Positions 1 through 64,000 of a DNA stretch of 64,000 nt are shown here, piece after piece. The stretch's first letter is position 1; each line of letters begins with the position of its first letter. Under the pieces are notes generated by a model. That model ran no database searches and had not been told where the DNA came from. It saw only the letters and a program-made list of their open reading frames with translations. Made by a program: the position numbers and the translations under genes. The stretch lies in contig CALXMV010000010.1 in assembly GCA_944389565.1 (NCBI GenBank), forward strand, positions 1-64,000, given 5' to 3'. The DNA comes from an uncultured Kiritimatiellota bacterium. Its GTDB lineage: Bacteria > Verrucomicrobiota > Kiritimatiellia > RFP12 > DVOR01.

Positions 1-332
1 ATATGGTCGCGCAGATTCCGCTCGAACTCCCCGAAGCTCCCCTCCGAGCCAATCTGCGAGAAATCGAAACGCAGGACGGGATACGGCTCGAAGTCGTAGC
101 CCTCCTTGGCGATGGCCAGCCCCTCGAAGAGTTCCCTGCGCCCGCGGAAGATCGCGTCGAGCGTGGAGATCATGAGCGACTTGCCGAACCGCCGCGGCCG
201 TGAGACAAAGAAGAGCCGCGCGCCCGGTCTGCGGATGAGCGTGTGCAACGGGGACGTCTTGTCCACGTAAATCGTCCCCTCCCGGCGCATGGTCGGGAAG
301 TCGTAGGTGTCCAGACAGATCGGTTGCAGCAT
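1..332 (-). CDS. AAA-ATPase-like protein (AAA-ATPase_like / PD-(D/E)XK family), N-terminal part
   Basis: Runs off the left edge; the first 110 codons are present. The start ATG is at 330-332, with AAGGAGG 8 bases upstream, and a TATAAT box lies at 358-363. The reading begins MLQPICLDTYDFPTMRREG, followed by YVDKT and the P-loop-like stretch FFVSRPRRFGKSLMIST (around residues 50-66), then FRGRRELFEGL. This order (YVDKT, RPRRFGKS, LF.GL) is the signature of the family usually annotated AAA-ATPase-like/DUF1703, whose missing C-terminus normally holds a PD-(D/E)XK nuclease domain. These proteins are numerous paralogues in gut anaerobes and their physiological role is not established. The family call is firm; the C-terminal domain is inferred from the family, not seen. 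Confidence 0.85.
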   Translation of the reverse strand, partial: MLQPICLDTYDFPTMRREGTIYVDKTSPLHTLIRRPGARLFFVSRPRRFGKSLMISTLDAIFRGRRELFEGLAIAKEGYDFEPYPVLRFDFSQIGSEGSFGEFERNLRDH

Positions 333-357
333 GGCGCGGCCCTCCTTCCTCGCCGGC

Positions 358-363
358 ATTATA
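358..363 (-). promoter_or_regulatory. -10 box for the AAA-ATPase-like gene
   Basis: On the minus strand the sequence reads TGTTATAAT, an extended -10 element, about 25 bases before the ATG at 332. It abuts the T-run of the terminator at 362-400, so the end of one gene and the promoter of the next share bases. No clear -35 hexamer was seen. Confidence 0.5.
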
Positions 364-400
364 ACAAAAAAACGGCGGGAGGCGCGGAACCGCGCCTCCC
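362..400 (-). terminator. Rho-independent terminator after the PEP-CTERM gene
   Basis: Perfect 11-bp stem (377-387 with 390-400, arms GGGAGGCGCGG / CCGCGCCTCCC) with a 2-base loop. On the minus strand it is followed by a run of T (364-372). Confidence 0.85.
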
Positions 401-426
401 GTGTGCGTGAAGCGAAGGGTGTTCGC

Positions 427-1044
427 TCAGGCGACCTTGCGGCGGAGCGCCAAGCCCGCCGCGCCGAGGGCGAGAAGCGCCAACGCCGTCGGCTCCGGCG
501 CCGCATCCCGATACCCCCACGAAATCCACGTGGGATCCGCATAGAGAATACCAGAAGGCGAATCGTCAGGACCAGCAGAAGTTCCCGTGATGGTCACCTG
601 TCCATCTGCACCAACGGTGGCGGTGACACCAGACCCGCTGACGGAACCAGCCAATGCCACGGAATAGTCAGCATCCGCCGTACCGTCGGGCTTGGAGTTG
701 AAGACGACCAGATAATAGTACCCCGTGCCCAACGAGCCGTCGAAGCTAACGCGATTCGGATTTGTCCAGTTCTCAGTGCCACCAACACTCGTCGTGGCGG
801 ACCAAGAACCTGGGTGGACGATTGTCGTACCAGCCCCCCCGTTCAAAGCGGTATTGGCAGCACTGGCGGCAATCTCTTGGTTCGTTGACCCCGAGAGCGC
901 GGTCTCGGAATAGACGAGATAGAATGAGGTATCTGTCGTGGAAGGATTGATATTACCGTAGGAATCCCAATTCCACTGAACATTGAGCGCGGAAGCAAAA
1001 CCTGCCACCAAAACGCCAAAGCAAGTAAACAAGCCCTTTTTCAT
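427..1044 (-). CDS. PEP-CTERM sorting-domain protein (secreted, unknown function)
   Basis: 205 residues when started at the ATG at 1044, which has AAGGA 8 bases upstream; in-frame ATGs at 1050 and 1074 are less well spaced. The N-terminus MKKGLFTCFGVLVAGFASA is a Sec signal peptide ending around residue 19. The body is a Ser/Thr/Gly-rich beta-type sequence without a recognised catalytic domain. The last 23 residues (183-205) are a PEP-CTERM tail: PEPTALALLALG, a hydrophobic stretch, then LALRRKVA. Such tails are recognised by an exosortase (EpsH/XrtA type) and mark proteins for outer-surface or matrix delivery; no exosortase lies in this window. It follows 1075-1878 by 30 bases, so co-transcription with that gene is likely. 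Confidence 0.85.
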   Translation of the reverse strand: MKKGLFTCFGVLVAGFASALNVQWNWDSYGNINPSTTDTSFYLVYSETALSGSTNQEIAASAANTALNGGAGTTIVHPGSWSATTSVGGTENWTNPNRVSFDGSLGTGYYYLVVFNSKPDGTADADYSVALAGSVSGSGVTATVGADGQVTITGTSAGPDDSPSGILYADPTWISWGYRDAAPEPTALALLALGAAGLALRRKVA

Positions 1045-1074
1045 TGTCATGTTCCTTTTCACAACCACGCTCAA

Positions 1075-1878
1075 TCAATTCGCACGGAAATAGTAGAAGG
1101 CCTCGCCCGGCGCGATGGTGCGCTCCGCGTTGGAGGAATCCTTACCCGCTTCTGCGAACGTTACGACTTCCGTTCCGATATTGTTTCCATTCTGGTAAGA
1201 CTTATAGTACTCCCAAACACCGCCGATGAAGAGGTATTGCGCGTAGGCGGAGGAACCTTCTTTGATGCGCAGAAGCTGATCCCCCGTCTGAGGTGTGGAA
1301 ATCTCAAAGAGATCGAGGGGCTTAGAGGTGGCGTTGCCGTATGCGACCATTTTTCCGGCTTCGGTGTCGTCGGGGACGATGGTGCCCTTAACGGTGTGCT
1401 GTTCGCCCATGAAGCGGATGGCGGGGGCGGACGTGGTGGCAGTGGGCGTAGCGGACACCCCAAAAAGCGAGGCGAAAGCGTTGTTCGCCTGTTGCGCGGG
1501 GACTTGGAGCCAGACGATGGCACCAGGAGCAATCAACTTGGAGGCGGAATCCGCCGGAGTCCAAGCGCCACCAGAAATCGTGTAAGTCCCGTTGTCAAGA
1601 TACCCCTCTTCGGCCTTGTTTCCCTTGATTTGGACTTGAGAACCTGCGGCAAGCCCTTCGGTGGTGGGGGGGATGAGCTCGTTCAGGGTGAGGGAGGCCT
1701 TGCCCTGGCCGGTGATGTCGAAGCCGCGGACGGGGACGCAGAGGAACTGCCAGCCCGTCTCGCTGACGACGGGGGCCTTGTCGATGACGACGGCGACGTT
1801 GTTGCCCTCGACCTGGGCGGCCTGGGCAAAGCCGGCGACCATTGCGCAACCGAGCGCGAAGAGGATTTTCTGCTTCAT
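1075..1878 (-). CDS. Secreted hypothetical protein
   Basis: 267 residues from the ATG at 1878, preceded by AAGGA six bases upstream; the longer frame to 1905 lacks a ribosome site. The N-terminus MKQKILFALGCAMVAGFAQA is a clear signal peptide. The mature part contains WQFLCVPVRGFDITGQG near the start and ends APGEAFYYFRAN, with no catalytic motif I recognise. Composition is Ala/Gly/Thr-rich and beta-like, suggesting a structural or adhesive exported protein. It sits between two other secreted genes on the same strand and is probably in one transcription unit with them. The function is unknown. Confidence 0.75.
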   Translation of the reverse strand: MKQKILFALGCAMVAGFAQAAQVEGNNVAVVIDKAPVVSETGWQFLCVPVRGFDITGQGKASLTLNELIPPTTEGLAAGSQVQIKGNKAEEGYLDNGTYTISGGAWTPADSASKLIAPGAIVWLQVPAQQANNAFASLFGVSATPTATTSAPAIRFMGEQHTVKGTIVPDDTEAGKMVAYGNATSKPLDLFEISTPQTGDQLLRIKEGSSAYAQYLFIGGVWEYYKSYQNGNNIGTEVVTFAEAGKDSSNAERTIAPGEAFYYFRAN

Positions 1879-1920
1879 GGCCATTCCTTCGTTCAATTCT
1901 CTCAAATCCTACCTTTTGTC

Positions 1921-3039
1921 TCAGCGTTTCTCCGCGGGGGAGACGTCATTTGCCGTATCGCACCGGAGGCGGTAGAAGCGGGCGCTTTCTCCTGGGAAGC
2001 GCGGGAGCTCGACCTGGTTCTCCTTAGAGATACGCCACATAGTATAGCGGAACGTGCCCGGGTTTGCAAGTCCCTTTTCCTGGAGGAGGGTATCGAGGGG
2101 TTTCCAGTCGCCGTCGAGGTCGGTGGCGGTGTAGAGGGTGTAGGTGGCGGCGGGGCCGGCGGCGGGGGGCGTGAGGGTGAGGGAGAGGGCATCGTCGGCG
2201 ACGGTGAGGCCGGAGATGGCGGGCTTGAGGGCGGCCTCGATGGCGGCGGGGTCGGTGAGCGTCTCGCCGGCGACGACGAGGGTGGAGAAATCGGCGGGAC
2301 GCGTAGGGCCAGCGAGGGTCGCGAACCGTTTCGTGACCGAGCCGACAATCTCCTTACCTTCTTCCGGGACGTTAAGCGCGACCACTGGGCCTGTGCCGGC
2401 ACCCGTAAGGCTCCCCACGTAACAACACACGGCACCCCAAGCCCGGATTCCGGCCGGACCGTGGTCTCCCGTAGCCGCGGAAGGGGCGACGGCTGTCTTA
2501 CCCGTCGCGGGGTCGTTCGCACGCGTGTCGAAGGTCACGAGCCACAGGCTGACCGGGCGGTCCTCGGGAAACTCACCACCATCCATCGGCCAATAGCACG
2601 ACAAGGTGATGGTGGAGGGGAGAAACCCCACCCATCCGACCTCGGTAATCGGGAGCCCCGCGTATTCGCCCTCGCCGATGAGTGCGCCATGTTCCTCGCG
2701 GTCAATTGCGGGGATGGCCGCCCAAACGATGCGCTCCGCGTCCGCGGTGGGATGCGCCAGACCTTCGGCGGTGAAGGTGAAGGGCGGCTCGACGGGCGCG
2801 GAGGGGTCAATCTGCGTGCCGGCGGGATGGACGACAAAGAGTGCCGCGACCTCCTCGCCGGGAAGGAGCGTGGTGCCATCCGCGTAAACGAACGGCGTGT
2901 AAAAATTGATGATTTCCCCGCCCACCCCGTTCTGCGCACGGAAGAACTGGAGGGTGACGGGGGTGAGCTCCGACGGATCCGCCGCCCAGGCAGGGGCGGC
3001 GAGGAGGGCGAGGGCGAGACACAGCAGGGTTTGTTTCAT
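1921..3039 (-). CDS. Secreted hypothetical protein with C-terminal beta-sandwich-like module
   Basis: 372 residues from the ATG at 3039; signal peptide MKQTLLCLALALLAAPAWA. The C-terminal part reads YTLYTATDLDGDWKPLD, later ELPRFPGESARFYRLRC. This is the T..L...W.......RFYRL pattern that ends many secreted PVC-group proteins, and the giant protein at 32416-44322 ends in a related FFRAVLV pattern. No enzyme motif is visible. There is no Shine-Dalgarno; an extended -10 (TGCTATTCT, 3048-3056) ends 8 bases before the ATG, so the message may be leaderless. An alternative ATG at 3057 would overlap that -10 element. Function unknown; probably a surface or matrix protein. Confidence 0.75.
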   Translation of the reverse strand: MKQTLLCLALALLAAPAWAADPSELTPVTLQFFRAQNGVGGEIINFYTPFVYADGTTLLPGEEVAALFVVHPAGTQIDPSAPVEPPFTFTAEGLAHPTADAERIVWAAIPAIDREEHGALIGEGEYAGLPITEVGWVGFLPSTITLSCYWPMDGGEFPEDRPVSLWLVTFDTRANDPATGKTAVAPSAATGDHGPAGIRAWGAVCCYVGSLTGAGTGPVVALNVPEEGKEIVGSVTKRFATLAGPTRPADFSTLVVAGETLTDPAAIEAALKPAISGLTVADDALSLTLTPPAAGPAATYTLYTATDLDGDWKPLDTLLQEKGLANPGTFRYTMWRISKENQVELPRFPGESARFYRLRCDTANDVSPAEKR

Positions 3040-3047
3040 GGCGGGAT

Positions 3048-3056
3048 AGAATAGCA
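3048..3056 (-). promoter_or_regulatory. Extended -10 element immediately before the start at 3039
   Basis: The minus strand reads TGCTATTCT and then 8 bases to the ATG, a weaker version of the TGCTATAAT leaderless arrangement seen at guaA, serC and rarA. Confidence 0.4.
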
Positions 3057-3208
3057 TAAGCGGTGGGGGGTAAGCAAGTGGGGGACGTCAGGCGGTGCGG
3101 ATCTGAATCGTCCGCAATGTGACTGCGTAGGCGCGAAAAGGAAAACAGGAGGACGCTGGGACCGGCACAGGCGCTCCGCCCCGCGCAAATCCATCGACAT
3201 CCCACACG

Positions 3209-3240
3209 CCAATCAGCCAATATGCCATTATGCTATAATG
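3209..3240 (+). promoter_or_regulatory. Octamer-array promoter of leuCD
   Basis: Four consecutive 8-base units: CCAATCAG, CCAATATG, CCATTATG, CTATAATG. The last contains the -10 box TATAAT (extended -10 TGCTATAAT at 3231-3239). The expected start of transcription is about 3246, leaving a short leader that carries the AAGGA ribosome site of leuCD. No TTGACA-like -35 was seen. Confidence 0.7.
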
Positions 3241-3268
3241 GGGGCAACCAACCCCAAGGAAACCGATT

Positions 3269-5197
3269 ATGATGACGATCACGGAAAAGATTCTGGCCCG
3301 CGCGGCGGGGAAAGACCAAGTGGCGCCCGGAGAGAGCGTCTGGGTGAAGGCCGACATCCTGCTGACGCACGATGTCTGCGGGCCGGGGACCATCGGCGTC
3401 TTCAAGCGCGAGTTCGGCGAGGACGCGAAGGTCTTCGACCGGCGCGGCATCGTCATCATGCCCGACCACTATATCCACACCAAGGACGAGAAGGCACACC
3501 GGAACATCGACATCGACCGCGCCTTCGTGCGCGAGCAGGCGCTGCCCTACTTCTACGACCCCGGCACGCCCGACTACGTGGGCGTCTGCCACGTGGGTCT
3601 GCCCGAGAAGGGGCACGTCAGGCCCGGGCAGGTCATCTTCGGCACCGACTCGCACACCTGCACCCACGGGGCGCTCGGGGCCTTCGCCACCGGCATCGGC
3701 AACACGGACGCCGGCTTCGTCATGGGCACCGGCAAGCTCCTCGTCAAGGTCCCCCACACGCTGCGCTTCGTGCTCGACGGCGAGCTGCCGCCCTTCGTCA
3801 CGGCCAAGGACGTGATCCTGCGCATCATCGGCGACATCGGCGTGGACGGCGCCACCTACTGCGCCATGGAGTTCACCGGCCCGGCCGTCGCGGCCATGAG
3901 CGTCGAGGAGCGCATGACCCTCTGCAACATGGCCGTCGAGGCCGGCGCCAAGAGCGGCATCGTCCCCCCCGACGCGAAGACCCTCGAATACGTCCGCGCC
4001 CATTCCGGCGAGCAGGACGTGGAGCCCATCCTCGGGGATCCCGACGCGCCCGTCCTGGCCACCTACGCCTACGACGTCTCCACCTTCGTCCCCTGCGTGG
4101 CCAAGCCCCACCTCCCCGGCAACTACGCCCCCGCCTCCGCCTGCCGCGACGTCAAGGTCGACCAGGTCTACATCGGCTCCTGCACCGGCGGCAAGACCGA
4201 GGACTTCCTCTGGGCGGCCAAGGTCCTCAAGGGCCGCAAGGTCGCCATCCGCACCTGCCTCGTCCCCGCCACCTGCCAGGTGATGCGCGATCTCACCACG
4301 CTGACCATCGACGGCCAGACCCTCGAGCAGATTTTCGTGAACGCCGGCTGCGAACCCATCCAGCGCCCCAGCTGCGGCGCCTGCCTCGGCGGCCCCGTCG
4401 ACACCTACGCCCGCACCAAGGGCACCGAGGTCGTCGTCTCCACCACCAACCGCAACTTCATCGGCCGCATGGGCTCCAAGGAGGCCCCCATCTACCTGGC
4501 CTCCCCCGCCACCGCCGCGGCCACCGCCATCGCCGGGCACATCGAGAGCCCGTGGGCCATCCTGGGCATCGACCGCCCCGAGCCCCCGCGCACGCCCCCC
4601 GCCAAGACCGAGGGCCACCCCGCCCACCCCGCCACGGCGCACGCCGCGGGCCCCGTCTCCGACCTCAGGATCACCGGCAAGGTCTACGTCCTGGGCGACA
4701 ACATCGACACCGACCTCATCATCCCCACCATGTACCTCAACCTCGTGCCCACCATCCCCGAGGAATACCGCAAGCTCGGCTCCCACGCCCTCGCCGGCCT
4801 CCCCGACTCCTACCCCGTCTTCGCCTCCAACCCCGACGGCACCACCCCCTACGCCATCATCGTCGCCGGCAAGAACTTCGGCTGCGGCTCCTCCCGCGAG
4901 CACGCCCCCATCGCCATCGGCGCGGCCGGATGCAAGGCCGTCGTCGCCGAAAGCTACGCCCGCATCTACTTCCGCAACGCCGTCGCCTCCGGCGAGGTCT
5001 TCCCCCTCGAGACCCCCGCCTCCCTCCAGGACGCCTTCAAGACCGGCGACGAAGCCACCCTGGACCTTGCCGCCGGCACCCTCACCCGCCTCTCCGACGG
5101 CAAGGCCTTCCCCCTCGCCGCCGCCGACACCGTCGCCCCCGTCATCGCCGCTGGAGGCCTCTTCGCCTACGCCCGCCAGACCGGCATGGCCAAGTGA
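3269..5197 (+). CDS. leuCD: 3-isopropylmalate dehydratase, LeuC-LeuD fusion (aconitase family)
   Basis: 642 residues, ATG at 3269 with AAGGA 8 bases upstream. Residues 1-430 are the LeuC-type large subunit: FGTDSHTCTHGALGAFATG, and the 4Fe-4S ligands C305 (GSCTGGKTED), C369 and C372 (SCGACLGG). A proline-rich linker (about 430-465) joins a LeuD-type small subunit from about residue 470 (GDNIDTDLIIPTMYL, later NFGCGSSREHAP). Expected reaction: isomerisation of 2- to 3-isopropylmalate in leucine synthesis, in the cytosol. In most bacteria the two subunits are separate genes; a single chain recalls fungal Leu1. Substrate choice among aconitase relatives (homoaconitase, citramalate type) cannot be settled by eye, because the small-subunit loop MYLNLVPTIPEE matches no subtype I am sure of. 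No leuA or leuB lies nearby. Confidence 0.88.
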   Translation: MMTITEKILARAAGKDQVAPGESVWVKADILLTHDVCGPGTIGVFKREFGEDAKVFDRRGIVIMPDHYIHTKDEKAHRNIDIDRAFVREQALPYFYDPGTPDYVGVCHVGLPEKGHVRPGQVIFGTDSHTCTHGALGAFATGIGNTDAGFVMGTGKLLVKVPHTLRFVLDGELPPFVTAKDVILRIIGDIGVDGATYCAMEFTGPAVAAMSVEERMTLCNMAVEAGAKSGIVPPDAKTLEYVRAHSGEQDVEPILGDPDAPVLATYAYDVSTFVPCVAKPHLPGNYAPASACRDVKVDQVYIGSCTGGKTEDFLWAAKVLKGRKVAIRTCLVPATCQVMRDLTTLTIDGQTLEQIFVNAGCEPIQRPSCGACLGGPVDTYARTKGTEVVVSTTNRNFIGRMGSKEAPIYLASPATAAATAIAGHIESPWAILGIDRPEPPRTPPAKTEGHPAHPATAHAAGPVSDLRITGKVYVLGDNIDTDLIIPTMYLNLVPTIPEEYRKLGSHALAGLPDSYPVFASNPDGTTPYAIIVAGKNFGCGSSREHAPIAIGAAGCKAVVAESYARIYFRNAVASGEVFPLETPASLQDAFKTGDEATLDLAAGTLTRLSDGKAFPLAAADTVAPVIAAGGLFAYARQTGMAK

Positions 5198-5209
5198 TGA
5201 AAACCCACC

Positions 5210-5244
5210 CGCCCCGGGGCCGCGACGCCCCGGGGCGCGTTTTA
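5210..5244 (+). terminator. Terminator after leuCD
   Basis: 11-bp stem (5210-5220 with 5227-5237, core GCCCCGGGGC) and 6-base loop, followed by TTTTAT on the plus strand. It lies just before the zupT start, so zupT is presumably read from its own start or by read-through. Confidence 0.7.
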
Positions 5245-5253
5245 TCCCCAAAA

Positions 5254-6132
5254 ATGGCCCCCTTTCTCATCGCCTTCGCCCTCACCCTCATGGCCGGCCT
5301 CTCCACCGGCCTGGGCGCCGCCATCGCCTTCTTCGCCCCGCGCGCCAACACCCGCTTCCTCTCCGTCTGCACCGGACTCTCCGCCGGCGTCATGCTCTAC
5401 GTCTCCTTCATGGAGATCCTTCCCGAGGCCTTCGCCCAGATCATGGACGCCGGCTTCGCCGAACGCCCCGCCACCGCCCTCGGCACCCTCGGCTTCTTCG
5501 CCGGCATCGCCCTCATCTTCCTCATCGACCGCCTCGTCCCCGACGCCGAGAACCCCCACGAGACCCACCCCACCCAGGACTACGCCCAGATCCGCGCCCC
5601 AGAGCCCGACGCCACCCCCGCCCAACGCCGCGCCTACCGCAAAGCCACCCGCCAGACCCGCCGCCACCTCCTGCGCATGGGCGCCTTCACCGCGCTGGCC
5701 ATCACCATCCACAACTTCCCCGAAGGCCTCTCCACCTTCCTCTCCGCCCTCGTCGACCCCCACCTCGGCATCATCATCGCCATCGCCATCGCCCTCCACA
5801 ACATCCCCGAGGGCATCTCCGTCTCCGTCCCCATCTACTACGCCACCGGCGACCGCCGCCGCGCCTTCGTCTGGAGCTGCCTCGCCGGCCTCGCCGAGCC
5901 CATCGGCGCCCTCGCCCTCTGGGCCGTCCTGGCCCTCGCCAACGGCGCCCTCTTCTTCGACCCCCCGCCTCTCCTCCTCGGCTGCGTCTCCGGCGCCGTC
6001 GCCGGCATCATGGTCTTCATCTCCCTCGACGAGCTCCTCCCCGCCTCCCGCGCCTACGGCAAGGGGCACGACTCCCTCTACGGCCTCGTCGCCGGCATGG
6101 CCGTCATGGCGCTCTCCCTCCTCCTCCTCTGA
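5254..6132 (+). CDS. zupT: ZIP-family divalent metal transporter (ZupT-like)
   Basis: 292 residues from the ATG at 5254, which gives the usual ZupT N-terminus directly in the first membrane helix (MAPFLIAFALTLMAGLSTG). An in-frame ATG at 5197 overlaps the leuCD stop but would add residues encoded by the terminator hairpin. About eight membrane segments are visible. The metal site is the paired motif HNFPEG (153-158) in helix 4 and HNIPEG (182-187) in helix 5, as in bacterial ZupT. A His/Asp-rich cytoplasmic loop lies around residues 95-130. Role: uptake of Zn2+ and related ions across the inner membrane. No ribosome site is evident. The gene ends before a repeat-filled spacer. Confidence 0.88.
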   Translation: MAPFLIAFALTLMAGLSTGLGAAIAFFAPRANTRFLSVCTGLSAGVMLYVSFMEILPEAFAQIMDAGFAERPATALGTLGFFAGIALIFLIDRLVPDAENPHETHPTQDYAQIRAPEPDATPAQRRAYRKATRQTRRHLLRMGAFTALAITIHNFPEGLSTFLSALVDPHLGIIIAIAIALHNIPEGISVSVPIYYATGDRRRAFVWSCLAGLAEPIGALALWAVLALANGALFFDPPPLLLGCVSGAVAGIMVFISLDELLPASRAYGKGHDSLYGLVAGMAVMALSLLLL

Positions 6133-6169
6133 GCGCCCCACCCCACCAAACCCTCCCGACCCTCGCCCC

Positions 6170-6350
6170 AGCCCCCTTAGGCTTTCACCCCAAACCCTAG
6201 GAGGTTTCGCCCCGACCCCTCCCGGCTTTCGCATCCGGAGGGAACCGCCGATTTCGCCGATTGGGGCCGATTAGGGGCGTGCTCCCGCACGCTGGCTCCC
6301 CCAAACCCTAGGAGGTTTCGCCCCGAACCCTTAGGGTTTGAGCACCCATC
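6170..6350. repeat. Spacer with direct copies of the CCCTAGGAGG repeat family
   Basis: The roughly 320-base spacer between zupT and the wzc-like gene holds two identical 28-base copies (6188-6215 and 6299-6326) starting CCCCAAACCCTAGG and ending GCCCCGA. A further CCCTTAGGGTTT lies at about 6331 and CCCTTAGG at 6174. Between the copies, CCGATT-type units recur (about 6249-6276). No gene was found here. It belongs to the dispersed family also present at 22529, 31968 and 56917. Confidence 0.75.
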
Positions 6351-6389
6351 CGCCACAAGCGGGTGCCGGCCACGCCAACGGCGCAAAGC

Positions 6390-6422
6390 ACAAAAAAGCC
6401 CCCGACCGTGAGGTCGGGGGCG
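6390..6422 (-). terminator. Terminator of the exopolysaccharide operon
   Basis: 10-bp perfect stem (6398-6407 with 6412-6421, GCCCCCGACC / GGTCGGGGGC), loop of 4, followed on the minus strand by six T. Confidence 0.9.
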
Positions 6423-6452
6423 TTTTCCGGAAGATCCCATCCGGGACGACCG

Positions 6453-8882
6453 TCAGTCGTCGTCGGAGGTGAGGGCGTCGTCGATGGGGCGGTCGTCGGG
6501 CGTGAGGCCGGTGGGCTTCTCGTCGGTCTTGGCCGCGGCATCGGGGCTGACGGTGAAGTCGGCGCCGTTGAGGTCCTTGGCGTCCTGCTTGGCGTTTTTG
6601 GAGCCGCGGGGGACGTAGGTGCTGGTGGCGTAGCCGTAGCGGGTGCCGTAGTTGCCGAAGCCGCCCCAGCGGCCGAAGTCGACGTTGTTGACGACGACGC
6701 CGAGGATCTTGGCGCCGACCTCGGTGAGGCGGCGGGCGGCGAACTGGATGGGCCCGAAGCGGGTCTTGTCGGGGGTGGCGACGAGGAGGACGGAATCGAC
6801 GAGGTTGGCCAAGACGATGACGTCGCCGACGAGGCCGTAGGGCGGGGAGTCGATGATGACGTGGTCGTAGTTCTTGCGGGCCCAGGCGAAGAAGTCGGTG
6901 ATGATGTTGGTGCCCATGAGGACGGAGGGGCTGATGGAGCCGCTGGCGCGGGAGAGGATGACGTCGAGGTTGGGGACCTGGGTCTTCTGCGGGAGCTGGC
7001 CGAAGAGGGCGGCGTCGTTGCGGGCGAGGGTGTGGGGGAGGGAGGGGAAGTCCTCACCGGAGCGGCCGAAGATGCCGGCCAGGCGCGGGCGGCGCATGTC
7101 GAAGTCGACGACCAAGGTCTTCTGGCCGGACTGGGCGTAGGCGATGGCGAGGTTGGTGGAGGTGCAGGTCTTGCCCTCGGCCGGCTGGGTGGACATGCAG
7201 AGGATGACCTTGGTGAGGCCGTGGTAGCGCGGGGAGTCGAGGAGGTTGCGCAGGCCGGCCATGGACTCGGCGTATTGGGAGAAGGGCTCGTCGTGCATGA
7301 TGAGGGCCACCTGGTTGCGCTGCTTGCGGCGGAGGTGGGGGAAGACGACGAGCGCCTTGAGGCGGAGGCGCTGCTCGATGTCGGCCACGCCGATGAGCTT
7401 GTCTTCCATCTTGTCGAGCAGGAGCACGAAGAGGGTGCCGAGGGAGAGGCCGATGAAGATGCCGGCGATGAAGACGACGTAGGGGTTGGGGCTGGCGGGC
7501 TTCTCGGGGGGCTGGGCGGCGCGGACGGGCTCGATGGTGGCGGCGTTCTCGTCGGCCTTCAGGCGGGCGACGCGGGAGCGCTCGCGCAGGTCGGCGGCCT
7601 TCTCGACCTCGATGGCGCGGGCGCGCTCGAGTTGCTGGAGGGCCATGTCGGCGGCCAGCACGTCGGTGTCCAGGGCGATGAGGCGGGCGCGCAGGTCGGA
7701 GGCCTCCTCGACGACGGGCTGGCGCTGGCGCTCCAGGAAGCCGAGCTGGGCCTTGCCCGTCTCGAAGGCGCGCTGGGCGGTCTCGACGAACTGGTCGCGG
7801 TAGACCTCCTCCTCGCGGGCCTTGAGCTTCACGTCGGGGTGGTTCTCGGTGAGGCGGGTGAGGAGGGTGCGCTTGTCCATCGAGGCGGTCTGCCAGCGCT
7901 GGAAGGCCTCGACGATCTCGGAGGAGCGCGGGATGCTCTCGGGCAGGGTGCCGAACTTGGTGGGGTCGTCCTTGATCACGGCCAAGGCGGCCTGAAGCTC
8001 CTTGGCCACGGAAATCTGGGTCTCCAGCTCGATGGCGCGGGCGTCCAGGGCGGAAAGGCGGTTCTGGATGTTCTCGCGCTCGCGGTTGAGGCTCTCGACC
8101 TTGCGGGACTTGCGCAGGTTGAGAAGCTCCTCCTCCATCTGCATGAGGACGTGCTCCTCGTTGTCGAGCATGGTGGTGAGCCAGGCGACGGCCTGCTCGG
8201 AGGTGGACTTGTTCTGGTCGCCCATGAAGGTGACGCAGGTGGAGACGTAGGCGTTGGCCAGGTCGGCGGCGAGCTCGGGGTCGCCCGCCACGACGGTGAC
8301 GGTGACCAGGCGCGAGCGCGGCACCAGCTCCATCTCCGTGTCCTCGCGCAGGATGCGGAGCAACTCCTCGGTGGAGACGGCGCTGCTACTGTGCTCCGTG
8401 CGGTAAAGGTCGATGACGCGCTTCTGGACGCCTGGGGTGTTGAACTGCTCGCGGCGGGTGTTGAAGACCTCCTCGAGCGGCGAGGCCGCGCTGGAGCCGC
8501 CCATCTCGGAATAGACCTGCCCCGCGACGAGCGACCGCCCCTGCACCGACATGGCGTAATAGGCGACCGCCTCGTATTTCTGCGGGAGCAGCTGGTAGAT
8601 GACGAACGAGGTGAGCAACCCCAGGATGAGGAAGATGAAGATCGTCATCCAGTGGGTGGAGCAGATGCGGATGATGCGCCCCACGCTGAAGGCGCCGCCG
8701 CCCACCTCGTCGCTGCCGTCGGCGGCGCCGTAGGCCGCGCCGTACGCGGCGCCGTAGGCCGCCCCGTAAGGCGGGGTGGCATAGGCCGGCGCGGCATAGG
8801 CCGGGCCGCCCGCGGACGCTTGGCCAGGGTTGAAACGCTGGTAATAGAGGCTACGGCCCTTGTTGTCTTTATCGTCGGACAT
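6453..8882 (-). CDS. Polysaccharide co-polymerase with bacterial tyrosine-kinase domain (Wzc-like)
   Basis: 809 residues from the ATG at 8882, with GGAAGGA about 10 bases upstream; the longer frame would need a TTG at 8906. The N-terminal cytoplasmic tail has a repeated AAYG unit, then a Wzz domain bounded by membrane helices (THWMTIFIFLILGLLTSFVIY near 85; PNPYVVFIAGIFIGLSLGTLF near 475) enclosing a long periplasmic coiled coil. The C-terminal kinase domain shows Walker A PAEGKT with K571, Walker A' VVDFDMRRP (D593, D595) and Walker B VIIDSPPYG. A tyrosine cluster (NYGTRYGYATSTY) near the C-terminus is the likely autophosphorylation tail, unusually followed by an acidic extension. Role: control of chain length and export of exopolysaccharide with the Wza-like gene at 12743-13387. 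Last gene of that operon. Confidence 0.9.
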   Translation of the reverse strand: MSDDKDNKGRSLYYQRFNPGQASAGGPAYAAPAYATPPYGAAYGAAYGAAYGAADGSDEVGGGAFSVGRIIRICSTHWMTIFIFLILGLLTSFVIYQLLPQKYEAVAYYAMSVQGRSLVAGQVYSEMGGSSAASPLEEVFNTRREQFNTPGVQKRVIDLYRTEHSSSAVSTEELLRILREDTEMELVPRSRLVTVTVVAGDPELAADLANAYVSTCVTFMGDQNKSTSEQAVAWLTTMLDNEEHVLMQMEEELLNLRKSRKVESLNRERENIQNRLSALDARAIELETQISVAKELQAALAVIKDDPTKFGTLPESIPRSSEIVEAFQRWQTASMDKRTLLTRLTENHPDVKLKAREEEVYRDQFVETAQRAFETGKAQLGFLERQRQPVVEEASDLRARLIALDTDVLAADMALQQLERARAIEVEKAADLRERSRVARLKADENAATIEPVRAAQPPEKPASPNPYVVFIAGIFIGLSLGTLFVLLLDKMEDKLIGVADIEQRLRLKALVVFPHLRRKQRNQVALIMHDEPFSQYAESMAGLRNLLDSPRYHGLTKVILCMSTQPAEGKTCTSTNLAIAYAQSGQKTLVVDFDMRRPRLAGIFGRSGEDFPSLPHTLARNDAALFGQLPQKTQVPNLDVILSRASGSISPSVLMGTNIITDFFAWARKNYDHVIIDSPPYGLVGDVIVLANLVDSVLLVATPDKTRFGPIQFAARRLTEVGAKILGVVVNNVDFGRWGGFGNYGTRYGYATSTYVPRGSKNAKQDAKDLNGADFTVSPDAAAKTDEKPTGLTPDDRPIDDALTSDDD

Positions 8883-8923
8883 CGTTCGGCTATCCTTCCT
8901 CGGCAAAAATCCTCACATCGGCC

Positions 8924-10294
8924 TCAGCGCGGCCGCGGCATCCATCCGCCCATGCAGGCGCACACCATCACAAACGCGGCGAGCGTGGCCGGCCCATGGA
9001 GCGGCGTGCCCACCCATGCGGCCAACAACGTCAGCGCCACCCCGGTCAGCGAGCCCCCGAGCACGAAGACATACCGGAGGCTGTAACGCCGCACCCGGTT
9101 CTGGCGATACTCGGTCCAACGCATGAGGCATCGCCCCAAGAACACGCCACCGGGGAGCAACAGAAAGACCGCGCCCATCATACCACGTTCGGCGAGCAGG
9201 CGCAACAGATCGCACGGCAGGGCGGAGCCGCCGGCCTTCCACAGCGCCCACGCCTGGGCGCCCTTGACATGGAACGGCGCGAGGTGCCCGAAGCCCCCCG
9301 GCCCCGCGCCCAACATCGGATCCGCCCCGACGACCTCCAGCGCGAGCCCCGCCCGGAAAGGCCACTGGTCGGCAAAGGCCTGCCACGCGGCGGCCAAGGC
9401 ATCGGGCGCCAAAGCCGCCCGGCACGCCGCGGCGCCCGGCAGGGTCAGCCCAAGCGCCACCCCGAAGAGCGGCGGCAGGAGGAGGACGCAATTCCAGAGC
9501 ATCGCGCGCCCGCGCCCCGCACCCCGCACCAAAAAGCCCACGAAGACCAACCACACCGCCACCACGAGGATCCCACAGGCGGCGGCGAAGGGCGTGGCGT
9601 AGGCCGCCAACCCCATAAGGTTCAGCGCGGCGCCCGCCAACGCCGCCGCGCACGTGGGCATCCGCGCCTCCAAGAACTGCTCCGAGGCGACGCCCAGCCC
9701 CACGCACGCCATGAGCAGCCACAGCACGCAGACGGCGAAGCGCCCGCCCAGCCACGCGAAGGCCGGCGCCTCGCCGGCGATCCCTGCGACGGCCGCGCCC
9801 ACGACGGCCAACGCCCCGGAGAGGAGGCCCAGCCCGATGAGCGCGAAGAGCCGCTGCCCGCGCGGGACCACCGTGCGCAGGGTCACCGCGCCGGCCAGCC
9901 CGCCCAGGAGCCCCACGAAGAAGGGCACACCCTCGGCGGGGTCGATGGAGGAGGGCAGGAAGGGCAGACGGGGCGTCGCGAAGACCCAGCGGCGCAATTC
10001 GGCGGCGTAGGTGAGGTCGCGCGGGCCGTTGAGCAGGCCGATGCCGACCCAGAGGACGGCGAGCGCCGAGGCCCAAAAGGCGATGTCCGTGCGGAAGGCC
10101 TCGGCCGCGCGGTTGCGCGCCAGCCAGAAGCTCTCGCCCTTGAGCACCGGCGGCAGGAAGCGCGCCATGAGCAGGAGCGAGGCGGCGAGCCAGATCCCCC
10201 CGAAGGCGGGGAGCCCCGGCACAAAACAGAGGGTGCCCGCCGTCACCAACAGGTGGGCAAGCACCCAGTATTTGGTCAGCAGAATCCGGAACAC
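8924..10294 (-). CDS. O-antigen ligase/polymerase-like membrane protein (Wzy/WaaL superfamily)
   Basis: 456 residues with about 11-12 hydrophobic helices. The start is GTG at 10294 (MFRILLTKYW), with a weak GGTGG-type site upstream. The diagnostic Wzy_C-type stretch is GADPMLGAGPGGFGHLAPFH at roughly residues 320-340, in a large periplasmic loop, as in polysaccharide polymerases and ligases. It lies between the beta-barrel gene (27 bases upstream) and the wzc-like gene (41 bases downstream) in one operon. The likely job is polymerisation or transfer of the exopolysaccharide repeat unit in the inner membrane. The family is too divergent to tell polymerase from ligase by sequence alone; context favours polymerase. 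Confidence 0.75.
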   Translation of the reverse strand: MFRILLTKYWVLAHLLVTAGTLCFVPGLPAFGGIWLAASLLLMARFLPPVLKGESFWLARNRAAEAFRTDIAFWASALAVLWVGIGLLNGPRDLTYAAELRRWVFATPRLPFLPSSIDPAEGVPFFVGLLGGLAGAVTLRTVVPRGQRLFALIGLGLLSGALAVVGAAVAGIAGEAPAFAWLGGRFAVCVLWLLMACVGLGVASEQFLEARMPTCAAALAGAALNLMGLAAYATPFAAACGILVVAVWLVFVGFLVRGAGRGRAMLWNCVLLLPPLFGVALGLTLPGAAACRAALAPDALAAAWQAFADQWPFRAGLALEVVGADPMLGAGPGGFGHLAPFHVKGAQAWALWKAGGSALPCDLLRLLAERGMMGAVFLLLPGGVFLGRCLMRWTEYRQNRVRRYSLRYVFVLGGSLTGVALTLLAAWVGTPLHGPATLAAFVMVCACMGGWMPRPR

Positions 10295-10321
10295 GGAAGA
10301 GCCACCAAGCGCCTAGGCGCC

Positions 10322-11527
10322 TTAGAAGGTGAAGGTCAGGCCGATATCCGCGCGCAGGTTGTCGGTCGTCTCGCCGTCATCGTAGTCATCCGTCTTCCAG
10401 GAGACGGAGCCGGTGAGGGAGAGGTAGCGGTTGAACTTGTACGCGGAGCTGAAGGCGATCTGGTAGTAGGTGCGGCTGGTGTCGCCGAAGCCGGAATCGC
10501 CGCCGTCGATGTGCTCCTCGTAGAAGGCGGAGAGGCGGAGGGAGGAACTGAGGGTGTCGGTCCACTGGGCGTTGATGGCGCCGGTGAGGTTGTGGGACCA
10601 GACGTAGTAGCAATCGGCGTACCCGTTGTACTCGGCCTCGTAGCGGGAGTTGAGCGAGAGGGCGAGGGCGAAGGTGCGGTTGATCTTGTAGGAGAGGCTG
10701 GCGCTGTAGGAGGGGCCGTACTCCGTGTCGCTCCGATAGCCGTCGGCGCCCTCGAAGTCGTAGATGCCCAGACCGACGAGGGTGGTGTAGGAGAGCTTCT
10801 CGGAGAGCTGGCCGGAGATACCGGTCATGATGTAGTAGGCGACGGACTTGTCGCCATCGTCCGGGTCGTCGATCGAGCCGGAGAGGGAGACGTTCCAGTA
10901 GGTGTGCGGGCCGAGGGCGCGCCCGACCAGGGCGGAGAGGTTGTAGGAGGTGGTGTCGTTGTCGTAGTCGTCGTACTCGGAGTGGGAGAAGCCGGCGCCG
11001 AGGTTGCCCTGCCACTTCTGGGAGGCGGAGACCCAGCCGAGGGCGGCGTTCACGTTGTAGCTGTCGGTCTCGTCGGAGCTGATGCGGCCGAGGTCGGGGT
11101 TGTTCCAGTCCCAGCCCACGCCGTAGTACTCGTCCTCGTCGGTGTGGGAGTAGGAGGCGGAGAAGGAGAGGTTGAGGCGCTGGGTGAGCTCGCGCACGAG
11201 GCCGATGCTCACGCCGTAGGAGTCGCTGTCCTCGCCGTCGGCGTTGTCGAAGCCGCGCTCGAGGGTGTAGAAGGCGTTGATGCCGAGTCGGGTGCGCGCG
11301 GCGGTGTAGTTCAGGGAGAGGGTGGGCTGAACGCGCCAGCCGCCGCCGGACTCCTCGTTGTGGGCAGTGTCATGGACGTTGCTTTCCCAGTAGACGCCGG
11401 CGGAGACGACGGGGGTGAGGGTCCAGCCGTTGGCGAAGCGGAAGCCGGGCTCCTTGCCGGCGGCCAAGAGGGCCGAGGAGGCGAAGATCCCGCAAAGGAG
11501 GGCGGCGAGTTGAAGGGGCTTTTTCAT
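10322..11527 (-). CDS. Outer-membrane beta-barrel protein of the exopolysaccharide operon
   Basis: 401 residues from the ATG at 11527 (GGAGA 8 bases upstream). Signal peptide MKKPLQLAALLCGIFASSALLA. The mature chain is a series of alternating amphipathic strands (for example LRLSAFYEEHID, YYQIAFSSAYKFNRYLSL) with Asp/Tyr-rich turns, ending in LTFTF, the terminal phenylalanine motif for barrel assembly. It resembles the putative beta-barrel porin-2 group that accompanies exopolysaccharide loci. Placed after the Wza-like lipoprotein and the unknown secreted gene, it may form or support the outer-membrane exit. No enzyme motif. Confidence 0.8.
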   Translation of the reverse strand: MKKPLQLAALLCGIFASSALLAAGKEPGFRFANGWTLTPVVSAGVYWESNVHDTAHNEESGGGWRVQPTLSLNYTAARTRLGINAFYTLERGFDNADGEDSDSYGVSIGLVRELTQRLNLSFSASYSHTDEDEYYGVGWDWNNPDLGRISSDETDSYNVNAALGWVSASQKWQGNLGAGFSHSEYDDYDNDTTSYNLSALVGRALGPHTYWNVSLSGSIDDPDDGDKSVAYYIMTGISGQLSEKLSYTTLVGLGIYDFEGADGYRSDTEYGPSYSASLSYKINRTFALALSLNSRYEAEYNGYADCYYVWSHNLTGAINAQWTDTLSSSLRLSAFYEEHIDGGDSGFGDTSRTYYQIAFSSAYKFNRYLSLTGSVSWKTDDYDDGETTDNLRADIGLTFTF

Positions 11528-11551
11528 TGTGTTGTTCTCCACAGACCTCGG

Positions 11552-12700
11552 TTAGCGGCCGTACCATTCACGGTCGCGGTTGCCCAGGATGACACGGTTG
11601 ATCTCTTGGTTGCCGTAGCTCGGGCTGGGGTTCCAGATGGGCCGCGGGCGGGGGAAGTTCTCGGGGATTTGCTGGCCGATGCCGGCGATGGGGTCGGGCG
11701 TGCCGAGGCCGGGAAGGGTGGCGGGGAGAGGGGCGCCGGTGTCCCAGTCGTACATGGCGGCGCTCATGGCGTCGAGGGTGAGGCCGAGGACGTCGGTGCT
11801 GAAGCGGGAGAGGAGAGGCACCTGGACCTCGACGGTGGGCTCGCCGGAATCGGCGGCGGCGCCGTCCTCGCCGAGGATGGCGGGGCGATCCTCAAGGTAG
11901 GCGCTCTCGGCCTTCATGGTGGTGACGGTGCCGTCGGGCGTCTCGGGGGCGGGCTGCGCGGCGGGCTGGGCCTCTGGGGCGGGCTGGGCGGGGGATTGCG
12001 CGGTGGCGGCGGCGGCCTGGGCCTGGGCGGCCTGGACGACGTTGTCGGAGTCGGGGTCGGCGGGGACGTCCGCGATTTCGTCGACGCCGGTGGCGGCGGC
12101 GAGCACCTCGGTGTTTTTGTCGAGGGTGGCGTTGGCGGCGAGCGTGACGGCGGCGCGGAGGGACTCGGGCACCTGGGCGAGGAGGGCGGGCGCGGTGCGC
12201 TTGGCGTCGGAGGAGGCCTTGGCGAAGGAGGCGACGAGGACGCCGACGCGGGCGGTGGGCGAGTCGGTGCCGGAGGCCTCGATGTACTCGGAGGCGCCCT
12301 TGACGAGCTTGGAGCAGAAGGCGTCGAACTGCTCGTCGGAGAAGCCGTTGACGGCCTGGCCGAAGTTGGCGGTGGCGAGGAGGTCGGCGACGGCGGGGAG
12401 ATTCTCCATGGAGATGGAGTTGTAGATCTCGGCGATAATGGCGATGCCCTGGTCGGCGCCGGCGCCGGCGATGAGGGCGCGGGAGGCGGAGGTGAGGGCC
12501 TGGGTCTTCGCGGCGGCATCGGCGGGGGAGGCGGCGATGGCTTGGAGGACTTCGCGGGCGTAGGCCTGGCGCTGGGCGGCGGGCTGGGCGGCGATGTTCG
12601 TGCGGATGGCCTCAGGCGCGAGGTCCGCGGGGGTGAGCGCCGCGCCCACACTTCCAAACCCCAGAAGGAGGACCGCGGCCAATGCGAGGGATTGCTTCAT
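11552..12700 (-). CDS. Secreted protein of the exopolysaccharide operon, unknown function
   Basis: 382 residues from the ATG at 12700 (an AGAGAG site upstream). Signal peptide MKQSLALAAVLLLGFGSVGA. The first two thirds are Ala-rich and helical (RQAYAREVLQAIAASPADAA). A low-complexity Pro/Ala/Gln linker follows, and the C-terminal part ends NPSPSYGNQEINRVILGNRDREWYGR. No known domain recognised. The genes on either side are the Wza-like export lipoprotein and the beta-barrel, so a periplasmic or surface role in exopolysaccharide export is the reasonable guess. Confidence 0.7.
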   Translation of the reverse strand: MKQSLALAAVLLLGFGSVGAALTPADLAPEAIRTNIAAQPAAQRQAYAREVLQAIAASPADAAAKTQALTSASRALIAGAGADQGIAIIAEIYNSISMENLPAVADLLATANFGQAVNGFSDEQFDAFCSKLVKGASEYIEASGTDSPTARVGVLVASFAKASSDAKRTAPALLAQVPESLRAAVTLAANATLDKNTEVLAAATGVDEIADVPADPDSDNVVQAAQAQAAAATAQSPAQPAPEAQPAAQPAPETPDGTVTTMKAESAYLEDRPAILGEDGAAADSGEPTVEVQVPLLSRFSTDVLGLTLDAMSAAMYDWDTGAPLPATLPGLGTPDPIAGIGQQIPENFPRPRPIWNPSPSYGNQEINRVILGNRDREWYGR

Positions 12701-12742
12701 GTCGTTCACTCTCTTTCGTTTCAAGACCAACAACGGATAATG

Positions 12743-13387
12743 TCACCAATTGCTTTCGGGGACGTAGATGACGTCTCCCGGCATGAGGAGGACGTTGTTT
12801 TCGGTGGCGCCGCGCTCACCGATGCTTTCGAGGTCCAGGAGGACCTGCTGGCGGGTGCCGTCGGCCTGCTCCCGGGTGAGGCGCACGGCGCCCGCGTTGG
12901 CCCACGGGCCGATGCCGCCGGCAAGCTGGATGGCCTGGAAGACGGTGAGGTCGCGCGTGGGCGGGATGCTGACGATGCCGGGGGCGCCGACGCTGCCGGA
13001 GACGACGACCGAGCCGTAGGGCGAGGTGCCGCCCGCGTTCATCGGCTCGTAGTCGGCGGCGACCTGCGGGTCGATGTAGAACTCCGCGTAGCGCTCGACG
13101 AGGGCTTTGCGGAAGGCCTCGATGGTCATGCCCTCGCACTTCACGGAGTCGACGAAGGGGAGGACGATGTCGCCCTCGGCGGAGACTTCCTTGACGGATT
13201 CCTCGAAGACGGGCTGGCCGGAGGCGGAGACGGAGATGCGCACTTTGACGCCGGGGCGGAGCTGCGGCACGATGACGCCGGGCTTGAGCTCGCTCACCCC
13301 CACGCGGGTGGTTCCCTCGGGGGCGAAAAGCTCACAGCCCGCCAAGAGCGGGAGCAGGATCAGCGCGATGGCCTTCAGACGTAGCAT
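12743..13387 (-). CDS. Polysaccharide export lipoprotein (Wza-like)
   Basis: 214 residues from the ATG at 13387, preceded by CGGAGA. A lipoprotein signal ends LLPLLAGC, with the lipidated Cys at about residue 17. A Poly_export domain follows (LRPGVKVRISVSASGQPVFEE, VDSVKCEGMTIEAFRKAL), then a SLBB-like segment (VVVSGSVGAPGIVSIPPTRD, LAGGIGPWANAG) and the end MPGDVIYVPESNW. It is shorter than E. coli Wza (about 380), having one SLBB repeat and no C-terminal transmembrane helix, so another protein such as the barrel at 10322-11527 may supply the outer-membrane pore. First gene of the export operon, 107 bases after guaA, with its own extended -10 element. Confidence 0.88.
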   Translation of the reverse strand: MLRLKAIALILLPLLAGCELFAPEGTTRVGVSELKPGVIVPQLRPGVKVRISVSASGQPVFEESVKEVSAEGDIVLPFVDSVKCEGMTIEAFRKALVERYAEFYIDPQVAADYEPMNAGGTSPYGSVVVSGSVGAPGIVSIPPTRDLTVFQAIQLAGGIGPWANAGAVRLTREQADGTRQQVLLDLESIGERGATENNVLLMPGDVIYVPESNW

Positions 13388-13413
13388 GGGTTCTCCGAAT
13401 AACAACGGGGCAT

Positions 13414-13422
13414 ACTATAGCA
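13414..13422 (-). promoter_or_regulatory. Extended -10 element of the exopolysaccharide operon
   Basis: TGCTATAGT on the minus strand, about 27 bases before the wza-like ATG; TTGCGC lies 18 bases upstream as a possible -35. Near-complementary GCATACCCC and GGGTATGTGC segments flank the promoter and could form a hairpin in guaA read-through RNA. Confidence 0.5.
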
Positions 13423-13494
13423 CATACCCTCCACGGAGCGCAAGCCCCTTTTGTGTAGGGGGTATGCGGTCGGGGGGGCGGTCGGGGGAGGCCG

Positions 13495-15039
13495 TCATTC
13501 CCATTCGATGGTGCCCGGCGGCTTGGAGGTGACGTCGAGGACAACGCGGTTGACGCCGCGGACCTCGTTGACGATGCGGGCGGAGATGCGGCGGAGGAGG
13601 GGGTCGGGGAGGGCGACCCAATCGGCGGTCATGCCGTCGGTGGAGGCGACGATGCGCAGGGCGATGACGTAATCGTAGGTGCGCTGGTCGCCCATGACGC
13701 CGACGGAGCGGACGGGCAGAAAGACGGCGAAGGCCTGCCAGAGTTTGTGGTAGTAGCCGGCGGCCTTGATCTCTTGGACGAGGATGTCGTCGGCCTCGCG
13801 GAGGATGTCAAGCTTCGCGCGGTCGAGGGCGCCGAGGCAACGGACGCCGAGGCCGGGGCCGGGGAAGGGCTGGCGCATGACGACGTCCTCGGGCAGGCCG
13901 AGGAGGCGGCCGACCTCGCGCACCTCGTCCTTGAAGAGGCGGGCGAGGGGTTCGAGGAGGGTGAAGGCCAGGTCCGGGGGGAGGCCACCGACGTTGTGGT
14001 GGCTCTTGATCATGGCGGCGGGGTTGCCGTTGATGGGGACGGACTCGATGACGTCGGGATAGGTGGTGCCTTGGGCGAGGAAGGTGACGTTGGGGATGGC
14101 GCGGGCGGCGTCGGCGAAGACGTCGATGAAGGTGTGGCCGATGATTTTGCGCTTGGCCTCGGGCTCGTCGACGCCGGCGAGTTTGGCGAGGAAGGTCTCG
14201 GAGGCGTCGACGAAGCGCAGATCCATGTCGAAGACGCCGGCGAAGAGCTGGCGGACGCGCGCGGCCTCGTTTTTGCGGAGGAGGCCGTTGTCGACGAAGA
14301 TGCAGGTGAGCTGCTTGCCGATGGCGCGGTGGATGAGGGCGGCGGCGACGGAGCTGTCCACGCCGCCGGAGAGGCCGAGGATGACGTGCGCGTCGCCGAC
14401 GCGTTCGCGGATGGCGGCGGTCTGGGTTTCGATGAAGGAGGCCATCGACCAGTCGCCGTGGCAGCGGCAGATGGCGTGGCAGAAGTTGCGAAGGAGGCGG
14501 GCGCCGTGGTCGGAGTGGACGACCTCGGGATGGAACTGGATGCCGAAGAGGTCGTCGCGGAAGGCGACGGCGGCGTATTCCGTGTTGTCGGTGACGGCGA
14601 GGGTGCGCATCCCGGCGGGGGTGGAGAGGACCTTGTCGCCGTGGCTCATCCACATGACCGAGCGCTCGGGGATGCCCTCGAAGAGCGGGGAGGCGGGGTC
14701 GGTCACGCGCACCTCCGCGCGGCCGTACTCGCGCGCCGTGCCAGGCCCCACGCGCCCGCCGAGGGTCTGCGCCATGAGCTGCATCCCATAGCAGATGCCC
14801 AGGACGGGCACGCCGAGATCCAGGATCGCGGGGTCGATCTGCGGCGCGCCGGCCTCGTAGACGCTGCATGGGCCGCCGGAGAGGATGATCCCCTTGGGCG
14901 CGAGGGCGCGGAGGGCATCGGGCGTGGTGGTGTAAGGGAGCACCTGGCTGTAGACGTGGCATTCGCGCACCCGCCGAGCGATCAGCTGGCTGTATTGCGA
15001 GCCGAAGTCCAAAACGACAATCTGTTCTTGCGCTTCCAT
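13495..15039 (-). CDS. guaA: GMP synthase (glutamine-hydrolysing)
   Basis: 514 residues, ATG at 15039. The glutamine amidotransferase domain has nucleophile C83 (GICYGMQ) and H170/E172 (FHPEV). The ATP-pyrophosphatase domain begins near 200 with the P-loop SGGVDSS (224-230). The C-terminal dimerisation domain holds [14 protein letters not shown] and ends [12 protein letters not shown]. It converts XMP to GMP in purine synthesis. Length and motifs are canonical. The start has no Shine-Dalgarno; TGCTATAAT lies 7 bases upstream of the ATG, indicating a leaderless transcript. The reading frame stays open upstream to 16284, but that part is a shadow of the flippase gene. Confidence 0.97.
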
Positions 15040-15046
15040 GCGGCGT

Positions 15047-15055
15047 ATTATAGCA
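15047..15055 (-). promoter_or_regulatory. Extended -10 promoter of guaA (leaderless)
   Basis: Minus strand TGCTATAAT, then ACGCCGC (7 bases), then ATG. The spacing puts the predicted transcription start at or next to the A of the start codon. Confidence 0.7.
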
Positions 15056-15107
15056 AACTGGCCGAGCGGCGGGCGACGCGGGTGAGCCGCCGCCCCGCGC
15101 GGGGCGC

Positions 15108-16388
15108 TCAGTCCGCGTCGTCCTCCTCCTCGGGCGGCAGGGCGCGGCGCCCCAGGAAGACCTCCGCGGCCACGCAGAGGGCCTGCGCGGCGGCGCAGGC
15201 GAAGAGGACGTCCAGCACCCGCTGGAGGGAGCCCCCCGCCCAGAGCCACAGCGCCCCCGAGCCGAGGGCGACGCAGGGGGCGAGGTAGAGGAGGTAGCGG
15301 AAGTCGTTGCGCGCCTGCTGGTAGGTGAAATGGGTGGCGCAGGCGACGTTGAGCGTGGTGGTGAGGGCGAGGTAGGCGGCGAGCGGGGCGTGCGGGACGT
15401 ACGGGGCGTAGAGGGGGATGAGGCGGAAGAAGGGCGGGAGCGCCAGCCAGAGCAGGAGCGCCAGGAGGCACCCGCCGACGACGATCGTGACGATCGCGCC
15501 ATCGTGCAGGCGCCGGGCGTTCTTGCCGCGCACGTAGGCCACCGTCGCGAAGGGGAAGAGCACGAACGCGACGGTGGAGCCGCAGTAGGTGGCGATCTCC
15601 GCGAAGCGCGAGACGATGTAGTAACCGGCCGAGTCGCCGAAGGAGAGACGCGTGCGGATCAGGAAGGCGGCCAGGAGCGTCTGGCACGAGGTGAGGGCGA
15701 CGCCCACGGCGACCTTGGCGGCGTAGCGCAGCATCGGGCGGGCCTCCGCGTGCCAGCAGAAGGTCGCGGGCGGCCCCCCCAGCAACCGCCGAAGCGCCCA
15801 GACCGCCACGCCGGCGGTGACGAGCAACGGCACGATCTGCCCCAGGAAATATCCGGTCAGCCCCAGCAGCGGCAGGAGGACGAGCTGCGCGACCAGCCGC
15901 GCGGGCGCCGCCAGCACGGAGGCCAGGGACATCGCGCCGAACTTGCAGAACGCCTGGAGCGCCGCGGTCGTCATCGGCACGAAGGCCGCGGTCAGCCCAT
16001 AGGAGACGGCCAGGTAGCCGGCGGGCGAATGGGGCACGCGGAGCGTCTCGCAGATCCATGGCATGACGGCGGAGACGAGCGTCAGCGCGCCGGCCAGGCA
16101 GACGCCCGTCGCGGCCAGCACGTCGCGCAGGAGGGCCTGCGCGCAGACACCCTCGTCGTCGTGCGCGGCGCAGGCGCAGAGATGCCGGGAGAAGACGGTG
16201 GTGAGCACGCTGACGGGGAAGGCGAGCACGGCCCCGAGCTGGGTGAGCGGGGCCACGGCCCCGAGCGCCTCCCCGCCCAGCCACCGCGGCACGACGAAGA
16301 GCCCGGTGACGGCGTTGATCGCGTCGGCCAGGCGCATGGCCACGAAGACCAGCGCGAGATTCAGCCAGAAGTTCCGCACCAAGGCCAT
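15108..16388 (-). CDS. Polysaccharide/lipid flippase of the MOP superfamily (Wzx- or MurJ-like)
   Basis: 426 residues, ATG at 16388, 7 bases after the murF stop. About 12 hydrophobic helices, starting [25 protein letters not shown], with the small conserved Arg/Gly loops of MATE/Wzx proteins ([19 protein letters not shown]) and an acidic C-terminus (PPEEEDDAD). It should translocate a lipid-linked saccharide across the inner membrane. Two readings are open: partner of the exopolysaccharide operon at 6453-13387, which lacks a flippase, or a lipid II flippase, given its place directly after murF. It is shorter than typical MurJ (about 510, 14 helices), which favours Wzx. Last gene of the operon starting at 22438. 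Confidence 0.75.
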
Positions 16389-16395
16389 GGCGGGC

Positions 16396-17760
16396 TCACC
16401 CGCGCAGGGCGTCGACGAGCCGCTCCAGGCGCATCCCGCGCGACCCCTTCAGCAGGACCGTCTCGCCGGGGCGCACGAGCAGGGGGAGCGCCTCGGCGGC
16501 CTCGGCGGTGGTGGCGAACCAGGCCGTCCGCGAGGGCGGGTAACCGGCGGCCACGGCGCCCTCGACCAACGCGCGGGAGGCCGGGCCCACGGCCGCGAGC
16601 AGGCGCCACGGGCCGTTGCCCGAGGCCTCGCCGACGGCGCGGTGCTGGGCGTCCGACGCGTCGCCGAGCTCGAGCATGTCGCCCACGCAGACGATCTTCC
16701 CGCCGGGGGTCTCCATCCCCGCGAAGGTCTCCAGCGCCGCGCGCATGGAGAGGGGGTTGGCGTTGTAGGCGTCGTTGACGACGCGCACGGGGCCGGCCTG
16801 GACGCTCTCCCAGCGCATGGGCGGGGGCTGGAAGCGGGCGAGCCCGGCGAGGGCCTCGGCGGCGGAGGCGCCGGCCTCGCGGGCGGTGGCGTAGGCCAGG
16901 AGGGCGTTCGAGGCGTTGTGCTCGCCGCAGAGCCCCGTCTCCAGGAGCACGGCGGGCTCGCCGGCGTGGCGCACGCGCACGACGCCCTTGGCCAGGGGCT
17001 CGCCCACGTAGTCGGCCTCGGCGGGGGCGAGTGCGGCGGTGACGACGCGGCAGCGGCAGGCGGCGCGGAGCGTCGCCTCGCCCGCCACGCCGGCGGGGAT
17101 CACGGCGAAGCCCTTGGCGCGGGTGGCGGCCAGGAGCTTGGCCTTCTCGGCGGCGATGGCCCCGACGGTGCCGAAGAACTCGATGTGCGCGGGGCCGAGG
17201 CAGGTGACGGCCGCCGCGTCGGGGCGCAGGGCGTCGGCCAGGGGGTCCATGTCGCCGGGGTGGCTGATGCCGGCCTCGATGACGGCGAAGCGGGCGTCGT
17301 CGGGGATGTTGAGGAGGGAGAGGGGCAGGCCGATTTCGTTGTTGCGGTTGCCGGGGGTGGCGGCGGTCTTGCCGGCGCCCGAGAGCATGGCGGCGGCGAG
17401 CTCCTTGAAGGTGGTCTTGCCGGCGCTGCCCGTGACGCCGACGACGCGCGCCCGGAGCGTGGCGCGGTACCCTTTGGCGCAGGCGACGAGCGCGGCCGCC
17501 GGGTCGTCCACGCGCAGGAGCGGCAGCCCCGCCACCTCCGCCGGCGGCGCCCAGTCGGGCCGGACCATCGCGGCGGTGGCGCCCGCGCGGAAGGCGGCGG
17601 CGACGAAGTCGTGGCCGTCGTGGCGGGGGCCGCGGAGGGCCACGTAGAGCGCGCCGAGGCAGGCGGCGCGGCTGTCCTGGGTGACGGCGGTGATGGGGAA
17701 GGTGGGCGGCACGCTCCACGTGCCGCCGGCCCAATGGGAGAGTTGCTCGGGTCTGATCAT
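16396..17760 (-). CDS. murF: UDP-MurNAc-tripeptide--D-alanyl-D-alanine ligase
   Basis: 454 residues, ATG at 17760 overlapping the nudC stop (ATGA). N-terminal UDP-substrate domain (TQDSRAACLGALYVALRG), central ATPase with P-loop GVTGSAGKTT (108-117), AATPGNRNNEIGLPL and AGISHPGDMDPLA, and C-terminal ligase domain with VNDAYNANPLSMRAAL and a final MLLKGSRGMRLERLV-type end. It adds D-Ala-D-Ala to the peptidoglycan precursor in the cytosol. Length and motif order are normal. Its presence shows that peptidoglycan synthesis is retained. Confidence 0.95.
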   Translation of the reverse strand: MIRPEQLSHWAGGTWSVPPTFPITAVTQDSRAACLGALYVALRGPRHDGHDFVAAAFRAGATAAMVRPDWAPPAEVAGLPLLRVDDPAAALVACAKGYRATLRARVVGVTGSAGKTTFKELAAAMLSGAGKTAATPGNRNNEIGLPLSLLNIPDDARFAVIEAGISHPGDMDPLADALRPDAAAVTCLGPAHIEFFGTVGAIAAEKAKLLAATRAKGFAVIPAGVAGEATLRAACRCRVVTAALAPAEADYVGEPLAKGVVRVRHAGEPAVLLETGLCGEHNASNALLAYATAREAGASAAEALAGLARFQPPPMRWESVQAGPVRVVNDAYNANPLSMRAALETFAGMETPGGKIVCVGDMLELGDASDAQHRAVGEASGNGPWRLLAAVGPASRALVEGAVAAGYPPSRTAWFATTAEAAEALPLLVRPGETVLLKGSRGMRLERLVDALRG

Positions 17761-18530
17761 GGCGCGACCCCTTTCGCGAAGGCTTCGATCATCGTGGCGG
17801 TGAGGGAGAGGGGGCCGGCGGCGTCGGGCGGCGGGGGGAGCGCCTCGGGCGCGAGCCATTCGGCGGAGGCGAGCTCGCCGTCGGCCAGGGCCAGGCGGCC
17901 GGGGTCGGCGACCTCGGCGAAGAAGCCGAGCAGGAGCGCCCCGCTGAGCCCCCAGGGCTGGGAGGCGAAGTAGCGCGGCGGGGTCCGGATCTCGAGGCCC
18001 GTCTCCTCGCGCGCCTCGCGGCGGCAGGCGGCCTCGGCCGTCTCGCCCACCTCGCAATAGCCGGCGACGAGCGCGGGGCCCTTGTAGGGGCGGTCGGCGT
18101 AGCGGGTGACGAGGAGGCGGCCGCGGTGGGTGAGGCCGAGGATGACGGCCGGGGCGATGGCGGGATAGACCTCGTGCCCGCATTCCGGGCAGCGGAGGCG
18201 CGCCCCCACGCGGGCCAGGGGCGCGGCGCAGCGGCCGCAGTGGCGGTGGTCCAGCAGCCAGCGGGCCAGGTGCAGGGCGCAGAAGGCGCCGAAGCGGGCG
18301 GAGGCGTCGGGGATCGCGCGGAGGCGCTGGGCGCTCCCCGGCTCCATGCCGGGCGCGGCGCCAAGGAAGAAGCCCCGCCCGCCCACCGCCGCCAGGGGCG
18401 CGCCCACCGTCGCGACGGGCGACCATTCGGCGAGGGCGACCTGCCCCCCGCGCAGGGTAAGCAGGAGGTCGCCGGGGCCGGCGGCGCGTTCGGGGAAGAG
18501 GGTGACGGGGTCGGGGATGTCCTGGATCAT
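17757..18530 (-). CDS. nudC: NADH pyrophosphatase / RNA decapping Nudix hydrolase (NudC)
   Basis: 257 residues from the ATG at 18530 (AGGAGG 7 bases upstream, inside the end of rsmA). Zinc ribbon C98-x2-C101 and C114-x2-C117 (CGRC, CPEC), then the Nudix box from G157 (GYCEVGETAEAACRREAREE), then the NudC-specific SQPW motif (190-193, SQPWGLSGALLLGF). The enzyme hydrolyses NADH to NMNH and AMP and removes NAD caps from RNA. Its start and stop overlap the neighbouring genes by 4 bases on both sides, so it is translationally coupled to rsmA and murF. Confidence 0.92.
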   Translation of the reverse strand: MIQDIPDPVTLFPERAAGPGDLLLTLRGGQVALAEWSPVATVGAPLAAVGGRGFFLGAAPGMEPGSAQRLRAIPDASARFGAFCALHLARWLLDHRHCGRCAAPLARVGARLRCPECGHEVYPAIAPAVILGLTHRGRLLVTRYADRPYKGPALVAGYCEVGETAEAACRREAREETGLEIRTPPRYFASQPWGLSGALLLGFFAEVADPGRLALADGELASAEWLAPEALPPPPDAAGPLSLTATMIEAFAKGVAP

Positions 18531-19375
18531 GGGGTTGCCTCCTGCCGGGCCAGCGCGGCCAGGGCCTCCCACTCGGGGAGGGTGAGGGTCTCGGCGCGGC
18601 GCGCGGGGTCGATGCCCGCCGCCGCGGGGTCAATCCCGCGCCACGGCTCCGGCGATTTGCGCAGGACGGCGCCGAGCTGTTTGCGCCGCTGCGTGAAGAG
18701 ATGTTTGGCCAGGGCGCGGAGGGTGGCCTTGGCGGGTTCGCCGAGGGCCGAGCGGCCGTGGCGCGTGAGGGTGACGACCGCGCTCGTGACCTCCGGCGGC
18801 GGCCAGAAACAGGTGGGCCTGACGAGCCGCGCGAGGCGCACGTCGTAATCCAGCTGGGCCCAGACCGAGGCGGTGCCGCGCGCGTGGGTGCCCGGCGGCG
18901 CGGCCAGGCGGTCGGCGACCTCGCGCTGGACGAGGAGGACGAGGCGGCGCGGGGCGTCGGGCCGCGCCAGGAGCGTCATCAGGATGCGCGTGCCGACCGA
19001 GTAGGGGAGGTTCGAGGCGAAGGCGTCGCACCCGCCGGCCAGGAGGGCGCCCCAGTCGGCCTCCAGCGCGTCGCCCTCCACGAGCGTCAGGGCCCCCGGG
19101 TGCTCGGCGCAGAGGCTCTCGCGGAGCCAGGCGGCGAGGGCGGGATCCTTCTCCACCGCCGTGACGCGTGCCCCGCGGCGGAGGAGCCCCTCGGTGAGCA
19201 CGCCGAGCCCGGGGCCGACCTCCAGCGCCCGCGACCCCGGCCCCACGCCGGTCTCCGCCACGATCGCCTCCAGGATGTTGCGGTCGACGAGGAAGTTCTG
19301 CCCCAGCGTCCTGTTGGGGTGGAAACCGCGCGCCAGGCACCAGGCGCGCACCTCGCCGAGGGCCGTGCGGTTCAT
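18527..19375 (-). CDS. rsmA: 16S rRNA (adenine(1518)-N6/adenine(1519)-N6)-dimethyltransferase
   Basis: 282 residues, ATG at 19375 overlapping the stop of the upstream isomerase gene. SAM-binding motif LEVGPGLGVLTEGLL (51-65) with E52-x-GxG, TLGQNFLVDRNIL near the N-terminus, motif IV NLPY (122-125), and the KsgA-type C-terminal domain (TCFWPPPEVTSAVV, LFTQRRKQL). It dimethylates two adjacent adenines near the 3' end of 16S rRNA during 30S maturation. Pairing with a SurA-like gene echoes the surA-pdxA-rsmA order of proteobacteria, without pdxA. Confidence 0.95.
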   Translation of the reverse strand: MNRTALGEVRAWCLARGFHPNRTLGQNFLVDRNILEAIVAETGVGPGSRALEVGPGLGVLTEGLLRRGARVTAVEKDPALAAWLRESLCAEHPGALTLVEGDALEADWGALLAGGCDAFASNLPYSVGTRILMTLLARPDAPRRLVLLVQREVADRLAAPPGTHARGTASVWAQLDYDVRLARLVRPTCFWPPPEVTSAVVTLTRHGRSALGEPAKATLRALAKHLFTQRRKQLGAVLRKSPEPWRGIDPAAAGIDPARRAETLTLPEWEALAALARQEATP

Positions 19376-20337
19376 AGGGTCACGTCCACGTTCCGCACGT
19401 AGGCGGCCTTGCGCAGGGCGCCGACCCAGGCGTCGTAACGTTGCCGGCCGAGCTCCTCGCGCACGGCACGCGTGGCCTGCTCCCACACCTCGGCCAAGGG
19501 CCTGACGCCCTCGCTCCGCACGGCGACCTTGCGGACGATCATGTGCCAGCCGCCGAGATCCAGGATCGGCGAGGTCTCGCCCGGCTTCAGCGCGGCGATG
19601 GTGGCGGCGATCGGCGCGGCGAAGGTCTCGTGGGGGTCGACGAACCCCCAGTCGCCGCCGTTGGCCGCCTGGCTGTCGCAGGAGAAGGCCTTCGCCACCT
19701 CGGCGAAGGGCTTGCCGGCCTCCAGGTCGGCGGCGGCGCGTTTGGCGGCCGCCTCGCCGCCCTTCGGGTCGATCGTGATGGTCCGCACGTGCACGCCGCC
19801 CCGCTCCGCGAAGCGCTCGGGGTGCGCGGCGTAGTAGGCGCGGACCTTCTTGGGGGAGACGGTGATCTTCTGGTCCACCTGCAGTTGGCGCATGGCGGCG
19901 ACGATCATGTTCGCGCGCAGCTGCTTGACCCACTCCTCATAGGTCATGCGGTTCTCGCGCAGGGCCTCGCGCAGACGCGCCGTGTCGCCGCCGAAGGATT
20001 CGGCCACCACCGCCTGGACGCGGGCGTTGACGGCCTCGTTGGGCAATTGGGCGCCGGAGGCCTCGTAGGCCTCGAGGATGAGCAGGCGGTCCACCAGCAG
20101 GTCGCGCATCACGGGGTAGAGCTCGCGGATGCGGCCGGGCAGCTGGGCCTGCGGCACGCGCGAGAGGTCGAAGTTCATGCGCATCTCGCGCATCACCGTG
20201 TCCACGGTGACGACCTTGTCGTTCACGTAGGCCGCCACGCCGTCGTAGAAGGTGGCCTCGCCCCGCGCGGGGGCGGCGAGGGCCAGCGCCAGGGCGAGGC
20301 CGAGCGCGGCGCGGGTCGGGAGGGGGCGTTTCGTCAT
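19372..20337 (-). CDS. Periplasmic peptidyl-prolyl isomerase / chaperone (SurA/PpiC-like)
   Basis: 321 residues from the ATG at 20337 (AGGAGAA seven bases upstream). Signal peptide MTKRPLPTRAALGLALALALAAPARG. A SurA-N-like helical region follows (VAAYVNDKVVTVDTVMREM, then LVDRLLILEAYEASG), then one parvulin domain (RGGVHVRTITID, then AFSCDSQAANGGDWGFV and GGWHMIVRKV). Expected role: folding of outer-membrane proteins in the periplasm. It has one parvulin domain rather than the two of E. coli SurA. The operon partner upstream is another exported, zinc-finger-like protein. Confidence 0.88.
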   Translation of the reverse strand: MTKRPLPTRAALGLALALALAAPARGEATFYDGVAAYVNDKVVTVDTVMREMRMNFDLSRVPQAQLPGRIRELYPVMRDLLVDRLLILEAYEASGAQLPNEAVNARVQAVVAESFGGDTARLREALRENRMTYEEWVKQLRANMIVAAMRQLQVDQKITVSPKKVRAYYAAHPERFAERGGVHVRTITIDPKGGEAAAKRAAADLEAGKPFAEVAKAFSCDSQAANGGDWGFVDPHETFAAPIAATIAALKPGETSPILDLGGWHMIVRKVAVRSEGVRPLAEVWEQATRAVREELGRQRYDAWVGALRKAAYVRNVDVTL

Positions 20338-20363
20338 CGGTGCGTTCTCCTGGGGGGATAGGG

Positions 20364-21110
20364 TCAGCGGCGGCCGTCGCCCTTGCACGAGCGGCAGAGC
20401 GTGGTGTAGGCGGGGCGGTCGCGCGCGGCCGGCACGTCCGTCACCCCCGCGCCGTCGCAGCGGGAACAGATCTTGGCGAGGCCGGAGCCCTCGCAGCGGC
20501 GGCAGGGCTGGGAGCCCGAGCCCCCGCATTCGGCGCACGGCAGCGTGTAGGGCTTGATCTGGGTCTCGCCCTCCTCGTCCTCCACGCGCTCGATTTTCTC
20601 GATTTTGCCCTGACCCTTGCACTTGCGGCAGTTCTCGATGCCGAGGCCCTGGCAGGTGCGGCAGGGCTTGGGGTAACGCGCGGCCAGGGCGGCGCGCGCC
20701 ACGGGCTCGAGGGCCTCGGCCGCCGCGCGGTCCATGAAGCCCGCGCCCACGGGCACGCGGCGCCGGGCGCGCTGCTCGCGCTCGTAGGCGTTGCGCGCCT
20801 GGCGCTGGAGGGAGACGCGCTCGGCGGCGGAGAGGGGGCGCAGGCAGCGCTTGGCGCCCCTGCAGCGCGGGCAGGGGACGACGAAGGTGGTGCCGTCGGG
20901 GCCGGTGTCGATGGCGCGGTTGGCGCTTTCGACGGTGCCCCGGCCCTTGCACTCCGGGCAGATGCCCTCGCCCTGGGTGGGGGCGGCGGCAGGCGGCGGG
21001 AAGAAGCCCTCGGGCGGCGGCCCGGCGGGCGCCTCCTCCGCGCGGAGGGGCGCGCCGCAGAGGGCGAGGGCGAACGTAAGGGCGAACGCGAGGCGGCGGC
21101 GGGGGCTCAT
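20364..21110 (-). CDS. Exported CxxCxGxG (DnaJ-type zinc-finger) repeat protein
   Basis: 248 residues from the ATG at 21110, overlapping the regulator stop (ATGA). The N-terminus MSPRRRLAFALTFALALCGAPLRA is a signal peptide, so the cysteines would act outside the cytoplasm. Eight CxxC units follow, most of the form CxxCxGxG: CPECKGRG (51-58), CPRCRGAK, CRTCQGLG, CRKCKGQG, CAECGGSG, CRRCEGSG, CSRCDGAG and CRSCKGDG at the very end. This matches the zinc-binding central region of DnaJ without J or substrate-binding domains. Role unknown; placement before a SurA-like gene suggests a periplasmic folding or redox helper. An exported DnaJ-type zinc protein is unusual. Confidence 0.82.
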   Translation of the reverse strand: MSPRRRLAFALTFALALCGAPLRAEEAPAGPPPEGFFPPPAAAPTQGEGICPECKGRGTVESANRAIDTGPDGTTFVVPCPRCRGAKRCLRPLSAAERVSLQRQARNAYEREQRARRRVPVGAGFMDRAAAEALEPVARAALAARYPKPCRTCQGLGIENCRKCKGQGKIEKIERVEDEEGETQIKPYTLPCAECGGSGSQPCRRCEGSGLAKICSRCDGAGVTDVPAARDRPAYTTLCRSCKGDGRR

Positions 21111-22438
21111 CGGGCGTCCTCCAATCCATAGGTCTTGAGGCGGCGGTAGAAGGTGCGCAGGGGGATACCGAGGCGCCTGGCGGCGGCGGTGCGGTTGCCG
21201 CCCTCGGCATGGAGGGCCTCGCGGATGCGGGCGGCCTCGGGGTCGGCGGGGGCGGGGCGCGCGGCGGGGGCGGGGGCGCGCACGTTCGCCGGCACGTCCG
21301 CGAGGGTCAGGCGGTCGCCATGGGCCAGGACCATCATGCGCTCGATCACGTTGCGCAGCTCGCGCACGTTCCCCGGCCAGGGATAGGCGGCGAGCGCGGC
21401 CATCGCCTCGGGCTCGATGCCCAGGATGCCGCGCCCGAGCAGGGGGTTGAACTCGCGCACGAAAGCGTCGCACAGCTGGGGCAGGTCGCCCTGGCGCTCG
21501 CGCAGGGGCGGCAGGGTGATGTCCACCACGTTCAGCCGGAAATAGAGGTCCTCGCGGAACCTCCCCGCGTCCACCCACGCGCGCAGGTCGCGGTTGGTGG
21601 CGGCCACCAGGCGGATGTCCACGGGGATGGGGCGCGCGGAGCCCACCGGCTCGACGGTGCGCGTCTCCAGCACGCGCAGCAGCTTCACCTGCGTGGCCAG
21701 GTCGATCTCCGAGATCTCGTCGAGGAAAAGCGTCCCCCCGTCGGCGATCTCGAAGCGCCCCTTGCGGTCCTCGTCGGCCCCCGTGAAGGCCCCCTTCACG
21801 TGGCCGAAGAGCTCGCTCTCCAGGAGCGAGGGCGAGAGCGCGGCGCAATGGACGGCGACGAAGGGCGCCTCCGCCCTGGGGCTGAGGGCATGGAGCGCCC
21901 GCGCCACCAACTCCTTGCCCGTGCCGCTGGGCCCCTGGATGAGGACCGTCGCCGGCGTGGGCGCCACCTGCCCGATCCGCTCGCGCACCGCGGCCATCGC
22001 CTCGGAGGAGCCGATCAGGCGGTCGAGCGCCGAGCGGCCGGCGAGCTGGGCGCGCAGACGCGCGTTCTGCCGCTCCAGGTTCTTCTGCCGCAACGCCCGG
22101 CGCACCACCAGCTCCAGATGGTCCAGGTTCACCGGCTTGGTCAGGAAATCCACCGCCCCGTCGCGCATGGCCTCCACCGCGCTCTCCACCGACCCATACG
22201 CCGAGAGCAGGATCACCGGCACCCCCGGGTGCGACACCGCGATGTCCCGCAGGAGCGACAGCCCGTCCCGCCCCGGCATCCGCAGATCCGTCAGCACCAG
22301 ATCCACCGACTGCCCCGTCAGCACCCGCAACGCCCCCTCCGCGTCCGCCGCCGTCAGCACGCGATACGCACGCCCCAACGCCAACGCCAGCCCCTCGCGC
22401 GTCGCCTTGTCGTCGTCCACAATCAGCACCGTGTTCAT
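21107..22438 (-). CDS. Sigma-54-dependent response regulator (NtrC family)
   Basis: 443 residues, ATG at 22438. Receiver domain with acidic pair D8/D9, phosphoacceptor D51 (VLTDLRMPG) and K101. AAA+ domain with Walker A GPSGTGKE (169-176) and the sigma-54 contact loop GAFTGA (216-221). C-terminal Fis-type helix-turn-helix (NRTAAARRLGIPLRTFYRRLKTYGL). It activates sigma-54 promoters after phosphorylation by a histidine kinase; none is encoded here, so it is an orphan in this window. It heads an operon of six housekeeping genes. A leaderless octamer-array promoter precedes it. In PEP-CTERM organisms a regulator of this type (PrsR) controls surface proteins; that link is speculative here. Confidence 0.93.
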   Translation of the reverse strand: MNTVLIVDDDKATREGLALALGRAYRVLTAADAEGALRVLTGQSVDLVLTDLRMPGRDGLSLLRDIAVSHPGVPVILLSAYGSVESAVEAMRDGAVDFLTKPVNLDHLELVVRRALRQKNLERQNARLRAQLAGRSALDRLIGSSEAMAAVRERIGQVAPTPATVLIQGPSGTGKELVARALHALSPRAEAPFVAVHCAALSPSLLESELFGHVKGAFTGADEDRKGRFEIADGGTLFLDEISEIDLATQVKLLRVLETRTVEPVGSARPIPVDIRLVAATNRDLRAWVDAGRFREDLYFRLNVVDITLPPLRERQGDLPQLCDAFVREFNPLLGRGILGIEPEAMAALAAYPWPGNVRELRNVIERMMVLAHGDRLTLADVPANVRAPAPAARPAPADPEAARIREALHAEGGNRTAAARRLGIPLRTFYRRLKTYGLEDAR

Positions 22439-22443
22439 GCCGC

Positions 22444-22475
22444 CATTATAGCATATCGGCATATCGGCTGATTGG
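22444..22475 (-). promoter_or_regulatory. Octamer-array, leaderless promoter of the sigma-54 regulator operon
   Basis: On the minus strand four exact 8-base units: CCAATCAG, CCGATATG, CCGATATG, CTATAATG. The last holds TATAAT, and only 6 bases (GGCGGC) separate that -10 box from the ATG. No Shine-Dalgarno. Confidence 0.75.
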
Positions 22476-22528
22476 GGCGCCCCCTCGGGGCGACGGGCTG
22501 CCCCGGATGCCCTAAGGGTGCCGACCCG

Positions 22529-22594
22529 AAACCCTAAAGGGTCCGGGGCCAAACCCTAAAGGGGTCCGGGGCCAAACCCTAAAGGGTCCGGCCC
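22529..22594. repeat. Tandem 22-23-bp repeats around CCCTAAAGGG
   Basis: Three consecutive copies of AAACCCTAAAGGGTCCGG plus a short tail (22529-22550, 22551-22573 with one extra G, 22574-22594), preceded by a looser CCCTAAGGG at 22510. It lies between the regulator promoter and the TPR gene promoter and belongs to the dispersed CCCTAAGGG family. Confidence 0.85.
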
Positions 22595-22646
22595 GGGAGC
22601 CCGGAGGGGCGATGCCCCCCGGGGCCACCCGCCGGCACGCCGTCCT

Positions 22647-22675
22647 TTGACTTTTCCCGCGGGGTTTGCTATATA
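22647..22675 (+). promoter_or_regulatory. Sigma-70-type promoter of the TPR gene
   Basis: TTGACT at 22647-22652, 17-base spacer, TATATA at 22670-22675. The start is expected near 22682, giving a leader of about 30 bases that contains an AAAGG ribosome site. Confidence 0.75.
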
Positions 22676-22713
22676 GAGGGTAACACTTTACTTTCAACGA
22701 AAGGTTCGCGATC

Positions 22714-24111
22714 ATGGCTGAGAGCATGGCTGAGCTGCAGAAAAAGATGAAGTCCCAGGGCTTCCTGACCAAGGCGACCCAAGCGGCCGAACGCGGCGCG
22801 CTCGACGTGGCGCTCTCGCTGTGCCGCCAGGCCGTGGCCCTCACCCCGCACGACGAACAGGCCCGCCGCCAGTTCCACGAGACGCGCATCCGCCTCTTCA
22901 AGACCGCCAAAAAGGGCGGCCTCGGCCAATCCTTCGCCGAGATGGGCGCCCAGCTGAAAATGGGCAAGGCCCAGACCCTCATCAAGCAGGGCAAGCCCGA
23001 GGATGCCATGGCCCTCGCCGAGGAAATCCTCGACGTCAACCCCGTCTCCCCCAAGTTCAACGAGTTCTACTTCGACATCGCCCAACGCACCAACCACCCC
23101 GAGGCCATGCTCTCGGCGATGGAAGTCCTCTCCTCCGCCTGCCCCGACGACATGGACCTCATGCTCCGCCTGGGCAAGACCTACATGCAGACCGGCGTCT
23201 ACGGCCGCGCGCGCGACTGCTTCCAGCGCGCCGCCAAGGCCAACCCCACCGACCTGAGCATCCAGAAACTCCTGAAAGACGCCATGGCCCGCGACACCAT
23301 GGACGCCGGCGGCTGGGAGGCCAACGCCGGCAAACGCGGCGGCTTCCAGGCCCTCATCCGCGACAAAGAGCTCGCCGCCAAGCTCGACCGCGAGGCCAAA
23401 GCCCAAGTCACCGGCGACGACGCCGAGGCCGTCATCGCCGAGGCCAAGGAAAAAATCGCCCGCGAACCCAAGAACGTCAACTACTACCGCGCCCTCGCCC
23501 GCATCTACATCCAGAACAAACGCTTCGACGAGGCCCTCGACACCTTCGCCGCCGCCCGAAAGGTCAACCCCGCCGACCCCGAGCTCGACCGCAACTGGGC
23601 CGACACCAAAATCAAAGCCTACGAGGCCGAGATCGAGGCCCTCAAGGCCCAAGGCAAGGACGACGAGGCCTACGACAAAGAGGTCGAAAAAGCCCAGTTC
23701 GCCTTCGACGACCTCCTCCGCCGCGTCGAGGCCTACCCCAACGACCTCGGCCTCCGCTACGAACTCGGCAAGATGTACTACGACAACGAGGCCTACGACG
23801 ACGCCATCCAGCAATTCCAGCTCGCCCAGAAAAGCCCCAAACACCGCCTCGAGGCACTCTACCACCTCGCCTGCTGCTTCAAGGCCAAAGGCCAGCCCGA
23901 CATGGCCGTCATGCAGCTCGAGGCCGCCAACAGCCAGCTCCTCACCATGGACGACCTCAAGAAAAACGTCGTCTACACCCTCGGCGTCATCGCCGAGGAA
24001 GCCGGCGACCTCGACAAGGCCTTCGACTTCTACAAAGACGTCTACGCCGCGGACATCGGCTTCCGCGACATCGGCGCGCGCATGCAGCGCCTCCACAACC
24101 GCAAGGCCTGA
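22714..24111 (+). CDS. TPR-repeat protein, cytoplasmic
   Basis: 465 residues, ATG at 22714 (AAAGG 9 bases upstream; a second ATG four codons on is also possible). No signal peptide and no membrane helix. Helical throughout, with tetratricopeptide-type repeats such as ALDVALSLCRQAVALTP (near 30), YMQTGVYGRARDCFQRAAKA (near 155), NKRFDEALDTFAAARKVNP (near 270), EAYDDAIQQFQLAQKSP (near 355) and AGDLDKAFDFYKDVY (near 430). Such proteins act as assembly scaffolds; the partner is unknown. Similar proteins are common in Kiritimatiellae/Verrucomicrobia. It is followed after 31 bases by the MBL-fold gene, probably in one operon. Confidence 0.85.
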   Translation: MAESMAELQKKMKSQGFLTKATQAAERGALDVALSLCRQAVALTPHDEQARRQFHETRIRLFKTAKKGGLGQSFAEMGAQLKMGKAQTLIKQGKPEDAMALAEEILDVNPVSPKFNEFYFDIAQRTNHPEAMLSAMEVLSSACPDDMDLMLRLGKTYMQTGVYGRARDCFQRAAKANPTDLSIQKLLKDAMARDTMDAGGWEANAGKRGGFQALIRDKELAAKLDREAKAQVTGDDAEAVIAEAKEKIAREPKNVNYYRALARIYIQNKRFDEALDTFAAARKVNPADPELDRNWADTKIKAYEAEIEALKAQGKDDEAYDKEVEKAQFAFDDLLRRVEAYPNDLGLRYELGKMYYDNEAYDDAIQQFQLAQKSPKHRLEALYHLACCFKAKGQPDMAVMQLEAANSQLLTMDDLKKNVVYTLGVIAEEAGDLDKAFDFYKDVYAADIGFRDIGARMQRLHNRKA

Positions 24112-24142
24112 CGCCCCCCCGGCGCACGCGGCACGGCGCGCC

Positions 24143-24937
24143 ATGCGGGTCTGCGTCCTGGCATCCGGCAGCAGGGGAAACGCCACCTACGTGGAAGGCG
24201 GCGGCGTGCGCCTGCTCATCGACGCCGGGCTCTCCTGCCGCGCCCTCGAGAAACGCCTCGCCGAGGCCGGCCTCGCCCCCGACGGCCTCGACGCCATCCT
24301 CGTCACCCACGAACACGCCGACCACGTGGCCGGGCTCGACCGCTTCGCCCGCAAACACGCCGTGACGGTCTACGCCAACGAAGGCACCGCCGCCGTCGTC
24401 GAGCGCCAATGCCGCCTCGCCCGCCGCGAGCCCCCCGACTTCGCCGTCTTCGAATCCCGCGTCCCCTTCGCCCTCGGCGGCCTCACCGTCACCCCCGTGC
24501 GCGTCAGCCACGACACCGCCGAACCCGTCGCCTACACCCTCGCCGAACAGACCGGCCACACCCTCGGCTACTTCACCGACCTCGGCTTCGTCTCCGACGA
24601 GGCCGCCGCCGCCCTCGCCGCCTGCGAGGCCCTCGTGCTCGAATCCAACCACGACCCCCGGATGCTCCGCGCCTCCGGCCGCCCCTACCCCCTCATCGCC
24701 CGCATCGCCGGCCAATCCGGCCACCTCTCCAACGACCAGGCCTGCGAGGCCCTCGCCACCCTCCGCCCACCCCGCCTCCGCCGCCTCGTCCTCGCCCACC
24801 TCTCCCAGGAATGCAACGACCCCGCGGTCGCCCGCGCCCAAATGGCCCGCACCCTCCGCGCCATCGGCCGCGACGACCTCGCCCAAACTCTCGCCGTCGC
24901 CGCCCAGGACACCCCCACCCCCCCCTTCGACCTCTGA
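24143..24937 (+). CDS. MBL-fold metallo-hydrolase (YycJ/WalJ-like)
   Basis: 264 residues, ATG at 24143. Metal ligands H56-x-H58-x-D60-H61 in VTHEHADHVAGL, a later RVSHDTAEPVAY, YFTDLG, then ESNHDPRMLRASGRPYPL and SGHLSN. ESNHD..ML and GHLSN are typical of the YycJ/WalJ subgroup, small cytosolic metallo-beta-lactamase-fold proteins linked to DNA double-strand-break repair as 5'-exonucleases in Gram-positives. Full length, no signal peptide. Substrate in this organism unknown. Confidence 0.88.
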   Translation: MRVCVLASGSRGNATYVEGGGVRLLIDAGLSCRALEKRLAEAGLAPDGLDAILVTHEHADHVAGLDRFARKHAVTVYANEGTAAVVERQCRLARREPPDFAVFESRVPFALGGLTVTPVRVSHDTAEPVAYTLAEQTGHTLGYFTDLGFVSDEAAAALAACEALVLESNHDPRMLRASGRPYPLIARIAGQSGHLSNDQACEALATLRPPRLRRLVLAHLSQECNDPAVARAQMARTLRAIGRDDLAQTLAVAAQDTPTPPFDL

Positions 24938-25308
24938 CCCGCCCCGCACGCCGCCATCGGCCCCACGCGGAAAAACGTGTCATTTCCCGCCCCGCGCCAC
25001 GTATATGACCCATGGAGGCCCCATTGGGCCCTCCCGCGGGATGGGCGCTTGCGCCCCTGGAGACAATGTGATAGCCTATCCTCGGTTGTCGCCTCCGGCG
25101 TCGAACGAACCGTGAGAACCTTGGAAAGCCATCGTGGGATTCGTCGGCCCCCGATCGCGGTGCGACCCTCCGCGCACCCCCGCCGTCGCCTCCCACGGAC
25201 TCCTCCGCCGCCTCCAGCGCAAACGCCTCGCAACCGAAGGCTAACCCCTTGTAATCTCAAAATGGCGTAACCATACGAACTCGATTGTCGGAAAGGAAGG
25301 ATGCAAGC
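24938..25308. other. Spacer at the left edge of the accessory region
   Basis: About 370 bases with no convincing gene. It holds a small hairpin (GGGCGC TT GCGCCC, about 25046-25059) and, at its right end, the left copy of a 40-bp direct repeat (25207-25246). GC content visibly drops after about 25250, where the nuclease-like gene begins. Confidence 0.6.
25207..25246. repeat. 40-bp direct repeat, left copy
   Basis: Begins GCCGCCTCCAGCGCAAACGC and ends ACCGAAGGCTAACC. An identical copy in the same orientation lies at 26876-26915. The pair flanks the gene at 25309-26799, as recombination or attachment sites would. Confidence 0.9.
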
Positions 25309-26799
25309 GTGAATGCAAGAAAAAAAGTAAATAGGAACGGTACGCCTGGGACGACGACAGGGCGGATGGGCGGAATAGCCGAGACCGCGAACAGAACAGG
25401 CGCGCAAGAGCGATGGCATGCGCCAAAGGGCGGGCATGGCTTCGCGGCAGAAGATCTGAATACGGCGATCGACCAAGCCTTGGGGCACGATGCCAAGGTC
25501 GTCGGCAACGACTACGCGAAAAACGGCCCGGATAGGCTTGTGGATGGCATTTACATTCAAACAAAATATTGTGAGACCGGAAAAGGATGCATTGACGCCT
25601 GCTTTGACAAAACCGGAACGTTTCGGTACATGTCTGACGGACACCCCATGCAAATCGAGGTGCCGAAAGATAAATATGCCGAAGCTGTTGCCGCGATGGA
25701 GAAGCGCATTCGCGACGGACAGATCCCTGGCGTGACCGACCCAAAACAAGCGAACGATTTGGTGCGCCAAGGGCATTTGACGTACAAACAGGCTCGCAAT
25801 CTCGCCCGCGCAGGGACAGTGGAATCCCTGACTTATGATGCCGCGACAGGATTGATTTCCGCGGGATTCGCATTTGGACTCACGTCTGTGATTACCTTCG
25901 CGACCGCCATCTGGAACGGGAAACCCATGAGCGTCGCCTTGAAAAACGCCGGGTGCGCAGGCCTCCAAGTGGGAGGTGTGGCGTTTGTCACACACCTTGC
26001 AGTCGCACAGTTGACCAAAGCCGGATTGAACAGCGCATTGCGATCGAGTTCCACGGCGATTGCCAAGATGATGGGGCCAAAGGCCTACACCGCGCTCGCC
26101 AATGCCTTCCACACCGGCAACACTACGCTGTCAGGGGCGGCCGCTATCGCCAAAACCGCCAAGATTTTGCGCAGTAATATTGTCACGTCCGCGGTCACGA
26201 TCGTGGTTCTCTCCTCGGTCGATGTCTGGAAATTCGCCCGCAATCGCATATCTAGGAAGCAACTCGCCAAAAACATCATCAACACGACCGCATCGGTGGT
26301 GGCGGGAACACTTGGCTACGTGGGAGGCGCGGCCGCGGGAACTGCTATCGTGGGGGGGGCGACAACCGCAGGCGTGGCCGCGGGTGCGACTGTGGGCGCG
26401 GCCGCCGGAACGGCCGCATGCCCCGTGGTTGGCACCGTAATAGGCTTGGCTTGCGGTGCCGTCGCGGGGTGGATCGGTTATAAAATGTCCGCAAAGGCAA
26501 CAGGCTGTCTTATCGGCAAGGATGACATCGAGGAAATGGCCGACATCCTACAGCGGAACTTCGTTTCATTGGTCGAGGAGTATCTGTTGACCAAAAGTGA
26601 AATGAACGCCTGTGTTGAAGAATTGAAATCCAAATTCAGCGATGGGAGACGTTTTGAGGACATGTTCGCAAGCAAGAACAAGGATGCTTTTGCCGAAAAG
26701 ATGATCAGGCCCATCATGGAGCGTATCGTCAAACAGCGCAAACACATCCCCATGCCCGATTCAAGGCAAATACTTATCGCGTTGGGCAAATTGGCCTAG
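25309..26799 (+). CDS. Membrane-associated protein with PD-(D/E)XK-like N-terminus and glycine-zipper region
   Basis: 496 residues from the GTG at 25309, which has AAGGA 7 bases upstream; TTG at 25285 is a longer alternative. Residues 30-110 contain GGHGFAAEDLN and then DRLVDGIYIQTKYC. This D75...D79-x4-Q84-x-K86 spacing recalls PD-(D/E)XK nucleases of the QxK kind. It is followed by SDGHPMQIEVPKDKYAEAV. Then come helical hydrophobic segments (GLISAGFAFGLTSVITFATA) and a Gly/Ala zipper (about 320-385: GGAAAGTAIVGG, then GATVGAAAGTAA) able to cross or bind membranes. The C-terminal 100 residues are charged and helical. I do not recognise a named family. Lower GC than the neighbours and flanking direct repeats suggest transfer; the defence genes beyond suggest an anti-phage or toxin role. 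Confidence 0.7.
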   Translation: MNARKKVNRNGTPGTTTGRMGGIAETANRTGAQERWHAPKGGHGFAAEDLNTAIDQALGHDAKVVGNDYAKNGPDRLVDGIYIQTKYCETGKGCIDACFDKTGTFRYMSDGHPMQIEVPKDKYAEAVAAMEKRIRDGQIPGVTDPKQANDLVRQGHLTYKQARNLARAGTVESLTYDAATGLISAGFAFGLTSVITFATAIWNGKPMSVALKNAGCAGLQVGGVAFVTHLAVAQLTKAGLNSALRSSSTAIAKMMGPKAYTALANAFHTGNTTLSGAAAIAKTAKILRSNIVTSAVTIVVLSSVDVWKFARNRISRKQLAKNIINTTASVVAGTLGYVGGAAAGTAIVGGATTAGVAAGATVGAAAGTAACPVVGTVIGLACGAVAGWIGYKMSAKATGCLIGKDDIEEMADILQRNFVSLVEEYLLTKSEMNACVEELKSKFSDGRRFEDMFASKNKDAFAEKMIRPIMERIVKQRKHIPMPDSRQILIALGKLA

Positions 26800-26824
26800 C
26801 CTTTCACCCAAGGAGAAAAGAGCG

Positions 26825-26941
26825 ATGTGGCCCGCTGTTCCTACAACGGCCATGTGCTGGAGAGGGGCAGCACCTGCCGCCTCCAGCGCAAACGCCTCGC
26901 AACCGAAGGCTAACCAGTCTGCCCCATCCTTCGGCGTCTGA
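26825..26941 (+). CDS. Possible 38-residue ORF spanning the right direct repeat
   Basis: ATG at 26825 with AAGGAG 9 bases upstream gives MWPAVPTTAMCWRGAAPAAS, then a Ser/Ala/Gln stretch to a TGA at 26939. Codons 18-30 are read from the 40-bp repeat. The strong ribosome site is the only positive sign; it may be the start of a gene cut off by the repeat, or not coding. Confidence 0.25.
   Translation: MWPAVPTTAMCWRGAAPAASSANASQPKANQSAPSFGV
26876..26915. repeat. 40-bp direct repeat, right copy
   Basis: Identical in sequence and orientation to 25207-25246; the two copies bracket 1.6 kb that holds the nuclease-like membrane protein gene. Confidence 0.9.
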
Positions 26942-26956
26942 GGCTCCTCCGAACAC

Positions 26957-26988
26957 GCGGCGGGCGGCCTTCCGGGGCCGCCCGCCGC
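26957..26988 (-). terminator. Strong hairpin after the AIPR gene
   Basis: Perfect 13-bp stem (26957-26969 with 26976-26988, arms GCGGCGGGCGGCC / GGCCGCCCGCCGC), 6-base loop, 21 bases beyond the AIPR stop. There is only GTGTTCGG after it and no T-run, so it is a probable but atypical terminator. Confidence 0.5.
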
Positions 26989-27009
26989 GGTGCGAGACTG
27001 AAGTCTGAG

Positions 27010-29052
27010 TCACGCGTCGTCTTCCGGGTCTTCCTCGGCGACACGGTCGATGGTGAGCAGGGGGCGCTCTTTGTCCAAAATGTCCAAGATGGTTTGGCCG
27101 AAGACGTCGCAGCGTTTTGCGCCGAGCGCGGATTTGCTTTTGAGGTCTTGGATGGTGCGGATCTCGTCATACCGGGCGATGATGTCGGTGATATGCCCTT
27201 TTCTGGGGAGGTCACAGCCGCGGCATTGCTCGGAAGAGATGTTTTCGCAGGCGGCATAAATGCGGTCGCGCAAATCGCGGATGACGTTCTCGTAGACGGC
27301 GCCCCAGCGAGGGGGATGGAGGCAATCCCGTTCGTGCGCGAGCGCACGGGCCTCGGTGCTTGGCATCGCGAACAGGGCCTGCTCGACCTCCGTGAAGCCG
27401 GCATCCGTTATCTGCCGCAGGATGCGCAGGAGGATATACTCGCGATAGAGTTTGTCCTGCTTGAAGAAGTTGGAGTAATCGTTGCTGGCTTTCCCATAGT
27501 CCTTGTAATAGGCCAGATAACCGGGCAGGAGATAATTGCGGAGGCAGTGGTCGAAAAGTCGGTCAAGCTGGCCTTGCGCGAGAGCGTCCGGCTTGAGGAA
27601 GGGGAAGGCCACGTCGTCATGGCCGAGCGCGGAGGATTCCTTCTCCTTCAATTCCGGGTGGGTGTGGAGCTTGAGCAATGCGCCGACGCACGCGATCAAG
27701 GGGTAGAGGCCGTTTTTGGCCAAACCCTGCAACTCGCGAAACTCCTCGCGGCTGTCGCGAGGCACCTCGGCGACCTTCCGCGCCTTCCAGTGTTTGCAGA
27801 AGGCGTCCGCGGCTTTCCAGAGGATGGCGAGGTCGCGCACGAAGGGCGCGGGGGGATAGAGGGCTTTCTTCCCTTTCCGCACGATCCCGAAGATTTGCTT
27901 GTAGAGGAGCGTGTCCTCGAAGATCTCTTTCGTGTGCGTGCGCGCGGTGCAGGGATATTGATAGACGAACGCGAGCAAGAGTTTGCCCAAGTCCGCGGTC
28001 TTGAGGCGTTGCCACGGCTCGGGGTAGGCTTTTTTGTCGACGGGCTCGTTGACCTTGGTAATGAGGTGGATGGGGTATGCGGGGTCTTTTTTCAACGCGG
28101 TGCGCAGGCCGCGGATCTCCGAGAGGTTGGCGACGGCGTCCGCGGCCTTGATGGGCTTCTGGGAGTTGGTGGCGGTGCAGACTTCCGCGATGAAGTCGGA
28201 CTGCTCGTCTTTGGGGAGCGCGCCAATCTCGATGATCTTGCAGGGGAGGAAAAAGTCACAGGCGAGTTCGGCCGCCGTGCCGATATTATGGGTCGTCTGG
28301 CCGCCATTGACGATGGAGAAATCTTGGAGTGTGAGTTTTTCGCCATCGATCTGACAGGATTTGCAGACGATCGTGAGTCCGTTGTTGAGATACCAGAAAT
28401 TCCTGGGCGCGACGGCCATCGTGCGCAGCATCGCATCGTCGATGCGCGGTTGGCTGACATAATAGCGCAGGTTCTGCGCCAGGAGACCGTACGCGGCTTT
28501 CTCCTGCCAGAGGCGGCGCAGCGACAATGCGGAGACATTGACGAAATGCGCCTTGCAGGGCCCTTGGGTGCAATAGTGGCACGCATTATCACCCTGGTCA
28601 AGCCTCAGGCTCCCCTCCGGGACGAACGGAAAGGCGCTGGCGACATTCCGCACCTCATAGTCGATATCGCTTCCGAAGAGGAGCTCCAAGACCGGATCCG
28701 TCTCCCGCTTGCGCATGGTCTCCACGAAATCAATCAGTGCGGCCTTGGCCTTCGGGGTCGGATTGATGGGTAGCAGGAAGCGGATGGTGAGCGGGACCGC
28801 GTCGTCGCCAAACTGCGTGAACCCCAAAGCCCGCAAGCGTTCCTCTTCCGCGCCACACGTACCGTGAAAAACCCCACGGAGCTCGGTGAGGGTCGCGAGG
28901 CAACCGTCATAGGCGGTTTTCAGCTCAGTCTTGATCTCCTTGGCCGTTTTTTTGGCGACAGCGTAATCGAAGGCGATGAGGATGTCGATGGGGGTCTTCC
29001 CCGCCACGGGATTCCCATCATCGCCTTTCGCCGGGAAAATCCCACTGATCAC
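27010..29052 (-). CDS. AIPR-family (abortive infection phage resistance) protein
   Basis: 680 residues from a GTG at 29052 whose first bases overlap the stop of the small upstream ORF (GTGA). The AIPR core lies around residues 190-330: NLRYYVSQPRIDDAMLRTM, APRNFWYLNNGLTIVCKSC, LQDFSIVNGGQTTHNIG, then EVCTATNSQKPIKAADAVAN. This NNG-TIV...IVNGGQT pattern defines the family, first linked to lactococcal phage abortive infection. Cys pairs (CHYCTQGPC near 155; CRGCDLP near 620) could bind metal. The usual REase-like N-terminal domain is not obvious; the same frame stays open upstream of the GTG without a start codon, so a frameshifted longer protein is possible. Next to an R-M system, so a defence role is likely. 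Cytosolic. Confidence 0.8.
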   Translation of the reverse strand: MISGIFPAKGDDGNPVAGKTPIDILIAFDYAVAKKTAKEIKTELKTAYDGCLATLTELRGVFHGTCGAEEERLRALGFTQFGDDAVPLTIRFLLPINPTPKAKAALIDFVETMRKRETDPVLELLFGSDIDYEVRNVASAFPFVPEGSLRLDQGDNACHYCTQGPCKAHFVNVSALSLRRLWQEKAAYGLLAQNLRYYVSQPRIDDAMLRTMAVAPRNFWYLNNGLTIVCKSCQIDGEKLTLQDFSIVNGGQTTHNIGTAAELACDFFLPCKIIEIGALPKDEQSDFIAEVCTATNSQKPIKAADAVANLSEIRGLRTALKKDPAYPIHLITKVNEPVDKKAYPEPWQRLKTADLGKLLLAFVYQYPCTARTHTKEIFEDTLLYKQIFGIVRKGKKALYPPAPFVRDLAILWKAADAFCKHWKARKVAEVPRDSREEFRELQGLAKNGLYPLIACVGALLKLHTHPELKEKESSALGHDDVAFPFLKPDALAQGQLDRLFDHCLRNYLLPGYLAYYKDYGKASNDYSNFFKQDKLYREYILLRILRQITDAGFTEVEQALFAMPSTEARALAHERDCLHPPRWGAVYENVIRDLRDRIYAACENISSEQCRGCDLPRKGHITDIIARYDEIRTIQDLKSKSALGAKRCDVFGQTILDILDKERPLLTIDRVAEEDPEDDA

Positions 29053-29333
29053 CCCATACGTGCGCTCCCCCTGTGGCAGGCACCCGGCGCAAAGCTGACT
29101 CCTCTCATTGGGATTGCGCTGAAATAATGCGAATACGCATAAAAGAGCGTCAGCACCACGCGCTGAAGGGTGAGATCGCCCAAAAACGCCTCCCGTTGCG
29201 CCTCCGCCTCGTTCTCAGAAGGCGGCACGTCAATCTTCAATTCGCCCAACGCCAAAGGGGAACGCACACACTCCTTGCGAAAGTTCTCCAAAACATTCGG
29301 ATCAAGCGTCGGGAACGGCTTCTTCTTGGGCAT
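29049..29333 (-). CDS. Small ORF coupled to the AIPR gene
   Basis: 94 residues from the ATG at 29333 (GGAGA 6 bases upstream). It reads MPKKKPFPTLDPNVLENFRK, an acidic Glu/Ala-rich middle, then LTLQRVVLTLFYAYSHYF. Its stop overlaps the AIPR start by 4 bases. The last 25 or so codons look less protein-like than the -1 frame over the same DNA, which reads ...NPNERSQLCAGCLPQGERTYG and runs straight into the AIPR protein. Either it is a separate small protein (for example a partner or regulator) or it is the N-terminus of one AIPR protein split by a -1 frameshift. No known domain recognised. Confidence 0.55.
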   Translation of the reverse strand: MPKKKPFPTLDPNVLENFRKECVRSPLALGELKIDVPPSENEAEAQREAFLGDLTLQRVVLTLFYAYSHYFSAIPMRGVSFAPGACHRGSARMG

Positions 29334-29392
29334 GGGGAATCTCCACGAATACACAATGCTTCCATGATTGGCTTGGGAAACATGGCCGAGCT

Positions 29393-29480
29393 TAAACGTC
29401 CCTTTTCCTAAAGCCACCCATAGTATAAACAATGCATTGCTTTTCTGCAAGCGCGGCGGCTCGACAAAAAGGGACGTTTA
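29393..29480. promoter_or_regulatory. Divergent promoter region with a 14-bp inverted repeat
   Basis: TAAACGTCCCTTTT at 29393-29406 and its exact inverted copy AAAAGGGACGTTTA at 29467-29480 bracket the region between the AIPR unit (minus) and the methyltransferase (plus). Inside, the minus strand shows TTGCAG (29445-29450), a 17-base spacer and TATACT (29422-29427). The right arm ends one base before the methyltransferase GTG and contains its AGGGA ribosome site, so a bound protein or RNA structure there could control both units. Confidence 0.6.
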
Positions 29481-29481
29481 C

Positions 29482-30378
29482 GTGCGACCAATCACAGACG
29501 AGCAAGCGGGGCCCCGGCCGTTCATCAAATGGGTGGGCGGGAAACGTCAGCTCCTGCCGGAGATCCTGAGACGGGCCCCGATGCGGGATCTGACCGCGGG
29601 GACATTGGGTTATGCGGAACCGTTCGTCGGCGGGGGGGCGGTCTTTTTCGCGTTGGCGCAGGCCTGCCAAGGGTTGGCCCAGGCGACGCTCAACGATGCG
29701 AATCCGCGGCTGATCGGGGCCTACCGCGCCTTGCAGGAGTCGCCAGAGGCCCTCCTCGCGACGTTGCGCGCGTTGGAGGCGGACTACCTCGCCTTGCCAG
29801 CGGATGGCCGACGGGCGTTCTATCTGGCACAGCGGAAACGCTTCAACGCGTTGCGCGGGGCGGAGGTCGAATGCGCGGCGCTGCTGATCTTTCTGAACCG
29901 GACGGGCTTCAACGGCCTCTACCGCGAGAACGCTCGGGGAGACTTCAACGTCCCCTTCGGGCGGCACGCGAACCCAACGATCTGCGACGCTCCAACGCTC
30001 ATGGCGGATGCCGCCGCTCTCCGCGGCGTACGCCTCCTGTGCGGGGATTTCGCGCGCCTCCTGGACACCCTCACGCGACCGTCGTTCGTCTATCTGGACC
30101 CGCCTTACAAACCCATCAGCGCGACGTCGAGTTTCAACAGCTACACCAAGCGACCTTTCGACGATGCCGAGCAATGCCGCTTGGCCGCTTTCTGCCGGGA
30201 ACTGGATCGCCGGGGCCATCGCTTTCTGCTCAGCAACTCCGATCCGGGCGACGGCTTCTTCGATCGGCTGTATGCGGGTTTTCGCATCGAGCGCGTCCGC
30301 GCGCGGCGCTCCGTCAATGCCAACCCCGCCAAACGAGGCCCCATCGACGAACTGCTCATCAGCAACCAAGGAACGTAA
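29482..30378 (+). CDS. DNA adenine methyltransferase, D12/Dam class (M1 of the R-M system)
   Basis: 298 residues from the GTG at 29482 (AGGGA upstream). Motif I FIKWVGGKRQL (14-24), then YAEPFVGGGAVFFAL, the TGFNGLYREN segment typical of Dam/DpnM enzymes, and motif IV DPPY (206-209, SFVYLDPPYKP). The motif order I then IV places it in the alpha class of N6-adenine methylases (Dam, M.DpnII, M.MboI), many of which act on GATC. With the nuclease 16 bases downstream and a second methylase after that, it is the protecting enzyme of a Type II system. GATC specificity is inference only. Confidence 0.9.
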   Translation: MRPITDEQAGPRPFIKWVGGKRQLLPEILRRAPMRDLTAGTLGYAEPFVGGGAVFFALAQACQGLAQATLNDANPRLIGAYRALQESPEALLATLRALEADYLALPADGRRAFYLAQRKRFNALRGAEVECAALLIFLNRTGFNGLYRENARGDFNVPFGRHANPTICDAPTLMADAAALRGVRLLCGDFARLLDTLTRPSFVYLDPPYKPISATSSFNSYTKRPFDDAEQCRLAAFCRELDRRGHRFLLSNSDPGDGFFDRLYAGFRIERVRARRSVNANPAKRGPIDELLISNQGT

Positions 30379-30394
30379 GACACGGAGGTGACAG

Positions 30395-30946
30395 ATGGTC
30401 AAAGGAGGTTTCGGTGGAGGAAACACGCGCACGGGGTTGGTCTTTGAGGAGAAAACCGATTTGGCTACCCTGCTCGCCAAACAACCTGGCTATCGCGTGG
30501 AAGGCATTCATGTCTTCTACCACGATGAGGAGGTGGCTAAGGTCTTCAAGAAGCACGCTTTCTATGCCTACATCGCGTCCCTCGGGGTGGACTGGAGGCA
30601 ACATCTTTCCAAACAATTACTTCCGGACAATTGCATCTATGTAATCATTAACAACACGCTGTACATCATCGAGTGCAAGTTTCAGCACGTGGCTGGCTCG
30701 GTAGACGAGAAACTGCAGACATGCGATTACAAACGGAAGCGCTATCAGAAACTGTTGGCGGAATTGAATTATGAGGTGGAATATGTCTATGTGCTAAGCG
30801 ATTGGTTCAGGCAGGCTTGCTATCGTGACACGCTGGAATATATCATCGCGGTGGGATGCCACTATTATTTCAACTATATCCCGCTCCAAAAGCTGGGATT
30901 GCCCGTCCCTGTAATGCGTGCCGATGCATCCGACAGCCTTCTATAA
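30395..30946 (+). CDS. Type II restriction endonuclease-like PD-(D/E)XK protein
   Basis: 183 residues, ATG at 30395 with GGAGGTGA just upstream. The N-terminus MVKGGFGGGNTRTGLVFEEK has the Gly-rich ..NT.TGL.FE segment of several restriction enzymes. The catalytic core is P77-D78 (LPDNCIYVI) and E93-C94-K95 (LYIIECKFQ), a textbook PD-x14-ExK, followed by EKLQTCDYKRKRYQKLL. Flanked by two methylases in the same direction, it is very probably the cleaving subunit. It is shorter than R.DpnII (about 288), so it belongs to a different nuclease family. Recognition site unknown. Confidence 0.82.
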   Translation: MVKGGFGGGNTRTGLVFEEKTDLATLLAKQPGYRVEGIHVFYHDEEVAKVFKKHAFYAYIASLGVDWRQHLSKQLLPDNCIYVIINNTLYIIECKFQHVAGSVDEKLQTCDYKRKRYQKLLAELNYEVEYVYVLSDWFRQACYRDTLEYIIAVGCHYYFNYIPLQKLGLPVPVMRADASDSLL

Positions 30947-31841
30947 ATCGGCTTCGCGCGACTTCACGTTGGTGCGGGGGGATTGCGTGGAGGTGTTGCG
31001 CGGGTTCGATTTCGCCTTCGACCTCGCCTTCGCCGACCCGCCCTATTTCCTCTCCTCGGGCGGCATCTCCGTCCAAGCCGGCCAACAGGTCTGCGTGGAC
31101 AAAGGCGATTGGGACAAGCCACGCGGACGCGAGACGGAGCGCCGCTTCACGCGTGCTTGGCTCGCCGCCGTGCGCGACAAGCTGGCCCCCGAAGGCACGC
31201 TCTGGGTCAGCGGCACCTTCCACAACATTTTCCTCGTGGCCGAGGAAATGGAAGCGCTCGGATTCCGTCTGCTCAACGCCGTGACATGGCAGAAAACCAA
31301 TCCCCCGCCCAACCTCTCCTGCCGCGTCCTCACCCATTCGGCCGAAATCGTCCTCTGGGCCCGAAAGTTCCCCAAAGTGCCGCACCGCTACAATTACGAA
31401 CTCCTGCATGCCATCGCCGGCGGCAAGCAAATGCGCGACGTCTGGGCGCTCCCGGCCATCGCCCCTTGGGAAAAAGTCCGCGGCGTCAAACACCCCACGC
31501 AAAAACCGCTTGCGCTCCTGGTGCGGTTGCTCCTCGCGGCGACGGCGCCCAACGCTTGGGTGCTCGACCCTTTCTGCGGAAGCGGCACGACGGGCATCGC
31601 CGCGAATCTCTTGGGCCGACGCTTCCTAGGCATCGATCGCGAGACCGAATATCTGGCTCTGGCGCGGACCCGCCGTGAAGCCATCGACGCTCTAGGCGCG
31701 GCAACGGCAATGCGTGCGCGAATCCCGGGCTTCACGACCTCCACGATGACGCTTGAGGAACTCCTGGTGCACGAGCGCACGATGACGAAGGGCCCGCGCG
31801 TCTGCGAGAAGGGGCCTGACGGAGAGGACTTGCCCTTCTAG
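30924..31841 (+). CDS. Second DNA methyltransferase, beta class (M2 of the R-M system)
   Basis: 305 residues from the ATG at 30924 (GTG at 30918 possible), overlapping the nuclease end by 23 bases. Motif IV comes first, DPPY (38-41, AFADPPYFLSSGG), and the SAM motif near the C-terminus, DPFCGSGTTG (215-224). That order defines beta-class amino-methylases such as M2.DpnII (DpnA), HinfI and CcrM. KHPTQKPLAL is the usual motif X region. An alpha plus a beta methylase with one nuclease occurs in DpnII-type systems, where the second enzyme handles single-stranded or incoming DNA, and in systems with an asymmetric site where each strand needs its own enzyme. Confidence 0.9.
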   Translation: MHPTAFYKSASRDFTLVRGDCVEVLRGFDFAFDLAFADPPYFLSSGGISVQAGQQVCVDKGDWDKPRGRETERRFTRAWLAAVRDKLAPEGTLWVSGTFHNIFLVAEEMEALGFRLLNAVTWQKTNPPPNLSCRVLTHSAEIVLWARKFPKVPHRYNYELLHAIAGGKQMRDVWALPAIAPWEKVRGVKHPTQKPLALLVRLLLAATAPNAWVLDPFCGSGTTGIAANLLGRRFLGIDRETEYLALARTRREAIDALGAATAMRARIPGFTTSTMTLEELLVHERTMTKGPRVCEKGPDGEDLPF

Positions 31842-31967
31842 ACAGGAGTGAGAGCAAAAGCCGCACTTACGTACGCAAAATATCTCACGTTTCTCCGCAA
31901 ACGCGCCCAAACCGCGCGATGGGGTATCCCCAGGGAAACCGGCGGTTCCGTCCCGCGAGGTCGGGAG

Positions 31968-32014
31968 GGTCTGACCCGAAACCCTAAGGGGTTGGGGGCG
32001 AAAGTCGGGAGGGT
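31968..32014 (+). repeat. 47-bp dispersed repeat, copy A
   Basis: Starts GGTCTGACCCGAAACCCTAA and ends AAGTCGGGAGGGT. The reverse complement of 56917-56963 matches at 46 of 47 positions. It lies in the 322-base gene-free spacer after the R-M genes. Confidence 0.9.
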
Positions 32015-32026
32015 TTGGGGAAAATC

Positions 32027-32130
32027 TTACGGGGATGTAAAAATCGGGGGTTGCGGAGACAGGAATGTAAAAGCGGCTTGTGGGGCGGGGTTTGGGGGGA
32101 TGTCGCGGGGGACGGTTTACAGGGTTGTAA
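32027..32130 (+). promoter_or_regulatory. Candidate activator-binding sites upstream of the sigma-54 promoter
   Basis: Dyads TTAC-N6-GTAA at 32027-32040 (TTACGGGGATGTAA) and 32117-32130 (TTACAGGGTTGTAA), with a half-site ending ATGTAA at 32057-32070. The centres are 30 and 60 bases apart, close to whole helical turns, and lie about 157, 127 and 67 bases before the predicted start at 32191. This is the usual position for enhancers bound by NtrC-family activators. Confidence 0.5.
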
Positions 32131-32164
32131 GAAGGTGACGGGCGTGGGGGGGCTTTTCGGGGGT

Positions 32165-32180
32165 TGGCACGGTGCTTGCA
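32165..32180 (+). promoter_or_regulatory. Sigma-54 (-24/-12) promoter
   Basis: TGGCACGGTGCTTGCA matches the consensus TGGCACG-N4-TTGCW at every specified position (GG at 32166-32167, GC at 32178-32179). The predicted start is near 32191, before a short ATG-containing stretch and a hairpin. AAGGAGGTGAT at 32183-32193 would fall mostly upstream of that start. Confidence 0.7.
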
Positions 32181-32190
32181 CAAGGAGGTG

Positions 32191-32243
32191 ATTTCATGCA
32201 CGCAAACCATCCCCGCGGCGGGTGCCGCGGGGATTTCTTTTCG
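32191..32243 (+). ncRNA. Candidate short sigma-54-driven transcript
   Basis: From the predicted start, only about 20 bases precede a perfect 9-bp hairpin (32211-32219 with 32224-32232, CCCCGCGGC / GCCGCGGGG) followed by ATTTCTTTT. This implies an RNA of about 50 bases. It contains ATG CAC GCA AAC CAT, but no plausible protein follows. Alternatives: a leader region, or the remnant of a promoter whose gene was lost. Confidence 0.35.
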
Positions 32244-32359
32244 CGCGGGGAGTGGGGCGGCCTCACGGGGAGTGGCGGGCCCCGGAAAGAATGCGAAGAA
32301 GAGGGGCCACGGGGAGAGGGGACCGTGGGGCGGCGGCGCGGGGCTTTTTCCGAGGGGGA

Positions 32360-32391
32360 AAAGAAGGACCCCGGGCGGGGGGCCCGGGGTC
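32360..32391 (-). terminator. Terminator of the giant surface-protein gene
   Basis: 10-bp stem (32367-32376 with 32382-32391, GACCCCGGGC / GCCCGGGGTC), loop of 5, followed on the minus strand by CTTCTTTTCC. Confidence 0.75.
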
Positions 32392-32415
32392 TTTCCTTGC
32401 CGCGGCGTGGCGGGG

Positions 32416-35400
32416 TCATTCGGCGGTTTGGGCGGCGGCGGCTTCCTTTTGGGAGACGAGGACGGCGCGGAAGAAGCGGCAGTCGGTGCGGAGGGTGAGG
32501 ATGCGTTCGCCGTTGAGGTCGCGGGGTTGGAGTTGCTGGACGAAGCGCCAGGCGGGGTCGTCGAGGTTTTCCTTGCCGAGGAGGAGGATGGCGCCGTCGC
32601 CGCGGAGGGATTCGATGGGGCGCCCGGCGTCGGTGAGGGCGAGGGAGACGATGGGGAGGGTCTCGGGGTCGGCGGCGACGGCGGCGTCCTCGGTGTAGGA
32701 TCCGATGAGGGTGAAGCGGAGGGAGAGGTCGGTGGCGTCGTAGTCGGCGGCGTCGAGGCCGAGCCAGTATTTCTCGGCGGCGGTGACGCCGTCGGCGGCG
32801 GTCTGGGCGAGGATGGCGTCGGGGTCGGTCCGGAGGAGCCAGTCGAGGAAGCCTTCGTCTTGGGAGTCGAGGTCGCCGTTTTGGGCGAGGCGTTCGGCGG
32901 AGGGGGTGTAGCCGAGGGTGAGGACGTAGTCGGCGTCGGCGGTGGCGAGGGTGTCGTCGAGGGTGATCTGGGGGGTGGCGCGGAGTGCGGCGCCGTCGAT
33001 GGCGTAGCGGGTGGCGGGGGTTGGCGCGAGGGTGATGGGGGCGCCGTTTTTGGTGACGGAGCGGAGGGTGAACCAGTCGGTGTCCCAGAGTTGGTCGACG
33101 GCGAGGGTGTAGGGGGTGGCGGGGGCGAGGGTGGCCTGGACGCTGCGGCCGCGGGCGGTGGCGCCATTGGCGTCGAGGGCGAGGGTGCCGGAGGCGCCGA
33201 GGATCTGGGCGGTGACGGAGAAGGCGGAGGCGACGGGGACGTAGGCGTATTCGCCGTAGGGCTGGCGGAAGACGCTCCATTGGTTGGGGCCGGGGAAGGT
33301 GTTGGCGGAGCGGTCGCCGCCGTGGTCGAGGGTCCAGGTGAGGCGGGAGCCGGTGATGGCGCCGGTGTCGTCGAAGAGGGCTTCGTCGACGAACTGGACG
33401 GAGGCGTTGGCGGGGCCTTCGGTGGGGTCGACCTCCGGGTAGAAGAGGGTTCGGACGGGGTTGGCGACGACGTGGGCGTTGTTTTCCATGGCGACGGCGC
33501 GGGTGACGCGCTCGGCGACGCTGAGGATGTTGGGGCCGTTGTGCTGGAAGAGGACCTCGTCGGTGACGACGCCGTTGTCGCGGACGAGGGCGACGGCGTA
33601 GAGGACGCCGTTGGCGTAGGCGACGTTTTCGCGGATGGCGGCGTCGGTGGCGTCGTCGAGGATTTCCTCGGGGATGGGGAGCCAGGCGAAGGTGTCGAGG
33701 GTGTTGGGGTCGCCTTCGAGGTAGGGGGCGTTGGTGAAGTTATAGCCCGGGTTGTTGGCGAAGCCGGCGGAGTTGACGGTGGTGGCGAGGGTGTAGTAGT
33801 CGAGGGAGTAGAAGTTGGGGTCGTCGCCGGAGTAGTCGGGGGCGATGCGGCGATAGGGGATCCAGCCCACGAGGTCGAAGGTCTTGGCCTCGACCCAGGT
33901 GATGGTGTCGGTCTCGGCGGCGGTGAGGAGGGGGAGGGGTGCGTATTTGACGACGACCTTCCAGCCGTCGAGGCTTTCGCGGGGGAGGCAACGGCCGTCG
34001 GTGCGGGTGAGGTCGGCGGGGGCTTTGTAGGTGCCGTCGAGGTCCAGGAGGGGGGAGGCCTTCATGGCGATCTCGAGGGCGGAGGGGATGGCGTTGGTGG
34101 CGGCGTCGGTCTGGGCGAAGGGGCGGATCTCGTTGAGCCAGACGTCGTTCCGGCCGAGGGAGTAGATCCAGGCGTAGGGGGAGAAGCCGCGGTTCTCGGC
34201 GACGGTGACGGCGTTGATGTTCGCGTCGGCGTCGGGGACGTACCAGGGGCAGTAGCCCTCGAAGGCGTCGGAGGAGAAGTTGGCGATGCCTTGGCAGTCG
34301 TAGATGCGGTCGGTGGAGGTGTCGGCGAGGATGATGGCGAAGCGGAGGATGGAGCCGGGCTCCCAGACGGCGCGGTCGGAGGTGTCGATGGCGGAGGCGT
34401 AGGGGAGGAGGTCGGCGGCGGTGTTGGCGAGGCCGTAGGCGCCGGAGGCGAGGGCGGCCTCGAGCTCGGCCTGGGTGAAGGTGGTGAAGGCGAGGCGGAG
34501 GGCGTCGCCGCGGTCGTCGGGGAGGGCGGTGCCGGCGGGGGCGACGAGGGCGCCGGAGGGGTCGGCGTAGCCTTGGAGGCGCATGGGGATGATGCCGGCG
34601 TCGGCGATGAAGGCGGAGCCGCCGGTGGCGGAGGTGAGGTTGTTCTGGAGGGTGCGGCGCAGGCCGGAGAGGCTGGAGGTGAGGCCGTCCTTGACGGAGG
34701 GGAGGGTGCCGAGCCAGGAGGCGAGGCGCCAGCGGTCCATGAAGTTGGTGCGGAGGTTGTCGACGCCGCCGGTGGGCTCGAAGAGGGTGTCGGGGACCTG
34801 GTCGGCGGGGACGAGGGTCCAGACGAGGAAGGGGCGGAGGGTGGTGTCGGCGTTGGCGAGGTTGGCGTAGAGGGTCTCGAGGGAGTCGCCCATGCCGTCC
34901 TTGCCGGTGGCGATGAGGCCGAGCTCGGGATCGATGACGGCGGACATACCGAGGCGGTCGCCGATGACGGGCTGATGGAGCCAGCCGTGGACGTTGGCGT
35001 GGTCGCCGGAGGCGGTGCCGAGGGCGTCGGACCAGATGGGGTCGGTGACGACGGAGCCGCCGCGCTCGGGGTCGGGGGCGCCGGCGTCGTCGAGGGCGAA
35101 GAGGGTCTGGGTGAGGAGCCAGGCGCCGTTGCCGAGGTCGCTCTGGGTGAAGGCGACGGTGATGGCGTTCTGGGCGGAGGCGGGCTCGTCGACGAAGAGG
35201 AGGGTGACGACGTAGTCGTCGAGGTCAGCGAAGACCTGGCCGTCGCCCTCATCGTGGGTGATGTCGAAGGTGATGACGCCGGTGTAGACCTGGGAGACGG
35301 TGCCGCCGGGGGCGGTGATGGAGCGGGTCTGGGGGGTGGCGCGGCCGTCGAGGGAGAGCCAGGTGGTGGTGCGGGCGTTGGGGTCGGCCTCGGCGGCGGC

Positions 35401-38400
35401 GAGGAGTTCCTGCCATTTGGCGGTGACGGCCGCCTGGGTGAGGGCGCCGTTGAAGCCGCCGATGAGCATCACGTGGCCGACAAGGTCGGAGGGGATGGTG
35501 ATGGAGGAGAAGCAGTAGTTGGTCTTGGGGCGGTAGGAGAGGACGTTCGTGAGGTTGGCGGCGTAGGGCCAGTCGGTGCCGGAGAGGGAGACGGTGACGT
35601 CCTCGGAGACGCCGGTGACGGCGGATGTCTCGAAGAAGCCGGGGGCCATCTGGGTGGCGCAGGCGCCGGAGGAGTAGGCCTCGTTGACGAGAGAGGAGAC
35701 GACGGTGACCTGGTTCCATTCTGGCGTCGGGTCGGGATGGATGGGGCCGTTGCCGTCGTCGTTGGAGTCGGCGTAGGTCTCGGGGGCGAAGGCCCAGACG
35801 GTGCGGAGGGTGACGTCGGAGGGGATGTAGGCGAGGCCGCCGTCGTTGATCTGCTGCTGACCGACGAGCTGGACGGAGCCGGGGGTGGCGGAGGAGTCGG
35901 TCACGCCGGGGACGACGTAAGATTCCGCCGTCAGGAGCCAACTATTGGTGGAGAGGGTCGCCGGCGGGGTGACGGCGGTGTCGCCGTTGGCGTCGACGCC
36001 GGTCCAGACGCCGCCTTCGGCCGCGCCGCAGGGGCGGTGGAGGACGTAGGCCTGGGTGGCCGCGTTTTCGGCGATGGGGAGCATCAGGTAGTCGTAGGCG
36101 GAGGAGCGCGAGTCTACGGGCGCGCCGGCGGCGGCGAGGTCGTAGGAGGCGGTTTGGGCGCCGTCCGTGCCGTAGGCGCGCAGGGCCCAGCCGGAGGCCT
36201 CGGCGTCGGGGACGCCGGCGGCGGTGATGCCTTCGCGGAGGTGGGGGAAGACGATCTCGGCATAGTTGCCGTTGGTGCCGGTGGCGGCGGCGGGGTTGAC
36301 CTCGCTGAGCCAAGCGGATTGCGGCGGGGTGCTATAGAGATAGAAGTAGGGGAGGGCCTGGGTCCCGAAGGTGGGCTCGTCGGGAATGGCGGCGTACCAC
36401 GCGGGCTTGGTGAAGGGCGTGACGGTGGCGGGCTCGCCGGGGAGTGCCTGGCGCATGAGGAAGGAGGCGGTGGCGGAGCCGTCCTCGGTGGGCATGGTGA
36501 CGGTGTAGACGCCCCAGGCGACGAACGGGATGGCGGGCTCCTTGTTGGCCGCGCCGGCGCCGGTGGCGGGGTCGTAGCCGGCGGCCTGGGCGTAGGCGGT
36601 GGAGAGGATACCGACGAGCGAGGAGTCGGCGAAGCGGCCACCGGCGCCGGCGTTCATCTGGACGTAGCGCGCGCCGGAGGCGGAGAGCTCGGCGAGGCGG
36701 GCGATGGCGGCGTCGTAGGTGGCGCCCTGGAGGTCATCCAGACCGGCCCAGTCGGTGCCGGTGGCGCCGGGGGCGGGGTAGACGATGAGGACGGAGGAGA
36801 GGGAGACGGAGGCCTCATCGGTGGAGAGGTCGGCGAGTTTGTCGGTGTCGTAGGTGACCTGGAAGCCGAAGGCGCTGCCCCACCAGGGCTGGTATTTGGC
36901 GCTGCCGGGGAAGGTGTCGCCGCAGTAGGGGGAGACGGAGGTGATGACGTCGCGGGCGTCGGTGTTGTCGGGGTCGAGGACGAAGGTGGCCTCGGCCTCG
37001 GCGGTGAGGCGGTCCTCGGTGGCGGAGGGGTCGCCGCTCGCGACGGGGTAGAGGGTGAGGGTGATGGCGAAGGCCGTGGGATCGGTCACATCGAGCGTGG
37101 CGAAGGAGGTGTCCGGGTCGAAGGCGAGGACGGCCGCGCCGCCGATCTGGGCCTTGAGCTCGTCCTGGTCGAGGTAGTCGCCGGTCTTGGAGTTGCGCAG
37201 GCGGATGCGGACGGAGGAGATGGCGTGGAAGACGAGAGGGGTGTAGGAGAGGCGGGCGTAGGGCTGGGCGTTGACGACCGACCAGGTCTTGGGGGTCTCA
37301 GTGCCGCCGCGGGAGGTCTCGAGGACGGCGCCGGCGGGGGCGTCGAGCTGTTCGAGGGTGTGCTGGCCGTTACCCGTGAGGGTGGAGGTGACGGAGCACT
37401 GGGTGAGGCCGGTGTAGGGGAGAATGAACTGGTCGGGGTTGACCTGGCGGGGGGTGACCTGGACGTCGTCGGTGGCGTAGTTCACGCCCTCGACCTCGGC
37501 GCCGGCGGGACGGGTGGCGACGACGGCGCTGACGCCGGCGATGGGCCAGCCGGCGCCCTCGGTGAGGAGGTGGGTGAGGTCGACGGGGCCGTTCTCGACG
37601 GCGGCGGAGAAGGCGTTGGTGCGGGTGACCCAGGTGCCGCCCATATCCACGGTGGCGATGGAGTTGACGAGGGAGTCGCGGCCGTCGGAGTCATTGACCT
37701 GGGCCTCGGCGGAGGAGGCGGCGCGGGTGTAGCGGCCGTTCGCGTCGGTACGGAAGACGTCAGCGAGGGCGAGGCGGCGGCTGTGCTGGAGGGGGTCGGT
37801 GATGTTGACGTCGGCGTAGGCGTCCATCTCGTTCTCCCACGGGGTCTCGGCGAAGTCCTGGTACCATTCGCCGCCGAAGCCGTGGGTGACGTAGGCGTTC
37901 TGGTAGGCTTGGTAGAGGGCGCGGCGGGAGTTCTGGTAGGTGTCGGCGCCGATATTGACGGAGTTGGCGGTGGAGAAGACGACGATGTGCTCGGCGCCGC
38001 CGGTGGGGCGATAGAGGAGGATGGAGGCGCCGTTGTTGGTGGAGAGGGTGCGCGGGTCGAAGGTCTTGGCGAGGCCGGCGTTGCGGAAGGGGCCGAAAGC
38101 GGGCGAGGTGGCGCCGCCCGCGTCGCGGACGGTCCAGCGGGCGGTCTCGGAGTAGAAGGTGTAGAAGGAGCGGTTGGCGGAGGTGCCGGCCTCGCGGCGG
38201 GAGGGGACGACGCCCGCGTCGGGCTCGGTGAGGGCGACGGCGCCGTCGGCGGTGAGGCTGGGGTCGCCCGCCTCGATCACGTATTCGCCGCGGATGTCGG
38301 TGGAGGCGGCGTCGGTGGTGCCGACGCGCCAGTTGGCGAGGTCGACGTTGGTGGGGGCGCAGATTTCGACGAAGTGGCGGACGATGGCGTCGGAGTCGAT

Positions 38401-41400
38401 GCCGGAGGCGTCGTTGAAGTCGAACTCGTTGATGAAGACCTCGCCGGGGATGCAGGAGTAGATCCAGAAGTAGGGGCAGAAGAAGTCCTCGCCCACCTGC
38501 TGCTCGGGGTCGGCAATTTGATTGTTCTTGTAGGCGCGGAGCTCCTGGTTGAGAGAGCGGGGGAAGTACCAAGGATATTCCTTGTAGGAGGAGGCGTCGA
38601 TCTGGGTGGAGAACCATTGTTTGTCGGCGGGGTCGACGCCGGCCTCGTCCTCGGAGGATTGGTAGATGGCCCAGACGGTGTAGCGGACGAGGCTGTTGGC
38701 GGGGAGGCCGGCGACGCCGAGGGCGGAGAGGTCGCCGAAGAAGTTGACGGAGTTGTCGGCGGTGGCGCGGGTGAGCTCGACGGTGTTGGGCGGGAGGGAG
38801 CCGGCGAGGGCCTGCCCGGTGGCGCTCTCGAGGTCGAACCAGGCGGCGACCGGCCATTGGTCGATGGCGCCGGTGTTCCAGCCGAAGATGGGCTGCGTGG
38901 AGGAGGCGGTGCGGGTGTTCCCGAGGACGTCCGTGTAGGTGTAGGTGGAGGTGTAGGTCGAGACGTTCGTCTGGGAGGCGTCGACGGTCATGAAGACGCG
39001 GAGGGCGTCGTCGTCGATGAGCTGCTTGCGGCCGAGGGTGACCATCGTGCGGAGGATGGAGGCGCCGGCGACGGGCTGGGAGAGCGGGGAGGAGGCGTCG
39101 AACTCGGAGGGGGCGTTGGCGCCGGTGACGTTGGAGAAGGCGACGGACTCGATGCGCAGGGTCGGGAGGACGGGGTCGGAGATGGCGAGGCGGTCCATGA
39201 GGACGCGGCCGTAGACGATCGCCTTGTTGTCGCTGAAGCCGTCGCTGTTCACGCCGTCGCCCTCCAGGAGGGTGCGGAAGCGGATGCGGCGGACGTTGCG
39301 GGCGTCGAAGTCGCCGTCGCCGTCGGTGAGGTCGGCGGGGAGAAGGTCGGGGCCGGGGGCCTGGCTGTATTTGGTGAACTTGGAGAGGTCGAGGTCGTAG
39401 ATGTTGTAGACGGTGTTGGTGACCTCGACGTAGGTGACGGGGTTGAAGACAGGGTTCTCGGAGTTCTCGTCCTCGGAGGCATAGATGTAGAGGCGGACGG
39501 GGTGCGCGGCCTGCTGCTCGGCAAGGCGGGCGGCGAAGGTGATGCGGCCGACGCCGTTGTCGAGGGGCGGAGAGTCGAGGTAGGAGGTGTCGCGGGTGCC
39601 GTCGACGTCGTCGCCGAAGCGGACGTCATTGAACTGGAAGGCGCGGGTGAGGCCGCTCTTCTCGGCGAAGGTGGGGTCGGCGGGGTCGACGTTGTCGACG
39701 GGCTGGCGGTCCTTCCAGAAGAGCCAGGAGATGGGGGTGTCGGTGAGGAGGACGTTGTCGGCGGTCCAGGAGGCGATGGTGCCCTCCTTGTTGTCGGTCA
39801 CGGTGAAGTCGTCGATGTAGACGAGGGGGTCGTAGTCGGAGACGGAGGTGCCGACGTACTCATCGGGGATGACGAGGACGAGGCGGAGGGTGCCCTGGAC
39901 GCCGACGAGCTCGGAGCCGTCGTCGAAGCGGGGGGTGATGGAGGTGGTGGCCCACTCACCGGCGGTGTTGGGGAGGATGACGGGGTCGGAGACGTTCTGC
40001 CAGCCGGAGGGCGGGTCGAGGAAGTTGTTGGTGTAGCGGGAGTTGGCGACGTACTGGAGCATGACGTAGGCGGCGGGGTTGGTGTAGCCGGACTCGTCGG
40101 TGGAGGGGATGCGGTAGCGGAAGGTGACGGTGCCGAAGCCGTGGTGGTCGCTGAAGGGCGAGTAGAGGGCCAGGGAGGAGCCGGTGGTGGTGATGCCGGC
40201 GGTGTCGATCTCGCCGGAGAGGCCAGAGGCGGTGTTCTGGCGGGAGCGCTGGAGGAGGACGCACTGGGAGCCGAGGTAGTCGCGGGGGGCGACGTCGAGC
40301 TGGGCGTCGTCGGCGGGGCGGATCCAGATGCCCACGCCGGCGAAGCCGTTGAGGGAGGCGTGGTCGGAGAAGCCGGGGTCGGTGAAGCCGGGCACGCGCT
40401 CGTCGCCGTTGCGGTTGGTGTCGGTGCCGCACCAGGAGGAGACGGAGATGTTGTCGATGAAGATGTTGTGGTCGGCGCCGGCGGGGGCGATGTGGAGCCT
40501 GGCGTTGGAGAGGCCGACGGTCACCTCGACGGGCGTGTCGGTGGTGTCGGTGCCGATGGTGGTGTCGAAGACGGGGGCCTGGGAGGCGTCGGTGGTGCTT
40601 TCGGCCCAGATGCGCACGCGGCCGGCCTCCTGGGCGGGGGGCGACTTGCGGGTGACGCGGAGGAAGCCGGAATCCTGCGGGTCGGCGCCGTAGGTCCAGC
40701 TGTTGCCGGCGGCCCAGGTCGGCGCGCCGGTGGTGGTGACGGTGGCGGTGGAGGAGCTGACGGCCGATCCGGCGAAGGTGGTGGCGGGCGAGGAGGTGCG
40801 GGCGATGCGGCGGAAGGTGGGGCGGCATTCGGCGGAGCCGAGGGCGGGGGTGATGTTGGCGTTGGCGACGCCGCCGGCGAGGATGCGGTTGTAGGAGGTG
40901 AAGCCGGAATTGCTGTTGATGGAGGAGGTGGAGGTCATGCCGGTGGCGGTGCCGGCGCGGAGGTAGCCGTCGGCGTCGAACCAGAGGGCGTAGGAGTTGC
41001 CGGCGAGGGAGGAGCCCATGACGGCGTAGGTGGTCTGCCGTTCGTTGGCGGTGGCGATGGGCAGGCGGGTGGCGGTGGAGCCGAGCCATTGATAGAGCTC
41101 GCCGATGACGATGTTGGCGGGCTCGGCGGCGTCCGCGCCGGTGCCGGTGGAGTCGGTGCTGAAGTCGAGAATCTGGGTGAGGCGGAGCTCGTAGGTGTAG
41201 CGCGTGGTGTTGTTGACGAGGTAGTAGGAGACGGAGAAGCCGGAGGCGGCGTTGTTGGCGGTGTTGGAGATCTGGACGCCGGCGGCGATGCCCGTGCAGG
41301 CGACGCCCATCAGGGGGTTCTCGGCGGTGCCGATGTAGGCGATCTGGTTGATGTCGTAGGGGATGGACATGCCGAGGGTGAAGGAGACGGCGCCGATGCC

Positions 41401-44322
41401 GTTGAGGACGACGGAGGCGGCGGCGTCCTCGCGCGGGGTGATGCCGTCGGACTGGCCGCGCAGGCGGAGCTGGGCGTTGGGGACGGTGTTGTAGTTCTCG
41501 CGGGTCCATTCGCGGCGCAGGACGACCTCGGTGCCTTGGGCGAAGCGGACGAACTCGGAGGTGTTGTTGTCCAGCTCGCCCTCGCGGAGGTAGCGCGGGT
41601 CGGCGGATTCGCTGCCGGCGCCCCACTGGCGGAAGTAGTCGCCGGCGACGCCCGTGAGGTTGGGCATGGCGAAGACGTAGTCGGAGGCGGTGCTGCCGTA
41701 GCCGATGGGGATGATGTCGGTGAAGGAGGAGGTGTCGGCGAGGGGGCCCTCGTCGGGGATCCAGCCGGAGCCGACGGCGTAGCCGGCGGTCTCGGTGCCG
41801 ACGACCTCGCAGTCGAAGTCGGCGGTCACAGCGTCGACGTCCTCGCGGAACTCCGTCTCCGTGAAGACGCTCGACGGGGCGTACCACGTGTTGAAGTCCT
41901 GCCAATAGGTGCCGCAGAGGGCGAGCGTGGGGGAGGTGGCGGAGGTGAGGTCGAGATCGAAGGTGACGTGGGAGTTGGGGACGGCGGCGAGGGGGACGAC
42001 GATGGGGACGATGCCGGTCTCGGCGTCGGCGCGCTCGAGGGTGTCGGAGGTGGCGGGGACGGCCTCGGTGGCCTCGGGGAGGGCGGTGGCGGTGCCGGTC
42101 TTGCCGTACCAGGAGGCGGTGCCGTCGGGGGAGACGGCGCAGAGTTTGACGCTCAGGTAGCCGGTCTGGTAGACGGGGTCGGCGTCGTCGCCCTCGGGGG
42201 TGTAGCCCCAGACGTAGGTGGCGGAGTCGTCGCCCTCCACGTCGGGGAGGCGCGGCAGGTCGATGCGCCAGCGGTTGGGGCCGGCGGCGGCGGGCAGGAG
42301 CGGGTAGTCGACGGTGTGGAGGGTGTACGGGTCGCCGGCGATGCCGGTGCCGGAGCGGTAGGTGACGCGGGCGAAGACGCTCGACTGGGCGGCGGCGTGG
42401 GCGCGGACGTCGGCGACGAAGGGGTGGGTGACGACGTCGGCGTTGGGGTCGGCGGGGTCGAGGGAGACGTCGTAGCCCTCGAGGCGGCCGGTGACGACCT
42501 CGCGGCCGTCGATTTCCTCGCGGCCGGCGGCGAAGGAGCCGAAGACGCCGTATTCGAGAGCGAGGTCGTAGACGCCGGGGAGGAGCGCGTCGACGACGCC
42601 GTCTTTGAGGAAGAAGGCGCCCTCGGCGGCGTTGGTGGAGCCGTCGGCGTTGGTGGCGAGGCGGTAGCCGCTCTGGTGGAAGTCGGCGGAGAGGGTGGCG
42701 CCGCCGGTGGCGTCGAGGGTGACGTCGAGGTCGCGCTCGCGCCAGGTGCGGAGGGTGTCGCCGTCGGCGCGGCGGCGGATGGCGAGGGTGGCCTTGTAGC
42801 CGCGGGGCTGGTCGCCGGCGACGGTGCTGGCGTTCTTGGCGGCGAATCGGATGGCGAAGTCGGGGTTCGCGCCGTTGTAGTAGGGCGCGGCGGCGCCGTT
42901 GGCGGTGACGAAGGTGGGCGGGTCGAAGGCGGCGGCGGGGGCGGCGGAGCGGACGAGGAGGTTGCGGATGACGATGGAGCGGAGGTTGGCGGTGCCGTCG
43001 CCGGCGGGGAAGGAGGCACGGACGATGCGGAAGCGGGCGTTGGAGGAGGCGGGGGCGAGGGCGGCGCCGTCGGCGTCCTTGAAGTCGACGGTGTAGGAGA
43101 CGAAGTCCTGGGTGAGGCGGAGGGTCGCGACGTCGCGCCAGAGGTAGGTGGCGGTGGCGGTAGGGTCATAGACCTGGACCAGGAGCATGGGGTCGGTGCC
43201 GTCGTCGGAGGAGGGGCCGAAGGCCTCGAAGGTGACGGAGGCGATGCCGTCGGGGTAGACGGGGGATTCGAGGCGGGGGCTCGTCTGGTAGCCATCGGTG
43301 GGGCCGGCGGCGTCGAAGGTGGAGAGGAGCTGGAGGCCGGCGCGGCCGTTGGCGGAGACGCCGACGGCGCCGCCGTGGATGGACCAGGTGCGCTCGGCGT
43401 CGGGCATGGAGCGGAGGGTGTGGACGTAGGTGGGGCCGAAGGTCTGGAGGGAGTCGTTGTCGGTGACGTAGCGGCCCCAGTCGACGGAGACGTTGCCCTC
43501 GAAGGATTCGGTGTTGGAGGCGGCGGGCGCCCAGAGGCGGGCGTCGGTGAAGGTCATCTTGCGGCCGTGGTCCTGGATGTCGGAGATGCGGGCGTAGGAG
43601 CCGAGGCCGTAGCGGGAGGCGGCGTACCACTCGTAGGTGGCGCTGCCGGCGAGGAGGGATTGGAGCATCCCGAGGGAGCCGTCGGCGTTGGCCTGGATGT
43701 CGGCGACGGCGTAGACGGGGGAGAGGAAGGTGGCTTCCCAGCGGTCGGGGTCGGCGGCGGTGGAGGCGTCGTAGAGGTAGGTGTTGTAGTCGACGCCGGC
43801 AAGGTTGAGGAGGGAGGTGGCGGAGGAGCGGACGCCGCAGTAGTTCAGCTGCGTGGGGTCGGTCTGGCTGACGGGGATGGTGCCGGTGCCGGCGGCGTTG
43901 GGGATCTGGGCCCGCTGGGGCATGGGGTAGTAGCCGGCGAAGGGGGTGGTGCCGGCGGCGTCGGTGTAGGGGGCGTCGCGGGTGAGGCCGATGGAGCCGT
44001 CGAAGGCGGTCTCGGGGCCTTTGTGGCGGCGGAACATCAGGCGCGCGGGCGTGGCGGCGGCGGTGATGCCGCCGTAGAGGGAGCTGCCGGCGGTGCGGGG
44101 GACGGAGACGGTGACCTTGACGCGGACGTGGGTGGTGGCGGCGGTGACGGGGCCGCCGTTCTTGGTGACGTTGGGGGCGTCGGGGTCGCCGGCGTCGATC
44201 AGGGTGAGGGCGTAGGAGACGGCATCCTGCTGGGTGACCTGCGCCCGAGCGGCGGGCCCGAAGAGAAGGCCCGCCGCGAGCGCCCAAAGCGCCAGGAACG
44301 ACATACGTGGGGAGAGTGTCAT
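32416..44322 (-). CDS. Giant secreted protein (3968 residues) with lamin-tail-like modules
   Basis: ATG at 44322, 6 bases after the pseudopilin stop, so probably translationally coupled. The signal peptide lies within MSFLALWALAAGLLFGPAARA. The chain is almost all beta-type, Asp/Thr/Ala-rich. A similar block recurs at about residues 1960, 2670 and 3390: an aromatic Y-x-YS lead (YFWIYS, YFYLYS, YAWIYS) followed by VFINEFDFND, AWLSEVNPAA or VWLNEIRPFA and later a Trp (LANWRV, SGWALR, DGWKVV). These resemble lamin-tail domain starts. Jelly-roll-like stretches occur before (FIDNISVSSW, VYIDDFTV). The end (LGKENLDDPAWRFV, then RFFRAVLV) matches the C-terminal module of other secreted PVC proteins. 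Probably a surface adhesin or matrix fibre. No anchor motif or protease site was seen. Confidence 0.85.
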   Translation of the reverse strand: MTLSPRMSFLALWALAAGLLFGPAARAQVTQQDAVSYALTLIDAGDPDAPNVTKNGGPVTAATTHVRVKVTVSVPRTAGSSLYGGITAAATPARLMFRRHKGPETAFDGSIGLTRDAPYTDAAGTTPFAGYYPMPQRAQIPNAAGTGTIPVSQTDPTQLNYCGVRSSATSLLNLAGVDYNTYLYDASTAADPDRWEATFLSPVYAVADIQANADGSLGMLQSLLAGSATYEWYAASRYGLGSYARISDIQDHGRKMTFTDARLWAPAASNTESFEGNVSVDWGRYVTDNDSLQTFGPTYVHTLRSMPDAERTWSIHGGAVGVSANGRAGLQLLSTFDAAGPTDGYQTSPRLESPVYPDGIASVTFEAFGPSSDDGTDPMLLVQVYDPTATATYLWRDVATLRLTQDFVSYTVDFKDADGAALAPASSNARFRIVRASFPAGDGTANLRSIVIRNLLVRSAAPAAAFDPPTFVTANGAAAPYYNGANPDFAIRFAAKNASTVAGDQPRGYKATLAIRRRADGDTLRTWRERDLDVTLDATGGATLSADFHQSGYRLATNADGSTNAAEGAFFLKDGVVDALLPGVYDLALEYGVFGSFAAGREEIDGREVVTGRLEGYDVSLDPADPNADVVTHPFVADVRAHAAAQSSVFARVTYRSGTGIAGDPYTLHTVDYPLLPAAAGPNRWRIDLPRLPDVEGDDSATYVWGYTPEGDDADPVYQTGYLSVKLCAVSPDGTASWYGKTGTATALPEATEAVPATSDTLERADAETGIVPIVVPLAAVPNSHVTFDLDLTSATSPTLALCGTYWQDFNTWYAPSSVFTETEFREDVDAVTADFDCEVVGTETAGYAVGSGWIPDEGPLADTSSFTDIIPIGYGSTASDYVFAMPNLTGVAGDYFRQWGAGSESADPRYLREGELDNNTSEFVRFAQGTEVVLRREWTRENYNTVPNAQLRLRGQSDGITPREDAAASVVLNGIGAVSFTLGMSIPYDINQIAYIGTAENPLMGVACTGIAAGVQISNTANNAASGFSVSYYLVNNTTRYTYELRLTQILDFSTDSTGTGADAAEPANIVIGELYQWLGSTATRLPIATANERQTTYAVMGSSLAGNSYALWFDADGYLRAGTATGMTSTSSINSNSGFTSYNRILAGGVANANITPALGSAECRPTFRRIARTSSPATTFAGSAVSSSTATVTTTGAPTWAAGNSWTYGADPQDSGFLRVTRKSPPAQEAGRVRIWAESTTDASQAPVFDTTIGTDTTDTPVEVTVGLSNARLHIAPAGADHNIFIDNISVSSWCGTDTNRNGDERVPGFTDPGFSDHASLNGFAGVGIWIRPADDAQLDVAPRDYLGSQCVLLQRSRQNTASGLSGEIDTAGITTTGSSLALYSPFSDHHGFGTVTFRYRIPSTDESGYTNPAAYVMLQYVANSRYTNNFLDPPSGWQNVSDPVILPNTAGEWATTSITPRFDDGSELVGVQGTLRLVLVIPDEYVGTSVSDYDPLVYIDDFTVTDNKEGTIASWTADNVLLTDTPISWLFWKDRQPVDNVDPADPTFAEKSGLTRAFQFNDVRFGDDVDGTRDTSYLDSPPLDNGVGRITFAARLAEQQAAHPVRLYIYASEDENSENPVFNPVTYVEVTNTVYNIYDLDLSKFTKYSQAPGPDLLPADLTDGDGDFDARNVRRIRFRTLLEGDGVNSDGFSDNKAIVYGRVLMDRLAISDPVLPTLRIESVAFSNVTGANAPSEFDASSPLSQPVAGASILRTMVTLGRKQLIDDDALRVFMTVDASQTNVSTYTSTYTYTDVLGNTRTASSTQPIFGWNTGAIDQWPVAAWFDLESATGQALAGSLPPNTVELTRATADNSVNFFGDLSALGVAGLPANSLVRYTVWAIYQSSEDEAGVDPADKQWFSTQIDASSYKEYPWYFPRSLNQELRAYKNNQIADPEQQVGEDFFCPYFWIYSCIPGEVFINEFDFNDASGIDSDAIVRHFVEICAPTNVDLANWRVGTTDAASTDIRGEYVIEAGDPSLTADGAVALTEPDAGVVPSRREAGTSANRSFYTFYSETARWTVRDAGGATSPAFGPFRNAGLAKTFDPRTLSTNNGASILLYRPTGGAEHIVVFSTANSVNIGADTYQNSRRALYQAYQNAYVTHGFGGEWYQDFAETPWENEMDAYADVNITDPLQHSRRLALADVFRTDANGRYTRAASSAEAQVNDSDGRDSLVNSIATVDMGGTWVTRTNAFSAAVENGPVDLTHLLTEGAGWPIAGVSAVVATRPAGAEVEGVNYATDDVQVTPRQVNPDQFILPYTGLTQCSVTSTLTGNGQHTLEQLDAPAGAVLETSRGGTETPKTWSVVNAQPYARLSYTPLVFHAISSVRIRLRNSKTGDYLDQDELKAQIGGAAVLAFDPDTSFATLDVTDPTAFAITLTLYPVASGDPSATEDRLTAEAEATFVLDPDNTDARDVITSVSPYCGDTFPGSAKYQPWWGSAFGFQVTYDTDKLADLSTDEASVSLSSVLIVYPAPGATGTDWAGLDDLQGATYDAAIARLAELSASGARYVQMNAGAGGRFADSSLVGILSTAYAQAAGYDPATGAGAANKEPAIPFVAWGVYTVTMPTEDGSATASFLMRQALPGEPATVTPFTKPAWYAAIPDEPTFGTQALPYFYLYSTPPQSAWLSEVNPAAATGTNGNYAEIVFPHLREGITAAGVPDAEASGWALRAYGTDGAQTASYDLAAAGAPVDSRSSAYDYLMLPIAENAATQAYVLHRPCGAAEGGVWTGVDANGDTAVTPPATLSTNSWLLTAESYVVPGVTDSSATPGSVQLVGQQQINDGGLAYIPSDVTLRTVWAFAPETYADSNDDGNGPIHPDPTPEWNQVTVVSSLVNEAYSSGACATQMAPGFFETSAVTGVSEDVTVSLSGTDWPYAANLTNVLSYRPKTNYCFSSITIPSDLVGHVMLIGGFNGALTQAAVTAKWQELLAAAEADPNARTTTWLSLDGRATPQTRSITAPGGTVSQVYTGVITFDITHDEGDGQVFADLDDYVVTLLFVDEPASAQNAITVAFTQSDLGNGAWLLTQTLFALDDAGAPDPERGGSVVTDPIWSDALGTASGDHANVHGWLHQPVIGDRLGMSAVIDPELGLIATGKDGMGDSLETLYANLANADTTLRPFLVWTLVPADQVPDTLFEPTGGVDNLRTNFMDRWRLASWLGTLPSVKDGLTSSLSGLRRTLQNNLTSATGGSAFIADAGIIPMRLQGYADPSGALVAPAGTALPDDRGDALRLAFTTFTQAELEAALASGAYGLANTAADLLPYASAIDTSDRAVWEPGSILRFAIILADTSTDRIYDCQGIANFSSDAFEGYCPWYVPDADANINAVTVAENRGFSPYAWIYSLGRNDVWLNEIRPFAQTDAATNAIPSALEIAMKASPLLDLDGTYKAPADLTRTDGRCLPRESLDGWKVVVKYAPLPLLTAAETDTITWVEAKTFDLVGWIPYRRIAPDYSGDDPNFYSLDYYTLATTVNSAGFANNPGYNFTNAPYLEGDPNTLDTFAWLPIPEEILDDATDAAIRENVAYANGVLYAVALVRDNGVVTDEVLFQHNGPNILSVAERVTRAVAMENNAHVVANPVRTLFYPEVDPTEGPANASVQFVDEALFDDTGAITGSRLTWTLDHGGDRSANTFPGPNQWSVFRQPYGEYAYVPVASAFSVTAQILGASGTLALDANGATARGRSVQATLAPATPYTLAVDQLWDTDWFTLRSVTKNGAPITLAPTPATRYAIDGAALRATPQITLDDTLATADADYVLTLGYTPSAERLAQNGDLDSQDEGFLDWLLRTDPDAILAQTAADGVTAAEKYWLGLDAADYDATDLSLRFTLIGSYTEDAAVAADPETLPIVSLALTDAGRPIESLRGDGAILLLGKENLDDPAWRFVQQLQPRDLNGERILTLRTDCRFFRAVLVSQKEAAAAQTAE

Positions 44323-44328
44323 GGGGCG

Positions 44329-45462
44329 TCAATCCAATTTTTCGCCGGAGGCGCTGAGCCCGCCGGAACCATACCATTTCGAGAGCCGCAGGCGTTTGGT
44401 CTTGTCCGGGTTCTCGCTGTCTGACGAGGGGTCGCGGATGGCCTCCACGTGGCCGTCGGCGAAGCAGACGTGCGCGTAGCGGAGGCCGTTGTCGTCGTGA
44501 ATGAAGCCCATGCTCTCGTCGCCCTCGTCCCAGTCCCACACTTGGTCGCCGGCCAGGGAGTTGTCTTGGCGGAGGGCGTCGTTGTCGACGTCGAGCTCCA
44601 CGAAGAGGGCGGTCTGGCCGGGGGTGGCGGTGCCGCGGTCCTCGGAGTCGATGTAGGGGCGCAGGGCGTTGGGGCCGAGGCGGATGGCGGTGTGGCGGAC
44701 GCCGGGGTGGCAGTAGGCCTCCTCGTAGCCGCCGGTGATGTAGTGGTCGGTGTCGTAGAGGTCCTCGTCGGCGCCGCAGACGACGTTCATGGCATAGGCG
44801 CGGCGGATGTTGTCGCGCGCGACGCCGAGTTTCTCGACGGCGAGTTTCTCGAAGGCGGGGTTGGTGAAGCACTCCAGGTCGCCGACGTAGCTGTAGAGGC
44901 AGCCGTTGAGGATGGCGACCTCGGCGGGGGAGCGCACGTCGGAGCGTTTGTCCTGCCAGTTGGCGGGCTTGGAGGACATCCCGCCCTGGTCGCTCTTGGA
45001 GTCGAAGCAGAGGCAGCAGCCCTCCTCGTTCACGTATTCGCCGTCGTAGCCGTCGCCGTCGGGCTTGATGCGGCCGATGCCGGCGAGGGGCTCGGAGTCC
45101 TGATGGTTGCCGTCGCCGATGTCGTCCTCGGCGGCGAGGTCGCCGGCCTCGCGGGGGCAGTCGTGCTCGAAGTAGACCCAGCCGCGGGCGCGGCCGTAGC
45201 GGTCCTGGAGGCCGCCGTTGCTGATGATGGTGAAGTGGGTGAAGTAGCCGCCGCTCGCGGGCCAGTAGTTGCCGTGGTCGACGCGGTAGGTCATCGCCGC
45301 CTGCCCCAGGCGGCGCAGGTTGTTGCGGCTGACCGTGTCGTCCCCCGCGCTCAGGAAGCGCGACATCGCCGGGAACATCACCGCCGCGAGGATGCCGATG
45401 ATCACGACGACGACCATCAGCTCGATCATCGTGAAGCCGGCCCGCAAACTGAAACGTCTCAT
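44329..45462 (-). CDS. Type II secretion-like pseudopilin with H-x9-DG C-terminus
   Basis: 377 residues from the ATG at 45462 (GAGG five bases upstream; an ATG at 45477 would be nearly leaderless from the promoter). The prepilin signal is RAG|FTMIELMVVVVIIGILAAV, cleavage after G9, with the conserved Glu at +5 followed by a hydrophobic helix. The large C-terminal part is Asp/Gly-rich and ends with HVCFADGHVEAI, the ADGHVE element of the H-x9-DG (DUF1559-like) pseudopilins abundant in Planctomycetes and Lentisphaerae. Adjacent Cys (GCCLCFD) could form disulfides. Paired with the giant secreted protein, which it may help export or present. Confidence 0.88.
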   Translation of the reverse strand: MRRFSLRAGFTMIELMVVVVIIGILAAVMFPAMSRFLSAGDDTVSRNNLRRLGQAAMTYRVDHGNYWPASGGYFTHFTIISNGGLQDRYGRARGWVYFEHDCPREAGDLAAEDDIGDGNHQDSEPLAGIGRIKPDGDGYDGEYVNEEGCCLCFDSKSDQGGMSSKPANWQDKRSDVRSPAEVAILNGCLYSYVGDLECFTNPAFEKLAVEKLGVARDNIRRAYAMNVVCGADEDLYDTDHYITGGYEEAYCHPGVRHTAIRLGPNALRPYIDSEDRGTATPGQTALFVELDVDNDALRQDNSLAGDQVWDWDEGDESMGFIHDDNGLRYAHVCFADGHVEAIRDPSSDSENPDKTKRLRLSKWYGSGGLSASGEKLD

Positions 45463-45484
45463 GAAAACCTCGTACATTGGCAAT

Positions 45485-45513
45485 AGTATAGACGATACCG
45501 AGGCCGTTTGCAA
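45485..45513 (-). promoter_or_regulatory. Promoter of the pseudopilin-giant protein operon
   Basis: Minus strand TTGCAA (45508-45513), 17-base spacer, TATACT (45485-45490); the start is expected near 45478. Confidence 0.65.
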
Positions 45514-45557
45514 AGTCTTTTTTGCGCCGCGCGCGCAAAAAGGCGGGGTCGCGCGGG

Positions 45558-45579
45558 CCCGCCCCCGCGCGGGGGCGGG
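45558..45579 (-). terminator. GC hairpin after the DUF3467-like gene
   Basis: 9-bp stem CCCGCCCCC / GGGGGCGGG (45558-45566, 45571-45579) with a GCGC loop, about 27 bases past the stop at 45606. A CCTTTTTGCG stretch follows about 20 bases later on the minus strand. A weak terminator at best. Confidence 0.35.
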
Positions 45580-45605
45580 GTTCCGCGCCGGGCGGCGCCG
45601 CGGGG

Positions 45606-45854
45606 TCAGTTGCCGGCGGGCGGCGGGTTGCGCTTGACCACGCCCAGCTCCTCGAGCTTCTGCATGATCTGGGTCATGGCCTGGTAGGTGCGCAGGAAGC
45701 CCTGGGGGGTGAGGATCACGCGCTCGAAGGGCTTGGGCACGGGCGTCTGGTTCTCCGGGCTGGGCTGCAGGCGCATGAAGTCGAGACGGATGGTGTTCTC
45801 GAGCATATGGATCTGGTAGACGCCGTCGGCGTAGGCTTCGTGTTCGATGGCCAT
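45606..45854 (-). CDS. Small DUF3467-like protein
   Basis: 82 residues, ATG at 45854 with AAGGA 6 bases upstream. It has an N-terminal strand pair (GVYQIHMLENTIRLDFMRLQP) and a C-terminal helix (LTPQGFLRTYQAMTQIMQKLEELGVV). The arrangement 'strand with DF, ..P, then VILTPQ...L....Q..I.K.E' fits the DUF3467 family, small cytosolic proteins of unknown function in many bacteria. 22 bases after serC on the same strand, probably co-transcribed with it. Confidence 0.65.
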   Translation of the reverse strand: MAIEHEAYADGVYQIHMLENTIRLDFMRLQPSPENQTPVPKPFERVILTPQGFLRTYQAMTQIMQKLEELGVVKRNPPPAGN

Positions 45855-45876
45855 GGGGGGTCCTTGTGTGTGGGGT

Positions 45877-46920
45877 TCAGCCGTGGGTGCGCTCGAAGTC
45901 GCGCATGAAGGCGACGAGCGCGTCGACGCCCGCCTCGGGGAGGGCGTTGTAAAGGGAGGCGCGGATGCCGCCGAGGGCGCGGTGGCCGCGCAGGGCCACG
46001 AGTCCCTCGGCCTCCGCGGCGGCGAGGAAGTCCTCCTCCAGCCCGGCGGTGGGCAGGCGGAAGGTGACGTTGGTGAGCGAGCGTTCGGCCGGCGGCGCGA
46101 GGGGCCGCCAGAAGGCGGAGCGGTCGAGCTCGGCGTAGAGGCGCTCGGCCTTGCGCGCGTTGCGCCGCCAGACGTTCTCGGGGCCTTGGGCCAGGAGCCA
46201 GTCGGTCACGTGCGCCAGGGCGTCGACCGCGAAGGCGTTGGGCGTGTGGTAGAGGCCGCCGGCGCGCGCGTGCTCGAGGTAACAGAAGCAAGCGGGCAGG
46301 TTGCGCCTGGCGCGGGAGAGGAACTCGTGCTCCGCCACCACGACCGCCAGCCCCGCGACGCCCAGGTTCTTCTGCGCCCCGGCGTAGACAAACGCGTAGC
46401 GGCCGTAATCGCGCGGGGCCGCCAGGATGTCGCTGCTCATGTCGGCGCAGAGGGGGGAGGGGGGGAGGGGGAAGGCCTCGGGCAGGCGGGTGCCGGCGAT
46501 GGTCTCGTTGGTCGTCACATGGGCGTAGGCGGCGCGGGGCGACCAGTCGAGCGGGTCGCGGAGGGTGCGGACGGCGCCCACGCGCGCCGCCTGGCGGGCG
46601 GCCTTCTCGCCCCAGTGGCCGCGGACGACGTAATCCGCGCCGGTGCCGGCGCGCAGGAAGTTGTAGGGCAGCATCGCGAATTGGCCGCTCGCCCCACCCT
46701 GCAGGAAGAGGATCTCCCGGTCGTCGCCCAGGCGCATCAGGCGCCGGAGGTTGGCCTCGGCGTGCGCCTGGAGCGCCCGATAGGCCTCCGAGCGGTGCGA
46801 CACCTCCGCCACGCTGCGCCCGAGCCCCCGCCAGTCCGTCAGGTCCGCGCGCAACGCCGCCAGGACCTCGGGCGGCAAGGCCCCCGGGCCGGCGCAGAAG
46901 TTATGGATCGCCGCGTTCAT
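45877..46920 (-). CDS. serC: Phosphoserine aminotransferase
   Basis: 347 residues, ATG at 46920. Begins NFCAGPGALPPEVL, then EVSHRSEAYRAL and FLQGGASGQFAMLPYN, with the PLP lysine K184 in YAGAQKNLGVAG, and later GLYHTPNAFAVDAL and HRALGGIRASLYNA. It forms phosphoserine from 3-phosphohydroxypyruvate and glutamate in serine (and pyridoxal phosphate) synthesis. Slightly shorter than the 360 residues usual in E. coli. No Shine-Dalgarno; the -10 box is 7 bases before the ATG. Confidence 0.95.
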   Translation of the reverse strand: MNAAIHNFCAGPGALPPEVLAALRADLTDWRGLGRSVAEVSHRSEAYRALQAHAEANLRRLMRLGDDREILFLQGGASGQFAMLPYNFLRAGTGADYVVRGHWGEKAARQAARVGAVRTLRDPLDWSPRAAYAHVTTNETIAGTRLPEAFPLPPSPLCADMSSDILAAPRDYGRYAFVYAGAQKNLGVAGLAVVVAEHEFLSRARRNLPACFCYLEHARAGGLYHTPNAFAVDALAHVTDWLLAQGPENVWRRNARKAERLYAELDRSAFWRPLAPPAERSLTNVTFRLPTAGLEEDFLAAAEAEGLVALRGHRALGGIRASLYNALPEAGVDALVAFMRDFERTHG

Positions 46921-46926
46921 GCCGCC

Positions 46927-46952
46927 CATTATAGCATATATCGGCCGATCGG
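46927..46952 (-). promoter_or_regulatory. Octamer-type leaderless promoter of serC
   Basis: Minus strand CCGATCGG, CCGATATATG, CTATAATG (8-, 10- and 8-base units), then GGCGGC and ATG. The TATAAT is inside the last unit. Confidence 0.65.
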
Positions 46953-46968
46953 CGGGGTGGCGGGGCAT

Positions 46969-46993
46969 GAAAAAGCCCCGCCGGGGGCGGGGC
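46969..46993 (-). terminator. Terminator of dnaN
   Basis: 8-bp stem (46975-46982 with 46986-46993, GCCCCGCC / GGCGGGGC), 3-base loop, then TTTTT on the minus strand. Confidence 0.85.
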
Positions 46994-47013
46994 TTCCGTG
47001 GGGCGCGGGGGGC

Positions 47014-48129
47014 TCAGGCGGTGGGGAGGCGCAGGGGCATGATGATGTAGAGGAAGGGGACGTTCTCGCATTTGAGGACGGTGGGGGTGTGGCCTTCGCT
47101 GAGCTCGAAGATGACTTCGTCGGTGTCGAGGTTGCGCAGGCAGTCGACGAGGAAGGAGGTGTTGTAGGTGACGGCGAGGGGGCGCCCGGAGTATTTGATG
47201 GGGAGGACGTCGCTGGCCTCGCCGGCGTCGACGTTGTTCGCCGAGAAGGTGAGCACGCCGTCCTCGAAGGAGAGGCGCACGGCGTGGGAGCGGTCGTTGG
47301 CGACGACGGAGACGCGCTGGAGGGCGGTGAGGAGCTCCTCGCGGTTGACGGCGACGCGTTCGTCGCAGGTGGTGGGGATGATGGCCTGGTAGCGGACGAA
47401 GACGCCGTCGATGAGCTTGCTGTGGAGGCGGGTGTTGCCGCTGTCGAAGACGATCTGCTTGGGCTGGACGTGGATCTTCATGGGGCCCTCGCCGACGAGG
47501 AGGCGGGCGAGCTCGCCGGCGGCCTTGGGCGGGAGGATGGCCTCGCAGGCGCTGTCGGGGGCGAATTCGAGCTCTTGCTCGACGAGGGCCATGCGGCGGC
47601 CGTCGGTGGCGACCATGGTGAGCTTGCCGTCGGCGAATTGGAGGAGCACGCCGGTGAGGACGCGGCGGGTCTCGTCGGAGCCTTTGGCGTAGGCGATCTT
47701 GCGGAGCATCTCGCGGAAGACGGCGCGGTCGATGGTGAAGGTCTTGGCGTCCTCGCCGGGCTCGGGGATGACGGGATAGTCCTTGGCGTCGGTGCCGATG
47801 AGGCGGTAGCGGGCGGCGGGGGTGACGACGCGGGCCATGGCCTCGTCGTTGACGTCGAACTGGATCTCGCCCTCGGGGGCCATGCGCAGGAGGTCGGCGA
47901 CGCGCTTGGCGGGGAGGGTGGTCTGCCCGGGCTCGTCGACCTTCACGTCGGCCTCCAGGTGGATGCGCACGGTGACCTCGAGGTCGGTGGCCGTGGCCAG
48001 GAGGGTGCCGTCCTCGCGGGCGTCGAGGAGGACGTTGGAGACGATTTGGAGGGCGGGGCGGGCGGGGGCCACGCCTTGCAGGTTCGAGAGCAGGTCGAAA
48101 AAGCGGCTCCGGATCACCGTGAACTTCAT
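47014..48129 (-). CDS. dnaN: DNA polymerase III beta subunit (sliding clamp)
   Basis: 371 residues, ATG at 48129 with AAGGAG 8 bases upstream. Starts MKFTVIRSRFFDLLSNLQGV and shows three repeated clamp domains, with TLPAKRVADLLRMAPEG (domain I end), FREMLRKIAYAKGSDETRRVLTG (domain II), and the C-terminal VTYNTSFLVDCLRNLDTDEV and ending YIIMPLRLPTA, the standard PMRL cleft motif. It forms the ring that holds DNA polymerase III on DNA. It is not next to dnaA or recF here, so no origin is indicated. Confidence 0.96.
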   Translation of the reverse strand: MKFTVIRSRFFDLLSNLQGVAPARPALQIVSNVLLDAREDGTLLATATDLEVTVRIHLEADVKVDEPGQTTLPAKRVADLLRMAPEGEIQFDVNDEAMARVVTPAARYRLIGTDAKDYPVIPEPGEDAKTFTIDRAVFREMLRKIAYAKGSDETRRVLTGVLLQFADGKLTMVATDGRRMALVEQELEFAPDSACEAILPPKAAGELARLLVGEGPMKIHVQPKQIVFDSGNTRLHSKLIDGVFVRYQAIIPTTCDERVAVNREELLTALQRVSVVANDRSHAVRLSFEDGVLTFSANNVDAGEASDVLPIKYSGRPLAVTYNTSFLVDCLRNLDTDEVIFELSEGHTPTVLKCENVPFLYIIMPLRLPTA

Positions 48130-48158
48130 GGGCAAGACTCCTTTTCTGTGAGGGGGGG

Positions 48159-48167
48159 ATTATAGCA
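48159..48167 (-). promoter_or_regulatory. Extended -10 element of dnaN
   Basis: Minus strand TGCTATAAT. The predicted start near 48151 gives a leader of about 22 bases that includes the AAGGAG ribosome site, so this gene, unlike guaA or serC, is not leaderless. Confidence 0.65.
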
Positions 48168-48173
48168 TAATCG

Positions 48174-49649
48174 TCAGGGGCGGGTGCGGCCGGAGGCCTC
48201 GATCCGGCGGAGGCGTTCGCGGAGCGCCTTGACGATCTCGGGGTGGCGGGCCTGGAGGTTGGTGGTCTCGGCGGGGTCGGCGGCGATGTCGTAGAGCTGG
48301 ACGGGGGGGAGTTTTTTGGGGTCCTTGCCGCCGTAGCGGTCGACCCAGCCGCCGGTGCCTTTGCAGCATTCGAGCTTCCAACGGCCCTGGGTGATGCCGA
48401 GGGAGCCGTCGGCGGAGTGGTGGATGATGACGTCGCGCAGGGGTTTGGCGTAGGGGCGGCCGAGGAGGAGGGGGAGGTTGCTGACGCTGTCCTCGGCGGC
48501 GTCGCGCGGGAGTTCGGCGCCGAGGAGCTCGGCGCAGGTGGCGAGGAGGTCGGTGAGGCAGACGCGCTCGTCGGAGACTTGGCCGGGGGCGATGGCGCCG
48601 GGCCAGCGCATGACGTAGGGGACGCGGTCGCCGCCCTCGTAGATCTCGGCCTTGTAGCCGCGGAAGCCGCCGCTGACGAGGTGGCCTTGGCGGGCCATGC
48701 CTTTGACGTCGATGAGGCGGGAGCAGCCGTTGTCGGCGGCGAAGAGGACCCAGGTGTCGGCGTCGTGCCCGGCGTCGCGGAGGGCGTCGAGGATCTGGCC
48801 GACGGTGTCGTCGACCTGGATGCAGAGGTCGCCGTAGGGGCCGAGGGGGCTTTTGCCTCGGTGGGCGGCGTCGGGGGCGAGGGGTTCGTGGGGGGCGGTG
48901 AGGGCGACGTAGACGAAGAAGGGGTCGGGGTCGCCCTTGCGGGAGCGAATGTAGGCGGCGGTCTTGTCGGCGATGGTGGGGAGGGCGTCCTCGGCGCGGA
49001 TGCCCGGCTGCATGGGGCCGACGCATTTGTGGAGGGTGCCGGTGACGGTGCAGGGCTTGACGAAGGCGCGGCCGTCGATCCAGCCGTAGGGGGGGAGGTC
49101 GAGGGAGGCGGCGGTGCCGTAGAAGCGGTCGAAGCCGTAATCGAGGGGGGTGTCGCGCAGGGGCTTGGACCAGTCGATGTTGGTGGGGTTGTCGAGGTGG
49201 GAGGGTTTCTTGCCGTCGGTGGTGGCGTAGGTCATGCCGAGGTGCCATTTGCCGAACATGGCGGTGGCGTAGCCGTGGGCCTTGAGGAGGGCGGGGAGGG
49301 TGAGGCGGCCGCGCTCGACGAGGGGCGGGGAGAAGCCGCGCAGGACGCCCGCGCGCTGGCGGGTGCGCCAGCAGTGGCGGCCGGTCATGAGGCCGTAGCG
49401 GGTGGGGGTGCAGGCTGCCGAGCCGGCGTAGGCGGCGGTGAAGCGGATGCCGTCGCGGGCGAGGGCGTCGATGTGGGGGGTGGGGATCTTGCCGGAGGGG
49501 TTGTTGCAGGAGACGTCCCCCCAGCCCATGTCGTCGGCGAGGATGTAGACGATGTTGGGGGGGCGCCTGGCGGGCTGGGCGCGGAGGGGGGCGGCGGCGA
49601 GGCCGGCGGCGGCGAGGCCGGCCAAACGGAGGAAGTCGCGGCGTTTCAT
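48174..49649 (-). CDS. Tat-exported sulfatase (alkaline phosphatase superfamily, Cys type)
   Basis: 491 residues, ATG at 49649. The N-terminus MKRRDFLRLAGLAAAGLAAA is a twin-arginine signal (RRDFLRL). Metal-binding D39/D40 (ILADDMGWGD). The sulfatase signature is C80-T-P-T-R84 (SAACTPTRYGLMTGRH), where C80 is the residue converted to formylglycine; later GKWHLG, APHEPL and ADNG. The C-terminus has the usual GRWKLE and LYDIAADPAETTNL. It removes sulfate esters from host or algal glycans in the periplasm. No maturation enzyme (anSME) lies in the window. It is the last gene, 10 bases after a lipoprotein, in an operon of otherwise housekeeping envelope genes. Confidence 0.93.
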   Translation of the reverse strand: MKRRDFLRLAGLAAAGLAAAPLRAQPARRPPNIVYILADDMGWGDVSCNNPSGKIPTPHIDALARDGIRFTAAYAGSAACTPTRYGLMTGRHCWRTRQRAGVLRGFSPPLVERGRLTLPALLKAHGYATAMFGKWHLGMTYATTDGKKPSHLDNPTNIDWSKPLRDTPLDYGFDRFYGTAASLDLPPYGWIDGRAFVKPCTVTGTLHKCVGPMQPGIRAEDALPTIADKTAAYIRSRKGDPDPFFVYVALTAPHEPLAPDAAHRGKSPLGPYGDLCIQVDDTVGQILDALRDAGHDADTWVLFAADNGCSRLIDVKGMARQGHLVSGGFRGYKAEIYEGGDRVPYVMRWPGAIAPGQVSDERVCLTDLLATCAELLGAELPRDAAEDSVSNLPLLLGRPYAKPLRDVIIHHSADGSLGITQGRWKLECCKGTGGWVDRYGGKDPKKLPPVQLYDIAADPAETTNLQARHPEIVKALRERLRRIEASGRTRP

Positions 49650-49659
49650 GGGGTCTGCC

Positions 49660-50166
49660 TCACTGGATGTGGCCAGCCATCTTGAACTGGAAGAGCTGGG
49701 TGCGGATCTCGGCGATGAGGTCGGGGTTGAAGGTGAACTTCTCGATCTTCTTGTGGTTGATGTTGGCGCGGACCATGACCTTGGGGTAGATGGGGGTGTC
49801 GTCGTCGGGGGCGCCCTCCTCGACGAAGAGCCCGGTGTCGGTGAGGAGCTGGAGGGTCTGGCGGAAGAGCTCGGGGTCCATCTGGTAGTAGTATTTGCGC
49901 ACGTCGCCGAAGCCGGGCTTGTCGTACTCGATGTTGAAGTCGTCGCCCACGGTGACGGACTGCCCCTCGAGGATGGAGATCTGGCCGTTGTTGCGCATGT
50001 CGCAGCGGACGCGGGGGGCGGTCTCGGACTGCTGGTAGTAGATCTGGAGCCAGTTGAGCCGGGAATCCTGGACGACGAACTCGTCGGGGTGCTTGTACCA
50101 ATAGGGCGAGCAGGCGGCGAGGAGGAGGAGCGGCAGGGTGAGCAGGGCGAGGGTGAGGCGTTTCAT
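49660..50166 (-). CDS. Small lipoprotein, unknown function
   Basis: 168 residues, ATG at 50166 (GGAG 6 bases upstream), overlapping the thiN stop by 4. Lipoprotein signal MKRLTLALLTLPLLLLAAC with lipidation at C19, followed by SPYWYKHPDEFVVQDSRLNW. The body has a beta-type pattern (GQISILEGQSVTVGDDFNIE, later NINHKKIEKFTFNPDLIAEI). No known domain recognised. Between thiN and the sulfatase; probably envelope-located. Confidence 0.75.
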   Translation of the reverse strand: MKRLTLALLTLPLLLLAACSPYWYKHPDEFVVQDSRLNWLQIYYQQSETAPRVRCDMRNNGQISILEGQSVTVGDDFNIEYDKPGFGDVRKYYYQMDPELFRQTLQLLTDTGLFVEEGAPDDDTPIYPKVMVRANINHKKIEKFTFNPDLIAEIRTQLFQFKMAGHIQ

Positions 50167-50780
50167 GGCAGACTCCACGGGTGGTAGACGAAGAGCGGCG
50201 CCTCGCAGCGGACGCGCAGGGTGGGCGCGGCGGCGCGGTTGAGCGTGGCGCGGGCCAGGGTATCGAGCGTGAGGTCGCGCACCGGCCAGACGAGCCCCTC
50301 GGCGGTGACCCGCTGCGGGGTGAGGGAGATCAGGGAGAGGGGCGCGCCGGGGTCGAGCGGCCGCTCGTGCGCGCCGGCGGGCAGGAGGTCGAGCCAGCCG
50401 TCGGCGCCGTAGACCCGCGCGGGCGCGGGCCCCTGGGCGATCCAGGCCAGGTTGGCGAGGGTGTGGTCCAGGCGGCGGCCCAGCACGGCGAAATAGCCGA
50501 GCGCGGCGCCGGGCGCGTGGGCGCGGCACCAGCGCTGGGCCTTGGCCAGGTCGCACGTCTCCTGCTCGGCCTCGAGGGTCAGGCGGTCGGCGGGGAGGGA
50601 GCCGGCGACGGCGGCAAGCGTATCGCCGTCGCCGATGATTTGCAGCAGGGGGGGCGCGCCGGGGGGCGGCAGGCGGTCGCAGCAGACGCACGCCTCGCAC
50701 CGCGCCAGCGCCGCGCGCTCGCCCGGGGTGTCGGGCGGGGCGCCGTTGGCGATGACGGCGAGGCGGGCGGGGGCGGTCAT
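50163..50780 (-). CDS. thiN: Thiamine pyrophosphokinase
   Basis: 205 residues, ATG at 50780 overlapping the upstream gene stop. Motifs of the family in order: IIGDGDT (48-54, diphosphate/metal site), EQETCDLAKA (72-81), GRRLDHTLANL (101-111). It transfers pyrophosphate from ATP to thiamine, giving thiamine diphosphate in the cytosol. Slightly shorter than typical and GC-rich, but all core motifs are present. Overlaps on both sides show tight coupling with the membrane protein before it and the lipoprotein after it. Confidence 0.85.
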   Translation of the reverse strand: MTAPARLAVIANGAPPDTPGERAALARCEACVCCDRLPPPGAPPLLQIIGDGDTLAAVAGSLPADRLTLEAEQETCDLAKAQRWCRAHAPGAALGYFAVLGRRLDHTLANLAWIAQGPAPARVYGADGWLDLLPAGAHERPLDPGAPLSLISLTPQRVTAEGLVWPVRDLTLDTLARATLNRAAAPTLRVRCEAPLFVYHPWSLP

Positions 50781-51685
50781 TTCCCGAAGATGCCCTTGAG
50801 GCCCTTGATGGCGTCGCCGACGGCCTTGGCGCCATCCTCCACGGCGTCCTTGGCGCCGGTGCCGACATCCTTGGCGCCGGAGCCGAGCGCGTCGAGCGCG
50901 CCGCCCACGCCCTCGGCCGTGCCGCGGATGGTCTTGCGGATGGGCTCGACGACGGCGTCGAGCTTGGCCTTGAGGCTGTCGCTGTCGATGTCGCGGAAGG
51001 TCATGGGCGGCAGGGGGAGCGGGATGTTGATGAACTTGCGGATGGTGACGGAATTGTCCTCGAAGTGGGCGTAGGCGATGCGGAAGCGCAGGGGCTCCTT
51101 GGCCGAGGTGGCGGTCTCGGCGGCGGGCGGGGGCGGCTCCTCGGCGGCGGGGGCCTCACCCTCGGCGGCGGCGGGTTGGGGCTGGATGCCCATCTGCTTC
51201 ATCAGGGCGTCGACGTTGGTGGTGTCCTGGTCGAAGGCGTAGAGGACGCGCAGGCCGGAGAGCCGGAAGACGTCCACGCCGATCTCGCGGGCGAGGAGCG
51301 AGCGCATGGCGACATCGCACTCCAGCAGGCTCACGCGCGCCAGGGGCGTCTGGCCGTAGACGTCGGGCTTGGCGGCGACGAAGGCCTCGGGGTTGCCCAC
51401 TTCGAGCCCCTCGACACGCACATACCCGCCGAGCGGCAGGATGACGCACCGCTCGATCGTCAGCGGCAGCCCCAGCCCCTTGGCGATGGGCGGGCCCGCG
51501 AGGGTGACGATCGGCCCGAGCGCCCCGCACAGCGCGGCCAGCAGCACCCAGAAGACGAAGGTCAGCGCCCCGCCCACGGCCTTGTAGGCCCAGCGCGCCG
51601 GGCGCGGCGGGTTCAGGCGGTCGAGCAGGTTGAGCAAGGCCGAGGGCCAGACCAGGAAGACGAGGAGTGCTTTGAGCGCTTTCAT
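50777..51685 (-). CDS. AsmA/DUF748-like envelope protein
   Basis: 302 residues, ATG at 51685. A membrane helix at about 35-60 (GGALTFVFWVLLAALCGALG) is followed by a periplasmic beta region with CVILPLGGYVRVEGLEVGNP and VSLLECDVAMRSLLAREIGVDVFRLSGLRV. That is the strand pattern of AsmA-like/DUF748 proteins involved in outer-membrane lipid transport. A Pro/Glu linker (about 165-190) precedes a second strand segment, and the C-terminus is a Gly/Ala/Asp helix repeat (GSGAKDVGTGAKDAVEDGAK). Much shorter than E. coli AsmA (617). The family call is tentative. Confidence 0.6.
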   Translation of the reverse strand: MKALKALLVFLVWPSALLNLLDRLNPPRPARWAYKAVGGALTFVFWVLLAALCGALGPIVTLAGPPIAKGLGLPLTIERCVILPLGGYVRVEGLEVGNPEAFVAAKPDVYGQTPLARVSLLECDVAMRSLLAREIGVDVFRLSGLRVLYAFDQDTTNVDALMKQMGIQPQPAAAEGEAPAAEEPPPPAAETATSAKEPLRFRIAYAHFEDNSVTIRKFINIPLPLPPMTFRDIDSDSLKAKLDAVVEPIRKTIRGTAEGVGGALDALGSGAKDVGTGAKDAVEDGAKAVGDAIKGLKGIFGK

Positions 51686-51701
51686 GGCGGGGTTCCTTTC
51701 C

Positions 51702-52625
51702 TCAGAGCGTGGTGACGAGTAGGCGCGTGGGCGCGAGGGGATGGAGGTAGATCGTCTGGCTCGGCGGCACGAGCACGCTGTCGCCGGGCAGGAGGGTGAG
51801 CGGGTGGGGGCCGTCGTGCTCCAGCGTGGTCTTCCCCGACGCGCAGAAGAGGATCATGAGGCTCTGCCCGGTGGTGTGGAGCGTGCGCTCGCGGTCGAGG
51901 CGCAGCGTGGCGAAGGCGAAGTCGGGCGTCGTGAGGCGCGGCACCAGCTCGCGCGCGGTGCGCGGCGCGTGGAGGGTCTCGGCCCGGAGGTCGGGGCGGA
52001 GCGCGGCGCGCGCGGCCTCGGGCTGGATGGGCCGGTCGCGCCCCCAGTCGTGCAGGCGGAAGGTCGTGTCGCTCGGCGTCTGCACCTCGTAGATCAGGCA
52101 CTTGGGGCCGGCGGCGTGCGCCAGGCCGGGCGGGATGTCCAGCACGTCCCCGGGGACGACGGGATGGGCCACGAGCGGCGCCTCGGAGCGTTGCGTCAGG
52201 TCGGCCCCCGGGCGCACCCCGGCCCAGACGCGCGCGTCGGGCGAGGCCTCCAGGACGAACCACATCTCGTGCTTGGCCAGGCCGCCGAGGGCCTGGGCGG
52301 TCGCGGCGTCGGGGTGGACCTGGACGGAGAGGCGGTCGGCGGCGTCCAGGATCTTCACCAGGAGCGGGAAACGCCCCGGGTCGCGGGCCTTCGCGCCCAG
52401 CAGGTCCCGCCCGAAGACCTCCGTCAGCCGCGCCAACCCCACCCCCTCGAAGGGGCCGTTGGTCACGATGCTCTCGGCGCCGGGGAGCGCGGAGATCTCC
52501 CAGCTCTCGGAGCAGGGGCGCGGCGTGTTGGCGCGGTTGTAGCGCGTGGCGATGGCCTCGCCGCCCCAGAGGGCGTCGCGGTATTGCGGGCGGAAGGTGA
52601 GCGGATAGAGGGGATGGGTCTTCAT
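51702..52625 (-). CDS. manA: Mannose-6-phosphate isomerase, type I
   Basis: 307 residues, ATG at 52625 overlapping the dxr stop (ATGA). YRDALWGGEAI near the N-terminus, zinc ligands Q102 and H104 (LSVQVHPDA) and E120 (KHEMWFVL), then VPGDVLDIPPGLAHA, which carries the second His. A small cupin-type C-terminus follows (LTLLPGDSVLVPPSQ). It interconverts mannose-6-phosphate and fructose-6-phosphate, feeding GDP-mannose for surface polysaccharides. It is the short form found in Firmicutes and Bacteroidetes. Confidence 0.92.
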   Translation of the reverse strand: MKTHPLYPLTFRPQYRDALWGGEAIATRYNRANTPRPCSESWEISALPGAESIVTNGPFEGVGLARLTEVFGRDLLGAKARDPGRFPLLVKILDAADRLSVQVHPDAATAQALGGLAKHEMWFVLEASPDARVWAGVRPGADLTQRSEAPLVAHPVVPGDVLDIPPGLAHAAGPKCLIYEVQTPSDTTFRLHDWGRDRPIQPEAARAALRPDLRAETLHAPRTARELVPRLTTPDFAFATLRLDRERTLHTTGQSLMILFCASGKTTLEHDGPHPLTLLPGDSVLVPPSQTIYLHPLAPTRLLVTTL

Positions 52626-53764
52626 GGGCTTGCGAAACGGGCGACGATGCTTTCGGCCCGGCGGACGATTGCGTCGAAGGGCGCCGGGCCGGCGGCCAGG
52701 CACTCCTCGATGACCGCGGCGATGCGGTCGGCTCTCAGGCGGCCGGCGAGGAAGGCGCGCACCGCCACCTCGTCGGCCAAGGTCAGAATCGGATGGGTCC
52801 ACGCCCCCTTCGGCAGGGCCTCGAGGACGAGCCGCAGGCAGGGGAAGCGCCCCAGGTCGGGCTCGGCGAAGGTCAGGCCCTGCATGTCGGCCAGGGAGAG
52901 GGCGGCCGCCGGGCCGTGGCCCGCGCGGTCGGGCCAGGTGAGCGCGTACTGGATGGGCAGGGCCATGTCGGGCACGGCCAGCTGGGCCAGGAGCGCCCCG
53001 TCGCGGAAACGCACCAGCGAATGCACCACGCTCTGCGGGTGCACCCACACGCGCAGCTGGTCGGGCCGCAGGCCGAAGAGGTGGATCGCCTCGATCAGCT
53101 CCAGGCCCTTGTTCATCATCGTGGCGGAATCCACGGTCACCTTCGGCCCCATCGCCCAACGCGGGTGCGCGAGCGCCTCGGCCACCGTGACCCTCGCCCA
53201 ATCCAGATCCCCGCGCCCCAGGAAGGGGCCGCCGCTGGCGGTGAGGATGGCCTCGGCCACCCGCCCCTCCGCCGGCGCCTCGCCGCCCCGCCGCACGCAC
53301 GCCGGCGCGTAGGCCTCCCCCTGCAGCGCCTGGAAGATCGCCGAATGCTCGGAATCGAGCGGCAGGATGCGCACGCCCTTGGCGGCGCGCCGGCGCATGA
53401 CCTCCTCGCCGGCCATGACGAGCACCTCCTTGGTGGCGAGCGCCACGTCGTGCCCGGCCTCGATGGCCGCGAGGGTGGGCGCGTAGCCGGCCATCCCCGC
53501 GATCGCCATCACCACCAGGTCGGCCTCCGGGTCGGCGGCCAGGTCGGCGAGCGCCGCCTCCCCGTGCGGGATGCCCAGGGCGTTGGGGGCGGCGAGGGCC
53601 AGGCGGCGCGCGCCGAAACGCGCGGCGAGGGCCTGAAGCCCCGCCGCGTCGCGGCCGGCGGCGAGCCCCACCACCTCGAAGCGGTCAGGGTGCGCCGCCA
53701 CCACGCGCAGCGTGCTCGCGCCGATGGAGCCCGTGGCCCCCAGGATGACCAGCCGCCTGCGCAT
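52622..53764 (-). CDS. dxr: 1-deoxy-D-xylulose-5-phosphate reductoisomerase
   Basis: 380 residues, ATG at 53764, 4 bases after the cdsA stop. NADPH motif LGATGSIGAST (8-18), ALATKEVLVMAG, LPLDSEHSAIFQ (metal and substrate site), ILTASGGPFLG, HPRWAMGPKVTVDSATMMNKGLE and HPQSVVHSLV. It makes 2-C-methylerythritol 4-phosphate in the non-mevalonate isoprenoid pathway. The cdsA-dxr order is the common one; the usual next gene, rseP, is replaced here by manA. Confidence 0.95.
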   Translation of the reverse strand: MRRRLVILGATGSIGASTLRVVAAHPDRFEVVGLAAGRDAAGLQALAARFGARRLALAAPNALGIPHGEAALADLAADPEADLVVMAIAGMAGYAPTLAAIEAGHDVALATKEVLVMAGEEVMRRRAAKGVRILPLDSEHSAIFQALQGEAYAPACVRRGGEAPAEGRVAEAILTASGGPFLGRGDLDWARVTVAEALAHPRWAMGPKVTVDSATMMNKGLELIEAIHLFGLRPDQLRVWVHPQSVVHSLVRFRDGALLAQLAVPDMALPIQYALTWPDRAGHGPAAALSLADMQGLTFAEPDLGRFPCLRLVLEALPKGAWTHPILTLADEVAVRAFLAGRLRADRIAAVIEECLAAGPAPFDAIVRRAESIVARFASP

Positions 53765-53768
53765 GGGA

Positions 53769-54722
53769 TCAGCCGTAGATGCCGAGGACGGCGCCCAGCG
53801 CGATCATGATGATGGCCGTGGCCGGCGCGAAGATGACGCTGTCGAACGTGTCGAAGAAGCCGCCCATCGCCGGGAAGAGCGCCGAGGAATCCTTCACGCC
53901 GCACTGCCGCTTGAAGAGCGACTCCAGCAGATCCCCGCAGATGCCCACCGTCACCACCGCCGCCACCGTCAGCAGGAGCCACAGGATGGCGGGCACGGAG
54001 GCCGCCAGCGCCCGCACGATGGCCAGGCACCGCGCCTCCGGCCACACGTGCGCGGCGGCGATGACGCACCCCGCCCCCACGAGCGAGAAGAGGTAGCCCC
54101 CCGCCGTTCCCTCCCAGCTCTTCCCCGGCGAGAGGCGCGGGCACATCTTGTGCCGCCCGATGGCCGTGCCGACGAAATACCCGCCCGTGTCCGCCAGCTT
54201 CGTCACCAACACCAGCGCGAAGGCCGCGAAGATGCCGGCGCCGTGATCGCCCGGATCGGCCCCGAGGGGCTGGACCATCGCGATCGGCAGGAAAAAGGAG
54301 AGCATCACCGGGATGTACACGAAGGCCGCCACCGCCAGCGCCGCCGTCTCCATCGGCCGCGGCACCCGCGCGTCCAGCGCCACCGTGAAGAAGAGCGCGA
54401 TGACGCCCGCCACGAAAACCAGAGGCAGCGCGAGCAACAGCGCGATGGTGGTTCCCATCGTCTCCCCGACCCCCGACAGCCCCAGATACGCCACCGCGAA
54501 CCACACCACCGTCAGCGCCGCGAGCGCCGGGAAGGGCAGCGCGTACCCCACCTTCCCGAGCATCGCGCGGAGCTCGTAGAGGCAGACGCACGCCGAGAGC
54601 ATGACCAGCCCCGCCAGCGCCCACACCGGCAGGAGGAAGATCGCGACCAGCCACACCGCCGCCACGCAGAGGCCGCAGATCACACGCTTCGCCTTGGGCG
54701 CCTTCGCCGGTTGCTCGCTCAT
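53769..54722 (-). CDS. cdsA: Phosphatidate cytidylyltransferase
   Basis: 317 residues from the ATG at 54722 with AAGGAG 6 bases upstream. About eight membrane helices; the C-terminal signature reads CGDLLESLFKRQCGVKDSSA followed by LFPAMGGFFDTFDS. It forms CDP-diacylglycerol for phospholipid synthesis in the inner membrane. Compared with the canonical S..KR...KD.....PGHGG..DR.D, the His is Met and the Arg after the first Asp is Thr; the catalytic Asp residues remain. First gene of the operon running to the sulfatase at 48174; usual partner uppS is absent. Confidence 0.9.
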   Translation of the reverse strand: MSEQPAKAPKAKRVICGLCVAAVWLVAIFLLPVWALAGLVMLSACVCLYELRAMLGKVGYALPFPALAALTVVWFAVAYLGLSGVGETMGTTIALLLALPLVFVAGVIALFFTVALDARVPRPMETAALAVAAFVYIPVMLSFFLPIAMVQPLGADPGDHGAGIFAAFALVLVTKLADTGGYFVGTAIGRHKMCPRLSPGKSWEGTAGGYLFSLVGAGCVIAAAHVWPEARCLAIVRALAASVPAILWLLLTVAAVVTVGICGDLLESLFKRQCGVKDSSALFPAMGGFFDTFDSVIFAPATAIIMIALGAVLGIYG

Positions 54723-54792
54723 CTCGTTCTCCTTATCCTCAAAGGTCACCCCCATAGCATACCACACGCCCCCCACGCACGCAACCGCGCCC

Positions 54793-55596
54793 TCAGCGCA
54801 CGTTCACCTCGATGTCCACCGTGGCGTAACGGTCGAGGAAGCCCGCCGACAGCCCCTCCACCCGCCGCACCTTCCGGCACGCCGCCAGCACCTGCCGGTC
54901 GAAGGCCGCGTCCCCGCACGTGCGCTTCAGCGCGATCCGCTCGACGGCTCCATGCCGCCCGAAGGTGACGGTGAGGACGGGGTCGCGCCCCGTGGGCGAG
55001 CCCTCGAGCGTGTCGGAGCAGGCCTCGCGGAAGGCGCGGGCGATGACGCCGTAACAGCGCGAGGCCTCGTTCGGGGGCACCTGGTTGCGCGCGCCGGGGC
55101 GTGCCCCCGCGGCGAGCAGGCGGCGGATCTCCGCCTCGGAGAGTTTGCGGTCGGTGGCGGCGCGGGCGCGGTCCTTCGGCCCCTCGATCACGGGCCCCAC
55201 GCGCCGGCCCTTCTTGATGTCCTTCGCCTGCACGTAGCGCGGCTTCTTGGGCGGTTCCGGCGCCTTGGGGGCCTCGGCCTTACGCGGCGGCGCGGGCGGC
55301 GCCTTTGGCTCGGGCTTCGGCGGCGGGATCGGATCCGGTTCCGGCGCCTTGGGCGCGGGCTCCGGCTCGGGGGTGGGGGTGGGCTCCGGCTCGGGCTCCT
55401 CGGCGGCCTCGTTGGGCGCCTCGGCCAGCACGTCCGCCGCGTTCTCCTCCGTCACCACCAGAAACTCCACGGGGACGATCTCCTCTTTCTTCCCCGAATC
55501 CAGGCACCCGCCGAAGGAGACCATCCCCAACGCGAGGAAGATGGCCGCGTTCGCCGCCATCGACCATCCCCAAGCGCCTGCCCGATATCCGTCCAT
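54793..55596 (-). CDS. TonB-like energy transducer
   Basis: 267 residues, ATG at 55596. N-terminal membrane helix (GWSMAANAAIFLALGMVSFGG), then a long Pro/Glu/Lys linker (EPEPEPTPTPEPEPAPKAPE and further PKPEP units, about 70-125) spanning the periplasm. A C-terminal TonB/TolA-like domain follows, with FREACSDTLEGSPTGRDP, VTFGRHGAVERIALKRTCGD, and the terminal strand YATVDIEVNV. It couples proton-motive force to outer-membrane transport; ExbB/ExbD are not in the window. Message probably leaderless (-10 box 7 bases before ATG, no Shine-Dalgarno). Confidence 0.8.
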   Translation of the reverse strand: MDGYRAGAWGWSMAANAAIFLALGMVSFGGCLDSGKKEEIVPVEFLVVTEENAADVLAEAPNEAAEEPEPEPTPTPEPEPAPKAPEPDPIPPPKPEPKAPPAPPRKAEAPKAPEPPKKPRYVQAKDIKKGRRVGPVIEGPKDRARAATDRKLSEAEIRRLLAAGARPGARNQVPPNEASRCYGVIARAFREACSDTLEGSPTGRDPVLTVTFGRHGAVERIALKRTCGDAAFDRQVLAACRKVRRVEGLSAGFLDRYATVDIEVNVR

Positions 55597-55603
55597 GCCC
55601 ACC

Positions 55604-55612
55604 ATTATAGCA
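55604..55612 (-). promoter_or_regulatory. Extended -10, leaderless promoter of the tonB-like gene
   Basis: Minus strand TGCTATAAT, 7 bases (GGTGGGC), then ATG. Confidence 0.65.
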
Positions 55613-55625
55613 CAAGCGGGCGGGG

Positions 55626-55660
55626 CAAAGGAAAGGCGGCGCGTGGGGGCACGCGCCGCC
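55626..55660 (-). terminator. Terminator of nagA
   Basis: 10-bp stem (55635-55644 with 55651-55660, GGCGGCGCGT / ACGCGCCGCC), 6-base loop, then TTTCCTTT on the minus strand. It also separates nagA from the tonB-like promoter. Confidence 0.7.
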
Positions 55661-55682
55661 TGTGGGGCCGGGAGCGGGGCGC

Positions 55683-56846
55683 TCAGACGCGCTTCTCGCC
55701 GTTGACGAAGACGGCCTTGACGGAGAAGTCCTCGTCGTCGAGCACCGTGATGTCGGCGATGTAGCCGGGCTCGATGCAGCCGAGGACGTCCTCCAGGCCG
55801 TGCTCGAGGGCCTGGTTGTAGGAGGTGGTCTTGACGAGGACGTTGAGGGGCATCCCGGTGACCTCCCAGACGTTCTTGAGGGCCACGTTCATGCGGAGGA
55901 TGGAGCCGGCGAGGGCGCCGTTGGAGGCGAGGCGGGCGGCGCCGTCCTTCACGATCACGTCCAGGCCGCCGAGGGAGGAGGGGCCGTCGGGCATGTGCGA
56001 GGCGCGCATGGAGTCGGTGATCAGGAGGATGGACTCGATGTCCTTGGTGTTGAAGGCCAGCTCGATCATGTCGGGGCAGAGGTGGATCTTGTCGCAGATC
56101 ATCTCGGTGCGCAGGTCGTCGAGCAGGAGCCCGGCGCCCACCAGGCCGATGTCGCGATGGTGGAGCGGGGTCATCTGGTTGCAGAAATGCGTGAGGTGGC
56201 GCAGGCCGGCGGCGTAGACGGCCTTGAACTCCTTGTAGGAGCACTTGGTGTGCCCGGCGGAGGGGACGATGCCCATCTCCAGGCACTCGCGGGCGAACTT
56301 GGCGCCCTCGCCCACCTCGCTCTCGGGGGCGAAGGAGATCTGGCAGACGGGGGTGATGGCGTTGAGGCGCCTGACCTCCTCGATGTCGGGCTTGCGGAGG
56401 AAGGCGGGGTTCTGCGCGCCGCAGCAGGCCGGGTTGATGAACGGCCCCTCCAGGTGCACGCCCAGCACCTTGGCGTACTTCTCGTCCTTGCGGTATTCGG
56501 CCACGTGCCCGAGCGCCTTCTCCAGATCCTCGGAGGCGACGGTGAGGGTGGTCGGGCACCAGGAGGTGCACCCCTCCTCCAGCTTCGCCTTCGCGATCTT
56601 CGCGATGGCCGTGGGGTCGTCCGCGTCGCAGACGTCCACGCCCGCGGCGCCATGGGTGTGCACGTCGATGAAGCCGGGCATCACCAGGTTGCCCTCGGCG
56701 TCGTACACCCAATCCGCGTCCGTCGGGAGCGGCGTGCCCGGCTGGAGCACCTTCGCGATCTTCCCGTCCTCCACGACGATCGCCCCGCCGTCGAACTCAT
56801 ACCCGGGGCTGACGATGTAGGCGTTCTTGATGAGACCTTTTGCCAT
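55683..56846 (-). CDS. nagA: N-acetylglucosamine-6-phosphate deacetylase
   Basis: 387 residues from the ATG at 56846 (AAGGAG 7 bases upstream); the longer frame to 57011 runs through the 47-bp repeat and is not real. Amidohydrolase metal site GFIDVHTHG with H63 and H65, HLEGPF with E133, SAGHTK, LTHFCNQM, and the catalytic Asp in LLITDSMRA. It deacetylates GlcNAc-6-phosphate, linking amino-sugar use and cell-wall recycling to glucosamine-6-phosphate. Monocistronic, with its own promoter and terminator; no nagB nearby. Confidence 0.93.
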   Translation of the reverse strand: MAKGLIKNAYIVSPGYEFDGGAIVVEDGKIAKVLQPGTPLPTDADWVYDAEGNLVMPGFIDVHTHGAAGVDVCDADDPTAIAKIAKAKLEEGCTSWCPTTLTVASEDLEKALGHVAEYRKDEKYAKVLGVHLEGPFINPACCGAQNPAFLRKPDIEEVRRLNAITPVCQISFAPESEVGEGAKFARECLEMGIVPSAGHTKCSYKEFKAVYAAGLRHLTHFCNQMTPLHHRDIGLVGAGLLLDDLRTEMICDKIHLCPDMIELAFNTKDIESILLITDSMRASHMPDGPSSLGGLDVIVKDGAARLASNGALAGSILRMNVALKNVWEVTGMPLNVLVKTTSYNQALEHGLEDVLGCIEPGYIADITVLDDEDFSVKAVFVNGEKRV

Positions 56847-56886
56847 GATGACTCTCCTTTTTCTGGAAGTGTTGCTGTCGGGGAAT

Positions 56887-56915
56887 AGTGTACGCCATTC
56901 CCGCGCGCAATGCAA
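56887..56915 (-). promoter_or_regulatory. Promoter of nagA
   Basis: Minus strand TTGCAT (56910-56915), 17-base spacer, TACACT (56887-56892). Confidence 0.65.
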
Positions 56916-56916
56916 G

Positions 56917-56963
56917 ACCCTCCCGACTTTAGCCCCCAACCCCTTAGGGTTTCGGGTCAGACC
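56917..56963 (-). repeat. 47-bp dispersed repeat, copy B
   Basis: Its reverse complement equals 31968-32014 except for one base (T for G). It directly abuts the nagA -35 region. Core AACCCTAAGGGGTT. Confidence 0.9.
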
Positions 56964-57007
56964 ATGGGGGGAATCCGAAGAGGGCGGGGCGAAGCCCCAC
57001 CCCGAAA

Positions 57008-57049
57008 CCAATCAGCCAATCAGCCAATCAGCCGACATATGCTATAATG
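57008..57049 (+). promoter_or_regulatory. Octamer-array, leaderless promoter of rarA
   Basis: Three exact copies of CCAATCAG (57008-57031), then CCGACATATG and CTATAATG with TATAAT at 57043-57048. Six bases separate the -10 box from the ATG at 57055. No Shine-Dalgarno. Confidence 0.75.
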
Positions 57050-57054
57050 GCGGC

Positions 57055-58392
57055 ATGGACGACCTGTTCGAGCGCGAGGAGGAGGAGGGGGCGGCCCGCG
57101 AGCCGGGCCGCCTGGGGCCGCTGGCCGCGCGGATGCGCCCGCGCACCCTCGCCGAGATCGAGGGCCAGGAGCACCTCCTCGGCCCCGGCCGGCTCCTGCG
57201 GCGCGTGATCGAGAGCGACCGCTTCGCCAACCTCATCCTCTACGGCCCCCCCGGCACCGGCAAGACCTCCCTCGCGGAGGTGATCGCGCGCACGACCCAC
57301 CGCCGCTTCGAGCGCACCAGCGGCGTGCTGAGCAACGTGGCCCAGCTGCGCGCCGTCTGCGAGCGGGCGCGCGCCCTGCGCGACCGCGCCGGCACCGTGC
57401 TCTTCGTCGACGAGATCCACCGCTTCAACAAATCCCAGCAGGACGTGCTCCTGCCCTATGTGGAGGATGGGACCGTCGCCCTCATCGGGGCGACGACCCA
57501 CAACCCCGGCGTCTTCATCAACACCCCCCTCGTCTCACGCTCGCTCGTCTTCGAGCTCAGATCCCTCGACGCCCCCGCCATCAAGCGCGTCCTCGCCCGC
57601 GCCCTGGCCGACGAGACGCGCGGCCTGGGCGGGCAGGGCGTGATCCTGGAGCCCGCGGCCGCCGACTTCCTCGCCCAGGTCTGCGAGGGCGACGCCCGCC
57701 GCGCCCTCACCGCCCTGGAGATCGCCGTCGGCTCCACCCCCCGCGCGCCCGACGGCGCCATCCGCGTCTCCCCCGAGATCATGGCCGAATGCGTCCAGCG
57801 CCGCGTCATCGCCTACGACAAGGACGAGGACCAGCACTACGACACCATCAGCGCCTTCATCAAATCCATCCGCGGCTCCGACCCCGACGCCGCCCTCTAC
57901 TGGCTGGCCAAGATGCTCGAGGGCGGCGAGGACCCGCGCTTCATCGCCCGGCGCCTCGTCATCGCCGCCTCCGAGGACATCGGCAACGCCGACCCCCGCG
58001 GCCTCACCGTCGCCGTCGCCGCCATGGAGGCCGTCAGCTTCGTCGGGATGCCCGAGGCCGCGCTCAACCTCGCCCAGGCCACCACCTACCTCGCCTCCGC
58101 CCCGAAGTCCAACGCCTCCTGCGTCGGCATCGCCGAGGCGATGGCCGACGTCCGCTCCGGCCGCGTCCAGCCCGTCCCCGAGCACCTCAAGAACGTCCAC
58201 GTCAGGGCCGAGGGCAAGGACGCCCCCGCCCCCTACAAATACCCTCACGACTTCCGGGACACCGCCGTCGCCCAGGACTACCTCACCATCCCCAAAACCT
58301 ACTACCGCCCCAAACCCTCCGGCTACGAGGACACCATCGCCAAGCGCCTCGAATGGCTCCGCCGGCGCAAGAAGGAGAACGGCTCCCCATGA
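57055..58392 (+). CDS. rarA: Replication-associated recombination factor RarA (MgsA) AAA+ ATPase
   Basis: 445 residues, ATG at 57055. Starts MDDLFEREEEEGAAREPGRL, then LAARMRPRTLAEIEGQEHLL, Walker A GPPGTGKT (64-71), Walker B VDEIHRFNKSQQD, sensor GATTHNPGVFINTPLVSRS, and the MgsA C-terminal tetramerisation region (AYDKDEDQHYDTISAFIKSI, then IAASEDIGNADP). It remodels stalled replication forks together with SSB. Its stop overlaps the nnr start by 4 bases. Confidence 0.95.
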   Translation: MDDLFEREEEEGAAREPGRLGPLAARMRPRTLAEIEGQEHLLGPGRLLRRVIESDRFANLILYGPPGTGKTSLAEVIARTTHRRFERTSGVLSNVAQLRAVCERARALRDRAGTVLFVDEIHRFNKSQQDVLLPYVEDGTVALIGATTHNPGVFINTPLVSRSLVFELRSLDAPAIKRVLARALADETRGLGGQGVILEPAAADFLAQVCEGDARRALTALEIAVGSTPRAPDGAIRVSPEIMAECVQRRVIAYDKDEDQHYDTISAFIKSIRGSDPDAALYWLAKMLEGGEDPRFIARRLVIAASEDIGNADPRGLTVAVAAMEAVSFVGMPEAALNLAQATTYLASAPKSNASCVGIAEAMADVRSGRVQPVPEHLKNVHVRAEGKDAPAPYKYPHDFRDTAVAQDYLTIPKTYYRPKPSGYEDTIAKRLEWLRRRKKENGSP

Positions 58393-59936
58393 AATGGATC
58401 GACGTCCAAGGCATCCGCGAGGCCGAACGCCTCGCCTTCGCCCAGCGCAACCTCCCCTCCTACACCGCCATGTGCCGCGCCGGCGCCGCCGTCGCGCGCC
58501 TCGCCGAGGAAATCGCCGCCCGCGCCCGCATCCGCCGCGTCCTCGTCCTCTGCGGCCCCGGCAACAACGGCGGAGACGGCCTCATCGCCGCGCGCTGCCT
58601 CCGCCGCGACGGCTTCGACGTGACCGCCTTCCTCACCTGCGTGCCCGCCCACCTGCGCGGCGACGCCGCCCGCGCCTGGAAAGACCTCGCCGCCCTCGGC
58701 GTCGAGGCCCGCGTCATGCCCTCGCCCGAGGCCTGGCAGGGCTCCCCCTGGGCCGACCCCGCCGTCGGCCCGCGCAAGGCCCTGATCGTCGACGCCCTCC
58801 TGGGCATCGGCGCGAAGGGCCCCCCCACCGGCGCCGTCGCCGCCGCCATCCTCTGGGCCAACGGCACCAACCCCGCCTGCCCCGTCCTCTCCGTCGACGT
58901 CCCCAGCGGCCTCGACGCCGACACCGGCGCCGCCCCCGGCGCCGTCATCCGCGCCGACGCCACCCTCACCTTCTCCCGCCCCAAGCTCGGCTTCGCCAAC
59001 CCCGCCGCCCGCCCCTGCCTCGGCCACCTCACCGTCGCCGAGATCGGCATCCCCAACGACCTCCTCGACGCCCACGCCGCCCTCCCCCCCGACGGCGCCG
59101 AGCTCATCGCCGCCCCCGAGATCCGCAACATCCTCCGCCCCGAACGCGCCCCCGACTCCCACAAACGCTCCTACGGCCACGCCCTCATCGTCGGCGGCTG
59201 CGAGTGCTACCCCCACGCCCCCATCCTCTCCGCCCTGGCCGCCTACCGCGGCGGCTGCGGCCTCGTCTCCCTGGCCACCCCGCCCTGCGCCCGCCCCGCC
59301 GCCGGCCTGCGCGTCCCCGAGGCCGTCTTCGCCCCCGAGGCCATCCTCGTGCCCGGCGCCGACCTCGGCGACTACGACGCCATCGCCATCGGCCCGGGCA
59401 TGGGCCCGCCCGACGCCGCCCGCCTCGCCCTCCTCAGGCGCCTCGTCAGCGACGCCCAGGCCCCCCGCACCGTCGTCGACGCCGACGCCCTCACCGCCCT
59501 GGCCGCCCTCCGCCGCGAGGACGGCTGGGCCCCCGACGGCTCCGCCCTGCGCCTCATCCTCACCCCCCACCCCGGCGAGGCCGCCCGCCTCCTCGGCGTC
59601 ACCCCAAAGGACGTCCAGAGCGACCGCCCCGCCGCCGCCCGCGCCATCGCCGCCAACTACCACGCCATCGCCGTCCTCAAAGGACACAACACCCTCGTCG
59701 CCGAGCCCGGCGGCCGCCTCCGCCTCTGCATGGGCGGCAATCCCGGCATGGCCACCGCCGGCACGGGCGACCTGCTCACCGGCCTCATCGCCGGCCTCCT
59801 GGCCCGCGGCCTCGGCACGGAGGACGCCGCCGTCCTCGGCGTCTACCACCACGCCCTCGCCGGCGACGCGGCCGCCTTCGCCCGCGGCGAGGAATCCCTC
59901 ATCGCCTCCGACCTCTTCGACACCCTCCGCCTCTGA
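58389..59936 (+). CDS. nnr: Bifunctional NAD(P)HX epimerase/dehydratase
   Basis: 515 residues, ATG at 58389 (ATGA overlap with rarA). N-terminal YjeF_N epimerase domain (1-220) with CGPGNNGGDGLIAARCL (55-71), VDALLGIGAKGP and SVDVPSGLDADTG. The C-terminal dehydratase (ADP/ATP-dependent, ribokinase fold) has HKRSYGHALIVGG, IGPGMGP, LTPHPGEAARLLG and GGNPGMATAGTGDLLTG. It repairs hydrated NAD(P)H. Full length and canonical. Confidence 0.95.
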   Translation: MKWIDVQGIREAERLAFAQRNLPSYTAMCRAGAAVARLAEEIAARARIRRVLVLCGPGNNGGDGLIAARCLRRDGFDVTAFLTCVPAHLRGDAARAWKDLAALGVEARVMPSPEAWQGSPWADPAVGPRKALIVDALLGIGAKGPPTGAVAAAILWANGTNPACPVLSVDVPSGLDADTGAAPGAVIRADATLTFSRPKLGFANPAARPCLGHLTVAEIGIPNDLLDAHAALPPDGAELIAAPEIRNILRPERAPDSHKRSYGHALIVGGCECYPHAPILSALAAYRGGCGLVSLATPPCARPAAGLRVPEAVFAPEAILVPGADLGDYDAIAIGPGMGPPDAARLALLRRLVSDAQAPRTVVDADALTALAALRREDGWAPDGSALRLILTPHPGEAARLLGVTPKDVQSDRPAAARAIAANYHAIAVLKGHNTLVAEPGGRLRLCMGGNPGMATAGTGDLLTGLIAGLLARGLGTEDAAVLGVYHHALAGDAAAFARGEESLIASDLFDTLRL

Positions 59937-59960
59937 CCCGCGCCCTCGGGGAAGGGGACG

Positions 59961-59998
59961 AAAAAACGGCCCGCCACGTCCGTGGCGGGCCTTTTTTT
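59961..59998. terminator. Bidirectional terminator between nnr and pheA
   Basis: Perfect 11-bp stem (59968-59978 with 59981-59991, GGCCCGCCACG / CGTGGCGGGCC), loop of 2. TTTTTTT follows on the plus strand and TTTTTT on the minus strand, so it serves both converging genes. Confidence 0.92.
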
Positions 59999-60005
59999 CG
60001 CGCGG

Positions 60006-61421
60006 TCAGGAGAGAACCACGTGGACCTGGATGAGGCGGGAGACGGGGAGGAGGTAGTCGCGGTAGAGCCAGGCGATGTGGCGGGCGGCGGAGGGGGAGA
60101 GGCCCTCGCGCTCGGCGTAGGCCTGGGCGCGGGCGAGGACGCGGGCCTCGACCTCGGCGTTGAGGAGGGCCTGCTCGACGCGCGCGGGGTCGCCGGTGCG
60201 GGCGGCATCGCGAAGGGCGGGGGCCTGCTCAACGCGTTTGCGGGCGATGACGCGGGTGGCGAAGCGGAAGCGGCGGGCGAGGGCGGCGATGGCGTCGGTG
60301 TCGGCGTGGAGGGCCTGGCGGGGGTCGGCGTCCTCGCCGGGGGCGGCGATGTAGGGGACGACGGTGGTGAGGTAGAAGCGGCGGAGGGCGCGGGTCTGCT
60401 CGGTGGCGTCGCCCTTCGCGAAGGCGAGGGCCAGCTCGTCGATGGCGATGGGGGTGACGTGGGCGTAGAGCCCGGGGTTGAGGCGGTAGCGGCGGCGGGC
60501 GGCGAAGGCGCGCAGGAGGCCGGAGTCGATGTCGGCGATCATGGCGCGGAGGCTGGAGAGGGCGGTGGTGCCCGAGTCGTCGGGCACGGAGCTCTGGGTG
60601 GTGATGGTGTAGGAGCCGAGGGTGCGGACCTCGCGGGCGATGCCTTTGAGGGCGCCGAGGATGGCGGCCAGGGGCATGCCGCTGGCGCCGATGAGGAGCT
60701 CGAGGAAAAAGCCGTATTTCCATTTCTCGCCGGGGATGGGGCGGGATTGGATGAAGGTGAGGTCGATGCCGCGCAGGGGGGCGAGGAGGTCGGAGAGGGA
60801 GCCGGGGCGGTCCTCGACGGTGGCGTAGAGGAGGGCGTGGGTGGGGGGGAGGGGGTCGGCGGGGCCGCCGTGGGGGTCGCCGGGGCGGCGGCTCTCGAGG
60901 CGGAAAAAGCGGGTGGTGTTGCCGGAGACGTCCTGGACGTCGGGGCGGCGGAGGACGAGGCCGTAGCGCTTGGCGGTGGTCTCGCCGGCGACGGCGCCGG
61001 CGGCGGGGTCCTCGGCGGCGAGGCGCGCGGCCTCGGCGGTGGAGGCCACGGGGATGAGGGGGAGCCCGGGATAGATGCGGGCCAGGGTGGCGCGGCATTG
61101 GGCGAGGGCCTCGGCCTTGGAGAGAATGCGGGCCAGGGGGGTGGTGAGGTCGCGCGAGAGGAGGTGCTGGTGGACGGGCACGGCGCGGCAGGCGACGGCC
61201 TGGAGCCCAGGGTGGGCCACGAGCAGGTCCATGACCTCGGTGACGGGGCCCTGGGTGCTGTTCTCGAAGGGGACGACGGCGGCGGTCTGGGGGTCGGCGG
61301 CGGCCTTGCGGAAGACCTCGCGCAGGTCGGCGCAGGGGATGGGCCGCTCGCCGGGGAGCGCCATGCGGGTGGCCGCGCGGTGGGAGAAGGTCTCCTCGGG
61401 GCCGAGATAATAGAGGTTCAT
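60006..61421 (-). CDS. pheA: Prephenate dehydratase-ACT fused to a C-terminal chorismate mutase
   Basis: 471 residues, ATG at 61421. Prephenate dehydratase occupies 1-180 (YLGPEETFSHRAA, VPFENSTQGPVTEVMDLL, catalytic GNTTRFF at 168-173). An ACT domain spans about 194-275, with the Phe-sensing type IQSRPIPGEKWKYGFFLEL. From 288 to the end there is a mutase-like all-helical domain: LRAMIADIDSGLLRAFAARR, RRFYLTTVVPYIA, LARRFRFATRVIARKR, NAEVEARVLARAQAYAE, LYRDYLLPVSRLIQV. From memory, these align in order with the yeast Aro7 (AroQ-beta) chorismate mutase rather than the short bacterial AroQ. Together the domains would turn chorismate into phenylpyruvate. Domain order is the reverse of the E. coli P-protein. 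72 bases after aroF, in one operon. Confidence 0.85.
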   Translation of the reverse strand: MNLYYLGPEETFSHRAATRMALPGERPIPCADLREVFRKAAADPQTAAVVPFENSTQGPVTEVMDLLVAHPGLQAVACRAVPVHQHLLSRDLTTPLARILSKAEALAQCRATLARIYPGLPLIPVASTAEAARLAAEDPAAGAVAGETTAKRYGLVLRRPDVQDVSGNTTRFFRLESRRPGDPHGGPADPLPPTHALLYATVEDRPGSLSDLLAPLRGIDLTFIQSRPIPGEKWKYGFFLELLIGASGMPLAAILGALKGIAREVRTLGSYTITTQSSVPDDSGTTALSSLRAMIADIDSGLLRAFAARRRYRLNPGLYAHVTPIAIDELALAFAKGDATEQTRALRRFYLTTVVPYIAAPGEDADPRQALHADTDAIAALARRFRFATRVIARKRVEQAPALRDAARTGDPARVEQALLNAEVEARVLARAQAYAEREGLSPSAARHIAWLYRDYLLPVSRLIQVHVVLS

Positions 61422-61493
61422 GGTGCGTCTCCCGGTGGGTGGCTTGGGTGGGAGGGGGGCGGGGCGTCGGGGCCGCCGCCCCCCCGGTGGGCC

Positions 61494-62516
61494 TCAGCGG
61501 CGCGCCTGGGCGGCGAGCTCGCGCCAGGGGGCGATGGCCTTGAGGTAATCGCCGAAGCTGGCGGAGGGAATCTGCTGGGCGGCGTCGGAGAAGGCGTGCT
61601 TCGGGTCGGGGTGGGTCTCGACGAGGAGGCCGTCGCACCCGGCGCCGAGGGCGGCGCGGGAGAGGGGCACCACGAGCTCGAGCTTGCCGCCGCCATGGGA
61701 GGGGTCGGCCACGATGGGCAGGTGGGTGAGGCGCTTGGTGGCGGCCAGGGAGCCGAGGTCCAGGCAGTTGCGGGTGATGGTCTCGTAGGTGCGGATGCCG
61801 CGCTCGCAGAGGATGACCTCGCGGCAGCCGTTGGCCATGAGGTACTCGGCGCTCTGGAGCCATTCCTCGACGGTACCGGCGAGGCCGCGCTTGAGGATGA
61901 CGGGCTTGCCGGCCTTGCCGAGGCGTTCGAGGAGGTCGTAGTTCTGCGAGTTGCGCGCGCCCACCTGGAAGACGTCGGTGACGTCCATCAGCCCCTCGAT
62001 CTGGGTGGGGCCGGGGACCTCGGTGATGTAGGCGATCTCGGGGAAGTCGCGCTTGACCTCGCGCAGGACGCGGATACCCTCTTCCTTGAGGCCCTGGAAG
62101 TCGTAGGTGGAGGTGCGGGGCTTGTAGACCATCGCGCGGATGACGCGGATGCCCAGGCGCACGAGGTCCTCGACCACGGCGTGGAACTGATCGTAGCTCT
62201 CGACGGCGCACGGCCCGGCGAGCACGGGGATGTTCCCCCCGCCGATCTTCGTGCCCTTGATGTCGATGACGGTGTCCTCCGGCTTGAAGTCGCGGGAGAC
62301 GAGTTTGTATTTCTTGCTCACGTGGATGATCTCTTGGACGGTGGGGAGCGCCTCAAGCTGCTCGACGGTCTGCGGGTTGATCTCGCTGCCGATGCAGGCG
62401 ATGATGGTCTGATCGGAGCCCGTGGTCACGCGCGGCTGATATCGCAGCGAGGTGATCCAGTCGCAGATCGTCTGCACGTCGGCCTGGGTGGCCGTGGGTT
62501 TCATGATGATGATCAT
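61494..62516 (-). CDS. aroF: 3-deoxy-7-phosphoheptulonate (DAHP) synthase, type I-beta
   Basis: 340 residues from the ATG at 62516 (AAGGAA 8 bases upstream). A ferredoxin-like regulatory domain at 1-75 (MIIIMKPTATQADVQTICDW) is followed by the barrel: AGPCAVES, RAMVYKPRTSTYDFQG, VGARNSQNYDLL, ILKRGLAGTVEEWL, LCERGIRTYE, VADPSHGGGK, LLVETHPDP. This is the KDO8PS-related class with an N-terminal FL domain, as in Thermotoga; such enzymes are often feedback-inhibited through that domain. It is the first committed step of aromatic synthesis. A Phe/Tyr-rich leader peptide and attenuator precede it. Confidence 0.95.
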   Translation of the reverse strand: MIIIMKPTATQADVQTICDWITSLRYQPRVTTGSDQTIIACIGSEINPQTVEQLEALPTVQEIIHVSKKYKLVSRDFKPEDTVIDIKGTKIGGGNIPVLAGPCAVESYDQFHAVVEDLVRLGIRVIRAMVYKPRTSTYDFQGLKEEGIRVLREVKRDFPEIAYITEVPGPTQIEGLMDVTDVFQVGARNSQNYDLLERLGKAGKPVILKRGLAGTVEEWLQSAEYLMANGCREVILCERGIRTYETITRNCLDLGSLAATKRLTHLPIVADPSHGGGKLELVVPLSRAALGAGCDGLLVETHPDPKHAFSDAAQQIPSASFGDYLKAIAPWRELAAQARR

Positions 62517-62540
62517 CGGTGTCGTTCCTTCTGTTTGACG

Positions 62541-62571
62541 AAAAGCCGCACCCCCTTTCGAGGAGCGCGGC
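62541..62571 (-). terminator. Attenuator hairpin in the aroF leader
   Basis: On the minus strand GCCGCGCTCC and GGGGGTGCGGC pair (10 bp with two G-T pairs; plus-strand 62562-62571 and 62545-62554), followed by TTTTCG. It lies 31 bases after the leader-peptide stop and about 25 bases before the aroF ATG, where a transcription attenuator would be. Confidence 0.6.
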
Positions 62572-62601
62572 CGTTCGGTAAATCTCCGGTGCTTGGGGCA
62601 A

Positions 62602-62667
62602 TCACTTGGAGGGCCGAGCGGCGCGCGGTCCGTAAAAGTAAAACCCAAACTCAAAGATGCGGTTCAT
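62602..62667 (-). CDS. Phe/Tyr-rich leader peptide of the aroF-pheA operon
   Basis: 21-codon ORF, ATG at 62665-62667 and TGA at 62602-62604, reading MNRIFEFGFYFYGPR and six more residues. Six of residues 5-12 are Phe or Tyr (F-E-F-G-F-Y-F-Y), the two end products of the pathway that follows. This is the composition of ribosome-sensing leader peptides such as PheL and of the Tyr/Phe attenuators. Its start is only about 5 bases from the predicted transcription start, so it has no Shine-Dalgarno. Stalling at the aromatic codons would prevent the hairpin at 62541-62571. Confidence 0.7.
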   Translation of the reverse strand: MNRIFEFGFYFYGPRAARPSK

Positions 62668-62678
62668 GATTGGCTCTT

Positions 62679-62708
62679 ATGATACGCCATCCCCACCCCG
62701 CAAGTCAA
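62679..62708 (-). promoter_or_regulatory. Promoter of the aroF-pheA operon
   Basis: Minus strand TTGACT (62703-62708), 18-base spacer, TATCAT (62679-62684); the start is expected near 62672, just before the leader peptide. Confidence 0.7.
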
Positions 62709-62728
62709 GCGAAAAAACGCGTCGCGCG

Positions 62729-63172
62729 TCAGAGGAGCTGCCCGGGGCGGGCGAGGATGCGCGGGAGGTCGTCGGCGAGGTGCGCGGGGAGGAGGTTCGC
62801 GGCGCGGAGGGAGGGGGCGTCGAAGGGCACCCAGCGGAAGGCGATCCAGGGCTCCGCGGCGGCGGGGGGCGCGGGGGGAGGGGGGAGGGCGGGGACGGCG
62901 AGGCGGAAGAGGAGGTTGATCTCGCAGTGGCGCTCGCCGGCTTGGTCGAAGGCGTCCTCGGAGACGGCCAGGAAGTCGCCGGCCTCGGCCTCGGCGCCGA
63001 GCTCCTCGCGGATCTCGCGCACGAGGGCCTGGCGGCCGGTCTCGCCGAACTCGATGTGCCCGCCGGGCAGGTAGGCGCGGCCGCCGCGGGCGGGCTGGCA
63101 GAGGAGGAGATGCCCGTCGCGGAGGCAGACGCCGCGGGCGATGGTCTCGATGTTGGCGTTCTCGTAGGCCAT
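62729..63172 (-). CDS. Nudix hydrolase
   Basis: 147 residues, ATG at 63172, 4 bases after the stop of the YchJ-like gene. Nudix box from G38: GGHIEFGETGRQALVREIRE and ELGAE (37-61), full G-x5-E-x7-REUxEExGU pattern. Upstream ARGVCLRDGHLLLCQPARGG and downstream HCEINLLFRLAV fit the MutT/ADP-ribose-type fold. Substrate not predictable. A Pro/Ala linker around 113-120 is unusual but harmless. Promoter not seen; probably co-transcribed with the upstream YchJ-like gene. Confidence 0.88.
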   Translation of the reverse strand: MAYENANIETIARGVCLRDGHLLLCQPARGGRAYLPGGHIEFGETGRQALVREIREELGAEAEAGDFLAVSEDAFDQAGERHCEINLLFRLAVPALPPPPAPPAAAEPWIAFRWVPFDAPSLRAANLLPAHLADDLPRILARPGQLL

Positions 63173-63176
63173 GCGC

Positions 63177-63680
63177 TTATCTGCCGCAGCAATGCTTGTA
63201 TTTCTTGCCGGAGCCGCAGGGGCAGGGGTCGTTGCGGCCGATCTTGGGGGTCTCGCGGCGGTAGGTCTCGTGGACGATCCGGCCGTCGACGAAGCGCCAG
63301 GCGCCGTCGATGCGGCGGAAGAGGGAGCGCTCGTGGTGGGAGAAGTGCTTGCCGCGGGCGGAGTAGTGGGCGACGAACTCGACGGTGCCCTCGTCGTCGT
63401 CGGGGCCGCCGCCCTCGGCGGCGAGGATGTCGATGCCCTGCCATTCGGAGTTCTCGGCCCAGGCGCGGGCCTCCTTCTCGCTGAAGTCCTTGCGGATCTC
63501 GGGGCCGGAGGATTGGTAGAGGAAGTCGACGGAGACGGTGGCGTAGGCGGCGTAGCGGGCGCGCATGAGGTCGGCGGCGGTGGCGGCGGCGCGCTGGCCG
63601 GCGACGATCGGGCCGCAGCAGTCGCCCCAGACTTTGCCGGAGCCGCAGGGGCAGGGGTCGGTGGGTTCGGGGGTCGTCAT
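63177..63680 (-). CDS. YchJ-family (UPF0225) protein with two SEC-C zinc motifs
   Basis: 167 residues, ATG at 63680. An N-terminal SEC-C motif ([14 protein letters not shown], about 10-23) and a C-terminal one ([16 protein letters not shown] at the end) bracket an NTF2-like YchJ domain ([20 protein letters not shown], then [18 protein letters not shown]). The SEC-C motif binds zinc as in SecA; the protein's function is not established. 10 bases after asd, probably in the same operon. Confidence 0.88.
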
Positions 63681-63690
63681 GGCGTGCTCC

Positions 63691-64000
63691 TTAGATGAGG
63701 CCGCGGCGGATGAGCGTCTCGGCGATCTGGACGGCGTTGAGGGCGGCGCCCTTGCGGATGTTGTCGCCGCAGCACCAGAGGGCGAGGCCGTTCTCCACGG
63801 AGGGATCCACGCGGATGCGCCCCACGCCCACGGCGTCCTGCCCGCCGAAGTCGCGCGGCATGGGATAGGCGGCGGCGGCCAGGTCGTCGACCACGCGCAC
63901 GCCCGGGGCCTGGGCCAGGACGGCGCGCGCCTCCTCGGCCGTGAAGGGCCGCTCGAAGGCCGCGTGCACGGCGATGCTGTGGGCGTAGAAGACGGGCACG
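63691..64000 (-). CDS. asd: Aspartate-semialdehyde dehydrogenase, C-terminal part
   Basis: Runs off the right edge; only the last 102 or so codons are visible. The segment [19 protein letters not shown], then [27 protein letters not shown] and the end [20 protein letters not shown] is the well-conserved C-terminus of Asd, including the substrate-binding His in the AHS segment. The enzyme makes aspartate semialdehyde for lysine, threonine, methionine and diaminopimelate. Confidence 0.9.

Follow-up and report, generated by a model that had tools for sequence, protein, structure and literature searches.

A predicted Phe/Tyr leader-peptide attenuator preceding aroF-pheA in an uncultured Kiritimatiellota lineage

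Introduction

The attenuators of pheA (leader pheL) and pheST in Escherichia coli, represented in Rfam as Phe_leader, combine a Phe-rich leader ORF, a terminator and the logic of ribosome stalling; the pheA leader possesses a Shine-Dalgarno site and senses Phe. The ilvBNC leader of Corynebacterium glutamicum is reportedly formed without a ribosome binding site. Attenuation of pheA is also named in PMC1183508, and an attenuator with a Phe-Tyr-Phe leader peptide was predicted for C. glutamicum aroF (cg1129; PMC4046766). In Sinorhizobium meliloti, trpL (rnTrpL) is a leaderless leader ORF located at the 5' end of its transcript and acting by attenuation, and its peptide also acts in trans (PMC7298713). 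In Streptomyces lividans, leaderless trpL, leuL and ilvL occur in one genome (PMC8079986). Actinobacteria are, then, already known to have leader peptides of the leaderless kind and, ahead of aroF, an F-Y-F leader. A report of 2010 stated that, before its own case from Firmicutes, Proteobacteria and Actinobacteria were the only groups in which such leaders had been demonstrated (PMC2965389). Our search of the openly readable full-text literature returned no report of leader-peptide attenuation for Verrucomicrobia or Kiritimatiell- names, which leaves priority unproven.

In this work, we analyzed the region upstream of aroF-pheA in an uncultured gut bacterium of the Kiritimatiellota, from the Kiritimatiellae/Lentisphaera part of the PVC bacteria, for which an earlier note had proposed Phe/Tyr attenuation. 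The conserved parts of the element and a conserved, mutually exclusive antiterminator support this reading at the level of sequence.

Results

Within the window, that is, the whole 64,000-nucleotide stretch of DNA analyzed, all the attenuator parts and the aroF-pheA genes lie on the minus strand, with the leader region at 62708-62516. The aroF gene (61494..62516, ATG at 62516) encodes a type I beta DAHP synthase with an N-terminal FeDX (ferredoxin-like) domain (NCBIfam NF006421 and TIGR01361, above cut-off; Pfam PF00793 and PF18152), and pheA (60006..61421) a prephenate dehydratase with a C-terminal type II chorismate mutase domain (Pfam PF00800 and PF01817). These domain matches agree with the operon envisaged in the earlier note, which leads from DAHP to phenylpyruvate; given these two products, the operon encodes the entry step of the shikimate pathway as well as the commitment of chorismate to prephenate and phenylpyruvate. 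A pheA homologue is located 3' of aroF in most of the relatives examined.

A consensus scan identified a sigma-70-like promoter on the minus strand, TTGACT (62708-62703) and TATCAT (62684-62679) with an 18-nt spacer, which matches the consensus at 10 of 12 positions (one occurrence, where shuffled versions of the region average 0.0, sd 0.2); the same hexamers had been noticed before with their strand unstated. Transcription is predicted to start near 62672, approximately 5 nt 5' of the leader ATG at 62667. The ORF starting there, MNRIFEFGFYFYGPRAARPSK (62602..62667, minus strand; 21 codons plus TGA), appears in the ORF list and reads ATG AAC CGC ATC TTT GAG TTT GGG TTT TAC TTT TAC GGA CCG CGC GCC GCT CGG CCC TCC AAG TGA, with the Phe/Tyr run at 62655-62632. 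As read from the sequences of the genus loci, no Shine-Dalgarno site was seen before the leader ATG, and the spacing between the -10 hexamer and the ATG is about 7-12 nt, so that the leader is predicted to be leaderless or nearly so. The near-leaderless character claimed previously thus holds as a prediction from sequence but not as a novelty, considering S. meliloti trpL, Streptomyces and, reportedly, Corynebacterium ilvB.

The FEFGFYFY segment of this 21-codon ORF, already pointed out in the earlier note, is the sole 8-residue stretch with at least 6 Phe/Tyr among 114,700 stop-free six-frame windows of the 64-kb window. Such a density was absent from 20 first-order Markov sequences of equal length, and at least 5 F/Y per 8 residues appeared in 2 of 800 trials with shuffled upstream regions. 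The four Phe codons of the leader are all TTT, although the 33 inferred genes of the window (69% GC) use TTT at just 42 of 566 Phe codons. The leaders of the genus use TTT at 55 of 60 Phe codons and TTC at the other 5, TTC being strongly preferred in the genes of the window; this TTT bias could serve either stalling or RNA pairing.

A search with AroF retrieved an orthologue from 16 of the 17 genomes of the genus, the remaining one being a half-complete assembly; outside the genus, almost every genome of the order that was searched yielded AroF-like proteins. The promoter, the leader with its F/Y run and the terminator hairpin are kept in 16 of the 16 aroF-bearing genomes of the genus: the leaders drift in sequence and length, a U-tailed hairpin is found in every member, and promoter-like hexamers lie 5' of the leader in the 15 other loci. 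The same three parts were found in 12 further genomes of the order (families f2 and f3; 12 of 12 loci aligned), whose leaders include MNGKRTYFYFSYFRSPDTRFGSAQ. The earlier note had made its proposal depend on the conservation of aromatic codons and terminator in orthologous loci, and both are kept in these 16 genus and 12 order genomes. Hairpins do arise by chance (a simple scan is expected to return 0.8 per 2.5 kb), so an F/Y-rich ORF might have come to lie beside an ordinary hairpin without any regulation. However, leader and hairpin persist in 28 genomes while the sequence drifts, and the F/Y densities stand out from the Markov and shuffled controls described above, which makes a chance association exceedingly improbable.

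Regarding known RNA elements, Rfam gave no match in the window at the gathering threshold, none meaningful at E-values up to 10 and none in 15 related loci; a T-box, a riboswitch, the Rfam Phe_leader or another Rfam leader were rejected on this result. A covariance model built from the element matched this locus alone in the 2.26 Mb genome, with no second copy elsewhere in it.

The hairpin with a TTTT tail previously described just before aroF appears in the MFE structure of the leader as a GC-rich predicted intrinsic terminator (62541..62572, minus strand; hairpin 62572-62545, tail 62544-62541), and its pairing is present in 89% of cells of the comparison (16 species of the genus). It was missing from the output of the simple terminator scan because its T-run is short (TTTT only). 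A mutually exclusive pairing, which the earlier note had suggested looking for by RNA folding, was found with a partner inside the leader ORF that is conserved in the genus and in f2/f3. This partner, segment 2 (GCGCGCCGCUCGG; 62614..62626, minus strand), is the antiterminator strand placed just 3' of the Phe/Tyr codons. The second antiterminator strand, segment 3 (CCGAACGGCCGCGC; 62565..62578, minus strand), overlaps the terminator 5' arm. The duplex of segment 2 with 62578-62565 has an energy of -22.7 kcal/mol versus -14.8 for the shuffled segment.

In the genus, segments 2 and 3 pair in 94% of cells (16 species) versus 24-42% in slid controls, and in families f2/f3 the corresponding strands, CGGACACACGGUUC and GAACCGCGUGUCCG, pair in 88% of cells versus 13-37%. 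The antiterminator strands of the genus and of f2/f3 are wholly different in sequence, but complementarity is retained. Duplex energies are clearly better than those of shuffled segments in most species, the exceptions being L040, L043, L044, L046 and L019 (55-101 of 500 shuffles). Covariation is modest in the genus, with two pairs showing double-sided change and 8 to 71 of 500 shuffles reaching the observed values, and exhibits no excess over shuffles in f2/f3; the structural case leans, for this reason, mainly on the complementarity across families. Double-sided changes from C-G to U-A are seen in L041 and L042, and in L032 and L033 a G lost from segment 3 is accompanied by a C-to-G change in segment 2, resulting in a bulge-free helix.

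The leader stop codon is just 85 nt from aroF, and some actinobacterial leader peptides function without terminators (PMC1262725). On these grounds, the main effect of the leader ORF could be on translation (by coupling, by reinitiation or through access to the mRNA at aroF) instead of on transcription termination. Against this, every member of the genus has the U-tailed hairpin, whose 5' arm is common to the antiterminator, and the Shine-Dalgarno-like AAGGA of aroF (62526..62530, minus strand, read from the sequence) falls outside both stems; we consider a mainly translational role quite unlikely.

A shift of reading frame across segment 2 in L044 and L022 alters the C-terminal part of the peptide, and the RNA remains complementary, which suggests that segment 2 is kept as RNA and the F/Y run as codons. 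These loci also bear on the idea that the nascent leader peptide, like TnaC with Trp, detects free Phe/Tyr and arrests the ribosome, an idea favored by the conservation of the leader ORF in the genus. All arrest peptides that we know of require fixed residues, whereas the order, number and spacing of F/Y differ among species and the C-terminal change in L044 and L022 leaves the pairing intact. We thus regard an arrest peptide as very improbable.

A fixed-column pairing measure understated pairing at register shifts, and folding as a function of ribosome position was used instead. Transcripts ended just 3' of the terminator 5' arm were folded with the RNA blocked, codon by codon, up to the leading edge of the ribosome; the calculation is an equilibrium one and assumes a footprint of 9 nt past the A-site codon. 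With the ribosome stalled at the most favorable F/Y site, the terminator 5' arm was paired with segment 2 with a mean probability of 0.90 (28 species). With the ribosome at the stop codon the value was 0.00 in 28 of 28 species, a figure that follows from the blocking of the segment by construction, so that what the calculation tests is geometry. Segment 2 sits 3' of the F/Y run and 5' of the stop codon in all 28 species. In the ribosome-free transcript ending at the terminator 5' arm, the antiterminator reached a mean of 0.79 and was favored in most species. For the full-length RNA at equilibrium, the terminator prevails in most species, and the antiterminator would consequently have to act kinetically. 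A classical three-hairpin trp-type leader (1:2 protector, 2:3, 3:4) has a 1:2 hairpin that imposes termination on untranslated RNA; for such a default, the two calculations point in opposite directions here.

Leaders of other kinds were encountered in more distant relatives. Within the order, families f3 and f6 possess a second AroF type, which is often preceded by a leader of its own, e.g. MNRYFYGFYFYFTGLMGRARLP. Before this AroF type, the leaders of L179, L184, L190, L193 and L195 mix Phe, Tyr and Trp codons, e.g. MIKTFKFAWYYYFGFTAGAARAF, so that Phe, Tyr and Trp may all be sensed by a single attenuator. Trp-containing leaders of the order were also considered as a mark of aroF without pheA; this was rejected, as in most of these cases, too, a pheA-like gene comes next. 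In family f30, which belongs to a different order of the class, most loci carry a leader that ends in FRSPDARSGSAR or a similar sequence, and no aroF leader stood out in the other sampled families of the class. Two loci of family f5 (L030 and L031) lack the attenuator, and their aroF, which begins 7 nt after TATAAT, is predicted to be a leaderless gene. F/Y-rich aroF leaders were also found in Clostridia MAGs (L051, L052, L055-L057, L061-L070, L073, L075 and L079), several of them with a Shine-Dalgarno-like site. Among these leaders, a conserved GGUUUGUGCGUGA-like end spans the stop codon and, judged by eye, looks complementary to the terminator arm.

Within the genus, nine of the ten genomes with trpE have a W-L-W (or W-F-W) leader ORF before it, usually RWLWRGDSPE, together with U-tailed hairpins. 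In L120 (G000:C38; set L112-L121), the trpE leader ORF is MQRMVCHVYGRWLWRGDSPERD, about 300 nt 5' of trpE and with two tandem U-tailed hairpins. An automatic script gave a weak signal for a trp-leader antiterminator and usually picked the second of the two tandem hairpins. Upstream of leuA, a Leu-rich leader ORF lies at a distance of about 190-220 nt (L168, G000:C42; L158-L172), and in the loci read the hairpin 3' of it, GGCCUCCGCGGGU...GGCGGGGGCC, shows strong conservation. The leaders of trpE (Trp) and leuA (Leu) probably resemble the Phe/Tyr scheme of the same genus. No leader was found before pheS, nor a convincing one upstream of hisG and ilvB in the genus.

Discussion

The sequence and its folding contain what is expected of an attenuator: a run of codons for the end products, a terminator between the ORF and aroF, and an exclusive antiterminator that depends on ribosome position. 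These parts, their conservation and their mutually exclusive pairing are established by the sequence and its comparison among relatives, and they indicate that the aroF-pheA operon is very probably controlled by a ribosome-mediated transcription attenuator. We infer that the leader ORF is translated, that ribosomes stall in it and that termination responds to the amino acids, as follows. RNA polymerase would start approximately 5 nt 5' of the leader AUG, which would let the ribosome load at the 5' end without a Shine-Dalgarno site. A shortage of charged tRNA-Phe or tRNA-Tyr would make the ribosome stall within FEFGFYFY and leave GCGCGCCGCUCGG free to pair with the terminator 5' arm; with this antiterminator formed, transcription would continue into aroF-pheA. 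When both charged tRNAs are plentiful, the ribosome would reach the stop codon (codon 22) and cover GCGCGCCGCUCGG, whereupon the terminator hairpin would fold and transcription would stop.

This mechanism is classical, textbook ribosome-mediated attenuation, and what appears to be without a found report is its occurrence in this PVC lineage. As in E. coli pheA, a Phe-rich leader would control a chorismate mutase/prephenate dehydratase gene; unlike pheL, the leader described here is predicted to be near-leaderless, has both Phe and Tyr codons, carries the antiterminator strand inside the ORF and has no Rfam match. With S. meliloti trpL it shares the predicted position of the ORF at the transcript 5' end, although that leader senses Trp in an alphaproteobacterium and this one would sense Phe/Tyr in a PVC lineage. 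The C. glutamicum aroF leader is similar at the peptide and gene level, being an F-Y-F-type leader before a DAHP synthase gene; C. glutamicum is, however, an Actinobacterium, and the available extract does not mention pheA in connection with that leader (PMC4046766). Several leaderless leader peptides per genome, here suggested for Phe/Tyr, Trp and Leu, are also a trait of S. lividans, for which the extract of the report mentions no Phe/Tyr leader (PMC8079986). It is tempting to speculate, if only tentatively and as a rather doubtful possibility, that the lineage has a pared-down class of attenuator of its own, with the antiterminator strand residing in a leaderless leader ORF. The terminator would then form only if a ribosome actively translates as far as the stop codon, transcripts without translation would be read through, opposite to the default in trp, and one genome would use this arrangement for Phe/Tyr, Trp and Leu.

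Altogether, the locus would extend peptide-sensing attenuation to an uncultured PVC lineage and adds an RNA element missing from Rfam. The relatives provide a natural series in which RNA pairing and codon run evolve separately, and the genus seems to use the scheme for Phe/Tyr and probably also for Trp and Leu.
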